A stretch of DNA of 56,582 nucleotides from a virus. The DNA is taken from IMG/VR virus record IMGVR_UViG_3300025889_000144, positions 1 to 56,582 of that record. One strand, written 5' to 3'. The notes below the pieces were generated by a model, which searched no databases, was not told where the DNA came from, and saw only the letters and a program-made list of their open reading frames with translations. Shown piece by piece: positions 1-56,582 of this stretch. Position 1 is the stretch's first letter; each line of letters starts with the position of its first letter. The translations under genes were made by a program, and so were the position numbers.

Positions 1-100
1 GTCATCATTTTGCGGCACAATTTCATAACCTTTGTGCGTTATGTGCGCACCCTAACTGACTTTAATTTCGGGTCAGTTTCCCAGAATTGCACTCTTTAGG

Positions 101-123
101 GGCCAGGTATTTCGTACCTGGTC
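101..123 (+). other. Stem-loop in leader
   Basis: GGCCAGGTA (101-109) pairs with TACCTGGTC (115-123) around a TTTCG loop, with one G-U pair. The downstream sequence is only mildly T-rich, so this is a weak terminator or an mRNA leader structure. Confidence 0.4.
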
Positions 124-167
124 TCTATTCGGGTGTGGTTAGTTTGTATTCGTGATCACGTTTGATC

Positions 168-233
168 ATGGTGCAAACCTTTGTTTCACTCTCTGAGTGT
201 GACGCTCTCCCTGTGCGTTACAATGCACACTGA
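168..233 (+). CDS. Possible 21-aa leader peptide
   Basis: The ATG at 168 lies in the TGATCATG context that marks starts of several real genes nearby, and is followed by 21 sense codons (MVQTFVSLSECD...) and TGA. It may be a leader peptide or chance. Only the motif supports it; no homologue is recognised. Confidence 0.25.
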   Translation: MVQTFVSLSECDALPVRYNAH

Positions 234-272
234 GGGCCTCTACCCTCACTATGTTCATTCCAGGTACATTGT

Positions 273-581
273 ATGACTGAATTGACAATTAGGACTAACA
301 ATCAGCCACGCCGGCTGTTGTTTGCTTGCGAGTTTTCTGGTGCTGAGCGTACCAAACTCCGCGAACAGTTTGATTGGATGAGCGATGACGAGTTTGACTC
401 TAATTGTTCATTCTTCAGGTACAAAGGTTACTACTACAACCTCGCTGACTTTATGCGAGTTGATGTAGCAAACGGCTCGCCTTTTGTAGGCTGGCACGGT
501 TACAGCTCCGACAGTTATTTCAGCGGTGTGCTGATCAAACTGTGCGGTGAAGATGTCATCGTTGGCCGTTATTGTTCCTGA
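273..581 (+). CDS. Small conserved early phage protein
   Basis: 102-aa protein of unknown function, rich in aromatic and acidic residues (FDWMSDDEF, YKGYYYNLADFMR), consistent with a small soluble globular protein; no membrane segment. It begins MTELT, as does the gene at 1345 (MTELT) and nearly the one at 2640 (MTEFT), so the 5' coding ends may be conserved for translation. It is first in a chain of small plus-strand genes. The general look is of small cyanophage proteins, but I cannot name a family. Confidence 0.75.
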   Translation: MTELTIRTNNQPRRLLFACEFSGAERTKLREQFDWMSDDEFDSNCSFFRYKGYYYNLADFMRVDVANGSPFVGWHGYSSDSYFSGVLIKLCGEDVIVGRYCS

Positions 582-614
582 GTTTAACTAACACAATCAC
601 ATCGCAATCTGATC

Positions 615-899
615 ATGTATTTCCAACACCTTTGCACACACAACGATCGCAACGGCAACCCTCGCCGTTTGTATGTTCTAGTTGTTGACGGTGAGCGTAT
701 CGCTGCATGGGATGAAGGCTACCTAGGCAATCTCGCTGTGCCAGGTATTTGGCGAGAAGCTGCATACAACGCCGAACATGTAGACTGCACAGTTACACTT
801 TATCGTGACCTAAAGCGTACACTTCCTTCACCTGATTGGGCGCATGATGTGCCGGGTTTTGCACACCTCCGCGAACATGTTACCGGTCGTTTCTTCTAA
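615..899 (+). CDS. Hypothetical small early protein
   Basis: 94-aa protein of unknown function. It starts at an ATG within TGATCATG, preceded by the C/A-rich junction sequence AACTAACACAATCAC and no Shine-Dalgarno. The N-terminal half (YVLVVDGERIAAWDEGYLG) looks like a short beta-rich fold. No catalytic motif or membrane helix is evident. Confidence 0.7.
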   Translation: MYFQHLCTHNDRNGNPRRLYVLVVDGERIAAWDEGYLGNLAVPGIWREAAYNAEHVDCTVTLYRDLKRTLPSPDWAHDVPGFAHLREHVTGRFF

Positions 900-923
900 C
901 TTCTGTTCATTCTCTGCCTGATC

Positions 924-1088
924 ATGATTTACTACATCAACCGCCACGCTGGCCGTTATCACGAAACTGTCGATGAGTTTGCATCACGTTCTGAGGCAGA
1001 TCGTATGTGCAAAGAGTATCAATTCGGCGAGCACGGTAGAGCTTACTTCTACGTCTCTCGTGTAGCACGTCCTAACTGGACTGTTTGA
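924..1088 (+). CDS. 54-aa protein, paralogue of the 2771 gene
   Basis: Begins MIYYINRHAG and starts at an ATG in a TGATCATG context. Its core (YYI-R, ETVDEF-SR-EA, EYQ, Y-SR, W near the end) matches the protein at 2771-2941 along its whole length, so the two are paralogues. Conservation of the spaced residues argues that this very short frame is truly coding. Function unknown; the compact alpha/beta pattern and lack of motifs suggest a protein-binding early gene product. Confidence 0.7.
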   Translation: MIYYINRHAGRYHETVDEFASRSEADRMCKEYQFGEHGRAYFYVSRVARPNWTV

Positions 1089-1116
1089 AATTAACTAACA
1101 CCATCGCAATCTGATC

Positions 1117-1305
1117 ATGCAAACTCTTTACATCTACGACCCTCGCTATTCAGTTCACATCAACCAACCAACTACATTCACTTATTCGGAGGCAACTTGT
1201 GCTGCAGCTGCTGCAGTTCGTAGGGGCAGAGCGTATGAACTGTGGGAGAACGGCCGCATGGTTGCTAAAGGTGGGCCGTCTAGTTCATTGGCTTCTGTGC
1301 TTTAA
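1117..1305 (+). CDS. Hypothetical small early protein
   Basis: 62-aa protein with an alanine-rich central helix (EATCAAAAAVRRGRAYELW). The start lies in TGATCATG after the junction repeat AACTAACACCATCGCAATC, which closely repeats the leader of the gene at 615. Function unknown. Confidence 0.65.
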   Translation: MQTLYIYDPRYSVHINQPTTFTYSEATCAAAAAVRRGRAYELWENGRMVAKGGPSSSLASVL

Positions 1306-1344
1306 CAACTAACACCAACACAACAGTTTCACAGGTGAATCATC

Positions 1345-1596
1345 ATGACTGAACTGACAACCGTCTGGCCTATCGAACCCCTCACACCTGAGGTTGTACT
1401 AACACCTATCGCCTTCAAAGATGTACCTGTAGGTGCAGAGTTTTGGTGGGGAAATTATCTCCCACAGCGTTGTAACTGGGGCATGAAGCGTTCTAGTAGG
1501 ACTGCAGATTGGCTGCCACTTGTGCACAATCAGTTCACTGGAAGTAAGACGTGGAGCTACTGGCGTTCTAACGAAACTGTCTACATCGTCCGCTAA
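1345..1596 (+). CDS. Small conserved early phage protein (MTELT N-terminus)
   Basis: 83-aa protein. The segment FKDVPVGAEFWWGNYLPQRC then KRSSRTADW and SYWRSNETVYI gives a dense Trp/aromatic pattern typical of a small beta-sheet protein. An AGGTG 11-14 nt upstream may serve as a weak SD, unlike its neighbours. Its stop codon is part of the next junction repeat (TAACTAACACCAACAC). No function is recognised. Confidence 0.7.
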   Translation: MTELTTVWPIEPLTPEVVLTPIAFKDVPVGAEFWWGNYLPQRCNWGMKRSSRTADWLPLVHNQFTGSKTWSYWRSNETVYIVR

Positions 1597-1619
1597 CTAA
1601 CACCAACACAATCATCACC

Positions 1620-1931
1620 ATGGCACACACAATCGACACAGATGCAGTTCGCGAACTAGAACTGTACGCTCTCAACTTCTCAGGCGCTCACTACAACACA
1701 GTGGGCAAGACTCTATCGAAGTTTTATCAGAAAGGCACGTTCAGTTTGGATCGTGCGATTGCATACATCGAGCGTTATCTGTTAGTTCCTGCAGCTAAAG
1801 ACTACAAACTGTGCAACGGCTCTATGTCTACATCGTGGAACCAAATGTTTCCCAAGCCCGAAAGACTTGTGGCTGCAGAATCTATCGCCCACGCTTTTGT
1901 TTCTGAGTTTCGTTTAGGTAACTTCTGGTAA
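1620..1931 (+). CDS. Hypothetical early protein, helical
   Basis: 103-aa mostly helical protein (DAVRELELYALNFSGAHYNT). It starts after the SD-less leader CCAACACAATCATCACC. The next gene begins 2 nt after its stop (TAACCATG). No family is recognised. Confidence 0.7.
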   Translation: MAHTIDTDAVRELELYALNFSGAHYNTVGKTLSKFYQKGTFSLDRAIAYIERYLLVPAAKDYKLCNGSMSTSWNQMFPKPERLVAAESIAHAFVSEFRLGNFW

Positions 1932-1933
1932 CC

Positions 1934-2128
1934 ATGACTATCACTAACTTCAACGCAGATCGTGACTTCTTGCGTCGCATGATTCGTGCCTACGAACAAG
2001 ATCTCTTACAGCTAATTAGTGAAACTCCAGATCATCCCGGTGGTGATTGGGCAAAGGATCATCTAGCGACCCTTGAGTATCTTCGCGGCAAAACATTTTC
2101 CGACCGCACGCAAACTATCACCTTCTGA
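1934..2128 (+). CDS. Hypothetical small early protein
   Basis: 64-aa helical, charged protein (DFLRRMIRAYEQDLLQLISE) with a short amphipathic helix pair. It sits 2 nt after the previous gene, and its stop forms the first half of TGATCATG with the next start, so translation is probably coupled. Confidence 0.65.
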   Translation: MTITNFNADRDFLRRMIRAYEQDLLQLISETPDHPGGDWAKDHLATLEYLRGKTFSDRTQTITF

Positions 2129-2130
2129 TC

Positions 2131-2319
2131 ATGACACTCAAAACACGCAATCAACCACTCAAACCTATCCCTTCTTTCAACTTCGTTAATCGCAGGGAGA
2201 TCGACTACATCCTGGCTTCACTACAACTAATGGCTGAGTCTGGCCAGGTTGATCCTGTGGAGCAGGAAGCCTTCACTAACTTGCTTGATTCCTTCCAGAT
2301 CTTTGCACTATCAGTATGA
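2131..2319 (+). CDS. Hypothetical small early protein
   Basis: 62-aa protein; the C-terminal two thirds is a predicted helical hairpin (REIDYILASLQLMAESGQVD). The start is in TGATCATG and the end overlaps the next start by 4 nt (ATGA), so it is translationally coupled on both sides. Function unknown. Confidence 0.65.
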   Translation: MTLKTRNQPLKPIPSFNFVNRREIDYILASLQLMAESGQVDPVEQEAFTNLLDSFQIFALSV

Positions 2320-2522
2320 AACAGACAACTAACCTTCAACGCGAACAGTCCCACGCGATTGATCTGTGGACACTGCTACATGATGCAGAGCAAATTGTCA
2401 TTAACCATGACTATCTCCACCCTCGTATGCACCAGCGTCTGACTGATCTTATGAAGATCGTTGAGACTTACCAAACTGCAGTAGAACACCAACTCGAACA
2501 ACTAGCAGAGTACGAACCATGA
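2316..2522 (+). CDS. Hypothetical small early protein
   Basis: 68-aa helical protein (HAIDLWTLLHDAEQIVINHD). ATGA overlaps exist at both ends. It is somewhat similar in size and helical pattern to the preceding protein, but I see no clear paralogy. Function unknown. Confidence 0.65.
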   Translation: MKQTTNLQREQSHAIDLWTLLHDAEQIVINHDYLHPRMHQRLTDLMKIVETYQTAVEHQLEQLAEYEP

Positions 2523-2647
2523 TCGACTACGAACAACTTGCACAGGAATCTGCACTATTTCCTTGGCTGGATTCTGATTGTATGAGTGACTCCTACGAGG
2601 AGATCATGTTTAACAACAACTACATCGAGATTGACGAAGATGACTGA
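2519..2647 (+). CDS. 42-aa acidic microprotein
   Basis: Starts at an ATG overlapping the previous stop (ATGA) and ends with an acidic tail (EIDEDD). It overlaps the next gene by 8 nt. It contains about a dozen acidic residues and almost no basic ones, so it could be a charge-mimic or inhibitor, but that is inference. The tight coupling to neighbours is the main support that it is coding. Confidence 0.55.
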   Translation: MIDYEQLAQESALFPWLDSDCMSDSYEEIMFNNNYIEIDEDD

Positions 2648-2774
2648 ATTCACAGCTGTATTAAACGAAGACAATCTGTTCGACATCTTTATCGACGGCG
2701 AACTTTGTTACTACAGCTTCGACAGTCAAGATCTAAAAGATTTTGCAGAAGACTTCATCGAATCGAACAAATGA
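2640..2774 (+). CDS. 44-aa acidic hypothetical protein
   Basis: The ATG at 2640 is chosen (MTEFTAVLNEDN) because an upstream in-frame GTG at 2586 would extend through the 42-aa gene with low-quality sequence. The protein is acidic (DGELCYYSFDSQDLKDFAED). ATGA overlap with the next gene. Function unknown. Confidence 0.6.
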   Translation: MTEFTAVLNEDNLFDIFIDGELCYYSFDSQDLKDFAEDFIESNK

Positions 2775-2941
2775 CTTACTACATCCAACGCCGATCAATC
2801 AACCACAACTACTTAGAAACTGTGGATGAGTTTGAGTCTCGCAAGGAGGCTAATGCCACGCTGCATGAGTATCAGCTCTGTGACTATTCGGCTCACTATT
2901 ACATCAGCTCGCGGTGCTGCAAAGCTTGGCGGGAGTCGTAA
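2771..2941 (+). CDS. 56-aa protein, paralogue of the 924 gene
   Basis: Begins MTYYIQRRSI and shares the YYI-R, ETVDEF-SR-EA, EYQ and YYISSR...W pattern with the protein at 924-1088. The upstream in-frame start at 2705 is rejected because it lies deep inside the previous gene. It closes the first early gene chain; the stop lies in a GGGAG/CTCCC hairpin (2931-2946) followed by CTTT, a weak terminator candidate. Confidence 0.7.
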   Translation: MTYYIQRRSINHNYLETVDEFESRKEANATLHEYQLCDYSAHYYISSRCCKAWRES

Positions 2942-2976
2942 CTCCCCTTTGATAAACACAAACGAGAGCTATCCCT

Positions 2977-2995
2977 CCCGCTAACGCGGGGCGAC
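2977..2995 (+). repeat. CCCGC-loop-GCGGG hairpin + GCGAC, copy 1
   Basis: CCCGC (2977-2981), loop TAAC, GCGGG (2986-2990), then GCGAC and a CA-rich tail. The same element with a TTC loop occurs at 3872-3889. Confidence 0.55.
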
Positions 2996-3008
2996 CGCAC
3001 ACAGCGCC

Positions 3009-3036
3009 TTGACTGTTCCGACAGGCATGGTATAGT
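3009..3036 (+). promoter_or_regulatory. Sigma70-type promoter
   Basis: TTGACT (-35, 3009-3014), 16-nt spacer, TATAGT (-10, 3031-3036). It lies 56 nt upstream of the ATG at 3092 and follows the end of the first gene chain, so it probably drives the second group of small genes using the host RNA polymerase. Confidence 0.7.
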
Positions 3037-3091
3037 GTGCGGGGCTCCTGCCCTTTTCATTTTCTTCTACGGTCATCATTTTCTCATCACA

Positions 3092-3313
3092 ATGGACAGC
3101 TTCCCTTACGACATCTACGAGCTTGGTTATCACAGTCTTGCATACCATGCACTTGCACGCTTTAAGCAACTGCTGCAGCGGGACATGATGATGCCGCCTG
3201 ACATTGCCGAACAAATTGAGGACAACATCATTCCCGCACTTGAGTACATCGACGGGTGGGAACCAACTGATGCACAAATTCAAGCTCACATCGACTCACG
3301 AGGCATGATCTGA
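3092..3313 (+). CDS. Hypothetical early protein, helical
   Basis: 73-aa acidic, helical protein (FPYDIYELGYHSLAYHALAR). The ATG at 3092 is preferred to a GTG at 3035 because 3035 overlaps the promoter -10 and the extra residues are low quality. It is the first gene after the promoter; the leader GTCATCATTTTCTCATCACA has no SD and its first half repeats the first bases of the window. TGATG overlap with the next gene. Confidence 0.7.
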   Translation: MDSFPYDIYELGYHSLAYHALARFKQLLQRDMMMPPDIAEQIEDNIIPALEYIDGWEPTDAQIQAHIDSRGMI

Positions 3314-3504
3314 TGATTCAACTAATCGTTGACGATGAGTTTGGCGTACCCTTCGCCATTGACACCTTCCTAACCATTGATGACGCTAAAGATGCACTTA
3401 ACCAGCTGGAGTGTTCACTCGAAGACTGTGTAACTTCAGCCCGTGCAAACTACCTTATGTGTGCCATCGACCAACTGAAACAATCCATCGCGGAGTATGA
3501 GTAA
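3313..3504 (+). CDS. Hypothetical small early protein
   Basis: 63-aa acidic protein: a short beta start (IQLIVDDEFGVPFAIDTF) followed by two helices. It is coupled to neighbours by a 1-nt TGATG overlap upstream and an 8-nt overlap downstream. Function unknown. Confidence 0.65.
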   Translation: MIQLIVDDEFGVPFAIDTFLTIDDAKDALNQLECSLEDCVTSARANYLMCAIDQLKQSIAEYE

Positions 3505-3871
3505 GCAGATGATCACCGTACAAACAAACCATGGCACATTCAAAGTGCCCGCTAAATACGTAGGCGAAGCCCTCGCAGTCCACCGCCCCGTCGTCGGTTT
3601 CAACAAATTAAGCACCAAGCCGCGACGCTGGGCAATCACCCACCTAGGTTCAGGTTTGGTTGCTGGTTGGTTTGATGGTCCGATGCGCGACGCTATCCAA
3701 CTAGCTAAGTGCTGGGATCTTACCTTTCGTGATGAGCTCCCTGGTCCTGACCCTAACGCTAAAGAGTGGGTGCGTAAGGATAAGTGGAAGCGCCAACTTA
3801 ACGGAGACGAACCTATCGCATCGCCTGATTCGTTTGAAGCTGTACTAGCCGACTACGAGGCAAACTCCTAA
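3497..3871 (+). CDS. Hypothetical early protein, basic
   Basis: 124-aa protein with several Trp and basic residues (KPRRWAITHLGSGLVAGWF; KEWVRKDKWKRQL). It resembles small nucleic-acid or protein-binding phage early proteins, but no fold is recognised. Last gene of its chain; a GC-rich hairpin starts one base after its stop. Confidence 0.7.
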   Translation: MSKQMITVQTNHGTFKVPAKYVGEALAVHRPVVGFNKLSTKPRRWAITHLGSGLVAGWFDGPMRDAIQLAKCWDLTFRDELPGPDPNAKEWVRKDKWKRQLNGDEPIASPDSFEAVLADYEANS

Positions 3872-3889
3872 CCCGCTTCGCGGGGCGAC
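3872..3889 (+). repeat. CCCGC-loop-GCGGG hairpin + GCGAC, copy 2
   Basis: CCCGC (3872-3876), loop TTC, GCGGG (3880-3884), GCGAC. Second copy of the element at 2977. It directly follows a stop codon but has no T-tract, so an mRNA-stabilising or processing hairpin is as likely as a terminator. Confidence 0.55.
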
Positions 3890-3913
3890 TCACACAATTA
3901 CACCAACATCACC

Positions 3914-4279
3914 ATGCGTACCATTGAAAAGAAGATGCTCAGCGCCATCATCGAGCGCAAGAACTTCAGCCTTGCTAACACTCGCGTCGAATGTATCCAC
4001 TTCCCTCATCCTGTGGACAAGGGAGATCGCATCATCGACCGCTGCAATGTCTACTTGCACAACAGTCTTATCGCCACAGTGACTCCTGATGATGTAACTG
4101 TGAACAACTGTGGCTATCGCACTAGCACAACTAAGTCGCGAATCAGCACCATTCTTCGTGAGTTCTGTGGCGCTGGTGTCTCACAATCTAATTTTGAGTG
4201 GTATCTAACTACTCGTGACAACGTGATCCACATGGAGGACCGGCGAGATTACACTGTTGAGCGGATTCCCCTTCATTGA
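3914..4279 (+). CDS. Conserved cyanophage-type hypothetical protein
   Basis: 121-aa protein. The arrangement MRTIEKKMLSAI..., N-T-V/R, VYLHNSLIATV, then NCGYRTSTTKSRISTILREF and a C-terminal NFEWYL is, from memory, the pattern of a small protein found in many cyanophages (N-terminal helix, central hairpin, TTKSR helix). Function unknown. Leader ACACCAACATCACC, no SD. TGATG overlap with the next gene. Confidence 0.75.
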   Translation: MRTIEKKMLSAIIERKNFSLANTRVECIHFPHPVDKGDRIIDRCNVYLHNSLIATVTPDDVTVNNCGYRTSTTKSRISTILREFCGAGVSQSNFEWYLTTRDNVIHMEDRRDYTVERIPLH

Positions 4280-4524
4280 TGAGTCTCCCGAGCCTGAGAA
4301 CAAATCAACGAAACATTCTCCGCCTAGTCGCCCAACACGAACAACGTAACCCTGGCGAACCTTGCTACCTCGGCAAAGTTACAGCCAGTCGCCGCAACGT
4401 CTTCCTAAAGGCAGTTGGCTCACTCGAAGAAAGACAACTAATCGAGATAGAACGAGTCGGCTCGAACTTCCAAGCTTGGAAAATCAAACTACTCATCCCA
4501 ATCGACCAAATTATCCCAGCTTAA
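4279..4524 (+). CDS. Small winged-helix-like DNA-binding protein
   Basis: 81-aa protein with a helix-turn-helix-like order: NQRNILRLVAQHEQR, a recognition-type helix near SRRNVFLKAVGSLEERQLI, and a wing-like IEIERVGSNFQAWKI. This fits a small winged-helix transcription factor. The ATG at 4279 overlaps the preceding stop; an in-frame TTG 3 nt earlier is less likely. Fold assignment is inference. Confidence 0.65.
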   Translation: MSLPSLRTNQRNILRLVAQHEQRNPGEPCYLGKVTASRRNVFLKAVGSLEERQLIEIERVGSNFQAWKIKLLIPIDQIIPA

Positions 4525-4526
4525 TT

Positions 4527-4691
4527 ATGATGGCACCCTTCTCCAAACGTCGATTTGCTGAGACTGCGATCCTGTTGGCCGCAACGATCGCCTTTGCTGC
4601 AGCCATCAGGACAGGCGACACGCAAAGATCTCACAGCATTCAGTGTCCATTTGCACCAAACGGCAAACCTTATTTCGCTCCTGGCTGCTAA
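4527..4691 (+). CDS. 54-aa membrane or secreted peptide
   Basis: The ATG-ATG start follows the previous stop (TAA) by 3 nt. A basic N-terminus (KRR) precedes one hydrophobic helix (AETAILLAATIAFAAAI, residues 11-27), then a polar tail with two Cys. It looks like a signal-anchor or secreted small protein. A longer in-frame extension to 4362 is rejected because it overlaps the winged-helix gene. A role in membrane takeover or superinfection exclusion is speculation. Confidence 0.6.
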   Translation: MMAPFSKRRFAETAILLAATIAFAAAIRTGDTQRSHSIQCPFAPNGKPYFAPGC

Positions 4692-4713
4692 GCTTCAGTG
4701 CTGCTGATCTCTT

Positions 4714-4884
4714 GTGACCTACCCAATCACAGTTACATTGCAATCACAAATCTCACAGAAGCACATCGAGTACACAAATGTTTCCCCTGCAACGTTACTG
4801 GCGGTCGTAAAGGGCTCAAAGTCCAAGCCAGCCAAAGAGCTAGCCGCCAGGCTCATCCCCATTCTTGAGGATCTCAGCAAATGA
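4714..4884 (+). CDS. 56-aa hypothetical protein
   Basis: Opens with GTG (TYPITVTLQSQISQKHIEY) and overlaps the next ATG by 4 nt (ATGA). The C-terminal helix (KPAKELAARLIPILEDLSK) is amphipathic. Short, but the coupled overlap and clean codon pattern support it. Confidence 0.55.
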   Translation: MTYPITVTLQSQISQKHIEYTNVSPATLLAVVKGSKSKPAKELAARLIPILEDLSK

Positions 4885-4994
4885 AGTTCACTCTCCTCCT
4901 CGCGTCGCTTAGCCTTCTCCTGTTAAGCCCTGTGGCTCACGGTAATCACTCCCACGATGCCCAGGAAACTCATCTAGATCAATGTCAGAACTGA
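4881..4994 (+). CDS. 37-aa secreted His-rich micropeptide
   Basis: Starts MKFTLLLASLSLLLLSPVAH: one basic residue, a Leu-rich hydrophobic core and an Ala-His-Gly-like cleavage region around residue 21, a textbook signal peptide. The mature part would be about 16 residues with two His and one Cys (NHSHDAQETHLDQCQN). It overlaps both neighbours (ATGA upstream, 13 nt downstream). Export to the periplasm is inferred; function unknown. Confidence 0.55.
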   Translation: MKFTLLLASLSLLLLSPVAHGNHSHDAQETHLDQCQN

Positions 4995-5182
4995 GCTTCA
5001 CAAAGGATGAAATCCTGACGCTGCGCCGAGCGCTCAACGCTCTGGTGGTTAGGCAGGAACTCAACTCGTTGGCTGCTTCTGAGCCTATGAAGCGGGAGAT
5101 TGAATCAACTCTCAACGATCTACACAAACTAGACATCAAACTATTACAACTAAAACCTTCATGCTCCTGTCTCGCGCAATAG
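4982..5182 (+). CDS. 66-aa helical hypothetical protein
   Basis: Highly helical, charged protein (SFTKDEILTLRRALNALVVR) with a Cys-rich end (CSCLAQ). Overlaps the next ATG by 22 nt. Possibly a coiled-coil dimer; no function recognised. Confidence 0.6.
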   Translation: MSELSFTKDEILTLRRALNALVVRQELNSLAASEPMKREIESTLNDLHKLDIKLLQLKPSCSCLAQ

Positions 5183-5478
5183 AACCCTTCGCTAAGTTCA
5201 ACCCCCGCGAAGTCTCCTGTACAACACTCTTTATCTTTCTAGCTGTAGGGGAGTCTCCTGAGGGGCTCCTCCAAACAGACATCGCTCGCAAGCTAGGTAT
5301 CCCGAAGAGTTCTGTCTCGCGTAACTGTGGGATCTTAGATTCACAAACTCAGAAAGGTGACCCCGGCATGGGCCTGGTAAACCGTGAGCCTTGGCACGCA
5401 GATCAAAGGATCAAGCTGGTGAAACTTACAGCAAAAGGACGTGAACTCTTTGATGAAATTCACAGTCACCTAGGCTAG
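5161..5478 (+). CDS. MarR-like winged-helix regulator
   Basis: 105-aa protein with a MarR-type winged helix: VSCTTLFIFLAVGESPEGL (first helix and strand), TDIARKLGIPKSSVSRNCGIL (HTH, residues about 39-59), wing VNREPWHADQRIKLVKLTAKG, and a C-terminal helix. It lacks the long dimerisation helices of full MarR proteins. Probably a phage transcription regulator that binds a palindromic operator; target unknown. It is 24 nt upstream of dcd. Confidence 0.8.
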   Translation: MLLSRAIEPFAKFNPREVSCTTLFIFLAVGESPEGLLQTDIARKLGIPKSSVSRNCGILDSQTQKGDPGMGLVNREPWHADQRIKLVKLTAKGRELFDEIHSHLG

Positions 5479-5502
5479 TCTCGCTGGAGTTTCATTACTC
5501 CT

Positions 5503-6018
5503 GTGGTCTTACCTGATTGGCGGATTAAGGCGCTGTGCGAAGGCGGCATGATTGAGCCCTTCAATCCCACGCTGATCAACCCCGCCAGTCTTGACGTGAC
5601 GCTGGGCACCAACCTTTATGTTGAGACTGAGGAAGGGGGATTGCTCCCCCTGGAGATCTCAGGTCACACCAGAGAGAATCCCTTTCTGCTCAGGCCTAAC
5701 GAATTTATCTTGGCTGAAACAGCTGAGACTTTTAACATCCCTGACTTCATCTCGGCGCAGTTCGTACTCAAGTCTTCGCTGGCTCGTGCTGGTCTGGAGC
5801 ACTTACTCGCAGGCTACATCGATCCCGGTTTCAACAACTCCGTTCTAACTTTGGAGTTTAAGAACGCTAAACAATTCTCGTCTTTCCCACTCTGGCCCGG
5901 TATGCGGTGCGGACAGATCGTCTTCACTGAGATGGCTGAGGCGCCTCAAGCAAGCTACAGATACACAGGGCGCTACAACGGAGATGCAAAAGTCTCACGT
6001 AGTAAGGGGCTCCTGTAA
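5503..6018 (+). CDS. dcd: dCTP deaminase (Dcd/Dut family)
   Basis: 171-aa trimeric-fold nucleotide enzyme expected to deaminate dCTP to dUTP, possibly also hydrolysing dUTP to dUMP for thymidylate synthesis by ThyX. The family signature is clear: IEPFNPTLINPASLDVTLG near the start, KSSLARAGL (90-98), IDPGFNN (106-112), LTLEFKN with the general-base Glu at 118, and WPGMRCGQIVF. GTG start at 5503, giving the usual VLPDWRIKAL N-terminus. Mono- versus bifunctional activity cannot be settled from sequence. Confidence 0.92.
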   Translation: MVLPDWRIKALCEGGMIEPFNPTLINPASLDVTLGTNLYVETEEGGLLPLEISGHTRENPFLLRPNEFILAETAETFNIPDFISAQFVLKSSLARAGLEHLLAGYIDPGFNNSVLTLEFKNAKQFSSFPLWPGMRCGQIVFTEMAEAPQASYRYTGRYNGDAKVSRSKGLL

Positions 6019-6275
6019 GTCCTGAGGCTTAAGTGCCTCGCAACAAACTCAGACACAAATGAGAAAGATAAATACTACATACGCTGTCTAGTTTTGTTGC
6101 TAATGTTTTATTTAGAAAAAGTTTCTTTCTTAAGAAAAGTTGCAATAACTACACCCCCGTGTCACCAAAGATAAATCCCTGCGCAGGGGTTGACAGGGTG
6201 CGCAGGAGAATGTACATTGCTCTGCATGGGCGGCACCGGCCCTTAACGCGGTGCGTTCCCTCTGCATCACATCAA
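6019..6275 (+). other. AT-rich intergenic region with promoter and leader
   Basis: Holds a GAGGC/GCCTC hairpin after dcd (6024-6039), an AT-rich stretch (about 6058-6150), then the palindrome CCCTGCGCAGGG (about 6177-6188) directly upstream of a strong -35, and a GCACCG/CGGTGC hairpin (6233-6254) in the mRNA leader. A 171-codon frame from 6159 is not accepted as coding before 6276. Confidence 0.55.
6190..6218 (+). promoter_or_regulatory. Strong sigma70-type promoter
   Basis: Consensus -35 TTGACA (6190-6195), exactly 17 nt, then TACATT (6213-6218). It lies 58 nt upstream of the ATG at 6276 and likely drives the 6276-11240 operon. The palindrome immediately upstream of the -35 may be an operator. 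Confidence 0.75.
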
Positions 6276-6701
6276 ATGATTAAGGTCACTAAACAGTCCC
6301 TGATCGACCAGGGACGCATCAGCGCTGAACGTTACGATTCCTGCGACACAGCTCTAGCCCAACTGAATGAAGGGTTTGGTGCTGAGTATGAAGCTGCTCG
6401 AAGCAACTTGACTTCAATGCTCGTCAAGGCAGACAACGTAGGCCTTGACCTAGACATTTTCCGTGGCGACGACTCGTTATTTAAGTTTCCCGAGTTTCGC
6501 ACGAACATCGTTGTTCGAATTGACCGCTCGCCCACGCCTCACGCCAAGATCGAGAAGTTGAACGAGAAGATCGCTGACCTTGAGCGAAAGCTCAAGATTG
6601 CAAAGATCGAACGAAACAGTCTGATCGAGCAGCTCCACATCACAGGAGCTGTCGACTTGGTTACTGACAAAATCACCGCCGTCTTCCGTCGCCTTAAGTG
6701 A
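6276..6701 (+). CDS. Coiled-coil hypothetical protein
   Basis: 141-aa protein. The N-terminal half is helical (DSCDTALAQLNEGFGAEYEA), and the C-terminal half holds a clear coiled coil (KIEKLNEKIADLERKLKIAK, about residues 90-125). The ATG at 6276 is chosen because it follows the promoter; the longer GTG frame from 6159 would include the promoter itself. Its stop TGA overlaps the TGATCATG start of the next gene. It may be a partner of the ATPase module downstream. Confidence 0.7.
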   Translation: MIKVTKQSLIDQGRISAERYDSCDTALAQLNEGFGAEYEAARSNLTSMLVKADNVGLDLDIFRGDDSLFKFPEFRTNIVVRIDRSPTPHAKIEKLNEKIADLERKLKIAKIERNSLIEQLHITGAVDLVTDKITAVFRRLK

Positions 6702-6703
6702 TC

Positions 6704-7915
6704 ATGAGTAACGACAAAATCTTCCTCCTCCACTGTTCTGTCAGCGCATCCGTAAGGCAGAGCACACAGATAAAGATGGCAGATCTCCAGCTGCCTGACA
6801 CTGTGATCGACGTGCTAGAAAAACAGCAATCTGTTTCTGTGCGCCCAACATTATCAGGTAAGCTCAAAGAATTCTTGAACTTGCTGCGCATAGAACAACG
6901 CAAACTGTATGACGAGTGCACGATCCATAACGGAGACGTCCACTTCCTCCACGAGGATTACTTCGAAGAGGCTATGCAGTGCATCGCAAAGATTCGCTCC
7001 GATGCTTCTAAATACAACGAACAACTCAATGAGCTTTGGCTCGAAGAGTACACTCGCTGGTCGAACACCGTTGAAGGTTTCTTAGAGCCTCTGTTCCGAG
7101 ACGACACCGAAGGGTTCAAACTCGCCAAGGAAGCTTACTTAACTATCTTCCCGACGAAGCAAGAGTTCGAGAACCCGATCAGAGTGTTCGTGGTTGGCCC
7201 CAACCCTGTGAGCATGGAGGTTTCTGACAGCAAAGAGGAGCACTCAATCTCCACGGCAATCCAAGAGGCGGCAGTATTCAACACAAACGAGGTGCTCGAA
7301 GCGGCTCGTGAGGGTGCAGCTGACCGAGCACTCGCTAAGGCAGCTGAATTGCTGGACGACCTTGATGTTCGAGTGTCCTCCAAGGTTGGCGAACGTCAAA
7401 CAGGAGGAACCAAACGCCGAGGTTCTTGGCAGATCACCGCCGAGACTTTGCAACTGATCACCCGCCACTGCCCAGGGTTTGAGAATCTTTCGACGCTATC
7501 GAATGATTTGCTCGATGTAGGTGTCAGGCTTCAGTCAGACACTGCCAAAGTTAAAAACCAAGCGTTCAAAGATTATGCAGACTTAAAAACTAAGATCCGC
7601 CAGGAGCTTCAGTCGATTGTTGAGTCACGTAACTCCAGTGATGGTCTTGAGTCGCTGAAGAGATCCCTGACACTCTCTGGCACTTACAGAGATCTATTAG
7701 CGAAGATCAACTCGGCTGATAACCAGGAACAACTCGATCAGCTTTACCACGAGCTTCAGATCGAGAAAGATGTTTACCATCAGCGAGCGAAGCATTTGCA
7801 GGTTCTATTTGACCAGCGCACCGAGCTGGTTAAAGCTCAATCCGCGAACTTAGATGATCTAATTGATGAGGTCAAAACCATTGAAGCTGAATCGACAGAT
7901 GACCTTGACTTCTAA
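6704..7915 (+). CDS. DUF3150-like protein of MoxR/VWA module
   Basis: 403-aa soluble, helix-rich protein. The opening IFLLHCSVSASVRQST followed by DLQLPDTV, a long helical central part with W/Y-rich helices (NELWLEEYTRWSNTVEGF), the short strand NPIRVFVVGPNPVSM, and a coiled-coil C-terminus recall DUF3150 proteins, which are known beside CobS-like AAA+ ATPases and VWA proteins in mobile elements. I infer that family from layout and pattern, not from a search. Start at ATG 6704 in TGATCATG; a GTG 6 nt earlier is possible. It probably acts with the next two genes. Confidence 0.6.
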   Translation: MSNDKIFLLHCSVSASVRQSTQIKMADLQLPDTVIDVLEKQQSVSVRPTLSGKLKEFLNLLRIEQRKLYDECTIHNGDVHFLHEDYFEEAMQCIAKIRSDASKYNEQLNELWLEEYTRWSNTVEGFLEPLFRDDTEGFKLAKEAYLTIFPTKQEFENPIRVFVVGPNPVSMEVSDSKEEHSISTAIQEAAVFNTNEVLEAAREGAADRALAKAAELLDDLDVRVSSKVGERQTGGTKRRGSWQITAETLQLITRHCPGFENLSTLSNDLLDVGVRLQSDTAKVKNQAFKDYADLKTKIRQELQSIVESRNSSDGLESLKRSLTLSGTYRDLLAKINSADNQEQLDQLYHELQIEKDVYHQRAKHLQVLFDQRTELVKAQSANLDDLIDEVKTIEAESTDDLDF

Positions 7916-7936
7916 TCTTTCATCAAAAGACTACAC

Positions 7937-7958
7937 GCTCTTGCTTGTCACTAAGAGC
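7937..7958 (+). other. Hairpin between module genes
   Basis: GCTCTT (7937-7942) pairs with AAGAGC (7953-7958) and is followed by CTTTCT. A weak attenuator or processing hairpin in the 120-nt gap before the ATPase gene. Confidence 0.35.
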
Positions 7959-8035
7959 CTTTCTAAACCGTACCGAAACCTAAACAGAAACCTTTTCAAA
8001 GACCTGTTAAAAGCACTCACAACCATCTTCGACTA

Positions 8036-9220
8036 ATGAACGACTCACTCTTCTCAAACCTCCAAAGCTTTCGCGCATCACTTAACACCAGCTTTCTTGA
8101 GCGAGCTGATGTTATCGATGGTCTACTCGCATCTTTAATTACGAAGCAAAACAGCTTTCTGTTCGGTCTCCCCGGCACGGGTAAGTCTGAGCTTGTGCGA
8201 GCAGTATCAAATGGGTTTAAAGGCTCTCAGTTTTTTGGCTACCTTCTCTCGCCCACAACAGATCCGTCTGAGCTATTCGGGCCGGTAGCAGTCTCGAAGC
8301 TACTTAATGATGAGTATGTTCGTGACGTCAAAGGATACCTACCTACGGCAAACATTGCATTCCTAGACGAGCTCTTTCGTGGTAGCTCTGCAGTTCTTAA
8401 TTCTCTGCTGACGATCCTGAATGAGCGTACATTCAACAACGGTCGCGATGTTTTAGAAACTCCTATTCAGTCGATCGTCGCTGCAACCAACTCTTTTCCT
8501 CAGGAAGAATCACTCCAAGCTTTCTGCGATCGATTTCTATTTCGTCCAACAGTCGATCTTCTGAAGAAGCCAACGTCAAAACGTAGTCTCGATGCCTGGG
8601 CTCTCGGTATCAAACAACGTCCGGTAGTGGAATCGAAGCTCACGTTCGACGACCTTACAACCCTTCAGCAAGAGGTAGCGAACGTAAGCGCCAGCGAGGA
8701 ATTCCTGGATTCCTTCACCCAAGTTATCGATCTACTTGCTACACGAGGCATCGTCATCAGCGATCGCCGAAGAGTACAGATCCTTAAGTTCTTGCGTGGT
8801 TGGGCTCTGGTTCAAGGTGACGAAGAACTGTTCCCCGAACACCTACATCGCTCACTGATACACATTGTATATCAAACACAAGACGACGTTCAGGTGATCA
8901 AAGAAGTCTTGGAGCAAGCTGTTCCTACAGCCGAAAAGCTTATGGAAAGCATTAAACGGGCTCACAATGGAATCCTTACTGAATACCACGCGCTTCACGC
9001 AGGAGACTCGAAGAGTGTTGATGATCTAAACCGCTTGGTCGGTAAGCTTCGCAAAATGCACCGTGATCTAGATACTCTCTCTAACAAACTAGATAACATC
9101 CTGGAGTCTGGTCAGTATCGAATCAGCGCCAGTGCTCGCCAGGCTGCGACCAAACTTGCTCAGACAATCGAGTCTTCTTCTCAATCAGTAGCGGCTTCGA
9201 TCTCTAACGTCTCATCATGA
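8036..9220 (+). CDS. MoxR/RavA-type AAA+ ATPase
   Basis: 394-aa ATPase. Walker A GLPGTGKS (44-51), TDPSELFGP (75-83, typical MoxR), Walker B IAFLDELF (107-114), sensor-1 ATNSFP (150-155) and Arg-finger region CDRFLFR (164-170) are all intact, followed by a helical lid and a C-terminal coiled coil with amphipathic heptads. MoxR/RavA and CobS proteins form hexameric rings that remodel or load metal/cofactor centres together with VWA partners. The stop overlaps the VWA gene start by 4 nt (ATGA), so the two are made together. Which client it acts on is unknown. Confidence 0.9.
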   Translation: MNDSLFSNLQSFRASLNTSFLERADVIDGLLASLITKQNSFLFGLPGTGKSELVRAVSNGFKGSQFFGYLLSPTTDPSELFGPVAVSKLLNDEYVRDVKGYLPTANIAFLDELFRGSSAVLNSLLTILNERTFNNGRDVLETPIQSIVAATNSFPQEESLQAFCDRFLFRPTVDLLKKPTSKRSLDAWALGIKQRPVVESKLTFDDLTTLQQEVANVSASEEFLDSFTQVIDLLATRGIVISDRRRVQILKFLRGWALVQGDEELFPEHLHRSLIHIVYQTQDDVQVIKEVLEQAVPTAEKLMESIKRAHNGILTEYHALHAGDSKSVDDLNRLVGKLRKMHRDLDTLSNKLDNILESGQYRISASARQAATKLAQTIESSSQSVAASISNVSS

Positions 9221-10758
9221 AAACCAACACCGAGTTCCTTCGTCTTGTGAACAACGAGCCCCTCGTGCTCGCTGTATCCGCACTGTCCGATTTTCTATGG
9301 GATGACTTCATCCGGGATGCCCGCCCCATCGTTAAGTACCTTGAGGACAAGTACAACATCAAACAGCTCTCCCGTTTTGGAAAGGAGCTATTTGACTTTC
9401 TGTATAACGGCGGACAAGTAACTACGGTCATCAACTTCGACGAAATCGAATCTTACTTTCGTGCGAAACAGAACGGACAAAACCCAGACTTTCCGAAAGG
9501 ATACAAACCTGAGTACGCATTCTGGTACAGCCTTTTTGTACAAGTGTGCGAATCGCCCTCATGGCCACGGCTAGTCAGTCTCTCGATTGGAGATCAGTTC
9601 ACCTCAGGTAACAACGCTGTGAACGTGTTGAACGAGCTCAGCGAAATCCTGATGGTTGAGCTAGAGAACAACTCACTTAGTGAGGAGCTCCTGAGCCAAG
9701 GTGCTCAACAGCTTCAAGACATTCGTGAACAGTTCATGGAAGCTAAGAAGCGAGGCGACAATGCGAAAGCTGCTGAGTTGCGCCAGCAGGGGAAGGAGCT
9801 CGGTCGTCAGATGGAGCAGAGCTTGCTTCAGGTAAGCGAGCAGATGCAGCCTCAGGTGGACAAGGCAGTCGATCGTGCGCACCAAGCAGCTAAGGACAAC
9901 CAGGAAGCAATAGCTGCCCTCGCTGGAACTGAGGCTGGTAAAGGGATCGGCCTCAACGATCTTGAACAAAAGCGAAACCTCGCTCGAAAGCTCAGCAGCA
10001 ATCCTGGCCTTAAGGAACTTGTGCGCCGCTTGGGTGCCTTGCGACAGGCATGGGCTGATCGCAAGCGAACTCGCAGATCACAGACCAGCTATAGCGATAT
10101 TGTCGGCGCCAAGTTCTCTGACACAATCACAAAAGCTTTCCCTGCTGAGATCGCGTTAGCTGCCACGGAGCAAGGTCGTGCTCTATTTGCCCTGAGGTAC
10201 AGTCAGAAAACACTGTTGTGTAAAGACTACGAAGCGAAAGTAAAAGAGCTCGATAAAGGCCCTGTTGTTCTTTACATCGACATCAGTGGTTCGATGGCAG
10301 GAGAGTGTGAGCTCTGGTCAAAAGCTATTGCTTACGTCGTTGCTGAGGAATGCCTCAAGCAGAAGCGTGCAACACACATTCATCTCTTCGATACTGTTGT
10401 GCAGAAGAGTATTCACCTGGATAAGGATCGAGCGGATAACGAGCGTCTCCTTAACTTTGTCCTTTCATGGACAACCAGAGGCGGTACGTCCTTCTGTTCA
10501 GTTATTAACCACGCGCTGTCGGAGGTCAACTTTGTCGATAAAGCCGATATTTTGATGATCACAGACGGAAACGCTGAGGTCTCAGATCCGTTCGTGCGCC
10601 GTCTCAACGCATTCAAGCAAGAGCACGGTGTGCAGTGGAACAGCTTCTGTATCGGCAAGCAAGCTCGTGTGCTTAAAGAGTTCAGTGATTATGTGCACAC
10701 TGTAGATGTTCTGGACGATCCTAAGAGCGCAGAGTTGTTTCAAGATGCTCTCCGGTAA
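9217..10758 (+). CDS. VWA-domain protein (ViaA/CoxE/CobT-like), ATPase partner
   Basis: 513-aa protein. The N-terminal ~160 residues are helical; a long charged helical middle (RGDNAKAAELRQQGKELGRQ) follows; the C-terminal third is a von Willebrand A domain with an intact MIDAS: DISGS (355-359), the Thr of RGGTS (424) and TDG (Asp450). This order matches ViaA, the adaptor of RavA, and CobT-like chelatase subunits. It binds a divalent metal and probably recruits the client for the upstream ATPase. ATGA overlap with the ATPase gene. Confidence 0.88.
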   Translation: MKTNTEFLRLVNNEPLVLAVSALSDFLWDDFIRDARPIVKYLEDKYNIKQLSRFGKELFDFLYNGGQVTTVINFDEIESYFRAKQNGQNPDFPKGYKPEYAFWYSLFVQVCESPSWPRLVSLSIGDQFTSGNNAVNVLNELSEILMVELENNSLSEELLSQGAQQLQDIREQFMEAKKRGDNAKAAELRQQGKELGRQMEQSLLQVSEQMQPQVDKAVDRAHQAAKDNQEAIAALAGTEAGKGIGLNDLEQKRNLARKLSSNPGLKELVRRLGALRQAWADRKRTRRSQTSYSDIVGAKFSDTITKAFPAEIALAATEQGRALFALRYSQKTLLCKDYEAKVKELDKGPVVLYIDISGSMAGECELWSKAIAYVVAEECLKQKRATHIHLFDTVVQKSIHLDKDRADNERLLNFVLSWTTRGGTSFCSVINHALSEVNFVDKADILMITDGNAEVSDPFVRRLNAFKQEHGVQWNSFCIGKQARVLKEFSDYVHTVDVLDDPKSAELFQDALR

Positions 10759-10788
10759 GGGCCTTCTATTAGAAACCGCACTTAGATT

Positions 10789-10809
10789 GAGGGGCAATTG
10801 CCGCCCCTC
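10789..10809 (+). other. GC-rich hairpin before a GTG-start gene
   Basis: GAGGGGC (10789-10795), loop AATTGCC, GCCCCTC (10803-10809). It ends 2 nt before the GTG at 10812, so it either attenuates or blocks ribosome access. No T-tract, so not a classic terminator. Confidence 0.5.
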
Positions 10810-10811
10810 TC

Positions 10812-11240
10812 GTGGATCGACACACGGATGCAAAGGTCGTTCGACGTATAGAGGCTGAGTACTCACCAGCCACCGAGAAATTCGAGCTCGAGGATTGGCT
10901 GGCGCAGCAGTTGTTTGACACGTATCACAATCTGTACGAAGGAGAACCAGAACTATTTAGGTTCCGAGAAGCTGTCCTCCTTTACGCGCCGCAGACTGAG
11001 CTTATCAATGCGACAAGGCTCGTGGAGGATGACGTCACTGAACACTGCATACTTCTTAGTGGTTTTCTTTACAAGAACTACGGAGTCAAGAGGTTAAATC
11101 ACAAAGCCGACGTTGAGATGCAACTGATGCTCACAGAGCATGATTTTGAACTAATGGCTATTCAGATCACAGATGAATTAATCGCATGGTACGAGACTGT
11201 GAGCTGTATGCAGGAAGTAATGAGTATGAAGCTAAAATGA
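10812..11240 (+). CDS. Hypothetical protein following the VWA gene
   Basis: 142-aa acidic, helical protein with many Glu and aromatic residues (EFELEDWLAQQLFDTYHNLYE has this pattern near residues 20-40). GTG start at 10812 is the only start that keeps the conserved-looking N-terminus, but a strong hairpin sits directly upstream, so the start is uncertain. It may be part of the ATPase/VWA operon; no family is recognised. Confidence 0.65.
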   Translation: MDRHTDAKVVRRIEAEYSPATEKFELEDWLAQQLFDTYHNLYEGEPELFRFREAVLLYAPQTELINATRLVEDDVTEHCILLSGFLYKNYGVKRLNHKADVEMQLMLTEHDFELMAIQITDELIAWYETVSCMQEVMSMKLK

Positions 11241-11282
11241 CTGAATCCTTAAAAAAAGCTGAAATCCCCTTGCGGTAAAGAA

Positions 11283-11303
11283 ACGGAAAGATAGCATTTC
11301 CGT
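11283..11303 (+). other. Hairpin upstream of the 11321 gene
   Basis: ACGGAAA (11283-11289), loop GATAGCA, TTTCCGT (11297-11303), 17 nt before the ATG at 11321. AT-rich stem; leader structure or weak terminator. Confidence 0.35.
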
Positions 11304-11320
11304 GTTCCGCTTTCCATTAC

Positions 11321-12133
11321 ATGAACTTCAAGTTCAAAATCGGCGACACAACTCTGGACAACAGCGAAGCAAAAGCACTCCTCAGTGCCGCAGGTCGCGA
11401 CGCAGCAATCGTGGTTGACATTGCTGAGCACGTCGATCCTTCTATGATCGACGCCAAGAAACTGTTCTCTATTAGCGTCGAAACCAAGAACCCCACGCTG
11501 GCCTCTTTGGCTGCGCGTTTTGCTATAGAAGGAGTGGAGACTCCTAAGAAGCGCACCTACACCCGCACCGACGCGAAACGAATTTCTCGGATCGAACCGA
11601 AGAAGGTTATTAAGCAGCCTGCAGAGGCAATCGAAGAGCTCTGCAAGCTCAACAGCCTCAAATCAATCGGTGCGGCGATGATCCTAGAAGGTGTTGGTGA
11701 AGGTCACAGTCGGACGCTCCGACAGGTTGCTACCAACTGTGTCAACGCCATGGCTTACAGGGGCTCGGTGAGCCCCGACTCTCAGTGCTTTATGGGGTTC
11801 TGCAAAGATGGTGACGGGCACTACCGGACCTTGAATCAGGGGCCAAACGTTCCTCGTAGTGCTTCCTACCACGCGTCGCCGATGTACACGGCAGTCCGCG
11901 ATGGAGCTCAGCTGCTCAAAGAGTGGGGTTTGATCGAGCTCAAGGAGCTGATCGAATTCGGCAGCAAAGATAAAGAGCTAGACGGGAACAGCCAGCAGCT
12001 GCGCCGCGTGGTCTACGCTGTGTCGGCTACGGCTATGGGTAAGCAAGTGGCTAACGAGTGGGGCGACATTGCTGATTTCATCAGTCACCGCTGGAGTAGC
12101 CGCATTCGGGAGAAAAAGTCCTACGCTGCCTGA
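11321..12133 (+). CDS. Hypothetical replication-region protein
   Basis: 270-aa protein. The N-terminal 70 residues look like a beta-rich domain (FKFKIGDTTLDNSEAKALL), followed by a basic linker (KKRTYTRTDAKRISRIEPKK) and a mostly helical C-terminal part with a Cys/aromatic segment (CFMGFCKDGDGHYRTL). The basic linker suggests nucleic-acid contact. It ends 21 nt before a Rho-independent terminator, so it closes its operon. Function unknown. Confidence 0.7.
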   Translation: MNFKFKIGDTTLDNSEAKALLSAAGRDAAIVVDIAEHVDPSMIDAKKLFSISVETKNPTLASLAARFAIEGVETPKKRTYTRTDAKRISRIEPKKVIKQPAEAIEELCKLNSLKSIGAAMILEGVGEGHSRTLRQVATNCVNAMAYRGSVSPDSQCFMGFCKDGDGHYRTLNQGPNVPRSASYHASPMYTAVRDGAQLLKEWGLIELKELIEFGSKDKELDGNSQQLRRVVYAVSATAMGKQVANEWGDIADFISHRWSSRIREKKSYAA

Positions 12134-12154
12134 ACGGCAAACCGCTGAATCCAC

Positions 12155-12181
12155 GGGGCGTCGAAAGATGCCCCTTTTTTT
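12155..12181 (+). terminator. Rho-independent terminator (GAAA tetraloop)
   Basis: 8-bp stem GGGGCGTC/GATGCCCC (one G-U) with a GAAA tetraloop and seven Ts. It ends 6 nt before the polA start, so it separates polA from the previous operon or acts as an attenuator. Confidence 0.9.
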
Positions 12182-12187
12182 ACTCTC

Positions 12188-14083
12188 ATGAAAATCTTTT
12201 ACGCAGACGACGACACCAAGTTCCAACAATCACTCGAAGAATTGAATCAAATCCCAAAGCTGTGTCTCGACGCTGAAACGACTGGCTTGGACTCACACGT
12301 TGCAAAGTTACGCCTGCTTCAGCTCTGCACAACTGATGAAAAGGTAGAAGACAGAACCGTTTACGTTTTAGATCTGTTCAAAGTAAAGAACACAGCGGGA
12401 CTAAAAGAACTAATCGAGAGCCGAGAAATGCTCTTAGGTCACAACCTCAACTTTGACCTTCAGTTTCTTTTATCTCTTGGTATCGATTACAAAGGTAAAG
12501 TTTTCGACACCTACGTAGCTGAGCGCTGCCTCCGCGCCGGGTTTAAGGAAAAGAAAATATCACCAAAACTTCAGAAACCATATTTCGACGACGTGAGCTG
12601 CTCGTTGAAAGCTGTAGTGAGTCGGCGACTCGAACTCGACATCAGCAAAGAACAGCAGGTTTCTGACTGGAGTAAGCAAGATCTCGACATCGAACAAATC
12701 GAATACGCGGCAAAGGATGTTGACCTTCTGCCCAGCATCGCCGCAGATCAACTCAAAGAGTTAGTGGAGGAAGCGCTGCTTGACATCTACTCTCTTGAAT
12801 CCAAATGCGTACGCCCCGTGGCCAAAATGTGTCACAGGGGATTCAACGTTGATGTTAGCAAGTTAGTAGCATTAAAGAGCGCTATAGGGTTGAAGTTAGA
12901 AGAAGTTACACTAGAATTCTGCACTAAGCTCGACGAGGCCCTTCCCCCTGACCTCAAGCTCCCGCGAAACTCAGATGGATCCCTGGCAATCGGCAAAAAT
13001 CTTAGAAAGGAATTCAATCCTGGATCTGGTACGCAGTGCAAAAAACTCTTCGACGCACTTGGAGTTGCTCTACCAACAAACCCTGCTACAGGAAAGAGCA
13101 CACTCAATCAGATTCAACTTGCAGAATTCGACAGCGACGACCCCCTGTTAACCCTCTACCGAAAGCGAACGAAGATTGAAACACAGTTAGAGCACGCAGA
13201 AAAACTTATCGCCAACGTCAACCCAATAACCCAGCGGATACACTCGGGTTACAACCAATATGGAGCCAACTCAGGGCGATTTACGTCAAGCGGAGCTAAG
13301 AAAACGAGCGCTAAAAAAGTTAAAAATCAGTTCGCAATTAACGCTCAACAGATACCTAGGGACAAGGAGTTTCGTGAGTGTTTCGTAGCCACGCCTGGGC
13401 ATCAGTTGATTATTTGCGACTTTAGTCAGATCGAGTTGCGACTAGGAGCTGAGCTAATTGGTATTCCTCAGATGATCCAAGCTTTCAAGGACGGACACGA
13501 TCTCCACACAGTGACGGCGAGTTTGATCTACAAAGTGCCTTTGGAAGAAGTTCAGAAGAGCCAGCGCCAGGAAGGGAAGACACTGAACTTTGCACTCTTG
13601 TACGGCATGGGCTTCCGCAAATACAAAACCTATGCAGCTCAGAGCGGAAAAATAATCTCGCTGTCGGAAGCTAAGGTTGCTCACACGGCTTTCCACAACG
13701 CCTATCCACGCCTGAGACAATGGCACCGCGAACGTTCAGCTCTTGTTGAAGACGGTTGGACTTACGTTCGCACGCCGTTAGGCAGGCGTCGGCTTCTCTC
13801 GTATGACGACGCCACCATGACTGCTTGTGCCAACACGCTGATACAAGGCGCCGGAGCTGATATCCTTAAGCTGTCGTTAGCCAAGCTCAACCCTTTCCTA
13901 GGGGACGAAGCTCACTTAGTTGCCTGTGTGCACGATGAAATTGTACTCGAAGCAGTCGATGATAAAGTGGAGTACTATAAAGAAGTACTTGAGCACTGTA
14001 TGAAAGAAGCAGCAGAGACCATTTTAAAAGAAGTACCTGCTAAAGCAGACGCTAGCCACGGAGAAACCTGGGCAGAAAAATGA
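12188..14083 (+). CDS. polA: Family A DNA polymerase with 3'-5' exonuclease
   Basis: 631-aa replicative polymerase. Exo I DAETTGLD (D28, E30), Exo II HNLNFD (D90) and Exo III YAAKD (Y173, D177) show a full proofreading domain; there is no 5'-3' nuclease domain, as usual for phage PolA. Polymerase motif A is DFSQIELR (411-418), motif B K464-TLNF468-ALLYG, motif C VHDE (H582, D583, E584). The residue equal to E. coli F762 is Phe468, a state linked in viral surveys with virulent phages. Overlaps the next start by 4 nt (ATGA). Confidence 0.96.
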   Translation: MKIFYADDDTKFQQSLEELNQIPKLCLDAETTGLDSHVAKLRLLQLCTTDEKVEDRTVYVLDLFKVKNTAGLKELIESREMLLGHNLNFDLQFLLSLGIDYKGKVFDTYVAERCLRAGFKEKKISPKLQKPYFDDVSCSLKAVVSRRLELDISKEQQVSDWSKQDLDIEQIEYAAKDVDLLPSIAADQLKELVEEALLDIYSLESKCVRPVAKMCHRGFNVDVSKLVALKSAIGLKLEEVTLEFCTKLDEALPPDLKLPRNSDGSLAIGKNLRKEFNPGSGTQCKKLFDALGVALPTNPATGKSTLNQIQLAEFDSDDPLLTLYRKRTKIETQLEHAEKLIANVNPITQRIHSGYNQYGANSGRFTSSGAKKTSAKKVKNQFAINAQQIPRDKEFRECFVATPGHQLIICDFSQIELRLGAELIGIPQMIQAFKDGHDLHTVTASLIYKVPLEEVQKSQRQEGKTLNFALLYGMGFRKYKTYAAQSGKIISLSEAKVAHTAFHNAYPRLRQWHRERSALVEDGWTYVRTPLGRRRLLSYDDATMTACANTLIQGAGADILKLSLAKLNPFLGDEAHLVACVHDEIVLEAVDDKVEYYKEVLEHCMKEAAETILKEVPAKADASHGETWAEK

Positions 14084-14961
14084 GCAGCACAACCAAACGC
14101 ATCCGACCCCTAACACCCAGCAAGTTCAAGATTGGGGATCGTGTAACTGAGAACATCAAGAACATAGCTTGTTTCAGTGAGTCCCTAGATCAGAAGATTA
14201 AAGATAAATTGACTGGCTATGTAAACGAAACGCGTGTAGGCACAGTCAAAGAAGTTTTCGTAAAAACAAACAAAAGAGGGGATCGGCGACACTACGCTTC
14301 TGTCCTGTGGGATGGCTTCAAATCGACTACAGAACACGAGCAAGGTCGGTTGGCTATCCACGCGGCAGCGCAAATTAAAAAGGAAGACGCAGCTGCGACT
14401 GCATCAAATAAAAAGAAAAAATCAGTAACGGCAGTTGAGATCTTAAACCTCGACGCCGTGAAGGAGAAGGAAGTCTTTACAGCTAAAACGGAACAAGGTT
14501 ATGTGGGCTGCGTAAGGTTAACGGCCGGAGTGTGCTTCACAGTTGAAATCTTCTCGAATGCGTTAGAGGCAGCCAACAAAGCTCGTAGCCTGAAGAGGCA
14601 GCTGGAACAACCGACAACTCCAGAATGTAAAGAAACCAAAAAAAACACAGAAGAAATTAAAAAATGTGTAGTCAAAAAAACGAATAGAAAGGTAGCCTTG
14701 AGGTCGAGATTGTACACCCTCGACGAGACCAAGGCAATGCCGCTCCTGCGTTTCCAAGAGGTGTGGGTAATTATAAAAGACTCTATGTACGTTAGTGACT
14801 GTCTAGATAAAGAGAGGCGTAACTTAGTAAGTTATACTTCCAATAAGGATAAAGCTCTTTACTTCACTTGTCACGAAAAAGCGAAGATGACGATGCGTGT
14901 CCTTAAGGGCACTATCGGTCCAGGGTTTGACCTCAAACGATTTTTTATCGAGAATAAGTAA
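14080..14961 (+). CDS. Hypothetical Lys-rich protein coupled to polA
   Basis: 293-aa protein, very Lys-rich in the middle (KKEDAAATASNKKKKSVTAV; ETKKNTEEIKKCVVKKTNRK). The N-terminal segment FKIGDRVTEN...GTVKEVFVKTN...YASVLWDG looks like a small SH3/KOW-like barrel. ATGA overlap with polA suggests a polymerase accessory or DNA-binding role (inference). No known processivity factor is recognised. Confidence 0.65.
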   Translation: MSSTTKRIRPLTPSKFKIGDRVTENIKNIACFSESLDQKIKDKLTGYVNETRVGTVKEVFVKTNKRGDRRHYASVLWDGFKSTTEHEQGRLAIHAAAQIKKEDAAATASNKKKKSVTAVEILNLDAVKEKEVFTAKTEQGYVGCVRLTAGVCFTVEIFSNALEAANKARSLKRQLEQPTTPECKETKKNTEEIKKCVVKKTNRKVALRSRLYTLDETKAMPLLRFQEVWVIIKDSMYVSDCLDKERRNLVSYTSNKDKALYFTCHEKAKMTMRVLKGTIGPGFDLKRFFIENK

Positions 14962-14976
14962 AGGGTTACTAATAGT

Positions 14977-15261
14977 ATGGCCACAAGATTTGCTGGTGAT
15001 TTCTTCGGGGTCTCTTTAGTAGACCCGGAACGAGAGGACTCGAGGCTCCTCGACTATTACCCAGAATTGCGTCGACTTGTAAAGACGAGCTCGAGTTCAG
15101 GGGGTTCCAGCGAGGACGAAGGTGCTCGATTATATGGAGGGGCTAAAGCAGTGCCGGCTTTCAGCGGCTTCAAAACATTTGAGAAAGCTGGGAAAGAGCA
15201 GGCCACAGCTCCTCTCTTTTACGGCTTTAAAACGTTCGAACAACCCAAGAAGCTCGATTAG
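14977..15261 (+). CDS. Hypothetical protein with GFKTFE repeats
   Basis: 94-aa protein. The C-terminal half carries two copies of a GFKTFE motif (FSGFKTFEKAG and FYGFKTFEQPK) after a Ser/Gly-rich linker. Short linear repeats suggest binding to a dimeric or oligomeric partner. It shares some composition with the next gene. Function unknown. Confidence 0.6.
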   Translation: MATRFAGDFFGVSLVDPEREDSRLLDYYPELRRLVKTSSSSGGSSEDEGARLYGGAKAVPAFSGFKTFEKAGKEQATAPLFYGFKTFEQPKKLD

Positions 15262-15338
15262 CTAGACGAAGTAAACTATACTGATTAAATAAGGGGGCGT
15301 TTGTTGCGTCGCCACAGGGTACATCTGCATCTACTGCG

Positions 15339-16223
15339 ATGACGGCCACGCCGAAAGCTAATCAAAAACCTCAGTTAGAGGCCTTCCGTAAGGCTGGATC
15401 TCTTTTCGGTCTTGATTTATCAGGACTGTTCGATGACTCCGAAGACGGAGAACAGTCTGGTTTTGAAGGCCTGCAGCCTGGTTTTAAGGTTACAGCGAAC
15501 CTTAAAGGTCGCAGCCCAAGCACCTTAACTTATAAAACACCTACAACCCCCTCCAGGACTGCTGAGTTCACGCTAACTCCAGTAACCGAATCAGCTTTCG
15601 CTCTACCTAGCCTGCCTTCTCCTATCGCAGCCAAGCCTGCAGAGGAAGCTGCGCCTGCTCCTGCGCCCGCACCTGCTCCTGCTCCGGCACCTGCGGCACA
15701 GCAAGCACCGCCCCAGGAAAAGATCTATCAGGGTTATGCAGGCGGTATCTCCGCACTTCGTGATCAGCCTGAGTACGGCGGTATTGGCTTTGGTATGGGC
15801 GACCTGGATCGCGCCCTGCAGGAAGGTTACTCAGAGTCAAGCATCAAGACGTACCTGGAGAACTTCCCAGGCATGATTGGTCCTGACGCTGCCTCACGTC
15901 TAGGTATCGCACCCAAGTCTACCGCCAGTATTTATGGGTCCTCTGCGGCGGCGCCTGCTCCTGCTCCCGCACCTGCTCCTGCTCCGGAACAGCGCTACAC
16001 TCCCACCTCGGCTCCTGTTTCTCAATACCAAGCTCCCACAGCGCAAAACTGGCAGCAGAAAGCCCTCGCCGAAGGCGGCTTCGGTCAAGGTTCTCTCGCG
16101 GCTGCTCGTTCCGTTACAGGCGACAACGAGATTCGTGACTTCTTACGTCGTAATCGACAGATTCAGGTCGGTCCCACGGCGGCGAACTTACTCGGATGGG
16201 GTGGGGGTAACCTCTACGGCTAA
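15339..16223 (+). CDS. Ala-Pro repeat linker protein
   Basis: 294-aa protein with two (Ala-Pro)n linkers (from residue 105 and residue 205) that join an N-terminal low-complexity region to two similar ~55-residue globular segments. Each segment ends with a related motif (IGPDAASRLGI; VGPTAANLLGW), so they are an internal duplication. Modular layout suggests a structural, scaffold or virion-associated protein. Followed by a strong terminator. Function unknown. Confidence 0.65.
   Translation: MTATPKANQKPQLEAFRKAGSLFGLDLSGLFDDSEDGEQSGFEGLQPGFKVTANLKGRSPSTLTYKTPTTPSRTAEFTLTPVTESAFALPSLPSPIAAKPAEEAAPAPAPAPAPAPAPAAQQAPPQEKIYQGYAGGISALRDQPEYGGIGFGMGDLDRALQEGYSESSIKTYLENFPGMIGPDAASRLGIAPKSTASIYGSSAAAPAPAPAPAPAPEQRYTPTSAPVSQYQAPTAQNWQQKALAEGGFGQGSLAAARSVTGDNEIRDFLRRNRQIQVGPTAANLLGWGGGNLYG
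15651..15689 (+). repeat. Ala-Pro coding direct repeat, copy 1
   Basis: Copy 1 (15651-15689) and copy 2 (15951-15989) of the Ala-Pro coding stretch differ by about one base and are exactly 300 bp apart, as expected for a recent in-frame duplication or recombination. Confidence 0.8.
15951..15989 (+). repeat. Ala-Pro coding direct repeat, copy 2
   Basis: Second copy of the repeat at 15651-15689, in the same reading frame of the same gene. Confidence 0.8.
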
Positions 16224-16296
16224 ACAGAGGTATAAGATAAAGGCAGAATTCCTACAGAAGGAATGCTGTTTTTCTTCAAAGCGATTACGCTCAAAC

Positions 16297-16332
16297 GGGG
16301 GATGCGGCAAAAGCTGCTCCCCCTTTTATTTT
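16297..16332 (+). terminator. Rho-independent terminator
   Basis: GGGGGA/TCCCCC outer stem, a single T bulge, GCGGC/GCTGC inner stem (one G-U), AAAA loop, then TTTTATTTT. It closes the operon ending at 16223. Confidence 0.9.
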
Positions 16333-16383
16333 GCACTGAGAGCGAGTTAGATCTTATTCTCCGGTCGGTGGAATTCCAACCGA

Positions 16384-16944
16384 ATGACGTCTACTGATTA
16401 CTGTTTAGTGCTACAGCGCACAGGAAAGAGGCTGGAATTAGCAGTAACAGGCAACGACTCAAACCACGCGCAGGCACAAGCAGCGGACATAGCGAGAGCC
16501 TTACAAGCAGAAACGTTCTCGTTGTCCTACAAAAATATTGAAGACAGCCCTTTATCTTGCCTGTTCCGCAGACTTGCCATAAGCGACTTCGAACACGGTG
16601 CTTGTGACATCTGGGAAGGTTCGTTTTGTAACGGGTCCCCCGTGGTCTACGCACTGGGTAGCAAGTACTACGTGCGCCCCCTGATACTAGATTATCTAGA
16701 GATCAACAAAGACGGCTGTGTAAAACCGTCATGCGGTAACAAGGAGTGCATAAACCCCTATCACAACTCTTACAAGAAGATGAAAGCTTCAAAACTGGGT
16801 GACGCGGACACGAATTTGGTACTAGCATTCTCCAGCCAAGGCGTTCCCGTTCGCGAGATCGCCCGAGCACTTAAGGTACACCGCTCAACGATTTACAGAA
16901 CGTTAAACCGTGAACATCTTCATCTTGGGTCTGCGCATCACTGA
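16384..16944 (+). CDS. HNH-fold remnant + HTH putative regulator
   Basis: 186-aa protein. The segment CGNKECINPYHN (C117, C122, H127) matches the second half of the HNH motif of phage homing endonucleases, but the catalytic His expected two residues before C117 (NHxCGN) is Pro (KPSCGN). A Hin-like helix-turn-helix follows (VPVREIARALKVHRSTIYRT, about 154-173). Loss of the catalytic His while keeping the zinc ligands and HTH suggests a DNA-binding regulator. It overlaps the SSB start by 35 nt, so it may control SSB. A related His-less protein lies at 41889. Confidence 0.75.
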   Translation: MTSTDYCLVLQRTGKRLELAVTGNDSNHAQAQAADIARALQAETFSLSYKNIEDSPLSCLFRRLAISDFEHGACDIWEGSFCNGSPVVYALGSKYYVRPLILDYLEINKDGCVKPSCGNKECINPYHNSYKKMKASKLGDADTNLVLAFSSQGVPVREIARALKVHRSTIYRTLNREHLHLGSAHH

Positions 16945-17557
16945 TGCGGCCGATACAGACGAAAACAAAGTCGTGCATGTACTGGCGGAATCACTTCCGT
17001 CAAGCGACAAGCGCGTAGCAACGAAGGTCCAGCTTTCAATGAAAGAGGACCACTACAACGGCAAGATTTTAAAAACCCTCAAAGAAAAGCAAACGATCTT
17101 CGCTGTCGGTCCGACGAAGACAACGCCAGATGGCGTGCTTCAAATGCAGCCGATGCTTGTGGTTACAAGTGATAACTGGGATGACCTCCTGGCTATCAAT
17201 CTCTTCGTGTCCACAGGTGGTCTGGGTCCTGTTACTGAGGAGACTCAGCTAGGCGACAACACGGTTACTAACCGTTCGCTCGCTTGGCAAGATGAAAAGG
17301 GCGAGACCTCTTGGTTCAAGCTGACCGCTTGGGACGCGCTTTCGACGCAACTTGCAGAACTTGCCCCAGGCACACCAACGATTGCTGTTGGTCGAGTCAG
17401 CACTAGCGAAAAGGAAGATCGTAAGTACCTTAACTATGGCGTAGAGAAAATTCTCTATCTACCCCGCAGCAAGAAAGCTGCTCCCGCTAAGGCCGCCGAT
17501 CCTGATAAGGGCAAGGTGTCCACGGCTGCTCTCGGTTCTCTGGACTTCTCTCTCTGA
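16910..17557 (+). CDS. ssb: Single-stranded DNA-binding protein (OB fold)
   Basis: 215-aa protein. The second half has the bacterial SSB-like order: TVTNRSLAWQDEKGETSWFKL, DALSTQLAELAPGTP, AVGRVSTSEKEDRKYLNYGV and a final strand ILYLPR. The N-terminal half (MNIFILGLRITDAAD...) looks like a second OB-like unit, so it may be a double-OB SSB. The linker is Ala/Lys-rich and the tail ends SLDFSL, acidic-hydrophobic as in partner-binding SSB tails. GTG start inside the previous gene. Confidence 0.75.
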   Translation: MNIFILGLRITDAADTDENKVVHVLAESLPSSDKRVATKVQLSMKEDHYNGKILKTLKEKQTIFAVGPTKTTPDGVLQMQPMLVVTSDNWDDLLAINLFVSTGGLGPVTEETQLGDNTVTNRSLAWQDEKGETSWFKLTAWDALSTQLAELAPGTPTIAVGRVSTSEKEDRKYLNYGVEKILYLPRSKKAAPAKAADPDKGKVSTAALGSLDFSL

Positions 17558-17566
17558 TTAACGACC

Positions 17567-18391
17567 ATGGTATTTATCGCTGGCAAATTTTCGGCTGATG
17601 AAATTCTCTGCCAAGTCCCACCGCACACGCTCCGGATCGATCTTCAAAGCCGCTATTGGAAATCCGATACTGACAGCGAAGCGGCGATCGTCGACAGTAA
17701 CGGGAATGGGATACCGATTTCGTTTGTCCTTCTCGGCTTCACGCCGTACTTCGGCAACCTCGGTATGCGATCGCATGAAGAGTTTATTCGTATTGCTTAC
17801 ATTGGTGTTACACCTAACCATCGTCTGCTGCCACCTCGCTGTGTATGCACTAGCATCATCAGTGGCAAATCGTCTCAGAGGAACTTCATCTCGTACTTCC
17901 AGACGCTCTATAACAACCGTATTAACGTAGGTGAGGTTGTCACTGAAACCAAGTTCGTTCAAAAATCTTTCAACGAACGTGATCCAATGACTGGGGCGGA
18001 CGGCGCAAAGATCAACTACAACGTTTTAGAGTTCAGGGATCGTCCTGCTCAAACGGATGAAGAGCAAAAGCTCATCGAAGACATCAGTAATTGGCTCGAC
18101 GCTGGTTCAGGAGATCTGGTGGCATCTGCTCTACGCAGTACTATCTCCGGCGCTCATCTGGTTGAGCTTCCTCTTGGAGAAGACCACACGGCCATTAAGG
18201 AGGCTTTCATCGAAGCTAATCCGAAACGGCTAGAAGGATCCGCCCCGGCTGGCCTCGCTGCTCTGCCTGCAGGCGCGGGTGCACCAGGCTCTAAAGCTGA
18301 AGCTCCACCCGAACCCAAAAAGGCTACGGGTAAAAAAGAGCTGACGGAAGATCAAAAAGCTGCGCTTAAAGCTGCAGGACTTGATTTTTAA
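17567..18391 (+). CDS. Hypothetical protein co-transcribed with ssb
   Basis: 274-aa protein: a beta-rich N-terminal domain (IRIAYIGVTPNHRLLPPRCV), a helical middle and a flexible Ala/Pro/Lys tail that ends LKAAGLDF, very like the acidic-hydrophobic end of the SSB next door. It may be an SSB or polymerase accessory factor; no family is recognised. It sits 9 nt after ssb and ends before a strong terminator. Confidence 0.65.
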   Translation: MVFIAGKFSADEILCQVPPHTLRIDLQSRYWKSDTDSEAAIVDSNGNGIPISFVLLGFTPYFGNLGMRSHEEFIRIAYIGVTPNHRLLPPRCVCTSIISGKSSQRNFISYFQTLYNNRINVGEVVTETKFVQKSFNERDPMTGADGAKINYNVLEFRDRPAQTDEEQKLIEDISNWLDAGSGDLVASALRSTISGAHLVELPLGEDHTAIKEAFIEANPKRLEGSAPAGLAALPAGAGAPGSKAEAPPEPKKATGKKELTEDQKAALKAAGLDF

Positions 18392-18416
18392 GCTACACTA
18401 AGCATGGTCTCCTTTT

Positions 18417-18444
18417 AAGGGCGCTAACAAAGGCGCCCTTTTTT
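18417..18444 (+). terminator. Rho-independent terminator between convergent genes
   Basis: AAGGGCGC (18417-18424) pairs with GCGCCCTT (18433-18440), followed by four more Ts. It ends the plus-strand operon and lies just beyond the NblA stop on the other strand. Confidence 0.88.
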
Positions 18445-18448
18445 GTGC

Positions 18449-18682
18449 CTACAGTTCGAGGAGGTCTCCAAAAGACGGGAGGTGCACCCCGTAAGCCACG
18501 CAGTATTTGATTATGTTTTCCAGAAGTTTTGCGCGAATCAAGTAGTTGGCGTAGACAACCTCAAGTACTTCACGAGCTTCTTTACGGCTAAGCTTATCCA
18601 TGCCATCCAAGAAGGCACGGTGTGTGAACTGCTGCTCAAGCGTTAAGTGAGATCGCAGCTTGTCTACTAGCTCCTCCGCCAT
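18449..18682 (-). CDS. nblA: NblA-like phycobilisome degradation protein
   Basis: 77-aa protein. The core LTLEQQFTHRAFLDGMDKLS (13-32) followed by A-x-x-V-L-x-V-V-Y...LIR (46-50) and a C-terminal IIKY helix fits the NblA pattern (LxLEQQFxxRxF, S-x-x-x-A, LYxxxxxR). NblA is a small helical adaptor that directs Clp protease to phycobilisomes; it is known in some freshwater cyanophages. It lies alone on the minus strand within a plus-strand block, so it has its own promoter inside the 18681 gene. Extra ~12 N- and ~15 C-terminal residues beyond the core. Confidence 0.8.
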   Translation of the reverse strand: MAEELVDKLRSHLTLEQQFTHRAFLDGMDKLSRKEAREVLEVVYANYLIRAKLLENIIKYCVAYGVHLPSFGDLLEL

Positions 18683-19217
18683 GACAAATTTCTATCGTGT
18701 CCCTCGTTACATCTTTGATCCTATCCGGAATGCCGGCTTGGTTGAAGGTGCGGTTCTTTTACCGTTTGACCCCCAAGGAGCTTTAGAAAAACAGGTCCGT
18801 AAGGCGCAGGTGACGGAAGTCATCAGCAACTCTTGCGAGGAAAACCTCGTAGATCTTGATTGGTGGTCGCAGCAAAAAGGGACAATCGACTGGGTTGTGG
18901 CAATCACCCAGGGAATGAAGGACTACACGAAGTGGATAACTGAATGTGGACTACAAGCGGCTAGAAAAGGTGTGTGCGTTTTAGATAGACTCACATTCCT
19001 CGAGCCGACGCGAGCACGCGAAGATTTCTTAAAAGACGCATCTCTCACAAACATTAAGATCTTGAGCCCAAGGCCATCATTCCGTGCGGATGGTACTAAT
19101 TCAAAAGATCCTGTGACTTCTGCGTGGTTTATATTTCAGAAACCCGGAGCTGCTCAAGTCAGTACAACGATCGATTTCGAAGTAAATTGGCACCGCCCAC
19201 AAGACCTCAAGCTATGA
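18681..19217 (+). CDS. Degenerate methyltransferase-like protein
   Basis: 178-aa protein. The order LLPFDPQGALE, a DWVV strand, then KDYTKWITECGLQAARKGVC, LDRLTFLEPTRAR and PRPSF...SAWFIFQK resembles the C-terminal half of phage class I SAM-dependent DNA methyltransferases. The NPPY/F catalytic motif expected after DWVV is missing (AITQG instead), so it is likely inactive or repurposed. The ATG at 18681 shares a CATG with the divergent NblA start; a TTG at 18660 is an alternative. ATGA overlap with the next gene. Confidence 0.6.
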   Translation: MTNFYRVPRYIFDPIRNAGLVEGAVLLPFDPQGALEKQVRKAQVTEVISNSCEENLVDLDWWSQQKGTIDWVVAITQGMKDYTKWITECGLQAARKGVCVLDRLTFLEPTRAREDFLKDASLTNIKILSPRPSFRADGTNSKDPVTSAWFIFQKPGAAQVSTTIDFEVNWHRPQDLKL

Positions 19218-19534
19218 GCAAGCGGCTCTTTCGACGACTAGATCAACTAATCGAGCTCCAGAAAGAAAATAACCGACAGCTCGATAAGATCACTGCATTG
19301 CTTGTAGGTCAACAGCTTCTCACAGAATGCGTAGACTATAAAGGTAACGCACGTACTCCTGAAGACTGCGCAGAGATAACCATAGAAGGTTTCTCAGCTG
19401 CTCTTTGTTTAATGGGAGAACTCGACCAAAGAAATCGTGACTATCAATATCAGAAGAGTGAATTCTTTTTAGACAGTGATGATGAAGACGAAGATGAAGA
19501 AGGTGATGGTCCCGTTACGTCGAGTTCGTTCTAA
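19214..19534 (+). CDS. Acidic-tail coiled-coil protein
   Basis: 106-aa protein. An N-terminal coiled coil (RLDQLIELQKENNRQLDKIT, about residues 7-27) is followed by a short Cys-containing domain and a strongly acidic C-terminus (DSDDEDEDEE). It may act as an oligomeric adaptor or DNA mimic. The ATG overlaps the previous stop (ATGA). Function unknown. Confidence 0.6.
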   Translation: MSKRLFRRLDQLIELQKENNRQLDKITALLVGQQLLTECVDYKGNARTPEDCAEITIEGFSAALCLMGELDQRNRDYQYQKSEFFLDSDDEDEDEEGDGPVTSSSF

Positions 19535-19548
19535 TATATTTAGGAATT

Positions 19549-19565
19549 GACACGATAATTGTGTC
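19549..19565 (+). promoter_or_regulatory. Inverted repeat over GTG start of the exonuclease
   Basis: GACAC (19549-19553), loop GATAATT, GTGTC (19561-19565). The GTG start codon is part of the right arm, so the arm pairing would cover it. A TTGACA overlaps the left arm. Confidence 0.4.
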
Positions 19566-20340
19566 CGATACAAGAGTAACGATCAACGGATTAAGGCATT
19601 ATCTCTGTGATGGTGTTCCTAGACCACTACCGTCCGTAACATCTGTTCTTAGCGCCACTCAAACTGAGACGACGCGAAAGAAGCTAGCCCACTGGAATCT
19701 TATGAATCCAGGGGCTGCTGATGCTGCGGCAACTAGAGGTACGTGGATTCACAACAGCGTAGAAGATTATCTACGTGGACTTAAGGTAATACCATCAGAA
19801 CAATACAAGCCTTACTGGGAAGGAGTTCCGGAACTGCTAGATGACCTTTTAGAAGGAGGTCGCGTGCTCTGGAGCGAAAAACCATTTAACCAACCACGCT
19901 GGTCCAAATACGTCGGCGACGACGGAGTCGGGCGCATACACTATTACGATGAGTCTACAGGTCACGGTTACGCTGGTTGTTGTGACTTGATCTACATGAA
20001 CTCGAACGCTGAGATCGTGCTGGCTGATTTCAAGACCAGCAACGGTCCTTACTCAGCTAGGTTCCCAAATAAGAGCCAGAACATCGATGAAAAAACTAAA
20101 AAAGCTCTTATCTCAGGCGTCTTTAAAACCAAAAAGACAAAGCTTCAGCTAGCAGCTTACAAATTAGCGGCAGAAGCGTGCCTCGGGATTAAGATAGTTA
20201 AGACGCAAATTATCGTTACTACCGCCATCAAAGAGTTCAATACTCAGATATTTACGTTTGGCTCTGAAGAAGTTGAAAAGGATTGTGAGAGTTGGCTTCA
20301 AGTTCTAAAAAACTACTACGAACTTCACCCACCGGCGTAG
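19561..20340 (+). CDS. PD-(D/E)XK exonuclease
   Basis: 259-aa nuclease of the Cas4/RecB-like PD-(D/E)XK family. Motifs: H64 and E68 in RGTWIHNSVEDYL, D142 in GYAGCCDLIY, D156-x-K158 in EIVLADFKTS, and QxxxY (Q196-Y200). The order and spacing fit a phage recombination/host-DNA degradation exonuclease. GTG start; the N-terminus reads naturally from there. It lies just before the primase-helicase. Confidence 0.85.
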   Translation: MSDTRVTINGLRHYLCDGVPRPLPSVTSVLSATQTETTRKKLAHWNLMNPGAADAAATRGTWIHNSVEDYLRGLKVIPSEQYKPYWEGVPELLDDLLEGGRVLWSEKPFNQPRWSKYVGDDGVGRIHYYDESTGHGYAGCCDLIYMNSNAEIVLADFKTSNGPYSARFPNKSQNIDEKTKKALISGVFKTKKTKLQLAAYKLAAEACLGIKIVKTQIIVTTAIKEFNTQIFTFGSEEVEKDCESWLQVLKNYYELHPPA

Positions 20341-20367
20341 AATCAAACCCACTCGGAGGCGCCCCAC

Positions 20368-20388
20368 GACAGGGTTCTTCAACCTGTC
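20368..20388 (+). other. Hairpin upstream of primase-helicase
   Basis: GACAGG (20368-20373) pairs with CCTGTC (20383-20388), extended by TT/AA across a bulged G around a CTTC loop. In the 102-nt gap between the exonuclease and the primase. Leader structure or weak terminator. Confidence 0.4.
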
Positions 20389-20442
20389 TTAAGGTTCGCC
20401 TGCCCCAAAATAGGCCATACTAGAGGCGCTCAGCGACATCCC

Positions 20443-23220
20443 ATGAAGTTCATTTGCTCTGTAAACCTCGGGGTCGTTCCTCACCTAGACCCTGAGCTGG
20501 GCAAGATCGCGAGCGGCGGGAACTTCACAGCCTTCAACTCAGGCTGGGACTCATCTGAGTTAGATACGTCTGAACTCGCTGAAATTTTAGGCAAGCAAGC
20601 TGGCTTGTGTGCGTGGCACCTGCAGGACGGCAAGCGGCAAAAGAATCAAACTGGAGTTATCAAAGCTGGTTTGATTATTGTCGATATCGACAATCAAGCA
20701 GATCACAAAGATGAGAATGGAAATAAAGTTCAGAAACAAGAACTCACAGTAGAACAGGCACTACAACTTGACATTTGTAAGAAGTATTTAACTCTGGGCT
20801 ACTACAGCCCATCGACCTCCGAAGGGTGGCCACGCTTCCGCTTGGTTTTTGGCCTCGAACATACGGTCATCAACCCTGCTTTTTATCAGTGGTTCTGCAA
20901 ACAAATTTACTCTCAGATACCTGGCTCTGACGTCAGGGCGACGACAATACCGAACCTTTTCTACGGACCCAAAAACCCAGAGGCAATTTTCGCCAAACCG
21001 GGACGCTTCATCCCGACCGAGAAAATTGACGAAGCGATTAGGGCATTTGCCGCACTGCCTCCCGACGAAACCGACTTAGGTGGAGATCCGATTGAGTCCC
21101 TAAACCAGGTAACCCTCCGTGAAAACGGAATGGATCTGGTCCGCCTAGTCTCCAACACGGTTCGTTCAGTTCTTGAAGGCGAGGAAGTAGGTGACCGCAG
21201 CTCGACAATGGCTGCAGTATTTAAAGAACTGCTTGGCTGGGCTAACTGGTGCACGGCGAACGAGATAGCTCTATGCGTATCACCGTTGACAGTGGCACAA
21301 GATGCGTTCTATAATATCTATGGTTACCCGCACGACATCGATGGTAAGTTTGAGCGCATCCTGAACTCCATCAGGAATCCCGAGGAGCTCCAGCCCGCAG
21401 TATCACTGGCTTCCGAGCTCGGTGAGCTAGGCACCTGGAAAAAGATCCGACGAATCAGTCGATCTGTCTTCGATACCCACGCCTCGAACGAGGTTAAGGC
21501 AGCTCTCGAACAAGCCAAGCGTGAGGCAGCAGTCAACGCTGTCCTCGATATGTCTGAATTTGACCTCAGCTCCCCGGAGCCTGAGACAACAACATCAAAA
21601 CCCAAATCAAAAGTCAAAACTAAAGAGCAGGAAATGAACGTTCCTTCTACTCCGAGTCAGCTTGTCAGCCTCCAAGGCGGCACCAAAAACCGCGAGTTTT
21701 CAGAGAATGACGTAGCCGACATCATCGTCACCAACCAAGGCGATCAGTTTATATACGACAGCTACTTAGATCAGTTCTACCACTACGACGACGATCAGGA
21801 CATTTGGTACCACCAGGACGAGCAGCACATCAAACGCCGCATCGTTAAGGCGCTCGACTCCTTTGTGATTGCTGGGGTCCTCGCCAAGTACAACGCGGCG
21901 ATGATCAACAGCGTATTCTCAATCCTGAAGGCCAAACTTCTGAAATCTGCAGACGGAGGTCGCCGAAGCATCTGGACTAAGTCCCGTGGCTACATCCCGT
22001 TTAAAAACGGTGTGCTCGACACAACGACGCTCGAGTTTGAGGAAGGCCAGCACAAAGAACTGTATCTTCGTCACAAGCTGCCTTATGAATACAACGCCAA
22101 GGCACAGTGCCCAGAGTTCATGCGCTGGATCACCTCAGCGCTAGATAAAGGGCAAGAGGTTTTGATCCAAGCTTTCGCTCGAGCACTACTGACCGGATAC
22201 ACCGCAGGCGAACGCTTCCTTCATCTGGTGGGTCCTGGTGGCACGGGTAAGTCGACCATGCAGCAGCTAATGGTGGCTCTCGCTGGTTTCCACGGCACTC
22301 ACACGTCCAGCCTGGAGGTAATCGAAACAAACAAGTTCGAGAGCTACAACCTCATCGGCAAGAAACTTCTGCTGCTGACGGATGAATCGAACTACAACCG
22401 CCGCATGGACGTGCTCAAGAAGCTGACCTCGGCTTCTGACACGCTGCGTGCTGAGCGTAAGTACGGCAAAGAAATCATCAGCTTCAAGCCTGAGTGTTTG
22501 GTTTGTATCGCCAGTAACGAGCACATCACATCAAACGACTCCAGCAGCGGCCTCGAGCGTCGTCGACTCACCATTGTGATGGATAAGGTCGTTGACCCGA
22601 GCCTGCGCAAAGAACTGATCAGCGTGTTCGACGACCACATCGAAGGCGCTTTTGTGCCTGAGATGAGTGGCATCGTGACTTGGGCACTGTCGATGGACTA
22701 CGCCACGATGAAAGATGTCTTAGCTAACCCGACTAAGCACGTCCCTTCTCTCAACCGCACCAACATCGAAGCGCTGCTGTTCAACAATCAGTTCGTGGCG
22801 TGGCTGCACGACTGCTGCCTGTACGCTCCAAACACAGTGACTCCTGTCGGCCAGGGTGCACGTAAGCCCAATACGGATGAAGCCGAAAAAGGTATGTACG
22901 TGGCTAACGCGTATGGTGCCTTGTATCCCAGCTATGCCAACTTCTGCAAGTCATGTGGATACAAACCAGCAGCCAAGCACCGTTTCGTAGAGCGTACTAA
23001 GGAAGCAATGGTGAACATCTTGAAGCTGCCAAATGTGAAGATAGTATTGAACGATGGCGTTGCTGGCATTAAAGGGCTGCGAATCAAGGCGTATGACCTA
23101 CAATCCGACCGTGCAGCAAAAGGTCCAGAGCGACTCCCCAGCCCTGTGGAGTTTGCTCAAGACACAAGCAGCAACCGCTGGGATACAGCTTTCCAAAAAC
23201 ATGATCCGGCTAAATCCTAA
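20443..23220 (+). CDS. D5-type primase-helicase (AEP + SF3)
   Basis: 925-aa replication protein. The N-terminal part has IIVDIDNQADH and the strand WPRFRLVF, fitting an archaeo-eukaryotic-type primase. The C-terminal SF3 helicase has Walker A GPGGTGKST (597-605), Walker B LLLLTDES and motif C CLVCIASNEH, then the Arg-finger region SGLERRRLTIV. A ~25-residue Lys-rich linker (KPKSKVKTKEQE) separates the parts. It would load at the phage origin and prime replication for PolA. Hexamer is expected from the family. Confidence 0.9.
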   Translation: MKFICSVNLGVVPHLDPELGKIASGGNFTAFNSGWDSSELDTSELAEILGKQAGLCAWHLQDGKRQKNQTGVIKAGLIIVDIDNQADHKDENGNKVQKQELTVEQALQLDICKKYLTLGYYSPSTSEGWPRFRLVFGLEHTVINPAFYQWFCKQIYSQIPGSDVRATTIPNLFYGPKNPEAIFAKPGRFIPTEKIDEAIRAFAALPPDETDLGGDPIESLNQVTLRENGMDLVRLVSNTVRSVLEGEEVGDRSSTMAAVFKELLGWANWCTANEIALCVSPLTVAQDAFYNIYGYPHDIDGKFERILNSIRNPEELQPAVSLASELGELGTWKKIRRISRSVFDTHASNEVKAALEQAKREAAVNAVLDMSEFDLSSPEPETTTSKPKSKVKTKEQEMNVPSTPSQLVSLQGGTKNREFSENDVADIIVTNQGDQFIYDSYLDQFYHYDDDQDIWYHQDEQHIKRRIVKALDSFVIAGVLAKYNAAMINSVFSILKAKLLKSADGGRRSIWTKSRGYIPFKNGVLDTTTLEFEEGQHKELYLRHKLPYEYNAKAQCPEFMRWITSALDKGQEVLIQAFARALLTGYTAGERFLHLVGPGGTGKSTMQQLMVALAGFHGTHTSSLEVIETNKFESYNLIGKKLLLLTDESNYNRRMDVLKKLTSASDTLRAERKYGKEIISFKPECLVCIASNEHITSNDSSSGLERRRLTIVMDKVVDPSLRKELISVFDDHIEGAFVPEMSGIVTWALSMDYATMKDVLANPTKHVPSLNRTNIEALLFNNQFVAWLHDCCLYAPNTVTPVGQGARKPNTDEAEKGMYVANAYGALYPSYANFCKSCGYKPAAKHRFVERTKEAMVNILKLPNVKIVLNDGVAGIKGLRIKAYDLQSDRAAKGPERLPSPVEFAQDTSSNRWDTAFQKHDPAKS

Positions 23221-23776
23221 TTTGACACTGGCTGTAGCCGCTTCGGCTGCTGTCGGCATCACCACAGCGATTACAGCACCTCAGTTTGTAGGCGCTTCAC
23301 TTGCATTTGCCGGGGGCCTGATAGGGGGTGCCGGAATTGGGAGGGAGCGGGCGCTTCGCCAAAAACGAAACGAGGAAGCTGCGACGAGGGTAACTGCGTG
23401 CTTTACAGCCTTGTACGAAGCCAATCGTGGTGTTGTAGACCCTATGCAACTTGGGATCCTTGCGAACATCCCCGGAGATCAGGCTCACTCGTTCTTGACT
23501 GGACTAGCTGAAACCACGAACGGGCAGAAAATCACCGTAAAACAAGGTGCCGGCGTTATCTTCGCTTTCCCTCACTCACAATCAGCCCTCGACGAGCTGA
23601 CGGTAAACGCTCGCAAGTGGGCTGAGGCTCAAACACAGCAGTTGAGTGCCGAGTTAAATCAGCACAGGCAAGCTCTGCAGTACATCCAGCTTCAGCAAGC
23701 TGCCGCAGCGGTCCCTAAGACACCTGCCCCTAGTATCGAACCTAGTCCCTGGGAGAACGTAGCACCTCCGGCTTAG
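23201..23776 (+). CDS. Hypothetical two-helix membrane protein
   Basis: About 191 residues from the ATG at 23201. The N-terminus has two hydrophobic segments (TLAVAASAAVGITTAITA and VGASLAFAGGLIGGAGIG), followed by a basic stretch and a long helical, Gln/Ala-rich C-terminus ending in a Pro-rich tail. In-frame ATGs at 23054-23093 would overlap the primase gene by up to 167 nt, so 23201 is preferred. Inner-membrane anchor for replication or packaging is a guess. Confidence 0.6.
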   Translation: MIRLNPNLTLAVAASAAVGITTAITAPQFVGASLAFAGGLIGGAGIGRERALRQKRNEEAATRVTACFTALYEANRGVVDPMQLGILANIPGDQAHSFLTGLAETTNGQKITVKQGAGVIFAFPHSQSALDELTVNARKWAEAQTQQLSAELNQHRQALQYIQLQQAAAAVPKTPAPSIEPSPWENVAPPA

Positions 23777-23840
23777 TTATCACTATGACTCACTACGAGA
23801 TCGGCGCCATCAAAATCGGCTAGCTAACACTGAACTACCC

Positions 23841-24146
23841 ATGAAAGAATCAAAGCGCACAAGTCGGTGGGTCGATTTGGAGGAGTATGACCACACCGCT
23901 AAAGGAGACGATTTCCTAGAGGTGACTGAGTGGTCGAATGGTGAGGGGTTTGATCTCCACATCAGCCGTGGTGAACAGGCGATCTCACTAACCTGGGGCG
24001 AATTCACTGCTATGCAGAAAGCGCTGGGCGACTGGTTCGATCAACCCAGCTCCACGTGCCCTCACATCGTCAGCTCTGATGAAGGCACCAGCTACTGCCG
24101 ATTAGCAGAAAAAACAGCTGTATTACTAGAGAAGTTACGTGCCTGA
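23841..24146 (+). CDS. Hypothetical protein, cyanophage-like
   Basis: 101-aa protein. GFDLHISRGEQAISLTWGEF and a Cys-containing CPHIVSSDEGTSYC suggest a small beta-sheet fold with a Cys pair. I have the impression of similar proteins in cyanophages, but no named family. Leader TAGCTAACACTGAACTACCC resembles the early-gene junction repeat. Last gene of the left plus-strand block. Confidence 0.65.
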   Translation: MKESKRTSRWVDLEEYDHTAKGDDFLEVTEWSNGEGFDLHISRGEQAISLTWGEFTAMQKALGDWFDQPSSTCPHIVSSDEGTSYCRLAEKTAVLLEKLRA

Positions 24147-24197
24147 CCCGAACTTGAAGCCCAGTAGTCACCTTCGCTAAGATATTTACCGATAGAG

Positions 24198-24240
24198 CCT
24201 GAGCCCCTGCTGCGTCCTTATGAGACGCATCACGCTCAGG
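24198..24240. terminator. Two-stem structure between convergent genes
   Basis: Outer stem CCTGAGC/GCTCAGG (24198-24204, 24234-24240) and inner stem TGCGTC/GACGCA (24211-24216, 24224-24229). It lies between the convergent 23841 and thyX genes. T-rich stretches nearby are short, so it may act as a bidirectional terminator of modest strength. Confidence 0.55.
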
Positions 24241-24263
24241 TCATCAAACTCTTAATCCTCTTT

Positions 24264-24962
24264 TTACTGAGGCAAGTAGCGAATAAAGTCCCAACCTTTT
24301 AACGAGGGATCTTCCGATTGCTTAATCGCTTTAACAACAGTCGGCAGCTCACGAGCTAAGCGGTACCCAATCGAACGAGCGATTTCACGATGCTCCTTCT
24401 GGGTGTCGTCTTTGCCGCGCAGGCCAACGTAATGAATAAAGCTGCGGATTGTGCCGCTCATGTGCATACGCGTAGGTGTGTACAAGGGCAAAATATTTCG
24501 AGCACACTCACGCGCCACGCCGGCGTCGAGCATCTCGTTGTACAACCCTTGAATCTGACTATCGACAATCTCGAGCCGCTCCCAGAACGACTCACACATA
24601 TAGAGCGGTAGACGCTCCACACTGCTCTGGCGATTCTTTTGAGCTTGGAACCTCAGTTCGAACTGAAACGGTTTTTCTTCAAGCTCTAAGGTCTCACTAG
24701 GTGCGCAATACCTTTGAGAGAGTTCCTGGAATACGAAGCTTCTATGTCGAAGGATCTGCGGCGAGATTGCCCTGGTCGTTGAGATTTCAAAGCTCGCAGA
24801 CGCTTGCTCGTAAACTGACCAGTGAGCGTGTTTGATGCAGTACGTTAAAAGTTTCTCGTATTCTTCGCGGTCAGGATCTTTAGTAGAAACCCTGGCGTGT
24901 CTTGCGATTACTTTTTCCGCATCCTGTGTGATCCAATCCAGGTCAGCGGAATGTAGCTGCAT
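24264..24962 (-). CDS. thyX: Flavin-dependent thymidylate synthase
   Basis: 232-aa ThyX, which methylates dUMP to dTMP using methylene-THF and FADH2. The signature RHR...SQRY is present (RHRSFVFQELSQRY, 72-85), together with the early helix HAHWSVYEQASASFEI and the C-terminal RSFIHYVGLR...AQ/HREIA region. It pairs with the phage dCTP deaminase to supply dTTP. The start overlaps the upstream stop (TAATG), so it is translationally coupled. Confidence 0.95.
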   Translation of the reverse strand: MQLHSADLDWITQDAEKVIARHARVSTKDPDREEYEKLLTYCIKHAHWSVYEQASASFEISTTRAISPQILRHRSFVFQELSQRYCAPSETLELEEKPFQFELRFQAQKNRQSSVERLPLYMCESFWERLEIVDSQIQGLYNEMLDAGVARECARNILPLYTPTRMHMSGTIRSFIHYVGLRGKDDTQKEHREIARSIGYRLARELPTVVKAIKQSEDPSLKGWDFIRYLPQ

Positions 24963-25102
24963 TAGCTGCGTGGGAACGTCTGCTGGAAACGAAGCCTAGC
25001 AGTGATCTCACTCGGATTAGATACCATCCGAGCCAAATCTTTAGGCCCCCAGCCGAGTTTCATGCCTGCCATGCGGATAGTATCGGCACCCTGCGTAATC
25101 AT
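24962..25102 (-). CDS. 46-aa hypothetical protein
   Basis: Short protein (MITQGADTIRMAGMKLGWGP...) nested between two coupled genes: its ATG overlaps the previous stop (ATGA) and its stop overlaps the thyX start (TAATG). The overlaps on both sides are strong support for coding. Function unknown. Confidence 0.6.
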   Translation of the reverse strand: MITQGADTIRMAGMKLGWGPKDLARMVSNPSEITARLRFQQTFPRS

Positions 25103-25614
25103 TTTGCAGCTTTCGTAGGGAGTTGAAGGGGAAGAGTCCCTGGCGTGTTGTAACTGTTAGGCATCATCGCCGCGCTAGGATCAGGCGCGTTCAGAAAATT
25201 CTGCTGAGGCATCGATGTAAGAATCTTGAGCTGATTACGAAGCTCAGGATTAAGAGTATTTTGCGTTTTAACGAGATATTCGCCTTTACTTAAGTCAGCA
25301 GCTCGATCGGGAATAACAAGGTTGTCTCGATGGTTGTAACCAGCAGGCCCTGTCAACTGCTGACTCGGGACAATATTACTTGCTTGAACGTCAGTAGGTC
25401 CCACGGGTTCGCGGACATACTCACCGCGATCACGTTGATATTGGGAGTAAACGCGATTGACGTTATCGAGTTGAGTAGCTCGATTAAGCTCAATCATCTC
25501 GGGAGTGTTCTGGTACAGCGCGGGAACTGCTGTAGCCAGGCTTCCAAGCGGCTTTACACGCTCAGCCATCGGGCCAAGACCGCCGGGACGCTGTAAAAAG
25601 TTTTGGCCGTTCAT
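25099..25614 (-). CDS. Hypothetical Pro/Asn/Gln-rich protein
   Basis: 171-aa protein rich in Asn, Gln and Pro with few hydrophobic runs (NGQNFLQRPGGLGP; NTLNPELRNQLKILTSMPQQ). It resembles extended virion or assembly proteins. A GAGTTAAACTAAACTC sequence immediately precedes the start. Function unknown. Confidence 0.65.
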   Translation of the reverse strand: MNGQNFLQRPGGLGPMAERVKPLGSLATAVPALYQNTPEMIELNRATQLDNVNRVYSQYQRDRGEYVREPVGPTDVQASNIVPSQQLTGPAGYNHRDNLVIPDRAADLSKGEYLVKTQNTLNPELRNQLKILTSMPQQNFLNAPDPSAAMMPNSYNTPGTLPLQLPTKAAK

Positions 25615-25628
25615 GAGTTTAGTTTAAC

Positions 25629-25862
25629 TCAATCTGGGTTACGAGTACGATTTCGAGAAGCATCAATAGCTCTCAAATTACCCGGCTCATTATTATGCGG
25701 ATTCCCATCTTTATGATCGACATCTTTACCATCACCCTTACGGACCCTGCCTTCGCGCATCATAAAACGCCGCGCTTTATTACGAGCAGCGCGACGCTTC
25801 TTTACTTTCTCAGTACCATCGTAGTTCTCGTATTCTTTTTTATAGTCTCGCTTATACGTCAT
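25629..25862 (-). CDS. Small HNH-type nuclease-like protein
   Basis: 77-aa very basic protein. A charged N-terminus (KKRRAARNKARR) leads to KDVDHKDGNPHNNEPGNLR (D48-H50 region), the core of the small phage HNH/NUMOD-like family (DHxDGNxxNNxxxNLR). Likely a DNA-binding or nicking protein, possibly a homing-type element. First of six HNH-like genes in the window by position on the right block. Confidence 0.75.
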   Translation of the reverse strand: MTYKRDYKKEYENYDGTEKVKKRRAARNKARRFMMREGRVRKGDGKDVDHKDGNPHNNEPGNLRAIDASRNRTRNPD

Positions 25863-25877
25863 CAGCTCGCTAAGTTT

Positions 25878-26111
25878 TTACAATTCTAATCCAGCTCGGA
25901 ACAGCTCAGCTACGTCCATCCCACGGCGGGTCACAAGGTGCCTGCAGAACTCAGCAATATCTGACTGAAATCGCTGAAACAGACCGGTATAGCAACCATT
26001 GCCCGGAGCATAGAACTCATACAAAGCATCCAAGAAATCTGCTTTGCTCTGCTCGTCATCTACGGACCAGTTCTCCAAGATCTTCAGATAGTCGAAATCA
26101 GGAGCCGGCAT
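25878..26111 (-). CDS. Hypothetical small helical protein
   Basis: 77-aa acidic helical protein (DDEQSKADFLDALYEFYAPG) with two Cys. No family is recognised. It lies between the small HNH gene and the endolysin. Confidence 0.6.
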   Translation of the reverse strand: MPAPDFDYLKILENWSVDDEQSKADFLDALYEFYAPGNGCYTGLFQRFQSDIAEFCRHLVTRRGMDVAELFRAGLEL

Positions 26112-26140
26112 AAGGGAGCGGTTGGGGGTCTCACTCTAAC

Positions 26141-27376
26141 TCACTTGGCTTGGATGATCCAGCCAGACTTGGCGCCTTCGACCAGGAAACGAGGGCCGAG
26201 ATTTTTCTTGGAGTACAGCCGATACTTCCCGTCAGTAGAGACATAACCGCCACTCACGAGGTCCATTTCACCAAAGGGGTCATGTATCCAGAGCTTCGTT
26301 TTATCTTCCGTGACGCCCACGCAGCAGATCCAATGCCCTCCCCCAACTGGATTAGAAACGGGTCCTTTATGGAGAACCCCCATAGGGACAGGTATTCCTT
26401 TTTTAAGTTGAGATTCGATTAAAGCCCAATCAGCATTTTGAACAAAATTGGCGTCAACGCCGAAATGCTTGAGGGCTCCAAGCTGAGCAGAAGCCTCTGT
26501 AGTGTCACCATACTTATAAACTTCGTTTATATACTCGTCGTCACCATCGATCGCATCAGGATCTAAAGACGCCAAAAGCATGGCGCAACTGCTAGAGAAG
26601 CAGGTACGCATAGGGTCTTTTTTATTATCTCGTTGGCTGAAATAAGGAACAACGAGCTTTATCTCACCATCTAAGACAGGTGGCCCTTCTTGCGTTTGCG
26701 CATCATTGATTATCTTCCAGTGATCGGGGAAGATCCACCACTCTCTGTCAGGCTGCGCTTCTAAAAACACACGGTGGTGTGTCTCACCCGAAAACATTCG
26801 AATCTCAGACCATTGCCAAGCACTGCCTTTGGGTACGAACAGTTTCTCCTCTGCTGAAAGCGAGGCAGAGTCCGCAGGGCGTCGCTTGAGCCAGGTGTCG
26901 CGCTTGGCAAGAATCGACTTACTCAAGAGAGGGTGCTTACTCTTCTCCAAGAATAAAGCTTTCTCAGCCTCTCTTCGACGTACTAAACCAGGAACAGGTT
27001 CATCGCCACCTGCCTTAACCCAACGATCAAACTCACCAGCTACAACTTTGCGATCGGCACCGTGATTTAGGAGTTTCAATAAGGTGCTATTTACAAAAGC
27101 AGTAGGACCAACATTGAAAGTGAAAGAAACTAACGAGTCATACTCGTTTTGATTTATTTTGACGGATACAAAACTACTTACAGTTTGCTGAGCACTTTCG
27201 GTGTCTTTCCACAGCAGTCGTTCTGCTTCCTCTTCTGTAATCTGCTGGTTTGGGTATACGTCTGGACCTGTATGTCCGTAACCAATAGTTAGAACACCAG
27301 CCGGACAGATGTAACTTTTTAAACGTATACCCTCAAACTTTTTGATTAAATCTATACCCTTCTGAGAAACACGCAT
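26141..27376 (-). CDS. Bifunctional endolysin: GH24 lysozyme + C39-like peptidase
   Basis: 411-aa lysis enzyme. The N-terminal GH24 lysozyme has the E-8-C-5-T triad form (E15, C24, T30) and GYGHTG, and runs to about residue 145. A middle Trp-rich segment (SAWQWSEIRMFSGETHHRVF) may bind the cell wall. The C-terminal half looks like a papain-fold C39 peptidase: VPYFSQRDN, C259 in RTCFSSSCAMLL, GGGHWICCVG (H348) and HDPFG (D366). It could cut both glycan and peptide bonds. Start codon lies in a strong hairpin. Confidence 0.85.
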   Translation of the reverse strand: MRVSQKGIDLIKKFEGIRLKSYICPAGVLTIGYGHTGPDVYPNQQITEEEAERLLWKDTESAQQTVSSFVSVKINQNEYDSLVSFTFNVGPTAFVNSTLLKLLNHGADRKVVAGEFDRWVKAGGDEPVPGLVRRREAEKALFLEKSKHPLLSKSILAKRDTWLKRRPADSASLSAEEKLFVPKGSAWQWSEIRMFSGETHHRVFLEAQPDREWWIFPDHWKIINDAQTQEGPPVLDGEIKLVVPYFSQRDNKKDPMRTCFSSSCAMLLASLDPDAIDGDDEYINEVYKYGDTTEASAQLGALKHFGVDANFVQNADWALIESQLKKGIPVPMGVLHKGPVSNPVGGGHWICCVGVTEDKTKLWIHDPFGEMDLVSGGYVSTDGKYRLYSKKNLGPRFLVEGAKSGWIIQAK

Positions 27377-27420
27377 CGGTCAAATCCTGCCCTTAAATAC
27401 TCTGGCAGAACCTGACCGAT
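27375..27420 (-). promoter_or_regulatory. Hairpin covering endolysin start codon and SD
   Basis: On the minus strand ATCGGTCA (27420-27413) pairs with TGACCGAT (27382-27375), and CTGCC (27408-27404 on this strand) pairs with GGCAG (27391-27387). The last two stem bases are the AT of the endolysin ATG, and the inner stem takes part of the likely SD (AGGA). This could block translation in long transcripts. Confidence 0.7.
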
Positions 27421-27438
27421 TACGGCGTGAAGTTTTAA

Positions 27439-27837
27439 TTAAGCGACTAAAGCTGTAATGCGATACTCGCTCTCACTGCGTCCCTTACGGAGCACGTAAA
27501 CTGTTGCGGTGTCACCAGATGTTACCCCATAACCTACGCCGATTCCGGTACGGCGAGAAGTCTTAGGAGCATTAACTTCACCAGCTAAGGTTCCGTCAGC
27601 TTTATACACAGCGATACCAGAAACGCCAAAAGCTTCGGCGTTTAAGAGAATTGTTGCAGTACCGGTCGACCCGTAAGTCAACTCATAAACATCAGCTAAA
27701 CCGAAGTTCCCATCAGCCGCAAACGAACGATAGCTGTTAACGGTTACGTTCAGTCCATCATCAGTGCGTAACTGACCAAACCGAGTAATGCCGGCAGGAG
27801 CGGCACCAAGTTCGCGGTTGAAGGTAGCCTCGGCCAT
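27439..27837 (-). CDS. Putative virion structural protein
   Basis: 132-aa beta-rich protein (YELTYGSTGTATILLNAEAF; GIAVYKADGTLAGEV), resembling small decoration or tail proteins. No signal or catalytic motif. Ends 62 nt before the endolysin start. Function inferred from composition and neighbourhood only. Confidence 0.6.
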   Translation of the reverse strand: MAEATFNRELGAAPAGITRFGQLRTDDGLNVTVNSYRSFAADGNFGLADVYELTYGSTGTATILLNAEAFGVSGIAVYKADGTLAGEVNAPKTSRRTGIGVGYGVTSGDTATVYVLRKGRSESEYRITALVA

Positions 27838-27876
27838 GGCTAGATTTAACTCACCTCAATATAAAGATTCTAAGAC

Positions 27877-28203
27877 ATGTACAACAAAACAAATGCCCTT
27901 ATTTACGAGCTGATTATGTTCCTATGTAGATTTTATCCCTTGAAGCAAAAAGCTTGGATCAGACAGATTCTCGATTACTGCCGACCTGACTGGGCTGCGT
28001 TTCGAGCTGAAGTCGCGATGAAGGAGGTCGACAAGCAAGTCGAAGACCTCCACGCGCAGTGGGAAGAGGAAGAAAAAAATAAACAGAAGCCTGTGTATAC
28101 CGAACTCGAACCAGACGGATCTAAAGCTCAGGAGCTGCTAGGCGGCGAAATGAGACTCAGCGCCCCTTGGACTGTCGAGACTCGCGATAAGAACGCGCCT
28201 TAG
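27877..28203 (+). CDS. Small plus-strand protein with N-terminal hydrophobic helix
   Basis: 108-aa protein: an N-terminal amphipathic/hydrophobic stretch (ALIYELIMFLCRFYPL), then a charged helix and an acidic C-terminus. It overlaps a minus-strand gene by 47 nt at its end. Its codon pattern and protein quality support it, but it runs against the local strand. Possibly holin/antiholin-like because it sits near the endolysin (guess). Confidence 0.5.
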   Translation: MYNKTNALIYELIMFLCRFYPLKQKAWIRQILDYCRPDWAAFRAEVAMKEVDKQVEDLHAQWEEEEKNKQKPVYTELEPDGSKAQELLGGEMRLSAPWTVETRDKNAP

Positions 28204-28321
28204 CTTTGGCTTCTTTAGCTTTCGGTACGCAGTTCGGGACCTCTTTTCCGTCTTTTTTCTTCATACCGACCATCTCGAATCCCTTCCAGCAAGGGTCCTC
28301 ACCTTTCATTTGATTAGCCAT
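28157..28321 (-). CDS. 54-aa basic conserved phage protein
   Basis: Starts MANQMKGEDPCWKGFEMVGM, then KKDGKEVPNCVP and a Lys/Arg-rich tail. The DPCWKG-E-VGMKKK...VPNCVP pattern is, from memory, that of tiny proteins widespread in cyanophages and marine phages. Start overlaps the upstream stop (TGATG). Two conserved Cys; function unknown. Confidence 0.7.
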   Translation of the reverse strand: MANQMKGEDPCWKGFEMVGMKKKDGKEVPNCVPKAKEAKAKARSYRESRQSKGR

Positions 28322-28581
28322 CAGTCCCGGCCCTCCGTATTACGCTTATCCTTTTTACCTCGTTCACGTTCTATCTTGTATTTACGTGCACGAGTTTTAG
28401 CTCTTGTGGCTTTCGACATCTCACCACGCCTATCGCCTTTCTTTGTAGCCTCCTGAGTACCTTCTTTTAAATCGCCTGATTTCTGCAACTGGCTAGTTGC
28501 AATCGCATACGCACGAGACTCACTCATCTTAGGGTTATCTTCCATTATCGACTTAACTGCCTTATCGAGTATCGCGGGCAT
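28321..28581 (-). CDS. Small charged protein (SESRAYAIA motif)
   Basis: 86-aa highly charged protein. NPKMSESRAYAIATSQLQKS then a Lys/Arg/Asp-rich tail (TRAKTRARKYKIERERGKK) is typical of small phage proteins found near capsid or tail genes. Coupled to the 54-aa gene by TGATG. Could be a minor virion or scaffold-like peptide. Confidence 0.6.
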   Translation of the reverse strand: MPAILDKAVKSIMEDNPKMSESRAYAIATSQLQKSGDLKEGTQEATKKGDRRGEMSKATRAKTRARKYKIERERGKKDKRNTEGRD

Positions 28582-28625
28582 AAAACTACGAATGCTCTTA
28601 GAATTCTACTAGCTGAGTTAAACCC

Positions 28626-28805
28626 ATGATTCACTATTTAGCGGAAAATTGGGCCGAGGTTGCCGGTATTTTGGCTGCTCTGCATGTGCTTGCGTTGGCT
28701 GTGGTGAACGCCACGCCGACTCCGAAGGATGACGAAATCTACGGCAAGCTTTACAAAGTGATCGAGGTTATCGCTGGCATCGTCACCAAAACCGCCAAGA
28801 AGTAA
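28626..28805 (+). CDS. 59-aa holin-like membrane protein
   Basis: Begins MIHYLAENWAEVAGILAALH; one hydrophobic helix (about residues 10-30, VAGILAALHVLALAVVNAT) is followed by a PTPKDDEIYGKLYKVIE segment and a Lys-rich tail, a layout common in phage holins. It sits on the plus strand between minus-strand genes, about 1.3 kb from the endolysin. Assignment as holin is inference. Confidence 0.55.
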   Translation: MIHYLAENWAEVAGILAALHVLALAVVNATPTPKDDEIYGKLYKVIEVIAGIVTKTAKK

Positions 28806-28806
28806 T

Positions 28807-29172
28807 TTAAGCGGCTAAGGGGCTCGGACCCCAGTAGACAGGTACCAACGAAAGAGGATCAGATTCTGACTGGTTAACCCAGCGCAGGATCCGATCCTCT
28901 CTTTCTGGCGTCCAGAAGTCCTGAGATCTAAACCAGGAATACCAATCTTCAGACGACTTTAAGATGTTGCAGTCCCCACAGGCTGCAATCAGATTTTTTC
29001 TGGTGGTGGAACCGCCTCGTGCTTTAGGCACTACGTGGTCCAGCGTCGTGGGATTCTCTTTTCCGCAGTAGGCACAGGATCCCCAATCCTCAAATATCTG
29101 TTTACGGAATCGTTTTTTGGCAAATCGTTTTTGAAGACACGAAAGGTCAAATAAAAGATCCCGTTCACACAT
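28807..29172 (-). CDS. HNH endonuclease
   Basis: 121-aa McrA-type HNH protein. Zinc ligands C33-x2-C36 (CAYCGK) and C65-x2-C68 (CGDC), catalytic core TLDHVVPKARGGSTTRKNLIAAC with D45-H46 are intact. Basic N-terminus (KRFAKKRFRKQ) for DNA binding. Probably a free-standing homing or nicking endonuclease inserted among structural genes. A TAAACTAAA-type motif lies about 16 nt upstream of the start. Confidence 0.88.
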   Translation of the reverse strand: MCERDLLFDLSCLQKRFAKKRFRKQIFEDWGSCAYCGKENPTTLDHVVPKARGGSTTRKNLIAACGDCNILKSSEDWYSWFRSQDFWTPEREDRILRWVNQSESDPLSLVPVYWGPSPLAA

Positions 29173-29200
29173 ATAGTGTGATTGCGGCTGACTTTAGTTT

Positions 29201-29242
29201 AGCTGGGTTTGGCTAATAAGAGCCTAAAACCCAGCTGTTTTT
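29201..29242 (+). terminator. Terminator-like hairpin oriented on plus strand
   Basis: AGCTGGGTTT (29201-29210) pairs with AAACCCAGCT (29227-29236), with an inner GGCT/AGCC, followed by GTTTTT on the plus strand. The strand polarity is opposite to the flanking minus-strand genes. Confidence 0.7.
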
Positions 29243-29251
29243 ATAGATGAA

Positions 29252-29497
29252 CTATTCGGGTTGGTTCAGTGAAGCTTGATAAGCAGCAATGACTTCCGGT
29301 GTCCACAGTGCAGCAGCAACGGCTTGCAGTTCAGGACAGTCACCACTCACGTCATCACCAGGGGCGCGAACATGGCGGTGATAGGTCTTACCGACTTCCA
29401 CACCATCCTTTTCGATGATGTCCGCACGACGGCATTGGATGATGGAGTAAGGCGGGATGATTTCGAGCTTGTGCTCAGAGCGTTCTGTAAAAGCCAT
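29252..29497 (-). CDS. Conserved cyanophage tail-region small protein
   Basis: 81-aa protein beginning MAFTERSEHKLEIIPPYSII; the QCRRADII-KDG-EVGKTYHRHV segment and a helical C-terminus (TPEVIAAYQASL) match, from memory, a small protein repeatedly found next to cyanophage tail-fibre genes. A GGAGG lies 11 nt upstream of the start. Function unknown. Confidence 0.7.
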   Translation of the reverse strand: MAFTERSEHKLEIIPPYSIIQCRRADIIEKDGVEVGKTYHRHVRAPGDDVSGDCPELQAVAAALWTPEVIAAYQASLNQPE

Positions 29498-29560
29498 TAG
29501 GGGAATCCTCCAGATTCGACAGGTTTAGGCTTAGTTTTGAGACGATTGCGGTCTCGATAA

Positions 29561-30286
29561 TTACACGAAATAGAATCCGAAGATTTGGACTTGACTATCA
29601 TTATTAAAGTTTGCCTGAGATACCGTTGCATATCCAGTTGCACCATTCTGAAACACATCTATGGTTGTCGAACCAATGCCGACTCGTGGCATAAGCGGTC
29701 CAGTCAAACTTGCTCCGTTATACATAAACGCGATAGTGGTAGCATAGTTTTCATTTCCGCCGGATGCGTTTGTAAAGGGCAACCCGGTTATTGTGGTACT
29801 GCCGGTAGATGAACCCTTGGCTGTTAGCGATATTGATGCTGAGTAGTACACAGCCTTACCTGTTTTCACGTATTTACCAGCATAGGATCCAGTCATTGAA
29901 ACGCTATTGCCTCCAAACTTAAGCGCCGGAGTCCAAGTCCCCTCCTCATAATCATCCAGCGTGTTCGCGTCAGTCGCTGAAACTTGCGTTGCGGGGAACG
30001 TGATGCCGCCAGAGAGTTGAAGAATGCCGCCGTTTGCATTAGCAGAAGACAGCCCGACTAATAAGTTGCCGCTCGAATCCACACGGCATCGCTCGCTACC
30101 GCCCGTACTAACCGCTAAGGTGTCAGCGGCAGGTCCGGATAAACCAGTATTACTGTCGCCAGTTAGGTATAACGAAGGCGCGGAAGCGGAGCCAGCTTGA
30201 ATCGCGACGTTGCCATTCGAATCAAGCTGCAGGTTCGCACTCGCAGAGTCGGGGTTCTTGACGTTGTAAGTGCTGAGAGTGCTCAT
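29561..30286 (-). CDS. Tail-fibre-like protein
   Basis: 241-aa beta-structured protein. The segment SAPSLYLTGDSNTGLSGPAADTLAVSTGGSERCRVDSSGNLLVG is the typical phage tail-fibre repeat unit, here with a C-terminal EEGTWTPALKFG domain ending in a long beta region. Likely a receptor-binding or fibre-tip protein; no chaperone domain. The same repeat type occurs at 37790. Confidence 0.75.
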   Translation of the reverse strand: MSTLSTYNVKNPDSASANLQLDSNGNVAIQAGSASAPSLYLTGDSNTGLSGPAADTLAVSTGGSERCRVDSSGNLLVGLSSANANGGILQLSGGITFPATQVSATDANTLDDYEEGTWTPALKFGGNSVSMTGSYAGKYVKTGKAVYYSASISLTAKGSSTGSTTITGLPFTNASGGNENYATTIAFMYNGASLTGPLMPRVGIGSTTIDVFQNGATGYATVSQANFNNDSQVQIFGFYFV

Positions 30287-30313
30287 GGTCTAAGAATCCC
30301 TAGCTAAGTCAAA

Positions 30314-30332
30314 GACTATCGTCGCGATAGTC
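30314..30332. other. 8-bp perfect hairpin
   Basis: GACTATCG (30314-30321), TCG loop, CGATAGTC (30325-30332), in the leader of the 30286 gene. No T-tract. Confidence 0.5.
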
Positions 30333-30394
30333 CACGGGCTTATTTTAGTTTAGCAACAGTAGTCTTAGTTCTCTAGTGGGGCTGGCTTGCTGTC

Positions 30395-30520
30395 TCAAGG
30401 TGCCGGCTTAACTAGAAGGCGAGCAACAGCCGAGTCATACTTGCCCGGTCGTTGCAGACGTTCCGAGAGTCGATCAAAATTTTCAGGACTGAGTTTTACT
30501 AGCGTGCGCGGGCGTATGGG
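30395..30520 (-). pseudogene. Start-less coding remnant after endonuclease VII
   Basis: 41 sense codons follow the endonuclease stop in the same frame and read TLVKLSPENFDRLSERLQRP then GKYDSAVARLLVKPAP, which looks like real protein, but there is no ATG/GTG/TTG start. It may be the 3' remnant of a gene interrupted by the endonuclease, or a readthrough extension. About 110 nt of the gap to 30286 hold no gene. Confidence 0.35.
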
Positions 30521-31168
30521 TCATCCGATTCCCAGGTAAGTCTTTGCTGGTGGACTCGTCAGGTAAGCATGTGCATTTAAAAGTAAATCCTTTTTGTCAT
30601 AAAACAACCCCAAAGCTTTATTACAGGCATAGCATAAAACGCCTCGAGTGAGTCCTGTTTCGTGATCATGATCAATCGAAAGCCTTCGACCATCAGGCTC
30701 ATTGCTTCGTCCGCAGATGGCGCACCCACCGCCCTGTTTTTGGATTAGTTCTGCGTACTGCTTCAAGGAAATCCCATACTTTCTGCGGACAACGGCATCC
30801 TCCCTGTCTAGTCCGGACCAATTGTGCGCCTTAAATTGTTCGCAACTACGCGGCCAAGATTCTTTTCTTATTTCCCTAGCGTGTTGTTCGTGCTCTTTGC
30901 CGCAGTGCTTGCATCTGATCTTCCAGTAGCCAGTTCTCGTTTGATTTAATACTTTGCAGTGTTTTGTTTCATAGTTTGTTAAATCTACTTTTTTACGGCA
31001 TCCGCAACTACCCGTGTTTCCGGATCGCAGAGAATTTCCTTGTACTGTTTTGGTATTACCGCACTCACACCTACATTTGTAAGCCAAGTGCTTCCCTATA
31101 TATCCGTCTTTCTCTAAGACGGTAAGCAGGCCAAACTTTTGGCCAACCATTACAGCGCGATGTGACAA
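30521..31168 (-). CDS. Zinc-finger + endonuclease VII-type nuclease
   Basis: 215-aa protein. The N-terminal half has two Cys-rich units (CRCECGNTKTVQG...SCGC; CKHCG), like the DNA-binding part of phage homing proteins. The C-terminal half is endonuclease VII-like: Y-G-ISLKQYAELIQKQGGGC (C149), CGR (C152), DHDHETG (166-172) and LCYACN (C179, C182). Likely a homing or recombination nuclease resident among fibre genes. Confidence 0.88.
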   Translation of the reverse strand: MSHRAVMVGQKFGLLTVLEKDGYIGKHLAYKCRCECGNTKTVQGNSLRSGNTGSCGCRKKVDLTNYETKHCKVLNQTRTGYWKIRCKHCGKEHEQHAREIRKESWPRSCEQFKAHNWSGLDREDAVVRRKYGISLKQYAELIQKQGGGCAICGRSNEPDGRRLSIDHDHETGLTRGVLCYACNKALGLFYDKKDLLLNAHAYLTSPPAKTYLGIG

Positions 31169-31193
31169 CAGACGTAAGGCAACCTATGTGATC

Positions 31194-33596
31194 TTAGCGT
31201 GCCCTGCTGAACTGAAAGGGCGACTCTGCGAAGGCGGCGTAGATGTATGTAGTTCCGTTAGCGTTCAAAGCACTTGAAGCACTTCGCCATTTAAATCCAT
31301 TTGATAACAAATCAAGGTCAGAAACGCTTGACTCCGCAGAACTACTATTTGGAAGTAGGTAGTTGTTATTAGGATTATATCCGGGTCTTGCGTTGTCAAA
31401 TGTAAACCAGTTTTCGACGCCTGTTGATTTTATAAGCACAAACGCTGGCCTAAACCCGGTATAAACAAACGGACCATCTGCGCTGCCGTTGCCGGTGTAG
31501 GAACCAAAGGCGCTGTAGCCCGCGACTGCAGAGAAGCAGTAGGCGACGTTGCTTAAACCATTTGAGTTGATGTGTGCAGAAGTGCCTAAGCTAAATGTTG
31601 TGCTAGAGAAAGCACTAAAGAATGCACTATTTTGTGTTTGAGCGCCCGTTGTTTCCAGATGCAAATAGTAGGATTCTCCGCTTAAGCCTTGATGCCAAAC
31701 CAACCAGTTTTGATTAACCTCTCTACCTTTTGCAATAACTAGAGCAGGCTTAACCCCAAGTCCGTGCCCAACAGTTGCTGCTGAACCCGTTCCCGTGTAA
31801 GTAACAATCGAGAACCCCGCACTGGGATTAGCCCTCACCTGCGATGAGATGCTGCCGTCGTTGTTGGTGACGGTGCTGCTGCCGGCGTCCCAGCAGTATG
31901 CCACATAAGGTCCGTTGGTCTGATTGATTTCAAGAGACCATCCGCCATAATCGTTAGACGTGTTTGCGCCTAATGTAAATCCTGTACTTGAAATATCAGT
32001 AATACCATCAGGCGGAGCACTGTTTGTGTCTGCCGTTGTTAAGTGTGAACTCAGGAGATAATATCCGGTCGTTTTTTTACCTCTAACTGTATCAGCAATA
32101 AACCATCTGTCTGCATCATTTCTTTGCTTACCCCAGAGTAGACTTGATTCAAATCCAACATTGATTGTCTGTCCGTTTTGATCCCCAAGGTAAAGCACCG
32201 CATCCATCACTGTGCTGCCGTCTTCAATCGTCGGTGCAGGCAGGTTTGTCGTGCAGAGCGCCTTGAAGCCGCTGGGGGCGGTGTAGGCGAAGGGGCGTTG
32301 GCCGAAGTTGCAATCAACTACACCATTACTGTAATTAGAAATCCCCGGAACGTAAGGACCAGAAGTTAATCCTGTAAATGCAGTTCCTTGGCTGACATTA
32401 TTCTTATAAAAAGTCAGTGTTCCAGCATCGGCGTCAAAAGCGATGCCCATTACGGTTCCACTTGTATTCCAAGTATCTCCGTAGGTATAGTTTATAGCGT
32501 TGTTGTATTTTTCACCGTTAGCCGCCAAATAACCCCATGAATCACTGGCAGACCCCATAAACTGGTTGGTTAGCAGGCTGAGACTTGTTTTAGCGATTCC
32601 AATCGAACTGTTTACTCCTGCTGTAGTTAGTGTTACTTCCCAATACCATTTGCCGGATGACATCCCAACGGTGCCAGCAGCAGCTCGGTGGTCAGCGTTT
32701 GTATTTGTCTGAGTAAGATTCCCGTTTGAAATCGTCCCCAACCCATTCAAGGGATTCAACGTCGCATAATTCCCCCTCACCTCACCGCCCGCACCCGTGT
32801 CGGTCTGGGTGCCGTTAGTGGGTACGTCTACAAGGGAGTCGTTGCCTGCACCAGCAGCCACGCTGATGTTATTTACGGTCCAGGTATTGCCGTTGCCGGA
32901 GGTATCCGTTCCCAGTGCAGCAGCGGTGCTGTTGTCGCTGAGGGGGAGGTGGAAGCCGTTGGTGCCATAGGAGCCGGCGTAGCGGATCGGTTGCCAGATG
33001 CCGTTGTCGTCGAACTCACCGAAGCTGGTGGGGTCTAACGCTTGGCCGTCGATGAAGTGGATGTCGGCGAGGTAGCCGGAGAAGTAATCCGCTGTAATTG
33101 GCTGAGCACTGCCAATAGCATGAGCGTTTGTTGAATTGATGTTCGTATCGGCATTTGGAGTTGGATCAGTCCCTGCAGACTTTGTATCCAAAACACCGTT
33201 TACATACAACTTAAGTCTATTGCTTGCCGTTGCTTGTGTGGTATCAACAGCTAGTACAATGTGATACCAAGCAGATGGATCTCTGTATTGAGCCGTCCAG
33301 GTGTACTGCCCTGTTACTACATTATCTGCAAAAGTAATTTGCCCAGATATTTCAAAATAAATTAGAGTGTAGGGAGTAGATGCAGCACGGCAAGCAAAGA
33401 TCTGTTGAGTGGTTGAGAGCCCACTCCGCTTCACCCACCCCGCCCAGGTCCACGTCTTGCGGTTGCCGGCAGATGCAAAGTTGCGATTCAGGTATGCCGA
33501 ATCGGCTGAATTAAACCTCAGACTGCGTTCAATCTCATACCCAGCACCACCAGGGGTACCGGCGAAAAACAGCTCGGAAGAAGAACCCAGCGACAT
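31194..33596 (-). CDS. Large tail fibre/adhesin: LamG + SPRY + C-terminal domain
   Basis: 800-aa protein. Residues about 20-200 form a concanavalin/LamG-like domain (LRFNSADSAYLNRNF, WTWAGWVKRSG, LYVNGVLD). Residues about 300-450 resemble SPRY (GKWYWEVTLTT, GIAFDADAGTLTFYKNNV). The C-terminal part has repeated GTGSAATVGHGLGVKPALVI and GSYTGNGSADGPFVYTGFRP-type units as in cyanophage adhesins (DUF7483-like). It probably binds the host surface. Confidence 0.8.
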   Translation of the reverse strand: MSLGSSSELFFAGTPGGAGYEIERSLRFNSADSAYLNRNFASAGNRKTWTWAGWVKRSGLSTTQQIFACRAASTPYTLIYFEISGQITFADNVVTGQYTWTAQYRDPSAWYHIVLAVDTTQATASNRLKLYVNGVLDTKSAGTDPTPNADTNINSTNAHAIGSAQPITADYFSGYLADIHFIDGQALDPTSFGEFDDNGIWQPIRYAGSYGTNGFHLPLSDNSTAAALGTDTSGNGNTWTVNNISVAAGAGNDSLVDVPTNGTQTDTGAGGEVRGNYATLNPLNGLGTISNGNLTQTNTNADHRAAAGTVGMSSGKWYWEVTLTTAGVNSSIGIAKTSLSLLTNQFMGSASDSWGYLAANGEKYNNAINYTYGDTWNTSGTVMGIAFDADAGTLTFYKNNVSQGTAFTGLTSGPYVPGISNYSNGVVDCNFGQRPFAYTAPSGFKALCTTNLPAPTIEDGSTVMDAVLYLGDQNGQTINVGFESSLLWGKQRNDADRWFIADTVRGKKTTGYYLLSSHLTTADTNSAPPDGITDISSTGFTLGANTSNDYGGWSLEINQTNGPYVAYCWDAGSSTVTNNDGSISSQVRANPSAGFSIVTYTGTGSAATVGHGLGVKPALVIAKGREVNQNWLVWHQGLSGESYYLHLETTGAQTQNSAFFSAFSSTTFSLGTSAHINSNGLSNVAYCFSAVAGYSAFGSYTGNGSADGPFVYTGFRPAFVLIKSTGVENWFTFDNARPGYNPNNNYLLPNSSSAESSVSDLDLLSNGFKWRSASSALNANGTTYIYAAFAESPFQFSRAR

Positions 33597-33605
33597 TATG
33601 AAACC

Positions 33606-34238
33606 TTACGAGAAATTGAGGTTAGAAACGACCTGAATTTCAGTCGAAGACGAACAATAGTAAGACAGGATATCCACGCCGCTGGCTGCTGTAGTCAGCG
33701 TCGGCGCAGACCCGCCAGCAAAATTCCAAGAACCGCTGTAGGACAGGAGTCGAGAGCCTACATCATCTTGACGAACGGTAATCGCGCCACACTGACCGCC
33801 GCTAGGAGTCGTCGGATTCAGCAGGGTTGTGGTGCCACCGAGGATGATCTCGAAGTTGTTAGCGGCGCCAAAATTCAGAGCGACATCGCCCGAAACCAGT
33901 ACCGGAGTGGCGACTTCGCCAACCGACTGACTTTGAACTTGAACGGCACCCGTAATCGGTCCGCCGGAGATATTGTACTTACCAGTTAAGTCTGTGAGTG
34001 CTGCGTTTCCAGAAGCTAAAGCAGCTGTACCAAGCGCAAGAGCGTCGTTTCCAGACGCCAGAGCGACAGTACCCAGCGAAAGAGCTGCGTTACCGGAGGC
34101 TAAAGCTTCAGTGCCCAACGCAAGGGCAGCGTTACCAGAAGCTAAAGCAGTGGGATCGCTGGCTCCTACAACCGTGTCACCAATAGGCAACTCAGATGTA
34201 AGTCCGCTAATAACAACTAGAGGTCTACGAGTCGCCAT
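33606..34238 (-). CDS. Fibre protein with 14-aa YadA-like stalk repeats
   Basis: 210-aa protein. Residues 31-81 are 3.6 copies of a 14-residue unit (ALASGNAALALGTE and variants), like trimeric YadA-type head/stalk repeats; the C-terminal ~120 residues are a beta domain (AITVRQDDVGSRLLSYSGSW). Likely a short trimeric tail fibre or spike. No enzymatic motif. Confidence 0.75.
   Translation of the reverse strand: MATRRPLVVISGLTSELPIGDTVVGASDPTALASGNAALALGTEALASGNAALSLGTVALASGNDALALGTAALASGNAALTDLTGKYNISGGPITGAVQVQSQSVGEVATPVLVSGDVALNFGAANNFEIILGGTTTLLNPTTPSGGQCGAITVRQDDVGSRLLSYSGSWNFAGGSAPTLTTAASGVDILSYYCSSSTEIQVVSNLNFS
33996..34148 (-). repeat. 42-bp tandem repeats coding for the stalk
   Basis: Tandem 42-bp units encode ALASGN-AAL-LGT. 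Copies differ by a few bases, so length variation by slippage or unequal recombination is possible. Confidence 0.75.
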
Positions 34239-34266
34239 TGTCTCAAGCCTATGGACTAATTATACG

Positions 34267-34770
34267 TCAATCGTAAAGAATGACGGGCGGTTGAATTTCG
34301 ACGGCTAGTTCACTAGCACTCAGAGCCTGACCGACAGAAACCAGAGCGGCGTAACCGCTAGCTGCAGTAACAGTGCCAGAAGCTGTCGAGAAGGCGGTGA
34401 GTTCGCCGGTGTACTGAGATAAGTAGTAGTACTCGCCGGGAATAAGCTGGGTTGCGGCAGTAATATTCGCCGCACTGACCACAGCGGTGTCGTCGAGAAT
34501 CACCGAAACAGTCGCTGCAGCTGAAGCAGCGGCGGCCGTGATGCCAATGGGCGTATAAACAGTAGATGCGACGCCACTAGCGGCCGATGCAGACAGTGCA
34601 TACGTGCCGCTTACATAAACAACTTGGCCTTGAATCAGGTTCTCGCCGGCGGTGTATTCGACGGTCGATGCGGGTGAAGTTGTTACGCCAGCACCGTTTG
34701 CAAGCCAAACCCGCTGACCTGCTGCCGTGTAATCCGAGTACTGGCGGTTAAAGATTGCGCGATCTGTCAT
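34267..34770 (-). CDS. Putative virion structural protein
   Basis: 167-aa Ala/Ser/Thr-rich beta protein (VEYTAGENLIQGQVVYVSGTYALSA). Its shape (TAGENL-GQ-VYVS, then PGEYYYLS and a C-terminal VEIQPPVI) is similar to the protein at 38818, so they are probably paralogues. The start lies in TGATCATG directly after the stop of the upstream gene. Confidence 0.65.
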   Translation of the reverse strand: MTDRAIFNRQYSDYTAAGQRVWLANGAGVTTSPASTVEYTAGENLIQGQVVYVSGTYALSASAASGVASTVYTPIGITAAAASAAATVSVILDDTAVVSAANITAATQLIPGEYYYLSQYTGELTAFSTASGTVTAASGYAALVSVGQALSASELAVEIQPPVILYD

Positions 34771-34772
34771 GA

Positions 34773-35246
34773 TCAGATACCGGCCTCAGGTTCAGACTGG
34801 CTGGGCCACGCGGGGTAGCCAGAACCAGTCACGTAAGCAGCCAGTTCATCAGTCGTTGCTGTTGCTTCAAGCGACGCAACTTTAGACTCACAGGCCAAAC
34901 GAACTTCTTGGCGCCAGACCTTTGTGCCACTCGGGGCTGGCGTGCCGTTGTCCAGTTCGCGGACAATGAACCAGTCGGTTGGGGCGAGAATGGTGTTGGC
35001 GGTATATCGGGTGGTATCAGTCCAACCCGAAACCAGCACACCGTGATCTTTCGGAATCAGGGTGCCGCTAGCGGTGTAACCCCAGTAAAAACGTTGATCG
35101 TATGTCGGCGGATCTGGTTCTTCAGTAATCCCAATGGCTGCGCGATCCGCAGGAGAAGCTAAACGCAGCCAGTTAGCCGGGTAATGAACGCCGTTTGCAG
35201 TAAACGGAACGTCTAACGGGAGCGGTTTACCGTTTAAAACAAACAC
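34773..35246 (-). CDS. Tail-fibre-associated protein (YDQRFYWG motif)
   Basis: 157-aa protein. LPLDVPFTANGVHYPANWLR and YDQRFYWGYT recall a small protein family next to cyanophage fibre genes, often fibre-assembly or chaperone-like; I recall this pattern but cannot confirm the family. A helical C-terminus (EVRLACESKVASLEAT) may contact the fibre. Stop overlaps TGATCATG of the next gene. Confidence 0.7.
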   Translation of the reverse strand: MFVLNGKPLPLDVPFTANGVHYPANWLRLASPADRAAIGITEEPDPPTYDQRFYWGYTASGTLIPKDHGVLVSGWTDTTRYTANTILAPTDWFIVRELDNGTPAPSGTKVWRQEVRLACESKVASLEATATTDELAAYVTGSGYPAWPSQSEPEAGI

Positions 35247-35308
35247 TTTTAACGATCAACTGCGGTTTCTTCAGTATAAAACACTTTGAGAACTTGGTCC
35301 GGTGTTAA

Positions 35309-35617
35309 TTACCAGGGAAGTCCAAACCCGTAGGTGGGTTCGTGCTGTTCCTTGATTCGGCCACAGAGCAGTTCTTTAACTTCGTTAATTTTTTCTTCGC
35401 CGAGTGCTGCGATAACCCAGGTGCACACGGTTTTTTCGTCTAATTTGCCGAATGGGATCATGTCGTCGGGCTCGCAGGGTGTTAAATCCAGCGAGCCGGT
35501 TGCCCCAGCGGTGTAAATACCGTCAAAAGCGTCAAGGGTGTAACCAACCTTAGTCACCATGCCCGTGCTGAGCACGCGCTCCATCTGAGTGATTTTCCAG
35601 ATGTATTCGATGGACAT
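35309..35617 (-). CDS. Conserved cyanophage hypothetical protein
   Basis: 102-aa protein, beta-rich N-terminus (MSIEYIWKITQMERVLSTGM) and helical C-terminus (EKTVCTWVIAALGEEKINEV). The pattern IWKIxxLER...GxVxxxxYxxxAxDG is one I associate with a small family in cyanophages and other marine phages. Function unknown. It lies between fibre genes. Confidence 0.7.
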   Translation of the reverse strand: MSIEYIWKITQMERVLSTGMVTKVGYTLDAFDGIYTAGATGSLDLTPCEPDDMIPFGKLDEKTVCTWVIAALGEEKINEVKELLCGRIKEQHEPTYGFGLPW

Positions 35618-35660
35618 GGTGACTGGTTTAAATGGCTGTATGTTAGCAGTTGCTCAGGGT

Positions 35661-36704
35661 TTAGCTAGCCTCCAAGGCGGTGATGCGGGCAGCGAGGTCA
35701 GTGTTGGCTGCCTCTAGGGTTTCGATACGTTCATGTTGCCGCTTGATCAGATTCAGCAGGTGAGGTACAAAGCGCTCATAGGCAACACCTTCGGGTTCTG
35801 GATTACACGGCGTTTCAACTGCAGACCCTTTTTCATCGTATGAAACTTCGACTGTTTTCCAGTGAACAAGTCTTGGGTCAATGGCGGCGACTTCTTCTGC
35901 AATGAAGCCCCAGAAACCGTGATTAGGGTTGTCGCTTGCGCAGAGAGAACGGTACCAAACCGGGCGGCAACCAAGTAAAGCATCTGCATACTTATCCTCA
36001 AGGGTCTCTACGTTGGTTTTGTATTTTGCAGACGATGTAGACCTTTCAATTTTACCGTCGCTTTGGACAACAACATTGGCTCCGACGCCAGTGGTTGAAT
36101 TATAGACACCTGGGCAATACAAAAGACCAGTGCTCGTAATCCTCATCCGCTCGACTGGAGCGCCGCTATTAGCAGTATCAAACCTTAAGTAGGCAGTATT
36201 GGCATCCGAACCACGAACACCTATGATGCGTGCTCCCCGTTTTGCCGCGTTTGTCGTATCAGAATCGACAAAGTTAATAACACCTAGAAGTTCGTCTGTG
36301 CCACCTGTTTGCTCTGACGCAAACGTTAAAACACCACGTCCAGTGCCAGTTGCACCAATGACAAAATTGACCCCGCCCGTACTTGCATCGTTAAAAGTGC
36401 TTGGACTTGTCTCGTTAAGACCTAAATTTCCAGAGCTATCGATCCTTAGCGCTTCAGCACCTTCTGTCGTAACAACAAACCGACCATCGGAACCGGTGTC
36501 GATAACGGCAGCAGAAGAATTGCCTTGAGTGATGCTAGAGCTAGCTGCGGTCGCCCACGAAAGATTTCCGGAACCATCAGTAGAAAGAACCTGCCCGCTG
36601 CTTCCGTCCGCCGAGGGCAGTACAAAAGTATTATTACCAGCAGTATCTGCGGCGGATAACTCGGTGTACCCCGAGGTTGTTCCGTTAAGACGAAGTTTAG
36701 ACAT
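35661..36704 (-). CDS. Tail fibre with S74 intramolecular chaperone (copy A)
   Basis: 347-aa protein. A fibre head (LNGTTSGYTELSAADTAGNN) and repeats lead to a C-terminal S74 chaperone domain (about residues 225-347): STSSAKYKTNVETLEDKYAD, WGFIAEEVAAIDPRLVHW and a coiled-coil end (HERIETLEAANTDLAARI). Such domains trimerise the fibre and self-cleave at the Ser. The last ~110 residues are nearly identical to those at 36825, from recent duplication. Confidence 0.85.
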   Translation of the reverse strand: MSKLRLNGTTSGYTELSAADTAGNNTFVLPSADGSSGQVLSTDGSGNLSWATAASSSITQGNSSAAVIDTGSDGRFVVTTEGAEALRIDSSGNLGLNETSPSTFNDASTGGVNFVIGATGTGRGVLTFASEQTGGTDELLGVINFVDSDTTNAAKRGARIIGVRGSDANTAYLRFDTANSGAPVERMRITSTGLLYCPGVYNSTTGVGANVVVQSDGKIERSTSSAKYKTNVETLEDKYADALLGCRPVWYRSLCASDNPNHGFWGFIAEEVAAIDPRLVHWKTVEVSYDEKGSAVETPCNPEPEGVAYERFVPHLLNLIKRQHERIETLEAANTDLAARITALEAS

Positions 36705-36769
36705 CTGCGGCTCGTTGATTTAGTAATTCTATTAGAAAATCCCAGCGATAACTTTGGGGCGTTCTCGGT

Positions 36770-36810
36770 CCAGCCCGCGTACCTGCAGTAGCCACAGGTA
36801 CGCGAGCTGG
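36770..36810. repeat. 16-bp inverted repeat between twin S74 genes
   Basis: CCAGCCCGCGTACCTG (36770-36785), 9-nt loop CAGTAGCCA, then CAGGTACGCGAGCTGG (36795-36810), one mismatch (G-U on one strand). No T-tract follows. A cruciform or recombination site is possible. Confidence 0.75.
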
Positions 36811-36824
36811 GCTAGTGAGTAGGA

Positions 36825-37790
36825 CTACACGCCTTCAAGGGCTGACAACCGAGCTTCCATTGCTTCGATCTGTTCCTTCTGCCGCTTGATCAGATTCAGC
36901 AGGTGAGGTACGAAGCGGTCGTAAGCAACGCCTTCCGGTTCTGGATCGCAAGGAGTGGTGACTGGGGACCCCTTGTCGTCATAGGTAACTTCAACTGTTT
37001 TCCAGTGAACCAGTCGTGGGTCAATGGCGGCGACTTCTTCTGCAATGAAACCCCACCAACTGTGTCCAGGGTTGTCACCTTCGCATGTAGACCTGTACCA
37101 AACGGGACGACACGCAAGCAGGGCATCCGCATAGGAGTCATCTAGTGTTTCAACGTCAGTTTTGTACTTTATCGAAGAAGTCGAGCGCCTAATCTGACCA
37201 TCGCCGGCGTCAACATTTACATTGGCTGCGGCAGTAGTTACAAATGTTGTGCCAACCTGAACCAAATAAACTCTTCCTTCCTGCGTAATCCTCATCCGCT
37301 CCGTTGGGCTGCTCGCTCCCGATGCGGTTGTGCTCAGGACGATCCTGCCCGGCATGTCATTCGCCGAGGGGGTGCCGTCTACATACGCCTGAATTGCTGT
37401 CGCAATTTTAGCCGTGCTAGTTCCATCGTCTCCATACCAGACGATGTTTCCCAGTTCGTCTCCGTTTTGTACAATAGTTCCAATGGTTGACGTGTTTCTG
37501 GATTTAATAAACTGAAAAGCGTATGCAAATGCGTTGCTTTGATAGCTGCCTAGTGCATAGCTTCCGTTAAATACGCCGAGCTTTGTGCTGCTCCCAAAAT
37601 CACTAGACGTATTCACCAACAACCTGCCGGAGCTGTCGATGCGGGCGCGTTCACTACCTCCCGTACTAGCAGAAACAATATCCGTACCGAAACTAATACC
37701 AGTATTAGTATCTGAACCCTTTACGGCGGGAGTACTAGCGTCACCGTCAACGCCCGAGATACCAGTAGAACCGTTGATCGAAATAGACAT
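36825..37790 (-). CDS. Tail fibre with S74 intramolecular chaperone (copy B)
   Basis: 321-aa protein from the ATG at 37790, which overlaps the upstream stop (TGATG); an in-frame start 15 nt earlier is less likely. N-terminal head MSISINGSTGISGVDGDAST, middle fibre repeats, then an S74 domain with STSSIKYKTDVETLDDSYAD, WGFIAEEVAAIDPRL and a coiled-coil tail. Paralogue of 35661; the shared C-terminus is near identical while the receptor part differs, a typical host-range module. Confidence 0.85.
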   Translation of the reverse strand: MSISINGSTGISGVDGDASTPAVKGSDTNTGISFGTDIVSASTGGSERARIDSSGRLLVNTSSDFGSSTKLGVFNGSYALGSYQSNAFAYAFQFIKSRNTSTIGTIVQNGDELGNIVWYGDDGTSTAKIATAIQAYVDGTPSANDMPGRIVLSTTASGASSPTERMRITQEGRVYLVQVGTTFVTTAAANVNVDAGDGQIRRSTSSIKYKTDVETLDDSYADALLACRPVWYRSTCEGDNPGHSWWGFIAEEVAAIDPRLVHWKTVEVTYDDKGSPVTTPCDPEPEGVAYDRFVPHLLNLIKRQKEQIEAMEARLSALEGV

Positions 37791-38815
37791 CAGACCACCG
37801 TCCAAACAGAGCCAGAAGGAACCGTAACTGTGACGCCACTTGCGACCGCAATCGGGCCAGCAGACATAGCGTTTTTACCGGTAGTAATAGTGTAACTCCC
37901 GGTGACTGTTTGATCGTTTTCGTAGAAGATTTCATCGAGTCCGCTCCCGGTGGCGCCGCCTCCGCCTCCACCTCCGCCAGTTGCCCAGCTGAGGGTGCCA
38001 GCACCATCAGTGCTGAGAACTTGGCCAGAAGAGCCATCTGCATCCGGCAGTGTCCACAGCACGTCGGAAGAAACTGTGCCAGGAGCTTGGAAACCGACGT
38101 AGTTACTGCTGTCGGTATCAGCAAACCGCAGATCCGACTGAGCGTTGAGCGTCAGGTTGCCGGTAAGAGTGCCGCCGTCTGAGGGCAGATGCGAAACCCA
38201 ACTGAGATAACCAGAGGCATCAGTTGTCAGCGAGGTACCGCTGGCGCCGAATGCAGTCGGCAGGTAATAAACAATCGAGCTAGAGATGCCACTGGCGCTT
38301 AATCCAACAAACTCAGTGCTGCCAGGATCTTCGTCGTAGACGAGTACACCTTCACCGCCAACAAACGGTGCATAAACTAAACCAGAGGCAGAAACGATGC
38401 CATCCTGATCGATCAGAACAGTTTGAACACCGCTGTTCGTAACAGCAATCTGGTTAGCAGCAGGAGAGTAAAAACCTGTGTCACCCCCTTCAAACGCAAT
38501 CGAGGGCGCGGCACTAGAGCCCGCAGCAGCGTTAATGACACCAGAGGCGTAAATGTCGCCGTTCTGGTCTACGAAGATCGTCTGAACACCACTGGTGCTG
38601 ACTGCTAACTGATCGGCGCCAGGCGAAAAAAGACCAGTATCGTCACCAGCAAACGCAAGCGACGGAGAGCTTGCAGTACCAGCAGGTACGTTCTGGAATA
38701 TTTGTTGCGTTAATACGCGTTTATTACTCGTGTCTGAATTTTGAACTACAGGAAAGTAATCACCGCTAGCCAGCGACGAAATTACTGAAAATTCAGAAAT
38801 CTTCTGGCTGGCCAT
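37790..38815 (-). CDS. Tail-fibre protein with fibre repeats and poly-Gly
   Basis: 341-aa protein. Two or more copies of the fibre unit SPSLAFAGDDTGLFSPGADQ...VQTI-VDQNGDIYASG occur near residues 45-150, then a beta-domain (DTDSSNYVGFQAPG) and a Gly9 linker. Ends in GPIAVASGVTVTVPSGSVW, a common fibre terminus. Likely a stalk or receptor-binding fibre; translationally coupled to the S74 gene B. Confidence 0.8.
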   Translation of the reverse strand: MASQKISEFSVISSLASGDYFPVVQNSDTSNKRVLTQQIFQNVPAGTASSPSLAFAGDDTGLFSPGADQLAVSTSGVQTIFVDQNGDIYASGVINAAAGSSAAPSIAFEGGDTGFYSPAANQIAVTNSGVQTVLIDQDGIVSASGLVYAPFVGGEGVLVYDEDPGSTEFVGLSASGISSSIVYYLPTAFGASGTSLTTDASGYLSWVSHLPSDGGTLTGNLTLNAQSDLRFADTDSSNYVGFQAPGTVSSDVLWTLPDADGSSGQVLSTDGAGTLSWATGGGGGGGGATGSGLDEIFYENDQTVTGSYTITTGKNAMSAGPIAVASGVTVTVPSGSVWTVV

Positions 38816-38817
38816 CC

Positions 38818-39288
38818 CTACACCGTTTCTAACTGAATTATAGAACCAGTCTCAGTTAAAAAGTATTCAGCGGGTGACGTACTACTCTCTAGTAGTAAGT
38901 AAGCCCGGATATTGTTAAAAAAAAGTGGCTTCTCTATTTCAACCTCCAGTTTCGTCTCAGTTGCTGCTTGACCGATTTTTGTCAGGTAAACCGGGCCGGT
39001 AACAGTTGCGGCCTCGTCGTCCCAAGTCGTGTAGTTGACATGGGCGCCTGATGTAACTGGAGATAGGTACCGGAACTCGCCCGGAGTCATCCCGCTAGCT
39101 TGAGGATAAATAAAGTCTGTATTAACACGAGCGAGTTGACCGACACTCGCTGCATCCAGCGCGATGCCCACGGTCCGACCAGAATCAAGGCTCTGCGAAC
39201 AGGCTTGATAGATAAGGCCGGAAGCGCTTACATAAACGAGATCCCCAGCCGAGATATTGTGCCCAGCTGTAAATGAATTAAGTGACAT
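38818..39288 (-). CDS. Putative virion structural protein, paralogue of 34267
   Basis: 156-aa protein. The segment TAGHNISAGDLVYVSASGLI then PGEFRYLSPVT and VEIEKPLFFNN resembles the protein at 34267 (TAGENL...VYVS, PGEYYYLS, VEIQPPVI). Beta-rich, probably a small fibre or baseplate-associated protein. Confidence 0.65.
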   Translation of the reverse strand: MSLNSFTAGHNISAGDLVYVSASGLIYQACSQSLDSGRTVGIALDAASVGQLARVNTDFIYPQASGMTPGEFRYLSPVTSGAHVNYTTWDDEAATVTGPVYLTKIGQAATETKLEVEIEKPLFFNNIRAYLLLESSTSPAEYFLTETGSIIQLETV

Positions 39289-39350
39289 CTCGACCCCTTG
39301 CTTAGGTCAATTTTAGCGCGACTTGTGTTTAGTTTTTATAAAGCTAGATC

Positions 39351-39470
39351 TTAGCGACCCTGACCCCTCAGTTTCTTGCGGCCGTGGGAAGGGAGACTAT
39401 GACGACCCTGGCCTTGGTGTGTTTTCTTGGGCTTACGTTCAATCAGTTGGACGTTCTTAGGCTTGGACAT
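39351..39470 (-). CDS. 39-aa basic phage peptide
   Basis: Starts MSKPKNVQLIERKPKKTHQG and ends RKKLRGQGR; about one third of residues are basic. Small, highly basic peptides of this type sit among cyanophage structural genes. Too short for further assignment. Confidence 0.6.
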   Translation of the reverse strand: MSKPKNVQLIERKPKKTHQGQGRHSLPSHGRKKLRGQGR

Positions 39471-39516
39471 CGGAACCGCTAGAAGCAGCGCAAGTTTAGA
39501 GCCTTAAGAAGTTTTG

Positions 39517-40170
39517 TCAATCGACGTTGTTAACCGTCAAGATAATAGAAGGTATATCAGGATGTGAGGGGACAGCATGACCGCTAGCAGCAAGAGCAAC
39601 GACGTTTAGGTCATCAGAATGCCAGTACAACTGAGCGTACTCGTTGGAGTCCATACTTAAGAAAAAATTCCAAGCAGCTACCTGGCGATCAGAGGAGCCC
39701 TCGACGACAATAGTGGTTGCCGACCAAGGGACTCCCACGCCGTTTTTGGCTAACCAGATATCGACGTCTTCCTTGTTAGCGCTGCTTTTCTCAAGCTGAG
39801 CAGAGAATTGTATGTTGTAGACACCTGAATTCGCCACCTGGATCATCGAACCTGAGATGACTGAAACTCCGCGAGAGTCGATAGTGGTGTTATATGTAAA
39901 TGCGTTGCCTGAAGATGCTGAAGGGTTGGTTTGAGTCGTTGTGTCGAAAGCGTTTAAAAAGTAGCGCTGGGTTGCGTCCGTACCGGCAGCGCCACTAGGT
40001 CCAACAGCTCCGCTGGGGCCTGGGATGATGCCGTTAATAAGAACAAGATCCCCATCATCTCGAGTTGTGTACAAATACCCCGAAGGGGTGTACATCATCA
40101 ACTCACCAACAACAGGATCTCCTTGGGAAATCCCAGAAGCGGTCCGCTTCAGACGTTGAAAATTAGCCAT
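39517..40170 (-). CDS. Collagen-like / C1q-like tail fibre protein
   Basis: 217-aa protein with a short collagen-type linker (GPSGAVGPSGAAG) and a C-terminal ~135-residue jelly-roll (C1q/TNF-like: VANSGVYNIQFSAQLEKSSA, AWNFFLSMDSNEYAQLYWHS). This pairing is common in phage receptor-binding fibres. The start overlaps the previous stop. Confidence 0.75.
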   Translation of the reverse strand: MANFQRLKRTASGISQGDPVVGELMMYTPSGYLYTTRDDGDLVLINGIIPGPSGAVGPSGAAGTDATQRYFLNAFDTTTQTNPSASSGNAFTYNTTIDSRGVSVISGSMIQVANSGVYNIQFSAQLEKSSANKEDVDIWLAKNGVGVPWSATTIVVEGSSDRQVAAWNFFLSMDSNEYAQLYWHSDDLNVVALAASGHAVPSHPDIPSIILTVNNVD

Positions 40171-41237
40171 CAGACCACACCTCCATCGATGTCTAGATCA
40201 ACCCAGCCTGTTCCATTCCAAACCTTCAAGCGGTTTGTGGAGGAATCAAACCAGCCAGCACCCTGCACAGCGTTGGCCGGTGCAATAGCACTGTAGGCAA
40301 AGCTGCGAGAGACACCAGACTCATACCAACCGCTAGAGGTTGCGTCATAGATAAACAAGTTACCCATGAGCGAGTTAAACCACAGGGAGCCATCGCGAGG
40401 CGGAGCGGTAAGCCCAGTGCCAGAAGGAGGCAGCTCACTCTTATAAGCCAGTGCTTCAGCGTTGGTTTGATACCAAGCCGGGTCCGCAATGCCGTTACCG
40501 CTGGCATACACGAAGAGGCGACCTTGATTCGTGTCGAACCAAAGAGAGCCTGCCGTGTACCCAACACCGGGATCCCCCGAAACAATTACAGATGTACCAC
40601 TTGCGGTACCACCTCCACCGCCGCCGGCAGCTCCGTTAATAACTGTGTAGATACCGCTGTAGGTTACAGAAGTGTTTGCGCCACTTAAAACAGTATTGGT
40701 GATACCGGAAACAACACCAACACCAGCGTTGTACCCGAAGTCGACAAGCCCTTCTCCACGGAAATTCGTGGAGATGATCGCAGTATCGCCAGAAGTGGTA
40801 ACAGTGATGCCGTTGCCACCAGCCACACCGCTGATAACAACCGAAGACTCTGCCGTCGCGCCGCTGATTACTGCGAAGCTGCCCGAGTACGTGACGTCAA
40901 CACCGCCAAGGCCAACTAGATTGACGCCAATCTCAACTGCAGACCCACTTGGTGCGATGTAGACACCAGAGCCTGCCAAAATACCGCTGGGGTCGATTCC
41001 CCCGCCCCCGCTTTGAATACCGCTAATACTCGTATTTAAATCTTCTAATGCCCGAACCACCCCCTCGAAGTTCCAGGGGTAGCCGTAGGCACAACGAGAA
41101 TAACTGATAGTTCCCACGCCGCTAACCGTTCCGATAAGTTCTTCAATGACCTCGACGATGCCCTGGAACGACTCGCTATGAAGTGCCCTAGGCCGTGCGC
41201 CGTGAGTGGGACAGGCGGGTACGTTGATCTCAGTCAT
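40170..41237 (-). CDS. Large structural/fibre protein
   Basis: 355-aa protein with a Cys/His-containing N-terminus (VPACPTHGARPRALHS), a helix (GIVEVIEELIGTV), Gly-rich linkers and repeated beta segments (SGAIVI-type; TSGDTAII). The C-terminal parts SLWFDTNQGRLFVYAS, SLWFNSLMGNLFIYDA and AGWFDSSTNRLKVWNG are three copies of a WFD/N...GxLxVx motif. It is the first gene of the adhesin array. Confidence 0.75.
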   Translation of the reverse strand: MTEINVPACPTHGARPRALHSESFQGIVEVIEELIGTVSGVGTISYSRCAYGYPWNFEGVVRALEDLNTSISGIQSGGGGIDPSGILAGSGVYIAPSGSAVEIGVNLVGLGGVDVTYSGSFAVISGATAESSVVISGVAGGNGITVTTSGDTAIISTNFRGEGLVDFGYNAGVGVVSGITNTVLSGANTSVTYSGIYTVINGAAGGGGGGTASGTSVIVSGDPGVGYTAGSLWFDTNQGRLFVYASGNGIADPAWYQTNAEALAYKSELPPSGTGLTAPPRDGSLWFNSLMGNLFIYDATSSGWYESGVSRSFAYSAIAPANAVQGAGWFDSSTNRLKVWNGTGWVDLDIDGGVV

Positions 41238-41290
41238 TTACAAACGTAGTCCCTCCCGTATTCTCCAGTTTAACCGAGGGAGTCTAAATT

Positions 41291-41458
41291 CTACGTCTTT
41301 AAATGACTCGCAAGAACTTTGAATACGAGTTCACCGTCTCGTTCGTGAACGGCAAAGTTTTCAGCTAAGCGCCAGGCAGGTATACCAAGCACAGTTGCTT
41401 TCTTGCGCAGAGCCTCCCAAGTAATCTCTTCTACAGGCCCGACTGTAGTTTTAGACAC
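41291..41458 (-). CDS. 55-aa hypothetical protein with SD and GTG start
   Basis: GTG start at 41458, with GAGG 6 nt upstream as a clear SD. Begins MSKTTVGPVEEITWEALRKK; helical and charged. It lies at the edge of the long divergent region. Function unknown. Confidence 0.55.
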   Translation of the reverse strand: MSKTTVGPVEEITWEALRKKATVLGIPAWRLAENFAVHERDGELVFKVLASHLKT

Positions 41459-41888
41459 AGTGCACCTCTAAGTTTCACAAAGTCTATACGCTTATAGGAA
41501 GTTATGTAAACCACGGGCTGGCCGTATGTCTTCAAACCGCACTCAAAAAAATTTCCGTCAAAAACTTTCTGTAAAACTCCCTAGTCACAACCAATCTGTG
41601 TCCGGCTAATAAAAGATAAGTTATTAGAGTCGTATCTAGATAAACGTATAAAGTTAGAGTCTTAGAAAACTACTAGGCAAACATTAAGGAGACGTTTTAA
41701 AAAAGATAAAAGTTTTTGTTTCAACCTAGTCTTGTTGGAGACTGAACTATTAAAGAAAGAAAGAAACTAAAGGGAAGCTGCACTCACTACTCCTTTGTAC
41801 GCTCTGTGCCTTCTGTGATCTCCATAGTTCCTTAACGTGTCCTGGCGTACATCCGGTGTTATGCTGCGCCCAACATGCGACTCTTGTC
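41459..41888. other. AT-rich divergent regulatory region
   Basis: About 430 bp without a sizeable gene. It includes a possible 27-aa plus frame (41526-41609), direct repeats TTAGAGTC at 41624 and 41654 (30 bp apart), the palindrome TATCTAGATA (41633-41642) and AAGGAG near 41686. This could hold divergent promoters or an origin; I see no decisive promoter boxes. Confidence 0.5.
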
Positions 41889-42578
41889 ATGGGCATGAAC
41901 CTAAGAGCAGTAGCGCTTCTGGGACTGCTTGACCTTGACGATGCCGGCCTTAAGGCGCCTACGGGGGCTCCTGAGACTGTCGACCACCAAGGTCATTGGA
42001 GGATCGAGCACCACTCGGATCTCTCCGTCTGGCGCTGCCTTTGCGGACGCTCTGAACCACTCCTGGTTCCATCTGAGTTTCGGAAGCGCGTCCGGCTCCC
42101 TCACGACTTGGTGCAAGGCTGCGAGGTCTGCCGCAGCGAGCTGGCATTTTGCTCGAGTCGCGCTTCGAGGCTCCACGCTTGGCTGGAGAGGAACCGCCCG
42201 CTTATCGATCCGGATGCTCACCTTGAGTACCCAGAGGATCGCGGCTACACCTACAGCGACGACGATGGTCAATCGACCCGCACTCGCCGCTTTGTGTACG
42301 AAGCATTCTTTAAGACAAAGCTAAGATCAAGTGACTTTGTGCGTTCCAAGTGCTCTAATCCATTCTGTATCAACCCATACCACTTGTGTATCACGTCAAC
42401 GCCCAACCAGAAGACCACTCCGCAAGTCGAACGGATGGTTCTCCACTTGCAGGAACTAGGCATCTCTGCCAAGGTTACTCAACGAGTTATTCTTCAGAAA
42501 TTCGAAATCAAGTTATCGCTTTCCACAATCCAAGGCATCAGGGCAGGATCCAAGCGATTACTCGCCACAGCAGCTTGA
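41889..42578 (+). CDS. Zinc-ribbon + His-less HNH-fold + HTH protein
   Basis: 229-aa protein. A zinc ribbon (C50-x-C52 ... C78-x2-C81) precedes CSNPFCINPYHL (C155, C160, H165), matching the zinc-binding half of HNH homing nucleases; the catalytic His before the first Cys is replaced (VRSKCSN). A C-terminal helix-turn-helix-like segment follows (LGISAKVTQRVILQKFEIKL). Same His-less architecture as 16384. Likely a DNA-binding regulator. ATG 41889 chosen; a GTG 33 nt upstream is possible. Confidence 0.72.
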   Translation: MGMNLRAVALLGLLDLDDAGLKAPTGAPETVDHQGHWRIEHHSDLSVWRCLCGRSEPLLVPSEFRKRVRLPHDLVQGCEVCRSELAFCSSRASRLHAWLERNRPLIDPDAHLEYPEDRGYTYSDDDGQSTRTRRFVYEAFFKTKLRSSDFVRSKCSNPFCINPYHLCITSTPNQKTTPQVERMVLHLQELGISAKVTQRVILQKFEIKLSLSTIQGIRAGSKRLLATAA

Positions 42579-42787
42579 TCCTTGACTTAAAGGCGATTCA
42601 ACCTGCTAGTCTTTCTGAGATTGCCGAAGAAGTCGGTCAATCTACGAGCTCAGTCCGAAATCATCTAAAACGGCTCACTCAACTCGATCTTGTTATCAGG
42701 GTCGCATTTGAACACCACACTCTTTACTGTCTAAACGGTGATTACAACCTACACATCGACCGCATACTCGGGGAACTCTACGAGTGA
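42575..42787 (+). CDS. ArsR-type winged-helix protein
   Basis: About 70-aa winged-helix protein: PASLSEIAEEVGQSTSSVRN (HTH), HLKRLTQLDLVIRV, and a wing AFEHHTLYCLNG. TTG start at 42575 overlaps the previous stop (TTGA), so it is coupled. A longer frame from 42386 would run through the previous gene and is rejected. A small transcription factor of the phage regulatory island. Confidence 0.7.
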   Translation: MILDLKAIQPASLSEIAEEVGQSTSSVRNHLKRLTQLDLVIRVAFEHHTLYCLNGDYNLHIDRILGELYE

Positions 42788-42803
42788 ACTTCGCCGCCCT
42801 TGT

Positions 42804-43190
42804 TTGTGGGAGGAAGATCTCAAGATCGATAACTTACCGGCATGGATCTACACGGATAACCAGCCGCCAAAAGACATGTGCGACTGCGAGGCAAAAATCA
42901 GCTCGCTGGAGTACACAATTCGTGACATCGAGCTGCAGATTGAAATCCGTGAACTTGAACTAAAAACAGGTAGCTCTAGACACAGTAGCGCATTTGACTA
43001 TGAGAAATGGAAGGTAGGTGCGCTTAAAGCAAAGCAAACACATTTCTACCTTCTAAATGCTTATAGTTACTGGTTGATTAAGAAGCAGCGTAGTGCGCTT
43101 GACAACGGCGGAAGGCTTGATAAGCTTATCGAGCTTCTCATTGAGGATCCCGCAGACTTCGAGACAAAAGCTAAAGCACTCCTAAACTAG
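42804..43190 (+). CDS. Hypothetical helical protein
   Basis: About 128-aa protein: a CDCEAK motif, then two long amphipathic helices (SSLEYTIRDIELQIEIRELE; KAKQTHFYLLNAYSYWLI). Start uncertain: TTG 42804 or GTG 42738 (which overlaps the HTH gene). It probably oligomerises through coiled coils. Function unknown. Confidence 0.6.
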   Translation: MWEEDLKIDNLPAWIYTDNQPPKDMCDCEAKISSLEYTIRDIELQIEIRELELKTGSSRHSSAFDYEKWKVGALKAKQTHFYLLNAYSYWLIKKQRSALDNGGRLDKLIELLIEDPADFETKAKALLN

Positions 43191-43280
43191 AAAGATCAGC
43201 GTGTAACAAAGGCCGCGCTGATATGAGGGGTGCTGTAATCCTTTTAGCCTTTTCGGACCAGCAGTAATTCGCTCTGATTG

Positions 43281-43292
43281 CCTGGCGCCAGG
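43281..43292. promoter_or_regulatory. Perfect 12-bp palindrome (operator candidate)
   Basis: CCTGGCGCCAGG is a perfect palindrome 28 nt before the start of the HTH gene at 43320. A dimeric regulator encoded in this island could bind it. Confidence 0.45.
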
Positions 43293-43319
43293 TGGTCAAG
43301 AGGAGCCCCTCCTTTATTT

Positions 43320-43640
43320 ATGGACATCACACGAGAGATCAAAGACATCCGAGACGCACTAAACAGCATCGAGATTTCCCTGCAGCTTTTAGTCGCTCAG
43401 AAGGATGGAAAAGCTACAACCGCCTTCGTCTCTAAGAAGGTGATTAGTCAGAGACTGAATATTCCATCAGTAACAGTTGACAAGTTGATCCACCAGGGAA
43501 TCGTATCCAAAGGTGAATCAGGTTTGGTGGAGGGTAAACACTATTGCAAGGTTGACCCTGCTGAGCGAAATTCGTCTAAGTTCTTATACGATCCACACGC
43601 GATCATGCAGGCCGCTTGGAGCAACTTTACCTATGTCTGA
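43320..43640 (+). CDS. HTH/excisionase-like DNA-binding protein
   Basis: 106-aa protein. After a short helix (REIKDIRDALNSIEISLQLL) comes FVSKKVISQRLNIPSVTVDKLIHQG, an HTH of the excisionase/MerR type, and a C-terminal YDPHAIMQAAW. The ATG at 43320 has an AGAGGAG upstream. Adjacent to a 12-bp palindrome that may be its operator. Overlaps the next start by 8 nt. Confidence 0.7.
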   Translation: MDITREIKDIRDALNSIEISLQLLVAQKDGKATTAFVSKKVISQRLNIPSVTVDKLIHQGIVSKGESGLVEGKHYCKVDPAERNSSKFLYDPHAIMQAAWSNFTYV

Positions 43641-44052
43641 TCTTTCTCGCGGCGCAGCGGCGCTGATTAAAAATCTCTTTGGAGGGAACGAAACCGAGCG
43701 CATGATTAGCGCTGGTGTAGTCCGAACTATCTTGTCGGACATGACACGTCTTTACTTTGAGAACAGAGCTGCTTTAGGTGAAGGGATACTTGTCTTTAAT
43801 CCCGAAAGCCCAGAGGCTTCCAAGTACCTGACTAAAACTGACCTCGAGAACGATTTAGCTGTCGCTCAAGAGGGTATGGATGAAAAGGCTGAAGCATTAT
43901 TCAGCAAGATAATCCGCGTGATCGAGAAAGAGGCCGACTCAGACTTAGCTCTGATCGCAATGGTTCAAACAAATGAGATCTGTGTTCATCTAGTTGATCC
44001 TGTAGAAGCCAACAAAAAAATTGATGAATTATCAAACAGTCTCATTCTCTGA
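43633..44052 (+). CDS. Hypothetical helical protein
   Basis: 139-aa acidic helical protein (SRGAAALIKNLFGGNETERM; MDEKAEALFSKIIRVIEKEA). The ATG 43633 overlaps the previous stop; the longer in-frame extension to 43513 is a shadow of the HTH gene. Ends 29 nt inside the next gene. Function unknown. Confidence 0.65.
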   Translation: MSDLSRGAAALIKNLFGGNETERMISAGVVRTILSDMTRLYFENRAALGEGILVFNPESPEASKYLTKTDLENDLAVAQEGMDEKAEALFSKIIRVIEKEADSDLALIAMVQTNEICVHLVDPVEANKKIDELSNSLIL

Positions 44053-44611
44053 TGAGGATTTCGTTTCGCCGCCGGAATTAATAGCTACCACGGCGTCTCT
44101 TTTCGGCGGTGAGATTGAACTAGATCCTGCATCAAGTGAACAAGCAAACCTAGTTGTTCAGGCACAAAAATATATTTCTTGGCACAAGAACGGCCTAAAT
44201 CAAGAGTGGAAGTCAAAAAACGTTTACTTGTTTCCTCCAAGGAGCATACTAAACGGCGACGAACAGCCAAAAGATACGAGGTTGTTTCGAAAAAATTTAA
44301 GATTTAAAAAATCAGCACAACGTGTTTGGCTCGAGCTTGCCTACAACAAGTGGATCAGAAACGAATTTGAACAGGCTGTTATTTTCTTGACTTCGACCGA
44401 GGTCGCCTTGTTAGTTACTCAGAAGATAGGCTTTGACTTTCCTCTCTGTGTACTGAGTGAGAAACCTCACTTACTACGAGAGAAAGATCTAAAACCTATC
44501 GATACGAAGGTATTTGGCTTCGTTTACTACTTGCCACCTCGTGAGGGGTACCAGCAAGCGGTGCATAACTTCTGTGATCTTTATAGTACGCTGGGTCGGG
44601 TGTATACTTGA
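44024..44611 (+). CDS. Degenerate Dam-type N6-adenine methyltransferase
   Basis: 195-aa protein. SPPELIATTASLFGGEIELD then P-A-S-S (LDPASSEQAN) is the SAM-binding start of phage Dam methyltransferases (W-TP-x-E...DLDPAAS), followed by HKNGLNQEWKSKNVYLFPPR, where the catalytic NPPY/NPPF is FPPR. So the fold is retained but the catalytic Asn is gone. It could be a SAM sensor, an inhibitor or an altered enzyme. The 3' end overlaps the convergent gene by 116 nt. Confidence 0.7.
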   Translation: MNYQTVSFSDEDFVSPPELIATTASLFGGEIELDPASSEQANLVVQAQKYISWHKNGLNQEWKSKNVYLFPPRSILNGDEQPKDTRLFRKNLRFKKSAQRVWLELAYNKWIRNEFEQAVIFLTSTEVALLVTQKIGFDFPLCVLSEKPHLLREKDLKPIDTKVFGFVYYLPPREGYQQAVHNFCDLYSTLGRVYT

Positions 44612-44864
44612 TCGGGTCTTTCGTGTCCCAAGTATTATCAGGCCCGTATTTATCTCGCTCACCAAAACCTACGCCAACCACGCGCTCTGCTTGTAGTCGC
44701 TGCCTAGATTCACGCTCAACAGTCCGAGCTTTTTCGCGAGCTTCGATATTAAAAAGCTCACCAGCAAAACGAAACGAGTGAGGCTCTCTGCGGAAACGAG
44801 TGCCTCTTCGATTCATGTAAGACTCAGCCCGCCGCTCTAAAGGCGAGCGCGGCAGTTGAGCCAT
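44496..44864 (-). CDS. Basic Arg-rich hypothetical protein
   Basis: 122-aa protein rich in Arg, Tyr and Pro (ERRAESYMNRRGTRFRREPH; RKRSQ-type tail). It overlaps the Dam-like gene tail-to-tail by 116 nt. Composition suggests a DNA- or RNA-binding virion protein. Start overlaps the previous stop. Confidence 0.55.
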   Translation of the reverse strand: MAQLPRSPLERRAESYMNRRGTRFRREPHSFRFAGELFNIEAREKARTVERESRQRLQAERVVGVGFGERDKYGPDNTWDTKDPIKYTPDPAYYKDHRSYAPLAGTPHEVASSKRSQIPSYR

Positions 44865-45640
44865 TACGCCAGACCGCCGTAACTCATCAAACCGGATACA
44901 TCACCGCTCGCGTTGTAGTAGCGACCGATGGCATCAGCGGTATTACGAGCACCATATAAGAACTGTTTAGTTTGAGGGCTTGAGTAATCGTACATAGCTG
45001 TGTACTTATCCTTCATCTGACCCGAAGTTGGGTCAACCCAATCAGCAGTATCGCGGATAGACGAAACATCCATAGAAACCACGGGTGGGTCAAGAGCCAG
45101 TCGCTCGTAACCGCCTAAACGATTAGCTAACGAATATTGATTCTGAATGTTTTGGACTCTGGTGTTTAAACGATCGTAGGCCGCCGAGATATCAGGAGTT
45201 ATCCCTAAGTCAGCACGAGCGGCGGAAGCTACGTCAGAAATAGTATCCGCAAAGTTGTCGTAGTACTGAGTGAGAGCTTCCTCACCAGTCATCCCAGTTA
45301 ATTCGGGGTAAATCTCCTCGATTCGCTTATTGATCTTCTTCGTGGTTTTTTTGCTTTGTGTTTTTAAAGCCTTGGTAGCTGACTTAACGTAATCCTCTAT
45401 TGAGGTGGTTCCACCAAAGAGAGCACCGACGTTACCTGCTAAACGGGTCAGATTAGATAATGAATCGCGACCAGTTTGATAGTTATTTGCGAAATTTAAA
45501 ATTCCCTCTGTTCCGAGAGCGCCGATACCACTCAAATTGCCGAGCACGGACTCGGACCCCGGAATAGATTCGACACCGAACCCTCCTGTAGGAGCAACTG
45601 TCGAAGACCAGTCGTAGTTGGTGGGCAGAGTGACAGGCAT
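44864..45640 (-). CDS. Putative internal virion/structural protein
   Basis: 258-aa Asn/Ser/Thr-rich protein with few charged clusters. GGFGVESIPGSESVLGNLSG at the start and a central helix (SATKALKTQSKKTTKKINKR) are followed by a helical C-terminal region. Probably an internal head, neck or tail-associated protein. Assigned only by neighbourhood and composition. Confidence 0.6.
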   Translation of the reverse strand: MPVTLPTNYDWSSTVAPTGGFGVESIPGSESVLGNLSGIGALGTEGILNFANNYQTGRDSLSNLTRLAGNVGALFGGTTSIEDYVKSATKALKTQSKKTTKKINKRIEEIYPELTGMTGEEALTQYYDNFADTISDVASAARADLGITPDISAAYDRLNTRVQNIQNQYSLANRLGGYERLALDPPVVSMDVSSIRDTADWVDPTSGQMKDKYTAMYDYSSPQTKQFLYGARNTADAIGRYYNASGDVSGLMSYGGLA

Positions 45641-45665
45641 GGTCTCTAGTACCGAAAGTTAAAGC

Positions 45666-45947
45666 TCAGATCAAGGCCTCGGGGCTTTTAAAGGCTTGGA
45701 TAGCCTGAGCCAACATATTATTCATTGTACTCCTAGTTTGATCCGCATAAGTTGTAGGTCTTGCGCCGTACATTGGAGTAGGTTGCTGTGAAGACCTAAA
45801 GCCGCTGAGGCCACTAAGAATCGCCTGACCTATATCACCAACACCTGTATCGCCGGAGAAATAGTCTCCGGTGTACCCAAGTCCTACATCGCCGTAATCT
45901 GGCGCACCGGCGATATAATCAAAAGCCCCACCTAGGAAGGAATCCAT
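45666..45947 (-). CDS. Hypothetical Gly/Asp-rich protein
   Basis: 93-aa protein rich in Gly, Tyr and Asp (FDYIAGAPDYGDVGLGYTGD). The ATG at 45947 is preferred to a GTG 18 nt upstream. Low complexity suggests a flexible linker or virion protein. Function unknown. Confidence 0.55.
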   Translation of the reverse strand: MDSFLGGAFDYIAGAPDYGDVGLGYTGDYFSGDTGVGDIGQAILSGLSGFRSSQQPTPMYGARPTTYADQTRSTMNNMLAQAIQAFKSPEALI

Positions 45948-45977
45948 CACCAATCCACGCGTCACTCAATTATAAAT

Positions 45978-46805
45978 TCAAATAACTGAGCGCGGCGCCC
46001 CGAACGCTCCTAAGGCTTGAGCTAAAAGTTGACTCTTAGCTGCCTCTGCAGCAATTAAATTTTTACTAACTTCGTTAGCCTGTTTTTCCTGAAGAGCTTT
46101 TTGATAAGCCTCTTGTTCTTGCTTATCTGTATAAGCTTTTAAAATTAAATCAAGTTCATTTTGCGTGACGACTCCGGAGTCTTCGTTGTAATCAGGTAAC
46201 GGCGGAGCGTCTAATCCACGGGGGGTCGGTACAGAAGTAAAAGACGCTTTTGGTTTGTTTATTAAATCAATAAATTTATTTAGAAGAATTCCACTTAAAA
46301 CGTCTGACTCAAGCGAATCAGTACTGGGTTGACCTGCGGATGTCTGTGAGTAAGAAGCACCCTGACTCTCTGCAAACTTTTTTAAGGCATCAAAGCTTTT
46401 TACAGGCTGCCCATAAGCGCTTCGCCCTTCCATCGTGGGGAGCGACGCCCACTCATTAGCTACTTTCGCAATATTCTCTCGAGTTAACGGGTCGCGATCA
46501 GGATCAACTCCTCTCCATTTGAGCAACTGCAGAGCTGCTAGATCCTGCGACTGAGGCCCGAAATCTCTAAGGCCCAGTGCCTTCTGAGCACGAGCCCAGG
46601 TCTCAGGCATGAATTGGTACGCTCCAGCAGCAGCACTCGAGTACTTACCTCCCCGGACAACACGATCCGGGTGTTTACTCAAGTCTTTAATCGGTGTATA
46701 CCCAAAAGTTATGTCATAGCGAGGCGCAGAACCTCCCCAAGTTCCTTCGGCAAAAGCAATAGTGTTCAGCCAACGCCTTGCGTTAGGGCTAATACCGTCA
46801 CTCAT
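45978..46805 (-). CDS. Lambda R-like muramidase (GH104)
   Basis: 275-aa protein. WLNTIAFAEGT with catalytic E20, YDITFGYTPIKDLSKHP, AAGAYQFMPETWARAQKALG and DFGPQSQDLAALQLLKWRGV align in order with lambda lysozyme/transglycosylase (R). The ~120-residue C-terminus is a helical, Gln/Ala-rich tail with a coiled coil (EQEAYQKALQEKQANEVSKN). Placed among virion genes rather than next to the endolysin, so it may be a virion-associated hydrolase for DNA entry. Confidence 0.82.
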   Translation of the reverse strand: MSDGISPNARRWLNTIAFAEGTWGGSAPRYDITFGYTPIKDLSKHPDRVVRGGKYSSAAAGAYQFMPETWARAQKALGLRDFGPQSQDLAALQLLKWRGVDPDRDPLTRENIAKVANEWASLPTMEGRSAYGQPVKSFDALKKFAESQGASYSQTSAGQPSTDSLESDVLSGILLNKFIDLINKPKASFTSVPTPRGLDAPPLPDYNEDSGVVTQNELDLILKAYTDKQEQEAYQKALQEKQANEVSKNLIAAEAAKSQLLAQALGAFGAPRSVI

Positions 46806-47031
46806 CCTCAGGATCTTCGAATATATCTATATTAGTGTCGATAGCCACGCCGATCTCCTCCATAACCGACTTGTAAGCTCTCTCCCGGCACACAAATCTA
46901 AAAATTGTCTTCCAAAGATACTGATCACGAGCCTCGCCCTTAAGTGCGTGAGCAGCGTTTTTGAGCCGTTGAAGCGTGAAATCATCTTCGAGAGTCAAAC
47001 CGACTCGGATGTGCCCATGCTCGTCCTTCAC
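46798..47031 (-). CDS. Hypothetical small acidic protein
   Basis: 77-aa acidic protein (GHIRVGLTLEDDFTLQRLKN; EDPEDE end), overlapping the muramidase gene by 8 nt. Mostly helical. Could be an assembly factor for the virion hydrolase (inference from coupling). Confidence 0.6.
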   Translation of the reverse strand: MKDEHGHIRVGLTLEDDFTLQRLKNAAHALKGEARDQYLWKTIFRFVCRERAYKSVMEEIGVAIDTNIDIFEDPEDE

Positions 47032-47084
47032 GGCTCGATGTGCGTCTCCACTAAGTCTAGATCAACTTATAATTTACACAGAGA

Positions 47085-47333
47085 TCACCAAGCTTTACAA
47101 CTCCAATAACGAGCTTTCAACTTACTTCCAGGGTTATCACAGTTATGACGTGCTCTGAAAGACTCTCGTCGCTCTGGTATGTGTTTTTTAATCGTCATGT
47201 TTGGGTCACCAAATCGCACTAAGCGCACCTCATCACCCTCCTTGGCCGCTACAGCGAATTTCTTTCCACCATCGGAGTCACGACGGGGTTGGTTGTACCC
47301 GGCAAACTTTTCCCCGGCTAAGCGGATGGCCAC
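47085..47333 (-). CDS. Conserved basic phage protein (DUF5872-like)
   Basis: 82-aa basic protein. GYNQPRRDSDGGKKFAVAAK, EVRLVRFGD and RRESFRARHNC are the pattern of small basic proteins widespread in phages and bacteria of aquatic habitats (PKRTPxHPxKSHVVxxKEGxxxKxIRFG...RRKSFKARH). Function unknown; a DNA-binding or virion role is plausible. Confidence 0.65.
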   Translation of the reverse strand: MAIRLAGEKFAGYNQPRRDSDGGKKFAVAAKEGDEVRLVRFGDPNMTIKKHIPERRESFRARHNCDNPGSKLKARYWSCKAW

Positions 47334-47438
47334 GGTTTGCGTCTCGCGTGTCTCTACAGTCTACCGCGTCAAAAATTAAATCAATCTAAAACTCCGATTC
47401 ACAGACTTTCTTCATGAAGATTCCTGCTAACCTCCTTT

Positions 47439-47458
47439 CGTTGTCGTCATCTACAACG
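47439..47458 (+). other. Hairpin before HTH gene
   Basis: CGTTGT (47439-47444), loop CGTCATCT, ACAACG (47453-47458), ending 9 nt before the ATG at 47468. Could affect translation of the HTH protein. Confidence 0.4.
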
Positions 47459-47467
47459 TCAAATTAA

Positions 47468-47719
47468 ATGGATTCCGCACGGCTCCTGACCATCGCTCAG
47501 ACCGCTGAGCTCCTCAACTGCTCCGCAGGCTTTGTACGTAAGCGTATTATGCTGACCGAGTCCAATCAGCCCGGTGGCTGGCCTAAGGGCATCTTCGTCA
47601 ACCTTCAGCCCAATGGCGTCAAGTCCCTCTACCGCATCAACAAAGATGCTCTCGAGGCTTATCTAAACTCTGGTTCAGAAGAGGCTACAGTGGAAGAAAG
47701 CGCTGCCTGCGCTGTCTGA
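47468..47719 (+). CDS. Excisionase/MerR-like HTH protein
   Basis: 83-aa protein. LLTIAQTAELLNCSAGFVRK is a helix-turn-helix of the excisionase/MerR type, followed by a wing-like KSLYRINKDALEAYLN and an acidic tail. Probably a transcription regulator or phage excision/architectural factor. It sits 9 nt before the Dps-like gene, so it may control it. Confidence 0.75.
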   Translation: MDSARLLTIAQTAELLNCSAGFVRKRIMLTESNQPGGWPKGIFVNLQPNGVKSLYRINKDALEAYLNSGSEEATVEESAACAV

Positions 47720-47728
47720 TCGCGAACG

Positions 47729-48271
47729 ATGAACACTCCCTCTTTGACTGATATCTTTCAAAACGCTGTCCAAGCGCCGACACAAGAAGTCGTTAAAGAG
47801 GAAGTGGTTATTACAAAGGAGGCCACGCCTGATAACCTCGTTTATCAGATGGTCTCCTTTGCTTCGTATCTCTATCAATTAAACATTCAAGCGCACCTAC
47901 TGCACTTCAACGTAGAGTGCTCAAACTTTTTGGCCGTCCACAAGTTTTTAGGTAAACAGTATCAGCAACACTTAGCTGACTTTGACACGATTTCTGAATT
48001 AGTCAGGAGCATGGACTTCCTGATGCCTATGTGTCAGTGCGGTTTATTTGACGCATTTAAAAAATTCCCAGCTGTTAAAACATACGATGCTCGTGAAGGT
48101 TTAACTCTTTACACAAAGAACCTCGAAGCAGGCGCCATGATGGCGAAAGATCTAGTCGACGCCGCGAAAGAGACTGGTGCTCCGGATGTAGAAAACTTCG
48201 CCGCTGAGATCTGCGGAAACCTCTTCAAAGGAGCTTGGATGCTAAAAGCTACCCTTCGAGGATCTATGTGA
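47729..48271 (+). CDS. dps: Dps/ferritin-like protein
   Basis: 180-aa protein. The spacing H59-x11-H71-x14-D86-x3-E90 (LLHFNV, LAVHKF, FDTISEL) matches E. coli Dps ferroxidase residues H51, H63, D78 and E82 exactly, in the right order. A helical 4-helix-bundle body follows (LLHFNVECSNFLAVHKFLGK; a long C-terminal helix). It should bind iron and remove H2O2, and may protect phage DNA. N-terminal ~35 residues are an extra acidic/helical arm. Ends 8 nt inside a convergent gene. Confidence 0.75.
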   Translation: MNTPSLTDIFQNAVQAPTQEVVKEEVVITKEATPDNLVYQMVSFASYLYQLNIQAHLLHFNVECSNFLAVHKFLGKQYQQHLADFDTISELVRSMDFLMPMCQCGLFDAFKKFPAVKTYDAREGLTLYTKNLEAGAMMAKDLVDAAKETGAPDVENFAAEICGNLFKGAWMLKATLRGSM

Positions 48272-48908
48272 GGATCCAACCTCCATTAGCCGAAACGTAT
48301 AGACCACTTGCTCCAGAATTTAAATAAACAAGGTAGCCGTCTACAGCTGTGGGCAGAGTAGTAACTACGGCAACTCCACTAGCAACTACAGCTGATAAAG
48401 AACCACTCGCTGTAATAGCGGATATAGCTCCACTGGCAATAGTCGAAGAGATAGAGCCACTCGCAATTACAGCAGAAAGAGCTCCACTTGCGATGACGGA
48501 AGAGTAAGCGCCGCTAGCGACAATAGCTGAGTTAGCGGTATTAGCTGTAGTTGCACTACCTGCCGTTGTTGCAAAATTTGCGTTATCGGCAGTGTCTGAA
48601 AACCCAGCTCCTACTTTTTGCCACGCGGATCCCGTCCAAACTCGAAGATAGTAAGCAGCGGAAGTATCTACCCATGTCTCACCTACTGAATTACCAGCAG
48701 AACCTACTGGGCTTGAGTTAGGCGCCGAAGCTCCGTAGTGATTCGAACCAAACTTCCGAATACTGCCAGCTGAATCCTTGAAATAAAGACCAGGGTCAGC
48801 GGCGCCGAAGCTCATCGCAGCTTCACCAGCCTGAACAGTAGTCGTATTTGGGCGATCTGAAGAGTTACCAGATCGCTTAGAAAGCAGAATAACTGGAGTA
48901 GATGCCAT
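48264..48908 (-). CDS. Tail-fibre-like protein with 9-aa ASG repeats
   Basis: 214-aa protein. After a beta head (LYFKDSAGSIRKFGS; ETWVDTSAAYYLRVWTGSAW) come about six 9-residue units of the type (S/A)-x-x-I/V-A-S-G-x-(I/L)-S (residues 127-178), and a short end domain. Likely a fibre stalk. The start shares a CATG with the divergent HNH gene. Confidence 0.65.
   Translation of the reverse strand: MASTPVILLSKRSGNSSDRPNTTTVQAGEAAMSFGAADPGLYFKDSAGSIRKFGSNHYGASAPNSSPVGSAGNSVGETWVDTSAAYYLRVWTGSAWQKVGAGFSDTADNANFATTAGSATTANTANSAIVASGAYSSVIASGALSAVIASGSISSTIASGAISAITASGSLSAVVASGVAVVTTLPTAVDGYLVYLNSGASGLYVSANGGWILT
48375..48530 (-). repeat. 27-bp tandem repeats coding for the stalk
   Basis: Tandem ~27-bp units encoding IASG-type repeats. 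Some variation exists between copies. Confidence 0.6.
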
Positions 48909-49437
48909 GTTAGTATTACGATCCCGCTCTGTGAATTATATGGCTGGAGGGCCTGTGTATCCTGGTCCGTATGAGTACTATAGCCACAAAGTACTAATCG
49001 GAGAACCAGAAAGCTGTTGGGAGTGGAAGGGTAGTTGCGGTAGTCCTGGATACGGGAACTGGTGCTTTTCTGTAAACGGCCTACCTAGGCGAGGGTCGGC
49101 TCATAGAAGGGCTTATATCTTATTTAACGGAGATTGTGAAGGGAAACAGGTGAACCATTCGTGCGGTAATAGAAAATGCTGTAACCCCAATCACTTATAC
49201 GCTGGCAGTCAAAAAGAAAATCATGTAGACACAGTAGAACACGGGAGACACAGTCCTCCCCCGTATAAAAAAGGCTCTGACATAGGTACTTCAAAATTAA
49301 CTGAGAGCAACATAAGAGAAATAAAGAAATTACTTAAAGAAGGAAAAAAAGGAGTCTATATAGCCAGAAAATTTAATGTAACTACAGCTTGTATATCCGC
49401 AATAAAAAAAGGAACTAACTGGAAGTGGGTAGAGTAA
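48907..49437 (+). CDS. HNH homing endonuclease with C-terminal HTH
   Basis: 176-aa protein. VNHSCGNRKCCNPNH has catalytic H84 and zinc/structural C86, C91, H96; N-terminal CWEWKG and CFSVNG fit the HNH_3/NUMOD family, and the C-terminal TESNIREIKKLLKEGKKGVY...NVTTACISAIKKGTNW is the usual HTH. This intact member contrasts with 16384 and 41889. The start at 48907 or the internal ATG 48940 are both possible. Confidence 0.88.
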   Translation: MLVLRSRSVNYMAGGPVYPGPYEYYSHKVLIGEPESCWEWKGSCGSPGYGNWCFSVNGLPRRGSAHRRAYILFNGDCEGKQVNHSCGNRKCCNPNHLYAGSQKENHVDTVEHGRHSPPPYKKGSDIGTSKLTESNIREIKKLLKEGKKGVYIARKFNVTTACISAIKKGTNWKWVE

Positions 49438-49444
49438 ATAAACA

Positions 49445-50989
49445 TCAAAAAACGCCTCCGTTTATAAGTGACGGATACGATGGGTATGGTATCAGTACGC
49501 CATTAGAGTACTGACCGCCATCATAAATTAAACTCGCTCCACTAACTAAGACTCCGTTGCTGTAAGTGCCTCCATCTAGTTTTGGTGTTACTTCAGGGTC
49601 AGGGGGAGCAAAAGGATTATATTGATCTATTTTGAACATCTCGAATCCACTTGGCGTCATAGCTGTGGATGTACCTGATGCCAATGTATCAAAATTAAGT
49701 GTTTTTATCATAGTAGGGTGCATATCTGGGTACATCATGTGATTTGGTACTGTATTCTGCGAAGGCGAATACTTCTCCCACCAACGAAGTTTCTGCTGAC
49801 GCTTCTCAAATGTTGTTTGCTTAGCAAGATTGATCTCAAACTCTTCTCTATAACGATCGTCCATAGGTTCGTCACTTGGCTGGGAGAGCCACGCTTTAGA
49901 GAAAACGTCGTCTCCAAAACGATTTTGCATGTCCCAGAAGGACGCATAAATGTGCTTACACCAACGAGGCGCAAAGTAAAGAAGGTTGGGGTCTGAGTAG
50001 ACCTTTGATCCGTCCGAATACGACGGAAGATCTAGTATTTTCTTTACGTAGAGAAAACCAAAGTCACGACTGAAACCTGGGTAATCTCGCGAAGGTGAGG
50101 TTCTCCCTGTTTGATAATCTCTTCCCGCGTCATATTGACCTGGTTTTAAGTCTTGGGGGAGTGTGTAGGGGTACTTACGTTTAAGACTGTATTCGTAAAG
50201 ATTAAAATCTTCACGAGCTAAGTAATCTGGACAGTTGCAACCAAATCGCATCTCCGTAGTGAAATAGTCGCCAGGAGTGGGCAGCGAAGCTGGTACTGAT
50301 AAGGTTTCGTTGTCTATAACTGACCAACTGTTGCTGGTATCTAGAGATATAAAGATACTGTTGTATATGGGTGCGAACCCTGGCGTAATAGGTGTTGTTC
50401 CGTTACCGACACCTACAACTGTGTAGTTATTGTATGTAGTCTTTTCCGTACCATCAGCGGCAAAACGATCTGAGAGAACTTCACCGGTAAAGAAAGAAAT
50501 AGGTGGTCCGAAGTTACTAGAAAGCTCTACGGCATAGACTGTATCACTTGTTTTAGTTACAGACTTTATAGAGTAACCAAAGTCTAAGAAATTAAACGAG
50601 TCACGAGGACGTACGGCAACCATCCGCATGGCCATATCTTGACTCATGGACGGGTACATGTAACACACGCCAGGTAGCGCTGCGCCCACCCCCACGGTGC
50701 CTGTTGTCCAGTATCTAAATGAATAATTAAGTCCTACGTACGCCTGATTAGCGTACATATACAGCTCATATCCCCTGCGCCACCGCGTCCACATTGACGC
50801 GTAGTTGTAGTCAAAGAGAATACTAAAATCTTTTAAATTAAAGTCAGGTCTAAACTTACGTTTAAACGGCATTGGGGAGCCGAGCTGGTGAGAGGAGCTC
50901 GCACCCTCAAACGAAGAAAACCCGAACTTCGATTTCTTTGGCTGGTGTGAGTGCCAACCAAAGTCATCGGAGCCCTTTCTTCGTGCCAT
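49445..50989 (-). CDS. Large structural protein with SWIM-like CxC...CxH
   Basis: 514-aa Tyr/Pro/Phe-rich virion-type protein. The motif FGCNCPDYLAR (C251, C253) and WCKHIYA (C344, H346) form a SWIM-type zinc finger (CxCx..CxH) but with ~90 residues between the pairs, where SWIM fingers usually have far fewer. A basic N-terminus and repeated GGTYSNGVL / GGQYSNGVL end motifs are seen. Likely a tail or baseplate protein. Confidence 0.7.
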   Translation of the reverse strand: MARRKGSDDFGWHSHQPKKSKFGFSSFEGASSSHQLGSPMPFKRKFRPDFNLKDFSILFDYNYASMWTRWRRGYELYMYANQAYVGLNYSFRYWTTGTVGVGAALPGVCYMYPSMSQDMAMRMVAVRPRDSFNFLDFGYSIKSVTKTSDTVYAVELSSNFGPPISFFTGEVLSDRFAADGTEKTTYNNYTVVGVGNGTTPITPGFAPIYNSIFISLDTSNSWSVIDNETLSVPASLPTPGDYFTTEMRFGCNCPDYLAREDFNLYEYSLKRKYPYTLPQDLKPGQYDAGRDYQTGRTSPSRDYPGFSRDFGFLYVKKILDLPSYSDGSKVYSDPNLLYFAPRWCKHIYASFWDMQNRFGDDVFSKAWLSQPSDEPMDDRYREEFEINLAKQTTFEKRQQKLRWWEKYSPSQNTVPNHMMYPDMHPTMIKTLNFDTLASGTSTAMTPSGFEMFKIDQYNPFAPPDPEVTPKLDGGTYSNGVLVSGASLIYDGGQYSNGVLIPYPSYPSLINGGVF

Positions 50990-50992
50990 AAA

Positions 50993-51550
50993 TCAATAGA
51001 AGCCGCCTTGCGCCATAATCGACACGCCAGACGCACTTAAACCGCCAGAAATTGCACTGGGGCCATCACCCAGATAACCGATACAGAGAATGTAACCTTT
51101 CTCGAGGTAAAGAGCTTCCATCTTGCCTCGCTCGATCGGGTAAACAAGCGTGGTGTCACCTGTTTTAGGTGTAGGTGCAACAGTAGCGGGAAGCTCAATC
51201 CGCTGAATCAGACCTTCGGTATCACCGGATAAACCAACCTGAAACTTACCGAGTAAGAGTGCAGAAGAAGTAGAGGGAGCGGATTGGTTAGGCGCGTAAA
51301 CATAAACGCCAAACGCTGCCGTACGAACTCCACCGTTGTTGGGATAACCTTCGGCAGAAACTACAAAGATATCCTCAACCAGCGCACCGTCTTCAGAAGG
51401 GATGTCGCCCACGCGGACAAGCTGGATTAAATCACCGAAATCAGGATTGCTAGCATCGGCGATAACCGTAGTGCCGTTATTGACCTTCGCGCCCCGCAAG
51501 AAGGGACGGTCCACCATTAGTGGCTGTTTGTTGGTACTGGTAGAGGCCAT
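50993..51550 (-). CDS. Putative virion structural protein
   Basis: 185-aa beta-rich protein (GAKVNNGTTVIADASNPDFG; GYILCIGYLGDGPSAISG). It looks like a small tail or decoration protein of cyanophages, ending with a Gly/Ser-rich tail. Coupled to 49445 by a 3-nt gap. Function inferred from context. Confidence 0.65.
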   Translation of the reverse strand: MASTSTNKQPLMVDRPFLRGAKVNNGTTVIADASNPDFGDLIQLVRVGDIPSEDGALVEDIFVVSAEGYPNNGGVRTAAFGVYVYAPNQSAPSTSSALLLGKFQVGLSGDTEGLIQRIELPATVAPTPKTGDTTLVYPIERGKMEALYLEKGYILCIGYLGDGPSAISGGLSASGVSIMAQGGFY

Positions 51551-51586
51551 TGGTGAGTTCCGTGAACTTAGTGGACTACAAAAAAC

Positions 51587-52168
51587 TTAACGCCGCGAAC
51601 CGGCGCCCCAGGCTTCAGGCTCGTTGTCAAGAATATCATCTGTATAAACATCGGACATCGGAGGCTCTAAACCAATCCCTGACTCTGAGTTAGGTGCTTT
51701 TGTCACCTCACCGCCAAGAATTTTTAAAGCGTCCTTAATATCAATCTTGCCGGACTCAACCCCGGCAAGAATTAACCGATTACGAGCTTCTTCTTTTCGA
51801 GCTGTCTCTCGATCCGTACGCGCACGCTCAGCAGCAGATTCATTCCGCTGACGCATGTCTTCGAGAACTTGGAAAATAAAGCGATCACCTGCCATGCGGT
51901 TATCGCCAACCCCACGGCCAGGCAACGGATATCCAGTCTGATATCCTTGCTTGAAAGCGTTAGCTGCCTCGACGATTGGAAGGATAGCGCCGGCTAAGCG
52001 ATCTAAACCAGTCCAAAAACCACCATTTTGAGTTGGTGCTTGACCAATACTCGGTTCTGTCCCGATAGAGACGCTTGTCGGAGTCTCTAAACTAGGCCGA
52101 TCTCGATAGGGCACAAGGTCGCCGCCCGAGTAGGTGTAGCTTCGTGGCGACATAAATTGCTCAGCCAT
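51587..52168 (-). CDS. Hypothetical virion-region protein
   Basis: 193-aa protein: N-terminal Pro/Ser-rich region, central helical part with a coiled coil (MRQRNESAAERARTDRETAR) and an acidic end (DVYTDDILDNEPEAW). Likely a linker or scaffold-type component. Function unknown. Confidence 0.6.
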   Translation of the reverse strand: MAEQFMSPRSYTYSGGDLVPYRDRPSLETPTSVSIGTEPSIGQAPTQNGGFWTGLDRLAGAILPIVEAANAFKQGYQTGYPLPGRGVGDNRMAGDRFIFQVLEDMRQRNESAAERARTDRETARKEEARNRLILAGVESGKIDIKDALKILGGEVTKAPNSESGIGLEPPMSDVYTDDILDNEPEAWGAGSRR

Positions 52169-52206
52169 ACCTACTCGGTTCGCCTTAATCCTCTAGTTAT
52201 TTTATC

Positions 52207-53997
52207 TCAATAACCGGCATACATCCGAGAACGAGGTGCTTGACGTTGAATAAAGTCTTGAACTCGCTGCAAATTAGATTGAACTTGCGGGCGAGTAACA
52301 TCGACCATATCAAAGGCACCTTGGCTGGGAGCTGTTACAGCTTGACCCATCGCTTCAGCGTTGCCCACGGCGTTAGCTGCGGTTTCAGAGCCCATCGGAG
52401 TCGTAATAGTAGTCGTGGTGACTGACTCTGCACTCTGCTGGTTAGCGGCTGGGTTAGCCAACTGACGGCGCTGAATCTCGTAAGCAAGAGCAGGGTTCGC
52501 TTGCGCCCAAGCAGCTAAGTCACCAGATCGCTCGGTCTGCATACCGCGCATCATTTCCACAAGTTCCTTACGAACCGGAGCTTGGTTGGCGTAGGCTGCT
52601 CGGTCTGCATAGTACTTGGCGATACCACCTCGCTCAGGGGTGTATTTTTCCGGGGGCATCGCTTCGGTAGCTCGCATAACTGCTGCAGCCACAGGATCAG
52701 CTTGAGCTAAAGCTTCACGTACTGCGCTCTCACGCTGCGCTCCGCCAGAAGTCACGATAGGTGCTGCTGCAGAAGAAGGGTCAATAATGCCAGGACCCGG
52801 CTGAGTAGCAGGAGCGACTGAGGGAGCCCCGTCGCCGAGAGGAGTACGACCGTCTTCGGTGAACAGTGGGCGACCAGGAGTAGGGGCTTGAGCAGTCGGC
52901 TGACCCACTTGATCTTGTGAGTCGCCAGAAAGCATAGAAGCAATTCCGAATCCAGTAGCGCCGCCTGTAGCTGCCAAAGCGGCTAAAAGCTTTGGATTAG
53001 AAAGCAGTGCACCTAAGTTTGCGGTCTGCACGCCGCCAGTGGCGTTGCGGAGAGTGCCAGCCAGTAGCTCAGGAGAAGTTTCAAAAATCTCGCGGACACG
53101 CACTGGGTCAATCATCAGCTCGTCGACCATTTCTCCCCCAGGAGAACGAACCAAGGCACCTCCAGGTCCACCTTGAGCAGCTCGACCTAATCCGCCGCCA
53201 CCGCCACGGGAGCCTCTGAACATTACGTCGACAACGCTGGGGTCTAATGCCTGGCCGCCGCGAAACAGAACATCAGCAGGGCTTGGCTCTAAGATTTCGC
53301 CGGTAGCTCCAGGGCCGAAAGCAGGTCGCGGAGCGACATACTGATTGTCACCACGGGTACGGAGAAGAGGGGTACCTCGCAACTCTGCTGAGCTGCCTCC
53401 TCGGTTTAACTGGGAGCTGAGACGCATCTGCTCTTGTGCAGATGAGCCCACGGGAGGGCGGGGATACGCTGAAGATGCGCCAAGTTCAACACCCTCACCG
53501 TAAGTGGTGGACCCCAAGCGACCACCTACACCCTGAGTACCAGGCCGGTAGGTCAAACGAGTGCCCATTGACCCAACTTCACCTTCACCAGGCTTAAGCA
53601 TGGTGATTTGACGAGCAGTTTCACCTCGTGCTGGTTCCGGATAGCGGACAGGAGGACGAGGCGCCTCAGCCAAAGGTGCTGGCGGACGGTTTTGAGCCAG
53701 AGCGGGTACGCCGCGAACGCCGGGAGCTCCACCAGTTTGCGGTGCAGAGGGAGTAGCTCCAGGACCAAATTGAGGCTTGGGGGCTTGGCCTAGTTGGCGA
53801 GAAGTTGGAACGTTCCGGGTGCCTAGTAGACCAGCACCGGGCTGACTCGGTACGCTAGCGCCCATTTTGCGGAGCGCATTAGTAGTGCGTTCAATTAAAA
53901 CAGAGTCACCTGTCTGCATAATCGCAGGCATGACCTGACGAGCAAGATCGTCAACCGAACTAATTCCAGCTCGTAAAAGCTTGCCTACTAAGGACAT
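52207..53997 (-). CDS. Large Gly/Pro-rich internal virion protein
   Basis: 596-aa low-complexity, Pro/Gly/Ala-rich protein. One hydrophobic segment (NPKLLAALAATGGATGFGIA, around residue 325-350) resembles a membrane helix, as in phage internal/ejection proteins. N-terminal helix AGISSVDDLARQVMPAIMQT. Perhaps ejected with DNA or a virion scaffold. Assigned by composition and position only. Confidence 0.6.
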   Translation of the reverse strand: MSLVGKLLRAGISSVDDLARQVMPAIMQTGDSVLIERTTNALRKMGASVPSQPGAGLLGTRNVPTSRQLGQAPKPQFGPGATPSAPQTGGAPGVRGVPALAQNRPPAPLAEAPRPPVRYPEPARGETARQITMLKPGEGEVGSMGTRLTYRPGTQGVGGRLGSTTYGEGVELGASSAYPRPPVGSSAQEQMRLSSQLNRGGSSAELRGTPLLRTRGDNQYVAPRPAFGPGATGEILEPSPADVLFRGGQALDPSVVDVMFRGSRGGGGGLGRAAQGGPGGALVRSPGGEMVDELMIDPVRVREIFETSPELLAGTLRNATGGVQTANLGALLSNPKLLAALAATGGATGFGIASMLSGDSQDQVGQPTAQAPTPGRPLFTEDGRTPLGDGAPSVAPATQPGPGIIDPSSAAAPIVTSGGAQRESAVREALAQADPVAAAVMRATEAMPPEKYTPERGGIAKYYADRAAYANQAPVRKELVEMMRGMQTERSGDLAAWAQANPALAYEIQRRQLANPAANQQSAESVTTTTITTPMGSETAANAVGNAEAMGQAVTAPSQGAFDMVDVTRPQVQSNLQRVQDFIQRQAPRSRMYAGY

Positions 53998-54039
53998 GAC
54001 AGATGCGCTCGCGTAAACCGTTTATTCCTAGAGAACAGT

Positions 54040-54660
54040 CTATCTCCAATTCTCAAAAAAGTAGATGCGGTCAGCACGCGACACGTCAGGAGGTCCAGGT
54101 ATGGCCTGAATAAACTCACCGCCACTGCGCTCAAAACGGTAACGAGAAGCGACGGGATCCTTGTAATTCGGCACATATAACATCTCAGCTAATCTACCGC
54201 ACTCAAATAGATAGTTCTCACGCCAGATACGAGAAGTCTCTCGTTTGTCTTGGATCGAGATAGAACGAGAGACGTCACCCAGAATTGTTTCTTGCCTGCT
54301 CGTAGCTCTACCCGTGGCAAGCTCAGTCAACCGCTCCGCTTCTTCACAGCGTTCAATCTGTTGAATTATTTTGTCAAAGTAAAACTCACTCGGTATGCTA
54401 TTACAGGCTTCCAGAAGCCTTGAATAATCACCAGCGGGCACGGTGGCGATGTTATAACCTAGGTGGTACGCGACACGACTAAAGTTGAAGTCGTCTAATG
54501 CGTAACCGAAAACTTGAGCAGGGTTTCGGGTCAGCTGATTAACAGCTGAATAAATAACTTCTCGCTTAGCGGCGTCAGTAGTTGTAGGTTGAAAAACTAC
54601 ACCCTGTTGAGCAAGAAAAGATTGAATCTGTTCTAACTCGAATTGGCTTAACTGCGCCAC
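54040..54660 (-). CDS. Hypothetical virion-associated helical protein
   Basis: 206-aa helical protein (FELEQIQSFLAQQGVVFQPT; YFDKIIQQIERCEEAERLTE). It resembles small neck/connector-type proteins only in size and context. No motif. Function unknown. Confidence 0.6.
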   Translation of the reverse strand: MAQLSQFELEQIQSFLAQQGVVFQPTTTDAAKREVIYSAVNQLTRNPAQVFGYALDDFNFSRVAYHLGYNIATVPAGDYSRLLEACNSIPSEFYFDKIIQQIERCEEAERLTELATGRATSRQETILGDVSRSISIQDKRETSRIWRENYLFECGRLAEMLYVPNYKDPVASRYRFERSGGEFIQAIPGPPDVSRADRIYFFENWR

Positions 54661-54682
54661 AACCCGAAACCCTTACATTTTC

Positions 54683-55138
54683 TTATTCTACGTACACCAC
54701 ACCGGTTGCAAAAACTTCTTTCCATTCAACACGCTTGATACTTTCAAGCTGTTCGAGTTTAGTGAACCGTTCACCAGGTAACGATTGCCTAAGTTCGATA
54801 ATTTCTTTAGCTGTCTTAAGCCCAACACCGGGAAGGCACTGGGTTAACCCCTCAGCAGTCAAATTATTCAGATTAATACGGTTGTCGGTGGGAGGAAGGG
54901 GCTTAACAACAGCAATTTCGCTCTCATCCTTCTTAACTGGGCGGCGTCCGCGGCGAGTCTGCAACGAATTTGATGTCGATTGAGGGTTTGTATCTTCTGT
55001 AAAGTTATCGACCTGATCTTTATGTGCGAAAAACACCTTACCCGTGGTGCTCGATCGGACCATAAAGTACTCACCGTCATCGTGAGTAGAAATTACGTCG
55101 ATTTTGACGCCACTGGGCTTATAGACTTTGGCAGACAT
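54683..55138 (-). CDS. Helix-hairpin-helix DNA-binding protein (ComEA-like)
   Basis: 151-aa protein. An N-terminal SH3-like segment (GEYFMVRSSTTGKVFFAHKD, 22-41), a charged linker (RRGRRPVKKDESE), then an HhH domain (LNNLTAEGLTQCLPGVGLKT with LPGVG, 87-140), as in ComEA. HhH domains bind DNA backbone non-specifically. Among late genes it may guide DNA in the virion or portal region. A TCTAAACTA motif precedes it. Confidence 0.8.
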   Translation of the reverse strand: MSAKVYKPSGVKIDVISTHDDGEYFMVRSSTTGKVFFAHKDQVDNFTEDTNPQSTSNSLQTRRGRRPVKKDESEIAVVKPLPPTDNRINLNNLTAEGLTQCLPGVGLKTAKEIIELRQSLPGERFTKLEQLESIKRVEWKEVFATGVVYVE

Positions 55139-55181
55139 CTGAGAAAGTCAGTATGTGGACAGTAGTTTAGACCAAAATACC

Positions 55182-55445
55182 TCAATCTTCCCTCATGCGC
55201 TTAAGGTCGCGCTCAAAGTTACCTAAAAACTCCGCTCGCTTCTCCCAGGTATCTCCCCCAGAGCAACCCTTTTTAGGGTTTATGCACTCTGGATCATTAA
55301 CTCGATTACAAACAAGCCCCGCGAGGTCTAGTTCGTTGCCTTTGTATCCGGTTTTCCAGTGGTGGATTCCGTCAAGCCACGTTGCACCACACCTCGGGCA
55401 CTCTTTACGTTCTAATTTAAGGTCTGAAAGCTCCCGATCGTCCAT
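55182..55445 (-). CDS. Small zinc-ribbon protein
   Basis: 87-aa protein. CPRCGATWLDGIHHW (C16, C19, H28-H29) and VCNRV...ECINPKKGC (C46, C54, C61) form two zinc-binding half sites. A charged helical tail follows (KRAEFLGNFERDLKRMRED). Zinc-ribbon proteins of this size occur in cyanophages. Possibly DNA-binding or virion accessory. Confidence 0.7.
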   Translation of the reverse strand: MDDRELSDLKLERKECPRCGATWLDGIHHWKTGYKGNELDLAGLVCNRVNDPECINPKKGCSGGDTWEKRAEFLGNFERDLKRMRED

Positions 55446-55534
55446 AAAACTGGATAAATACGGTACGCACTATTAACTCTGACAGCAAAAAGAGCTAAAT
55501 ACTGTAAAAATTTCATTAAATACAGGAAACCAAT

Positions 55535-55558
55535 AAAAAACCCCTCCCGAAGGAGGGG
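55535..55558 (-). terminator. Strong terminator (TTCG tetraloop) after the structural gene
   Basis: On the minus strand CCCCTCC-TTCG-GGAGGGG followed by six Ts: 7-bp GC-rich stem with UUCG tetraloop. It ends the highly expressed 55588 operon. Confidence 0.92.
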
Positions 55559-55587
55559 TCCACCTCTTCTTTCGCGGCCTAACTATA

Positions 55588-56457
55588 TCAGGCAGGAGAG
55601 GTCGAGGTATAAGCAGTGGATTCCACGATGCCGCCGGGTTGCAGAGCAACATCTTGACGCTCGGGCGGCTCATCAGGCACGATCCAGCACACTTCGCAGA
55701 TAGCGAGGGCCTTATTCTTGCCAGAGAGCTTGCCAGCACCAGCACGAGGATCGTACACGCCAGAGCCCTGGAAGACACCAGAGGCAGCTTGGCTGCTGGA
55801 AGCAAACAGTTTCCACTGAGTCTCGGCGCCCAGAGCAGCGAGGCTGCTGGAGTCGATGATGTTGGTGGAACCGGTGCTGCCGTTAGCGATCCGGCTGTTA
55901 GAGCCGGTGATCGAGGTACCGAACTGACCAGACACGACGGTGCCGTCGACTTTCAGACCTTGGCCCACTGCGGGGATCAGGGTCAGGGTCGGAGTGGCGG
56001 AACCACCGGCAACGCCGGAGCTCACCACATCGCCGCCGTCCACACGGAGGGAGGTGCGATACACGTAAGCACCGGCAGGAGCCTTGATGCCATCGGTGAT
56101 ATCGGCCCGGACGTCCTTGTGGTAGTCAGGGGAAGGAACGATTACGGAAGCGTTCAGGAAAGGCTGGTTAGCACTGTTCTGACCGGAACCGTAAGGCTGA
56201 GTGTAGTACTCGAGCTGGTTGTTGGTGCCGAGAGCCTGATAGCTCAGGTCGACGTAACCAACAGCCTGCTGAGCAATCCAGCCGGGACGGAAGACCACGC
56301 CCACGGGGCCACCAACGGGTTGGTTGGTGTAGCTCGTCTGAACGCCATTGGCGTTCTCGAACTGAACGGTCTTTTCTTCGTGCCAGTAACGAAGAACGTT
56401 GGTGTAGTTGCCAGGATAAATCTTGGCAACGTGTAACTGGTTAGAGTTGATCGCCAT
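55588..56457 (-). CDS. Abundant virion structural protein
   Basis: 289-aa beta-rich protein (VLRYWHEEKTVQFENANGVQ; GGPVGVVFRPGWIAQQAVGY). A perfect SD GAGGAGGT lies upstream of its ATG and a strong terminator follows, both typical of very highly expressed structural proteins. It could be a major tail tube, head decoration or accessory capsid protein; the fold is not recognised. Cys only near the end (CEVCWI). Confidence 0.75.
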   Translation of the reverse strand: MAINSNQLHVAKIYPGNYTNVLRYWHEEKTVQFENANGVQTSYTNQPVGGPVGVVFRPGWIAQQAVGYVDLSYQALGTNNQLEYYTQPYGSGQNSANQPFLNASVIVPSPDYHKDVRADITDGIKAPAGAYVYRTSLRVDGGDVVSSGVAGGSATPTLTLIPAVGQGLKVDGTVVSGQFGTSITGSNSRIANGSTGSTNIIDSSSLAALGAETQWKLFASSSQAASGVFQGSGVYDPRAGAGKLSGKNKALAICEVCWIVPDEPPERQDVALQPGGIVESTAYTSTSPA

Positions 56458-56471
56458 TGTTAGTTACCTCC

Positions 56472-56582
56472 TCAAGCGTCGAAAGAGTAACCAACGGTGA
56501 CGAAGTCAGCGTTCAGAAGTTCGAAACCTGCGTACAGGCTCCAAATCATCATGATGAAACGGCTGAAGTCGTCGTTGTTGTT
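56472..56582 (-). CDS. Structural protein, C-terminal end (partial)
   Basis: The last 36 codons of a gene that continues beyond the window (NNNDDFSRFIMMIWSLYAGF... ending VGYSFDA). It ends 14 nt before the start of the abundant structural gene, so it is probably another late structural protein, possibly the major capsid. Identity cannot be decided from the fragment. Confidence 0.6.
   Translation of the reverse strand, partial: NNNDDFSRFIMMIWSLYAGFELLNADFVTVGYSFDA

Follow-up and report, generated by a model that had tools for sequence, protein, structure and literature searches.

A Dps-family mini-ferritin is a core gene of a probable cyanophage lineage in which one sister clade appears to have lost the iron site

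What does a phage gain from a Dps-family protein, and is iron oxidation the reason why the gene is kept? The question is raised by a 56.6-kb virus record, analyzed here over its whole length of 56,582 nucleotides and called the window, in which a preliminary description made from the letters alone had singled out one open reading frame as a phage Dps with exact ferroxidase spacing. The frame was recovered as described, with 180 codons, an ATG start, and a plus-strand orientation (Table 1). The ferritin profile search that had been proposed as a check placed the protein in Pfam Ferritin (PF00210) with an E value of 1e-7 and 32.4 bits, above the cut-off of 24.5 bits, and PF00210 was also matched by all 31 aligned members; in addition, the window protein matched PHROG 3636 with an E value of 5e-19. 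Solved Dps sequences matched it as well in profile searches, where the Dps proteins of Campylobacter jejuni and Pseudomonas aeruginosa outranked cyanobacterial Dps. An AF2 model of the monomer, computed from the 31-sequence alignment, had a pLDDT of 80 (∼92 to 97 in the core helices) and predicted a short BC helix in addition to four long helices (residues 34 to 61, 67 to 94, 96 to 102, 121 to 149, and 152 to 178); the helical bundle that the preliminary description had anticipated, and on whose presence in a structure model it had staked its claim, is thus found in the prediction. Foldseek against the PDB returned Dps chains as the best matches (probability, 1.00; TM score, ∼0.68), and the phage family shares just 25 to 28% identity with its best cellular matches. 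The assignment to a phage-borne member of the Dps family is therefore upheld, and since phage Dps has been reported before, from S-EIV1, gut phages, and Lactobacillus phages, the window protein belongs to a type already known.

Table 1. Coordinates of the Dps gene, its functional codons, its neighbors, and the NblA gene in the window
Feature	Position	Strand	Remarks
NblA gene, MAEELVDKLRSHLTLEQQFTHRAF...	18449-18682	-	PF04485, E 7.6e-10, above cut-off; between 17567-18391 and 18660-19217
NblA-like two-helix protein, weak match	46798..47031	-	Conserved neighbor, 38/38 sister loci
Conserved 82-aa protein	47085..47333	-	phrog_7595, E 4e-18; divergent from the HTH-Dps pair; 38/38 sister loci
Small HTH_17-type DNA-binding protein, 83 aa	47468..47719	+	PF12728, E 4.5e-6; stop 9 nt before Dps
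Dps-family mini-ferritin gene	47729..48271	+	180 aa, ATG start; PF00210, phrog_3636, AF2, Foldseek
N-terminal tail, residues 1-33	47729..47827	+	Acidic; conserved motif P17..E20..E24 E25..K30 E31
His56 codon, position of E. coli Lys48	47894..47896	+	Invariant in 42 phage-type sequences; lost with H59/H71/D86 in FOC-less clade
His59 codon, ferroxidase ligand (E. coli Dps H51)	47903..47905	+	Invariant in 42 phage and 21 cellular sequences; Ser in FOC-less clade
His71 codon, ferroxidase ligand (H63 equivalent)	47939..47941	+	Ser in FOC-less clade
Gly75 codon, at the E. coli D67 position (fifth FOC carboxylate)	47951..47953	+	Carboxylate absent in phage family
His81 codon, phage-family-specific	47969..47971	+	Invariant even with FOC-less clade included
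Asp86 codon, ferroxidase ligand (D78 equivalent)	47984..47986	+	Asn in FOC-less clade
Glu90 codon, ferroxidase ligand (E82 equivalent)	47996..47998	+	Sole one of four ligands left in FOC-less clade
Minor tail protein gene, convergent	48264..48908	-	phrog_356 (tail), E 5e-16; 8-nt overlap with Dps 3' end

Gene content makes a cyanobacterium the very probable host, because the window encodes an NblA above the Pfam cut-off at ∼18.5 kb and because the Synechococcus phage S-EIV1 is the only isolate with recognizable relatives of both the Dps (47% identity) and the conserved 514-aa protein encoded at 49445-50989 (23%). This NblA gene is syntenic in relatives. As a further marker of host and ecology, psbA was looked for and was absent in all eight records checked. 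The window phage carries, besides its one clear NblA, a weaker NblA-like gene next to the Dps locus, whose product fell below the PF04485 cut-off (E = 0.0012; 19.7 bits versus 25), with 6 of 19 members of its family matching; its best PDB profile match was NblA 1ojh at an E value of only 0.29, and its two-helix model was of low confidence. Elsewhere in the window (8036-10758, plus strand), the gene order is an AAA ATPase (phrog_19600) and then a 513-aa protein judged VWA-like by eye, which would make a MoxR/VWA-type pair.

To see how firmly the gene is fixed at its place, sister loci were collected through the 514-aa neighbor protein, independently of Dps, and counted where the flank reached at least 2.5 kb. 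The HTH, Dps, NblA-like, and 82-aa genes were all present in 38 of 38 such loci, and Dps is a core gene of this phage lineage. The close spacing behind an HTH regulator, noted in the preliminary description, is likewise a constant feature: the HTH-Dps gap was 0 to 10 nt in all tabulated loci but two, where it was 45 nt, and the partner belonged to the same HTH family in the five sister loci tested. Upstream of the pair, no consensus sigma-70 promoter was found. The convergent minor tail protein gene is also kept in sister loci. An HNH endonuclease ORF (48907-49437, plus strand; PF13392, E = 1e-10) lies between two conserved structural genes and, among the Dps loci tabulated, occurs also in contig L027; it looks like a mobile homing endonuclease.

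The iron chemistry proposed for the protein rests on H59, H71, D86, and E90, whose offsets from the first His (12, 27, and 31) are the Dps ferroxidase spacing and equal those of Escherichia coli H51, H63, D78, and E82. This observation was borne out: of the 104 open frames with 100 aa or more in the window, one contains the four-ligand pattern, and shuffling the Dps sequence reproduced it at a rate of 0.019% (∼2 in 10,000). Moreover, their counterparts in the alignment with P. aeruginosa Dps are the inter-subunit ligands H37/H49 and D64/E68, which hold a pair of irons at the subunit boundary and react with H2O2, making that protein a peroxide-dependent ferroxidase (PMC10002758). The word "exact" nevertheless applies to these four ligands and not to their surroundings, as revealed by a comparison of 42 phage-type with 21 cellular Dps sequences, both picked by the same four-ligand pattern, the few cellular sequences being largely from proteobacteria, with cyanobacterial Dps entering the comparison via solved structures only. 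At the position of E. coli D67, Gly or Lys was found in 42/42 phage-type sequences (Gly75 in the window) versus Asp or Glu in 19/21 cellular ones, and the residue after the first His was Leu or Phe in 42/42 (Phe60 in the window) versus Trp in 21/21. A D67-type carboxylate serves the second iron of the Dps ferroxidase center (FOC) (PMC9140674, PMC6675082), and the low-affinity iron site of E. coli Dps consists of K48, D67, and D78 (PMC9140674). Because the equivalents of these three residues are H56, G75, and D86, the low-affinity site appears to be altered in the phage family, and the high-affinity site (H59, H71, and E90) is predicted to be intact. Since the D67-equivalent carboxylate and the Trp are missing even in the window Dps, its ferroxidase activity could be reduced or altered. 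Conversely, H81 and F85 each occurred in 42/42 phage-type and 0/21 cellular sequences, and the invariant residues peculiar to the phage family are E63, H81, F85, M95-D96, and C102.

Codon comparison of the window Dps with its relatives gave dN/dS values of 0.02 to 0.07 (0.02 to 0.05 for close relatives), with synonymous sites near saturation, and the gene is under strong purifying selection. In the tree, phage Dps formed one long, fully supported branch of ∼5 changes per site, far from the sampled cellular Dps. A recent capture from the cyanobacterial host was considered and rejected in view of this very long branch and of the nearest solved relatives being the C. jejuni and P. aeruginosa proteins, in a comparison that included few cyanobacterial Dps. 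Related Dps genes in MAGs labeled bacterial or archaeal were not accepted as cellular either: contig L056 shares genes with S-EIV1-like phages and contig L057 encodes a Mu Gam-like protein, so that both look like binned phage contigs. In the MAG labeled Euryarchaeota, phage-type Dps is encoded on each of two contigs (L057 and L163) and forms a separate branch; a third phage lineage, binned with the MAG, is the probable source.

The four ligands had at first seemed invariant throughout the family, a view that proved to reflect the bias of the first search toward close relatives and was abandoned when the neighbor-gene search revealed a clade without the FOC. Eight contigs found via the neighbor gene (L092 to L096, L098, L103, and L106), and at least five further contigs found with the L094 protein as the query, encode homologues with the substitutions H56N, H59S, H71S, D86N, and W170G, leaving E90 alone of the ligands. 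As these proteins form a single clade (support, 100/100) nested among FOC-bearing relatives, one loss explains them, and the iron site appears to have been lost once. The FOC-less homologues score 14.5 to 18.1 bits, under the PF00210 cut-off, and their frames are intact in 13 contigs, with dN/dS values of 0.03 to 0.08 and with the HTH, 82-aa, and NblA-like neighbors retained beside them. Across FOC-bearing and FOC-less proteins, 24 residues are invariant, including E63, H81, F85, M95, D96, and C102. A compensating second ferritin was sought and dismissed, none being present in five FOC-less records of 36 to 80 kb. Because the FOC-less gene is kept under purifying selection, with its invariant residues and with no second ferritin in those records, the conserved role of the family does not seem to need the ferroxidase center. 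Thus, iron and oxidative buffering, as put forward in the preliminary description, stands as the natural prediction from a ferroxidase-type site but cannot be the entire function of the family, and what the FOC-less clade indicates is that the iron site is dispensable for those phages, not for the window phage. The idea that FOC loss tracks NblA loss was also discarded: Pfam NblA is absent in two FOC-less genomes, yet a diverged NblA-like frame stands at the syntenic place. New invariant residues have, for their part, arisen in the FOC-less clade: in window numbering, Cys at 83 (H-x-C-D-F-N) and Lys at 91 and 171 (L092, L095, and L164 to L172), with a new thiol or zinc site as a possible consequence.

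Considering these results together, we judge it rather likely that the window gene encodes a phage-adapted mini-ferritin, which in this phage oxidizes iron and stores it within a cage that also has a second conserved role independent of iron. The product would be one subunit of a hollow, probably 12-subunit cage made during infection of the cyanobacterium. Because the full four-ligand site is present, iron oxidation with peroxide use is predicted for the window phage: Fe(II) would be bound and oxidized, most likely with H2O2, at a site to which one subunit contributes H59 and H71 and its neighbor D86 and E90, and this uptake of iron and peroxide could spare the photosynthetic host Fenton chemistry, an antioxidant benefit. 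The second role of the cage, exerted without the iron site, would probably be of a protein-protein nature, via the acidic N-terminal tail and the phage-specific helix residues, and would explain why phages that have lost the iron site still keep the gene together with the HTH gene; a second cage function seems the simplest explanation for conservation without the site. A bolder version, which we put forward tentatively and with clearly less conviction, holds that in S-EIV1-like cyanophages Dps is a core protein with an essential function other than ferroxidation, for example the binding of a host or virion partner by the cage, that the acidic tail and E63, H81, F85, M95-D96, and C102 carry this function, and that the iron site is an accessory feature, lost as a block in one clade.

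The strongest competing explanation is that the gene is a simple antioxidant auxiliary, a normal Dps acquired from a host and serving only to detoxify iron and H2O2, with the FOC-less clade representing a gene on its way out. Such a role agrees with the complete four-ligand site in 42 sequences and has been proposed for gut-phage DPS (PMC8008677) and for Lactobacillus phages (PMC6669764). However, a gene on its way out is difficult to reconcile with the intact, constrained FOC-less frames and with phage-specific residues that outlast the loss of the iron site, and the long branch and the low identity to cellular Dps speak against a recent capture, so that we regard this explanation as unlikely.

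The N-terminal tail bears on the remaining alternatives. Its 33 residues in the window Dps comprise 2 basic and 5 acidic ones (net charge, -3), the tails of the window group range from -2 to -7, and the cores are net neutral to negative in nearly all members. Tail identity is close to core identity across the subclade (slightly lower), P17, E20, E24, E25, K30, and E31 are invariant in 30 sequences, and the acidic conserved tail is common to the FOC-bearing and FOC-less clades. Since it is nearly as conserved as the core and holds invariant residues, the tail suggests a protein contact. The protein could also be a virion-associated or assembly protein, made late as a cage that enters or helps build the particle, with iron binding being secondary. 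What makes this a serious alternative is the structural neighbor in the S-EIV1-like group, where Dps lies directly 3' of the virion structural gene phrog_1645 on the same strand in 10 loci, at distances from a 14-nt overlap up to 45 nt apart; the position of the window-group Dps within a structural-gene block, the conserved acidic tail, and the fact that the iron site can be lost point the same way. In the window group, however, the structural genes and the HTH-Dps pair occupy different strands, suggesting different timing, and we consider virion association improbable.

Protection of DNA by binding, as also envisaged in the preliminary description, finds no support in the window protein, whose C-terminus (...LKATLRGSM) is not basic and whose tail, being acidic in its first 33 residues, is unlikely to bind DNA, even though DNA activity is possible without a basic tail in P. 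aeruginosa Dps (PMC10002758). A role in condensing or protecting the DNA of phage or host is suggested by the family name, by the PHROG 3636 label (DNA binding protein), and by the basic tails of the S-EIV1-like group (KPKAPAKSK type; net +1 to +4) but, given the acidic tails and the neutral to negative cores of the window group, is highly improbable.

Phage Dps has so far been treated as an occasional antioxidant passenger, and in this cyanophage lineage the gene is fixed. The sister phages offer matched natural variants, with or without the iron site but alike in gene position and partner gene, a natural series that lets the cage role of Dps in infection be separated from its ferroxidase role. 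Among known systems, the Dps of the cyanophage S-EIV1 (AHV82153.1; KJ410740), annotated as "DNA-binding ferritin-like protein," is 47% identical over residues 36 to 177 and shares the four ligands and the H[L/F]N, G/K75, and H81 signature, but it differs in its basic N-terminal tail and in having no HTH partner directly upstream. It is followed by a gene annotated as sulfate adenylyltransferase (L055 8435-9901) that has no Pfam or PHROG match, and this annotation looks doubtful. Phage-encoded DPS has also been described in "Gratiaviridae" and 36 other gut phages (Benler 2021, PMC8008677) and in Lactobacillus plantarum phages (Kyrkou 2019, PMC6669764); the hosts there are gut bacteria and lactobacilli, the available text of these reports proposes a role in oxidative stress and describes no FOC-less clade, and no match to these phages was obtained in the phage records at an E value of 0.01. 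Of the cellular proteins, P. aeruginosa PA0962 and C. jejuni 3kwo have the same fold as the window Dps model (TM scores, 0.67 to 0.69), and the canonical Dps of P. aeruginosa, C. jejuni, and E. coli has its H/H/D/E ligands at the same spacing; the sampled cellular Dps also has the Trp and, in 19/21, the carboxylate, both of which the phage family lacks. The His-type FOC Dps of cyanobacteria (NpDps4, TeDpsA, and TlDps1) resembles the window Dps in having no D67-type carboxylate, the position being Asn in NpDps4 (PMC6675082). In these His-type proteins, however, His replaces D78, whereas the window Dps keeps Asp86 and is not of that type. A cellular precedent for Dps without an FOC is provided by DpsA and DpsB of Lactococcus lactis, which are reportedly Dps cages that have no classical ferroxidase center and bind DNA through an N-terminal helix.
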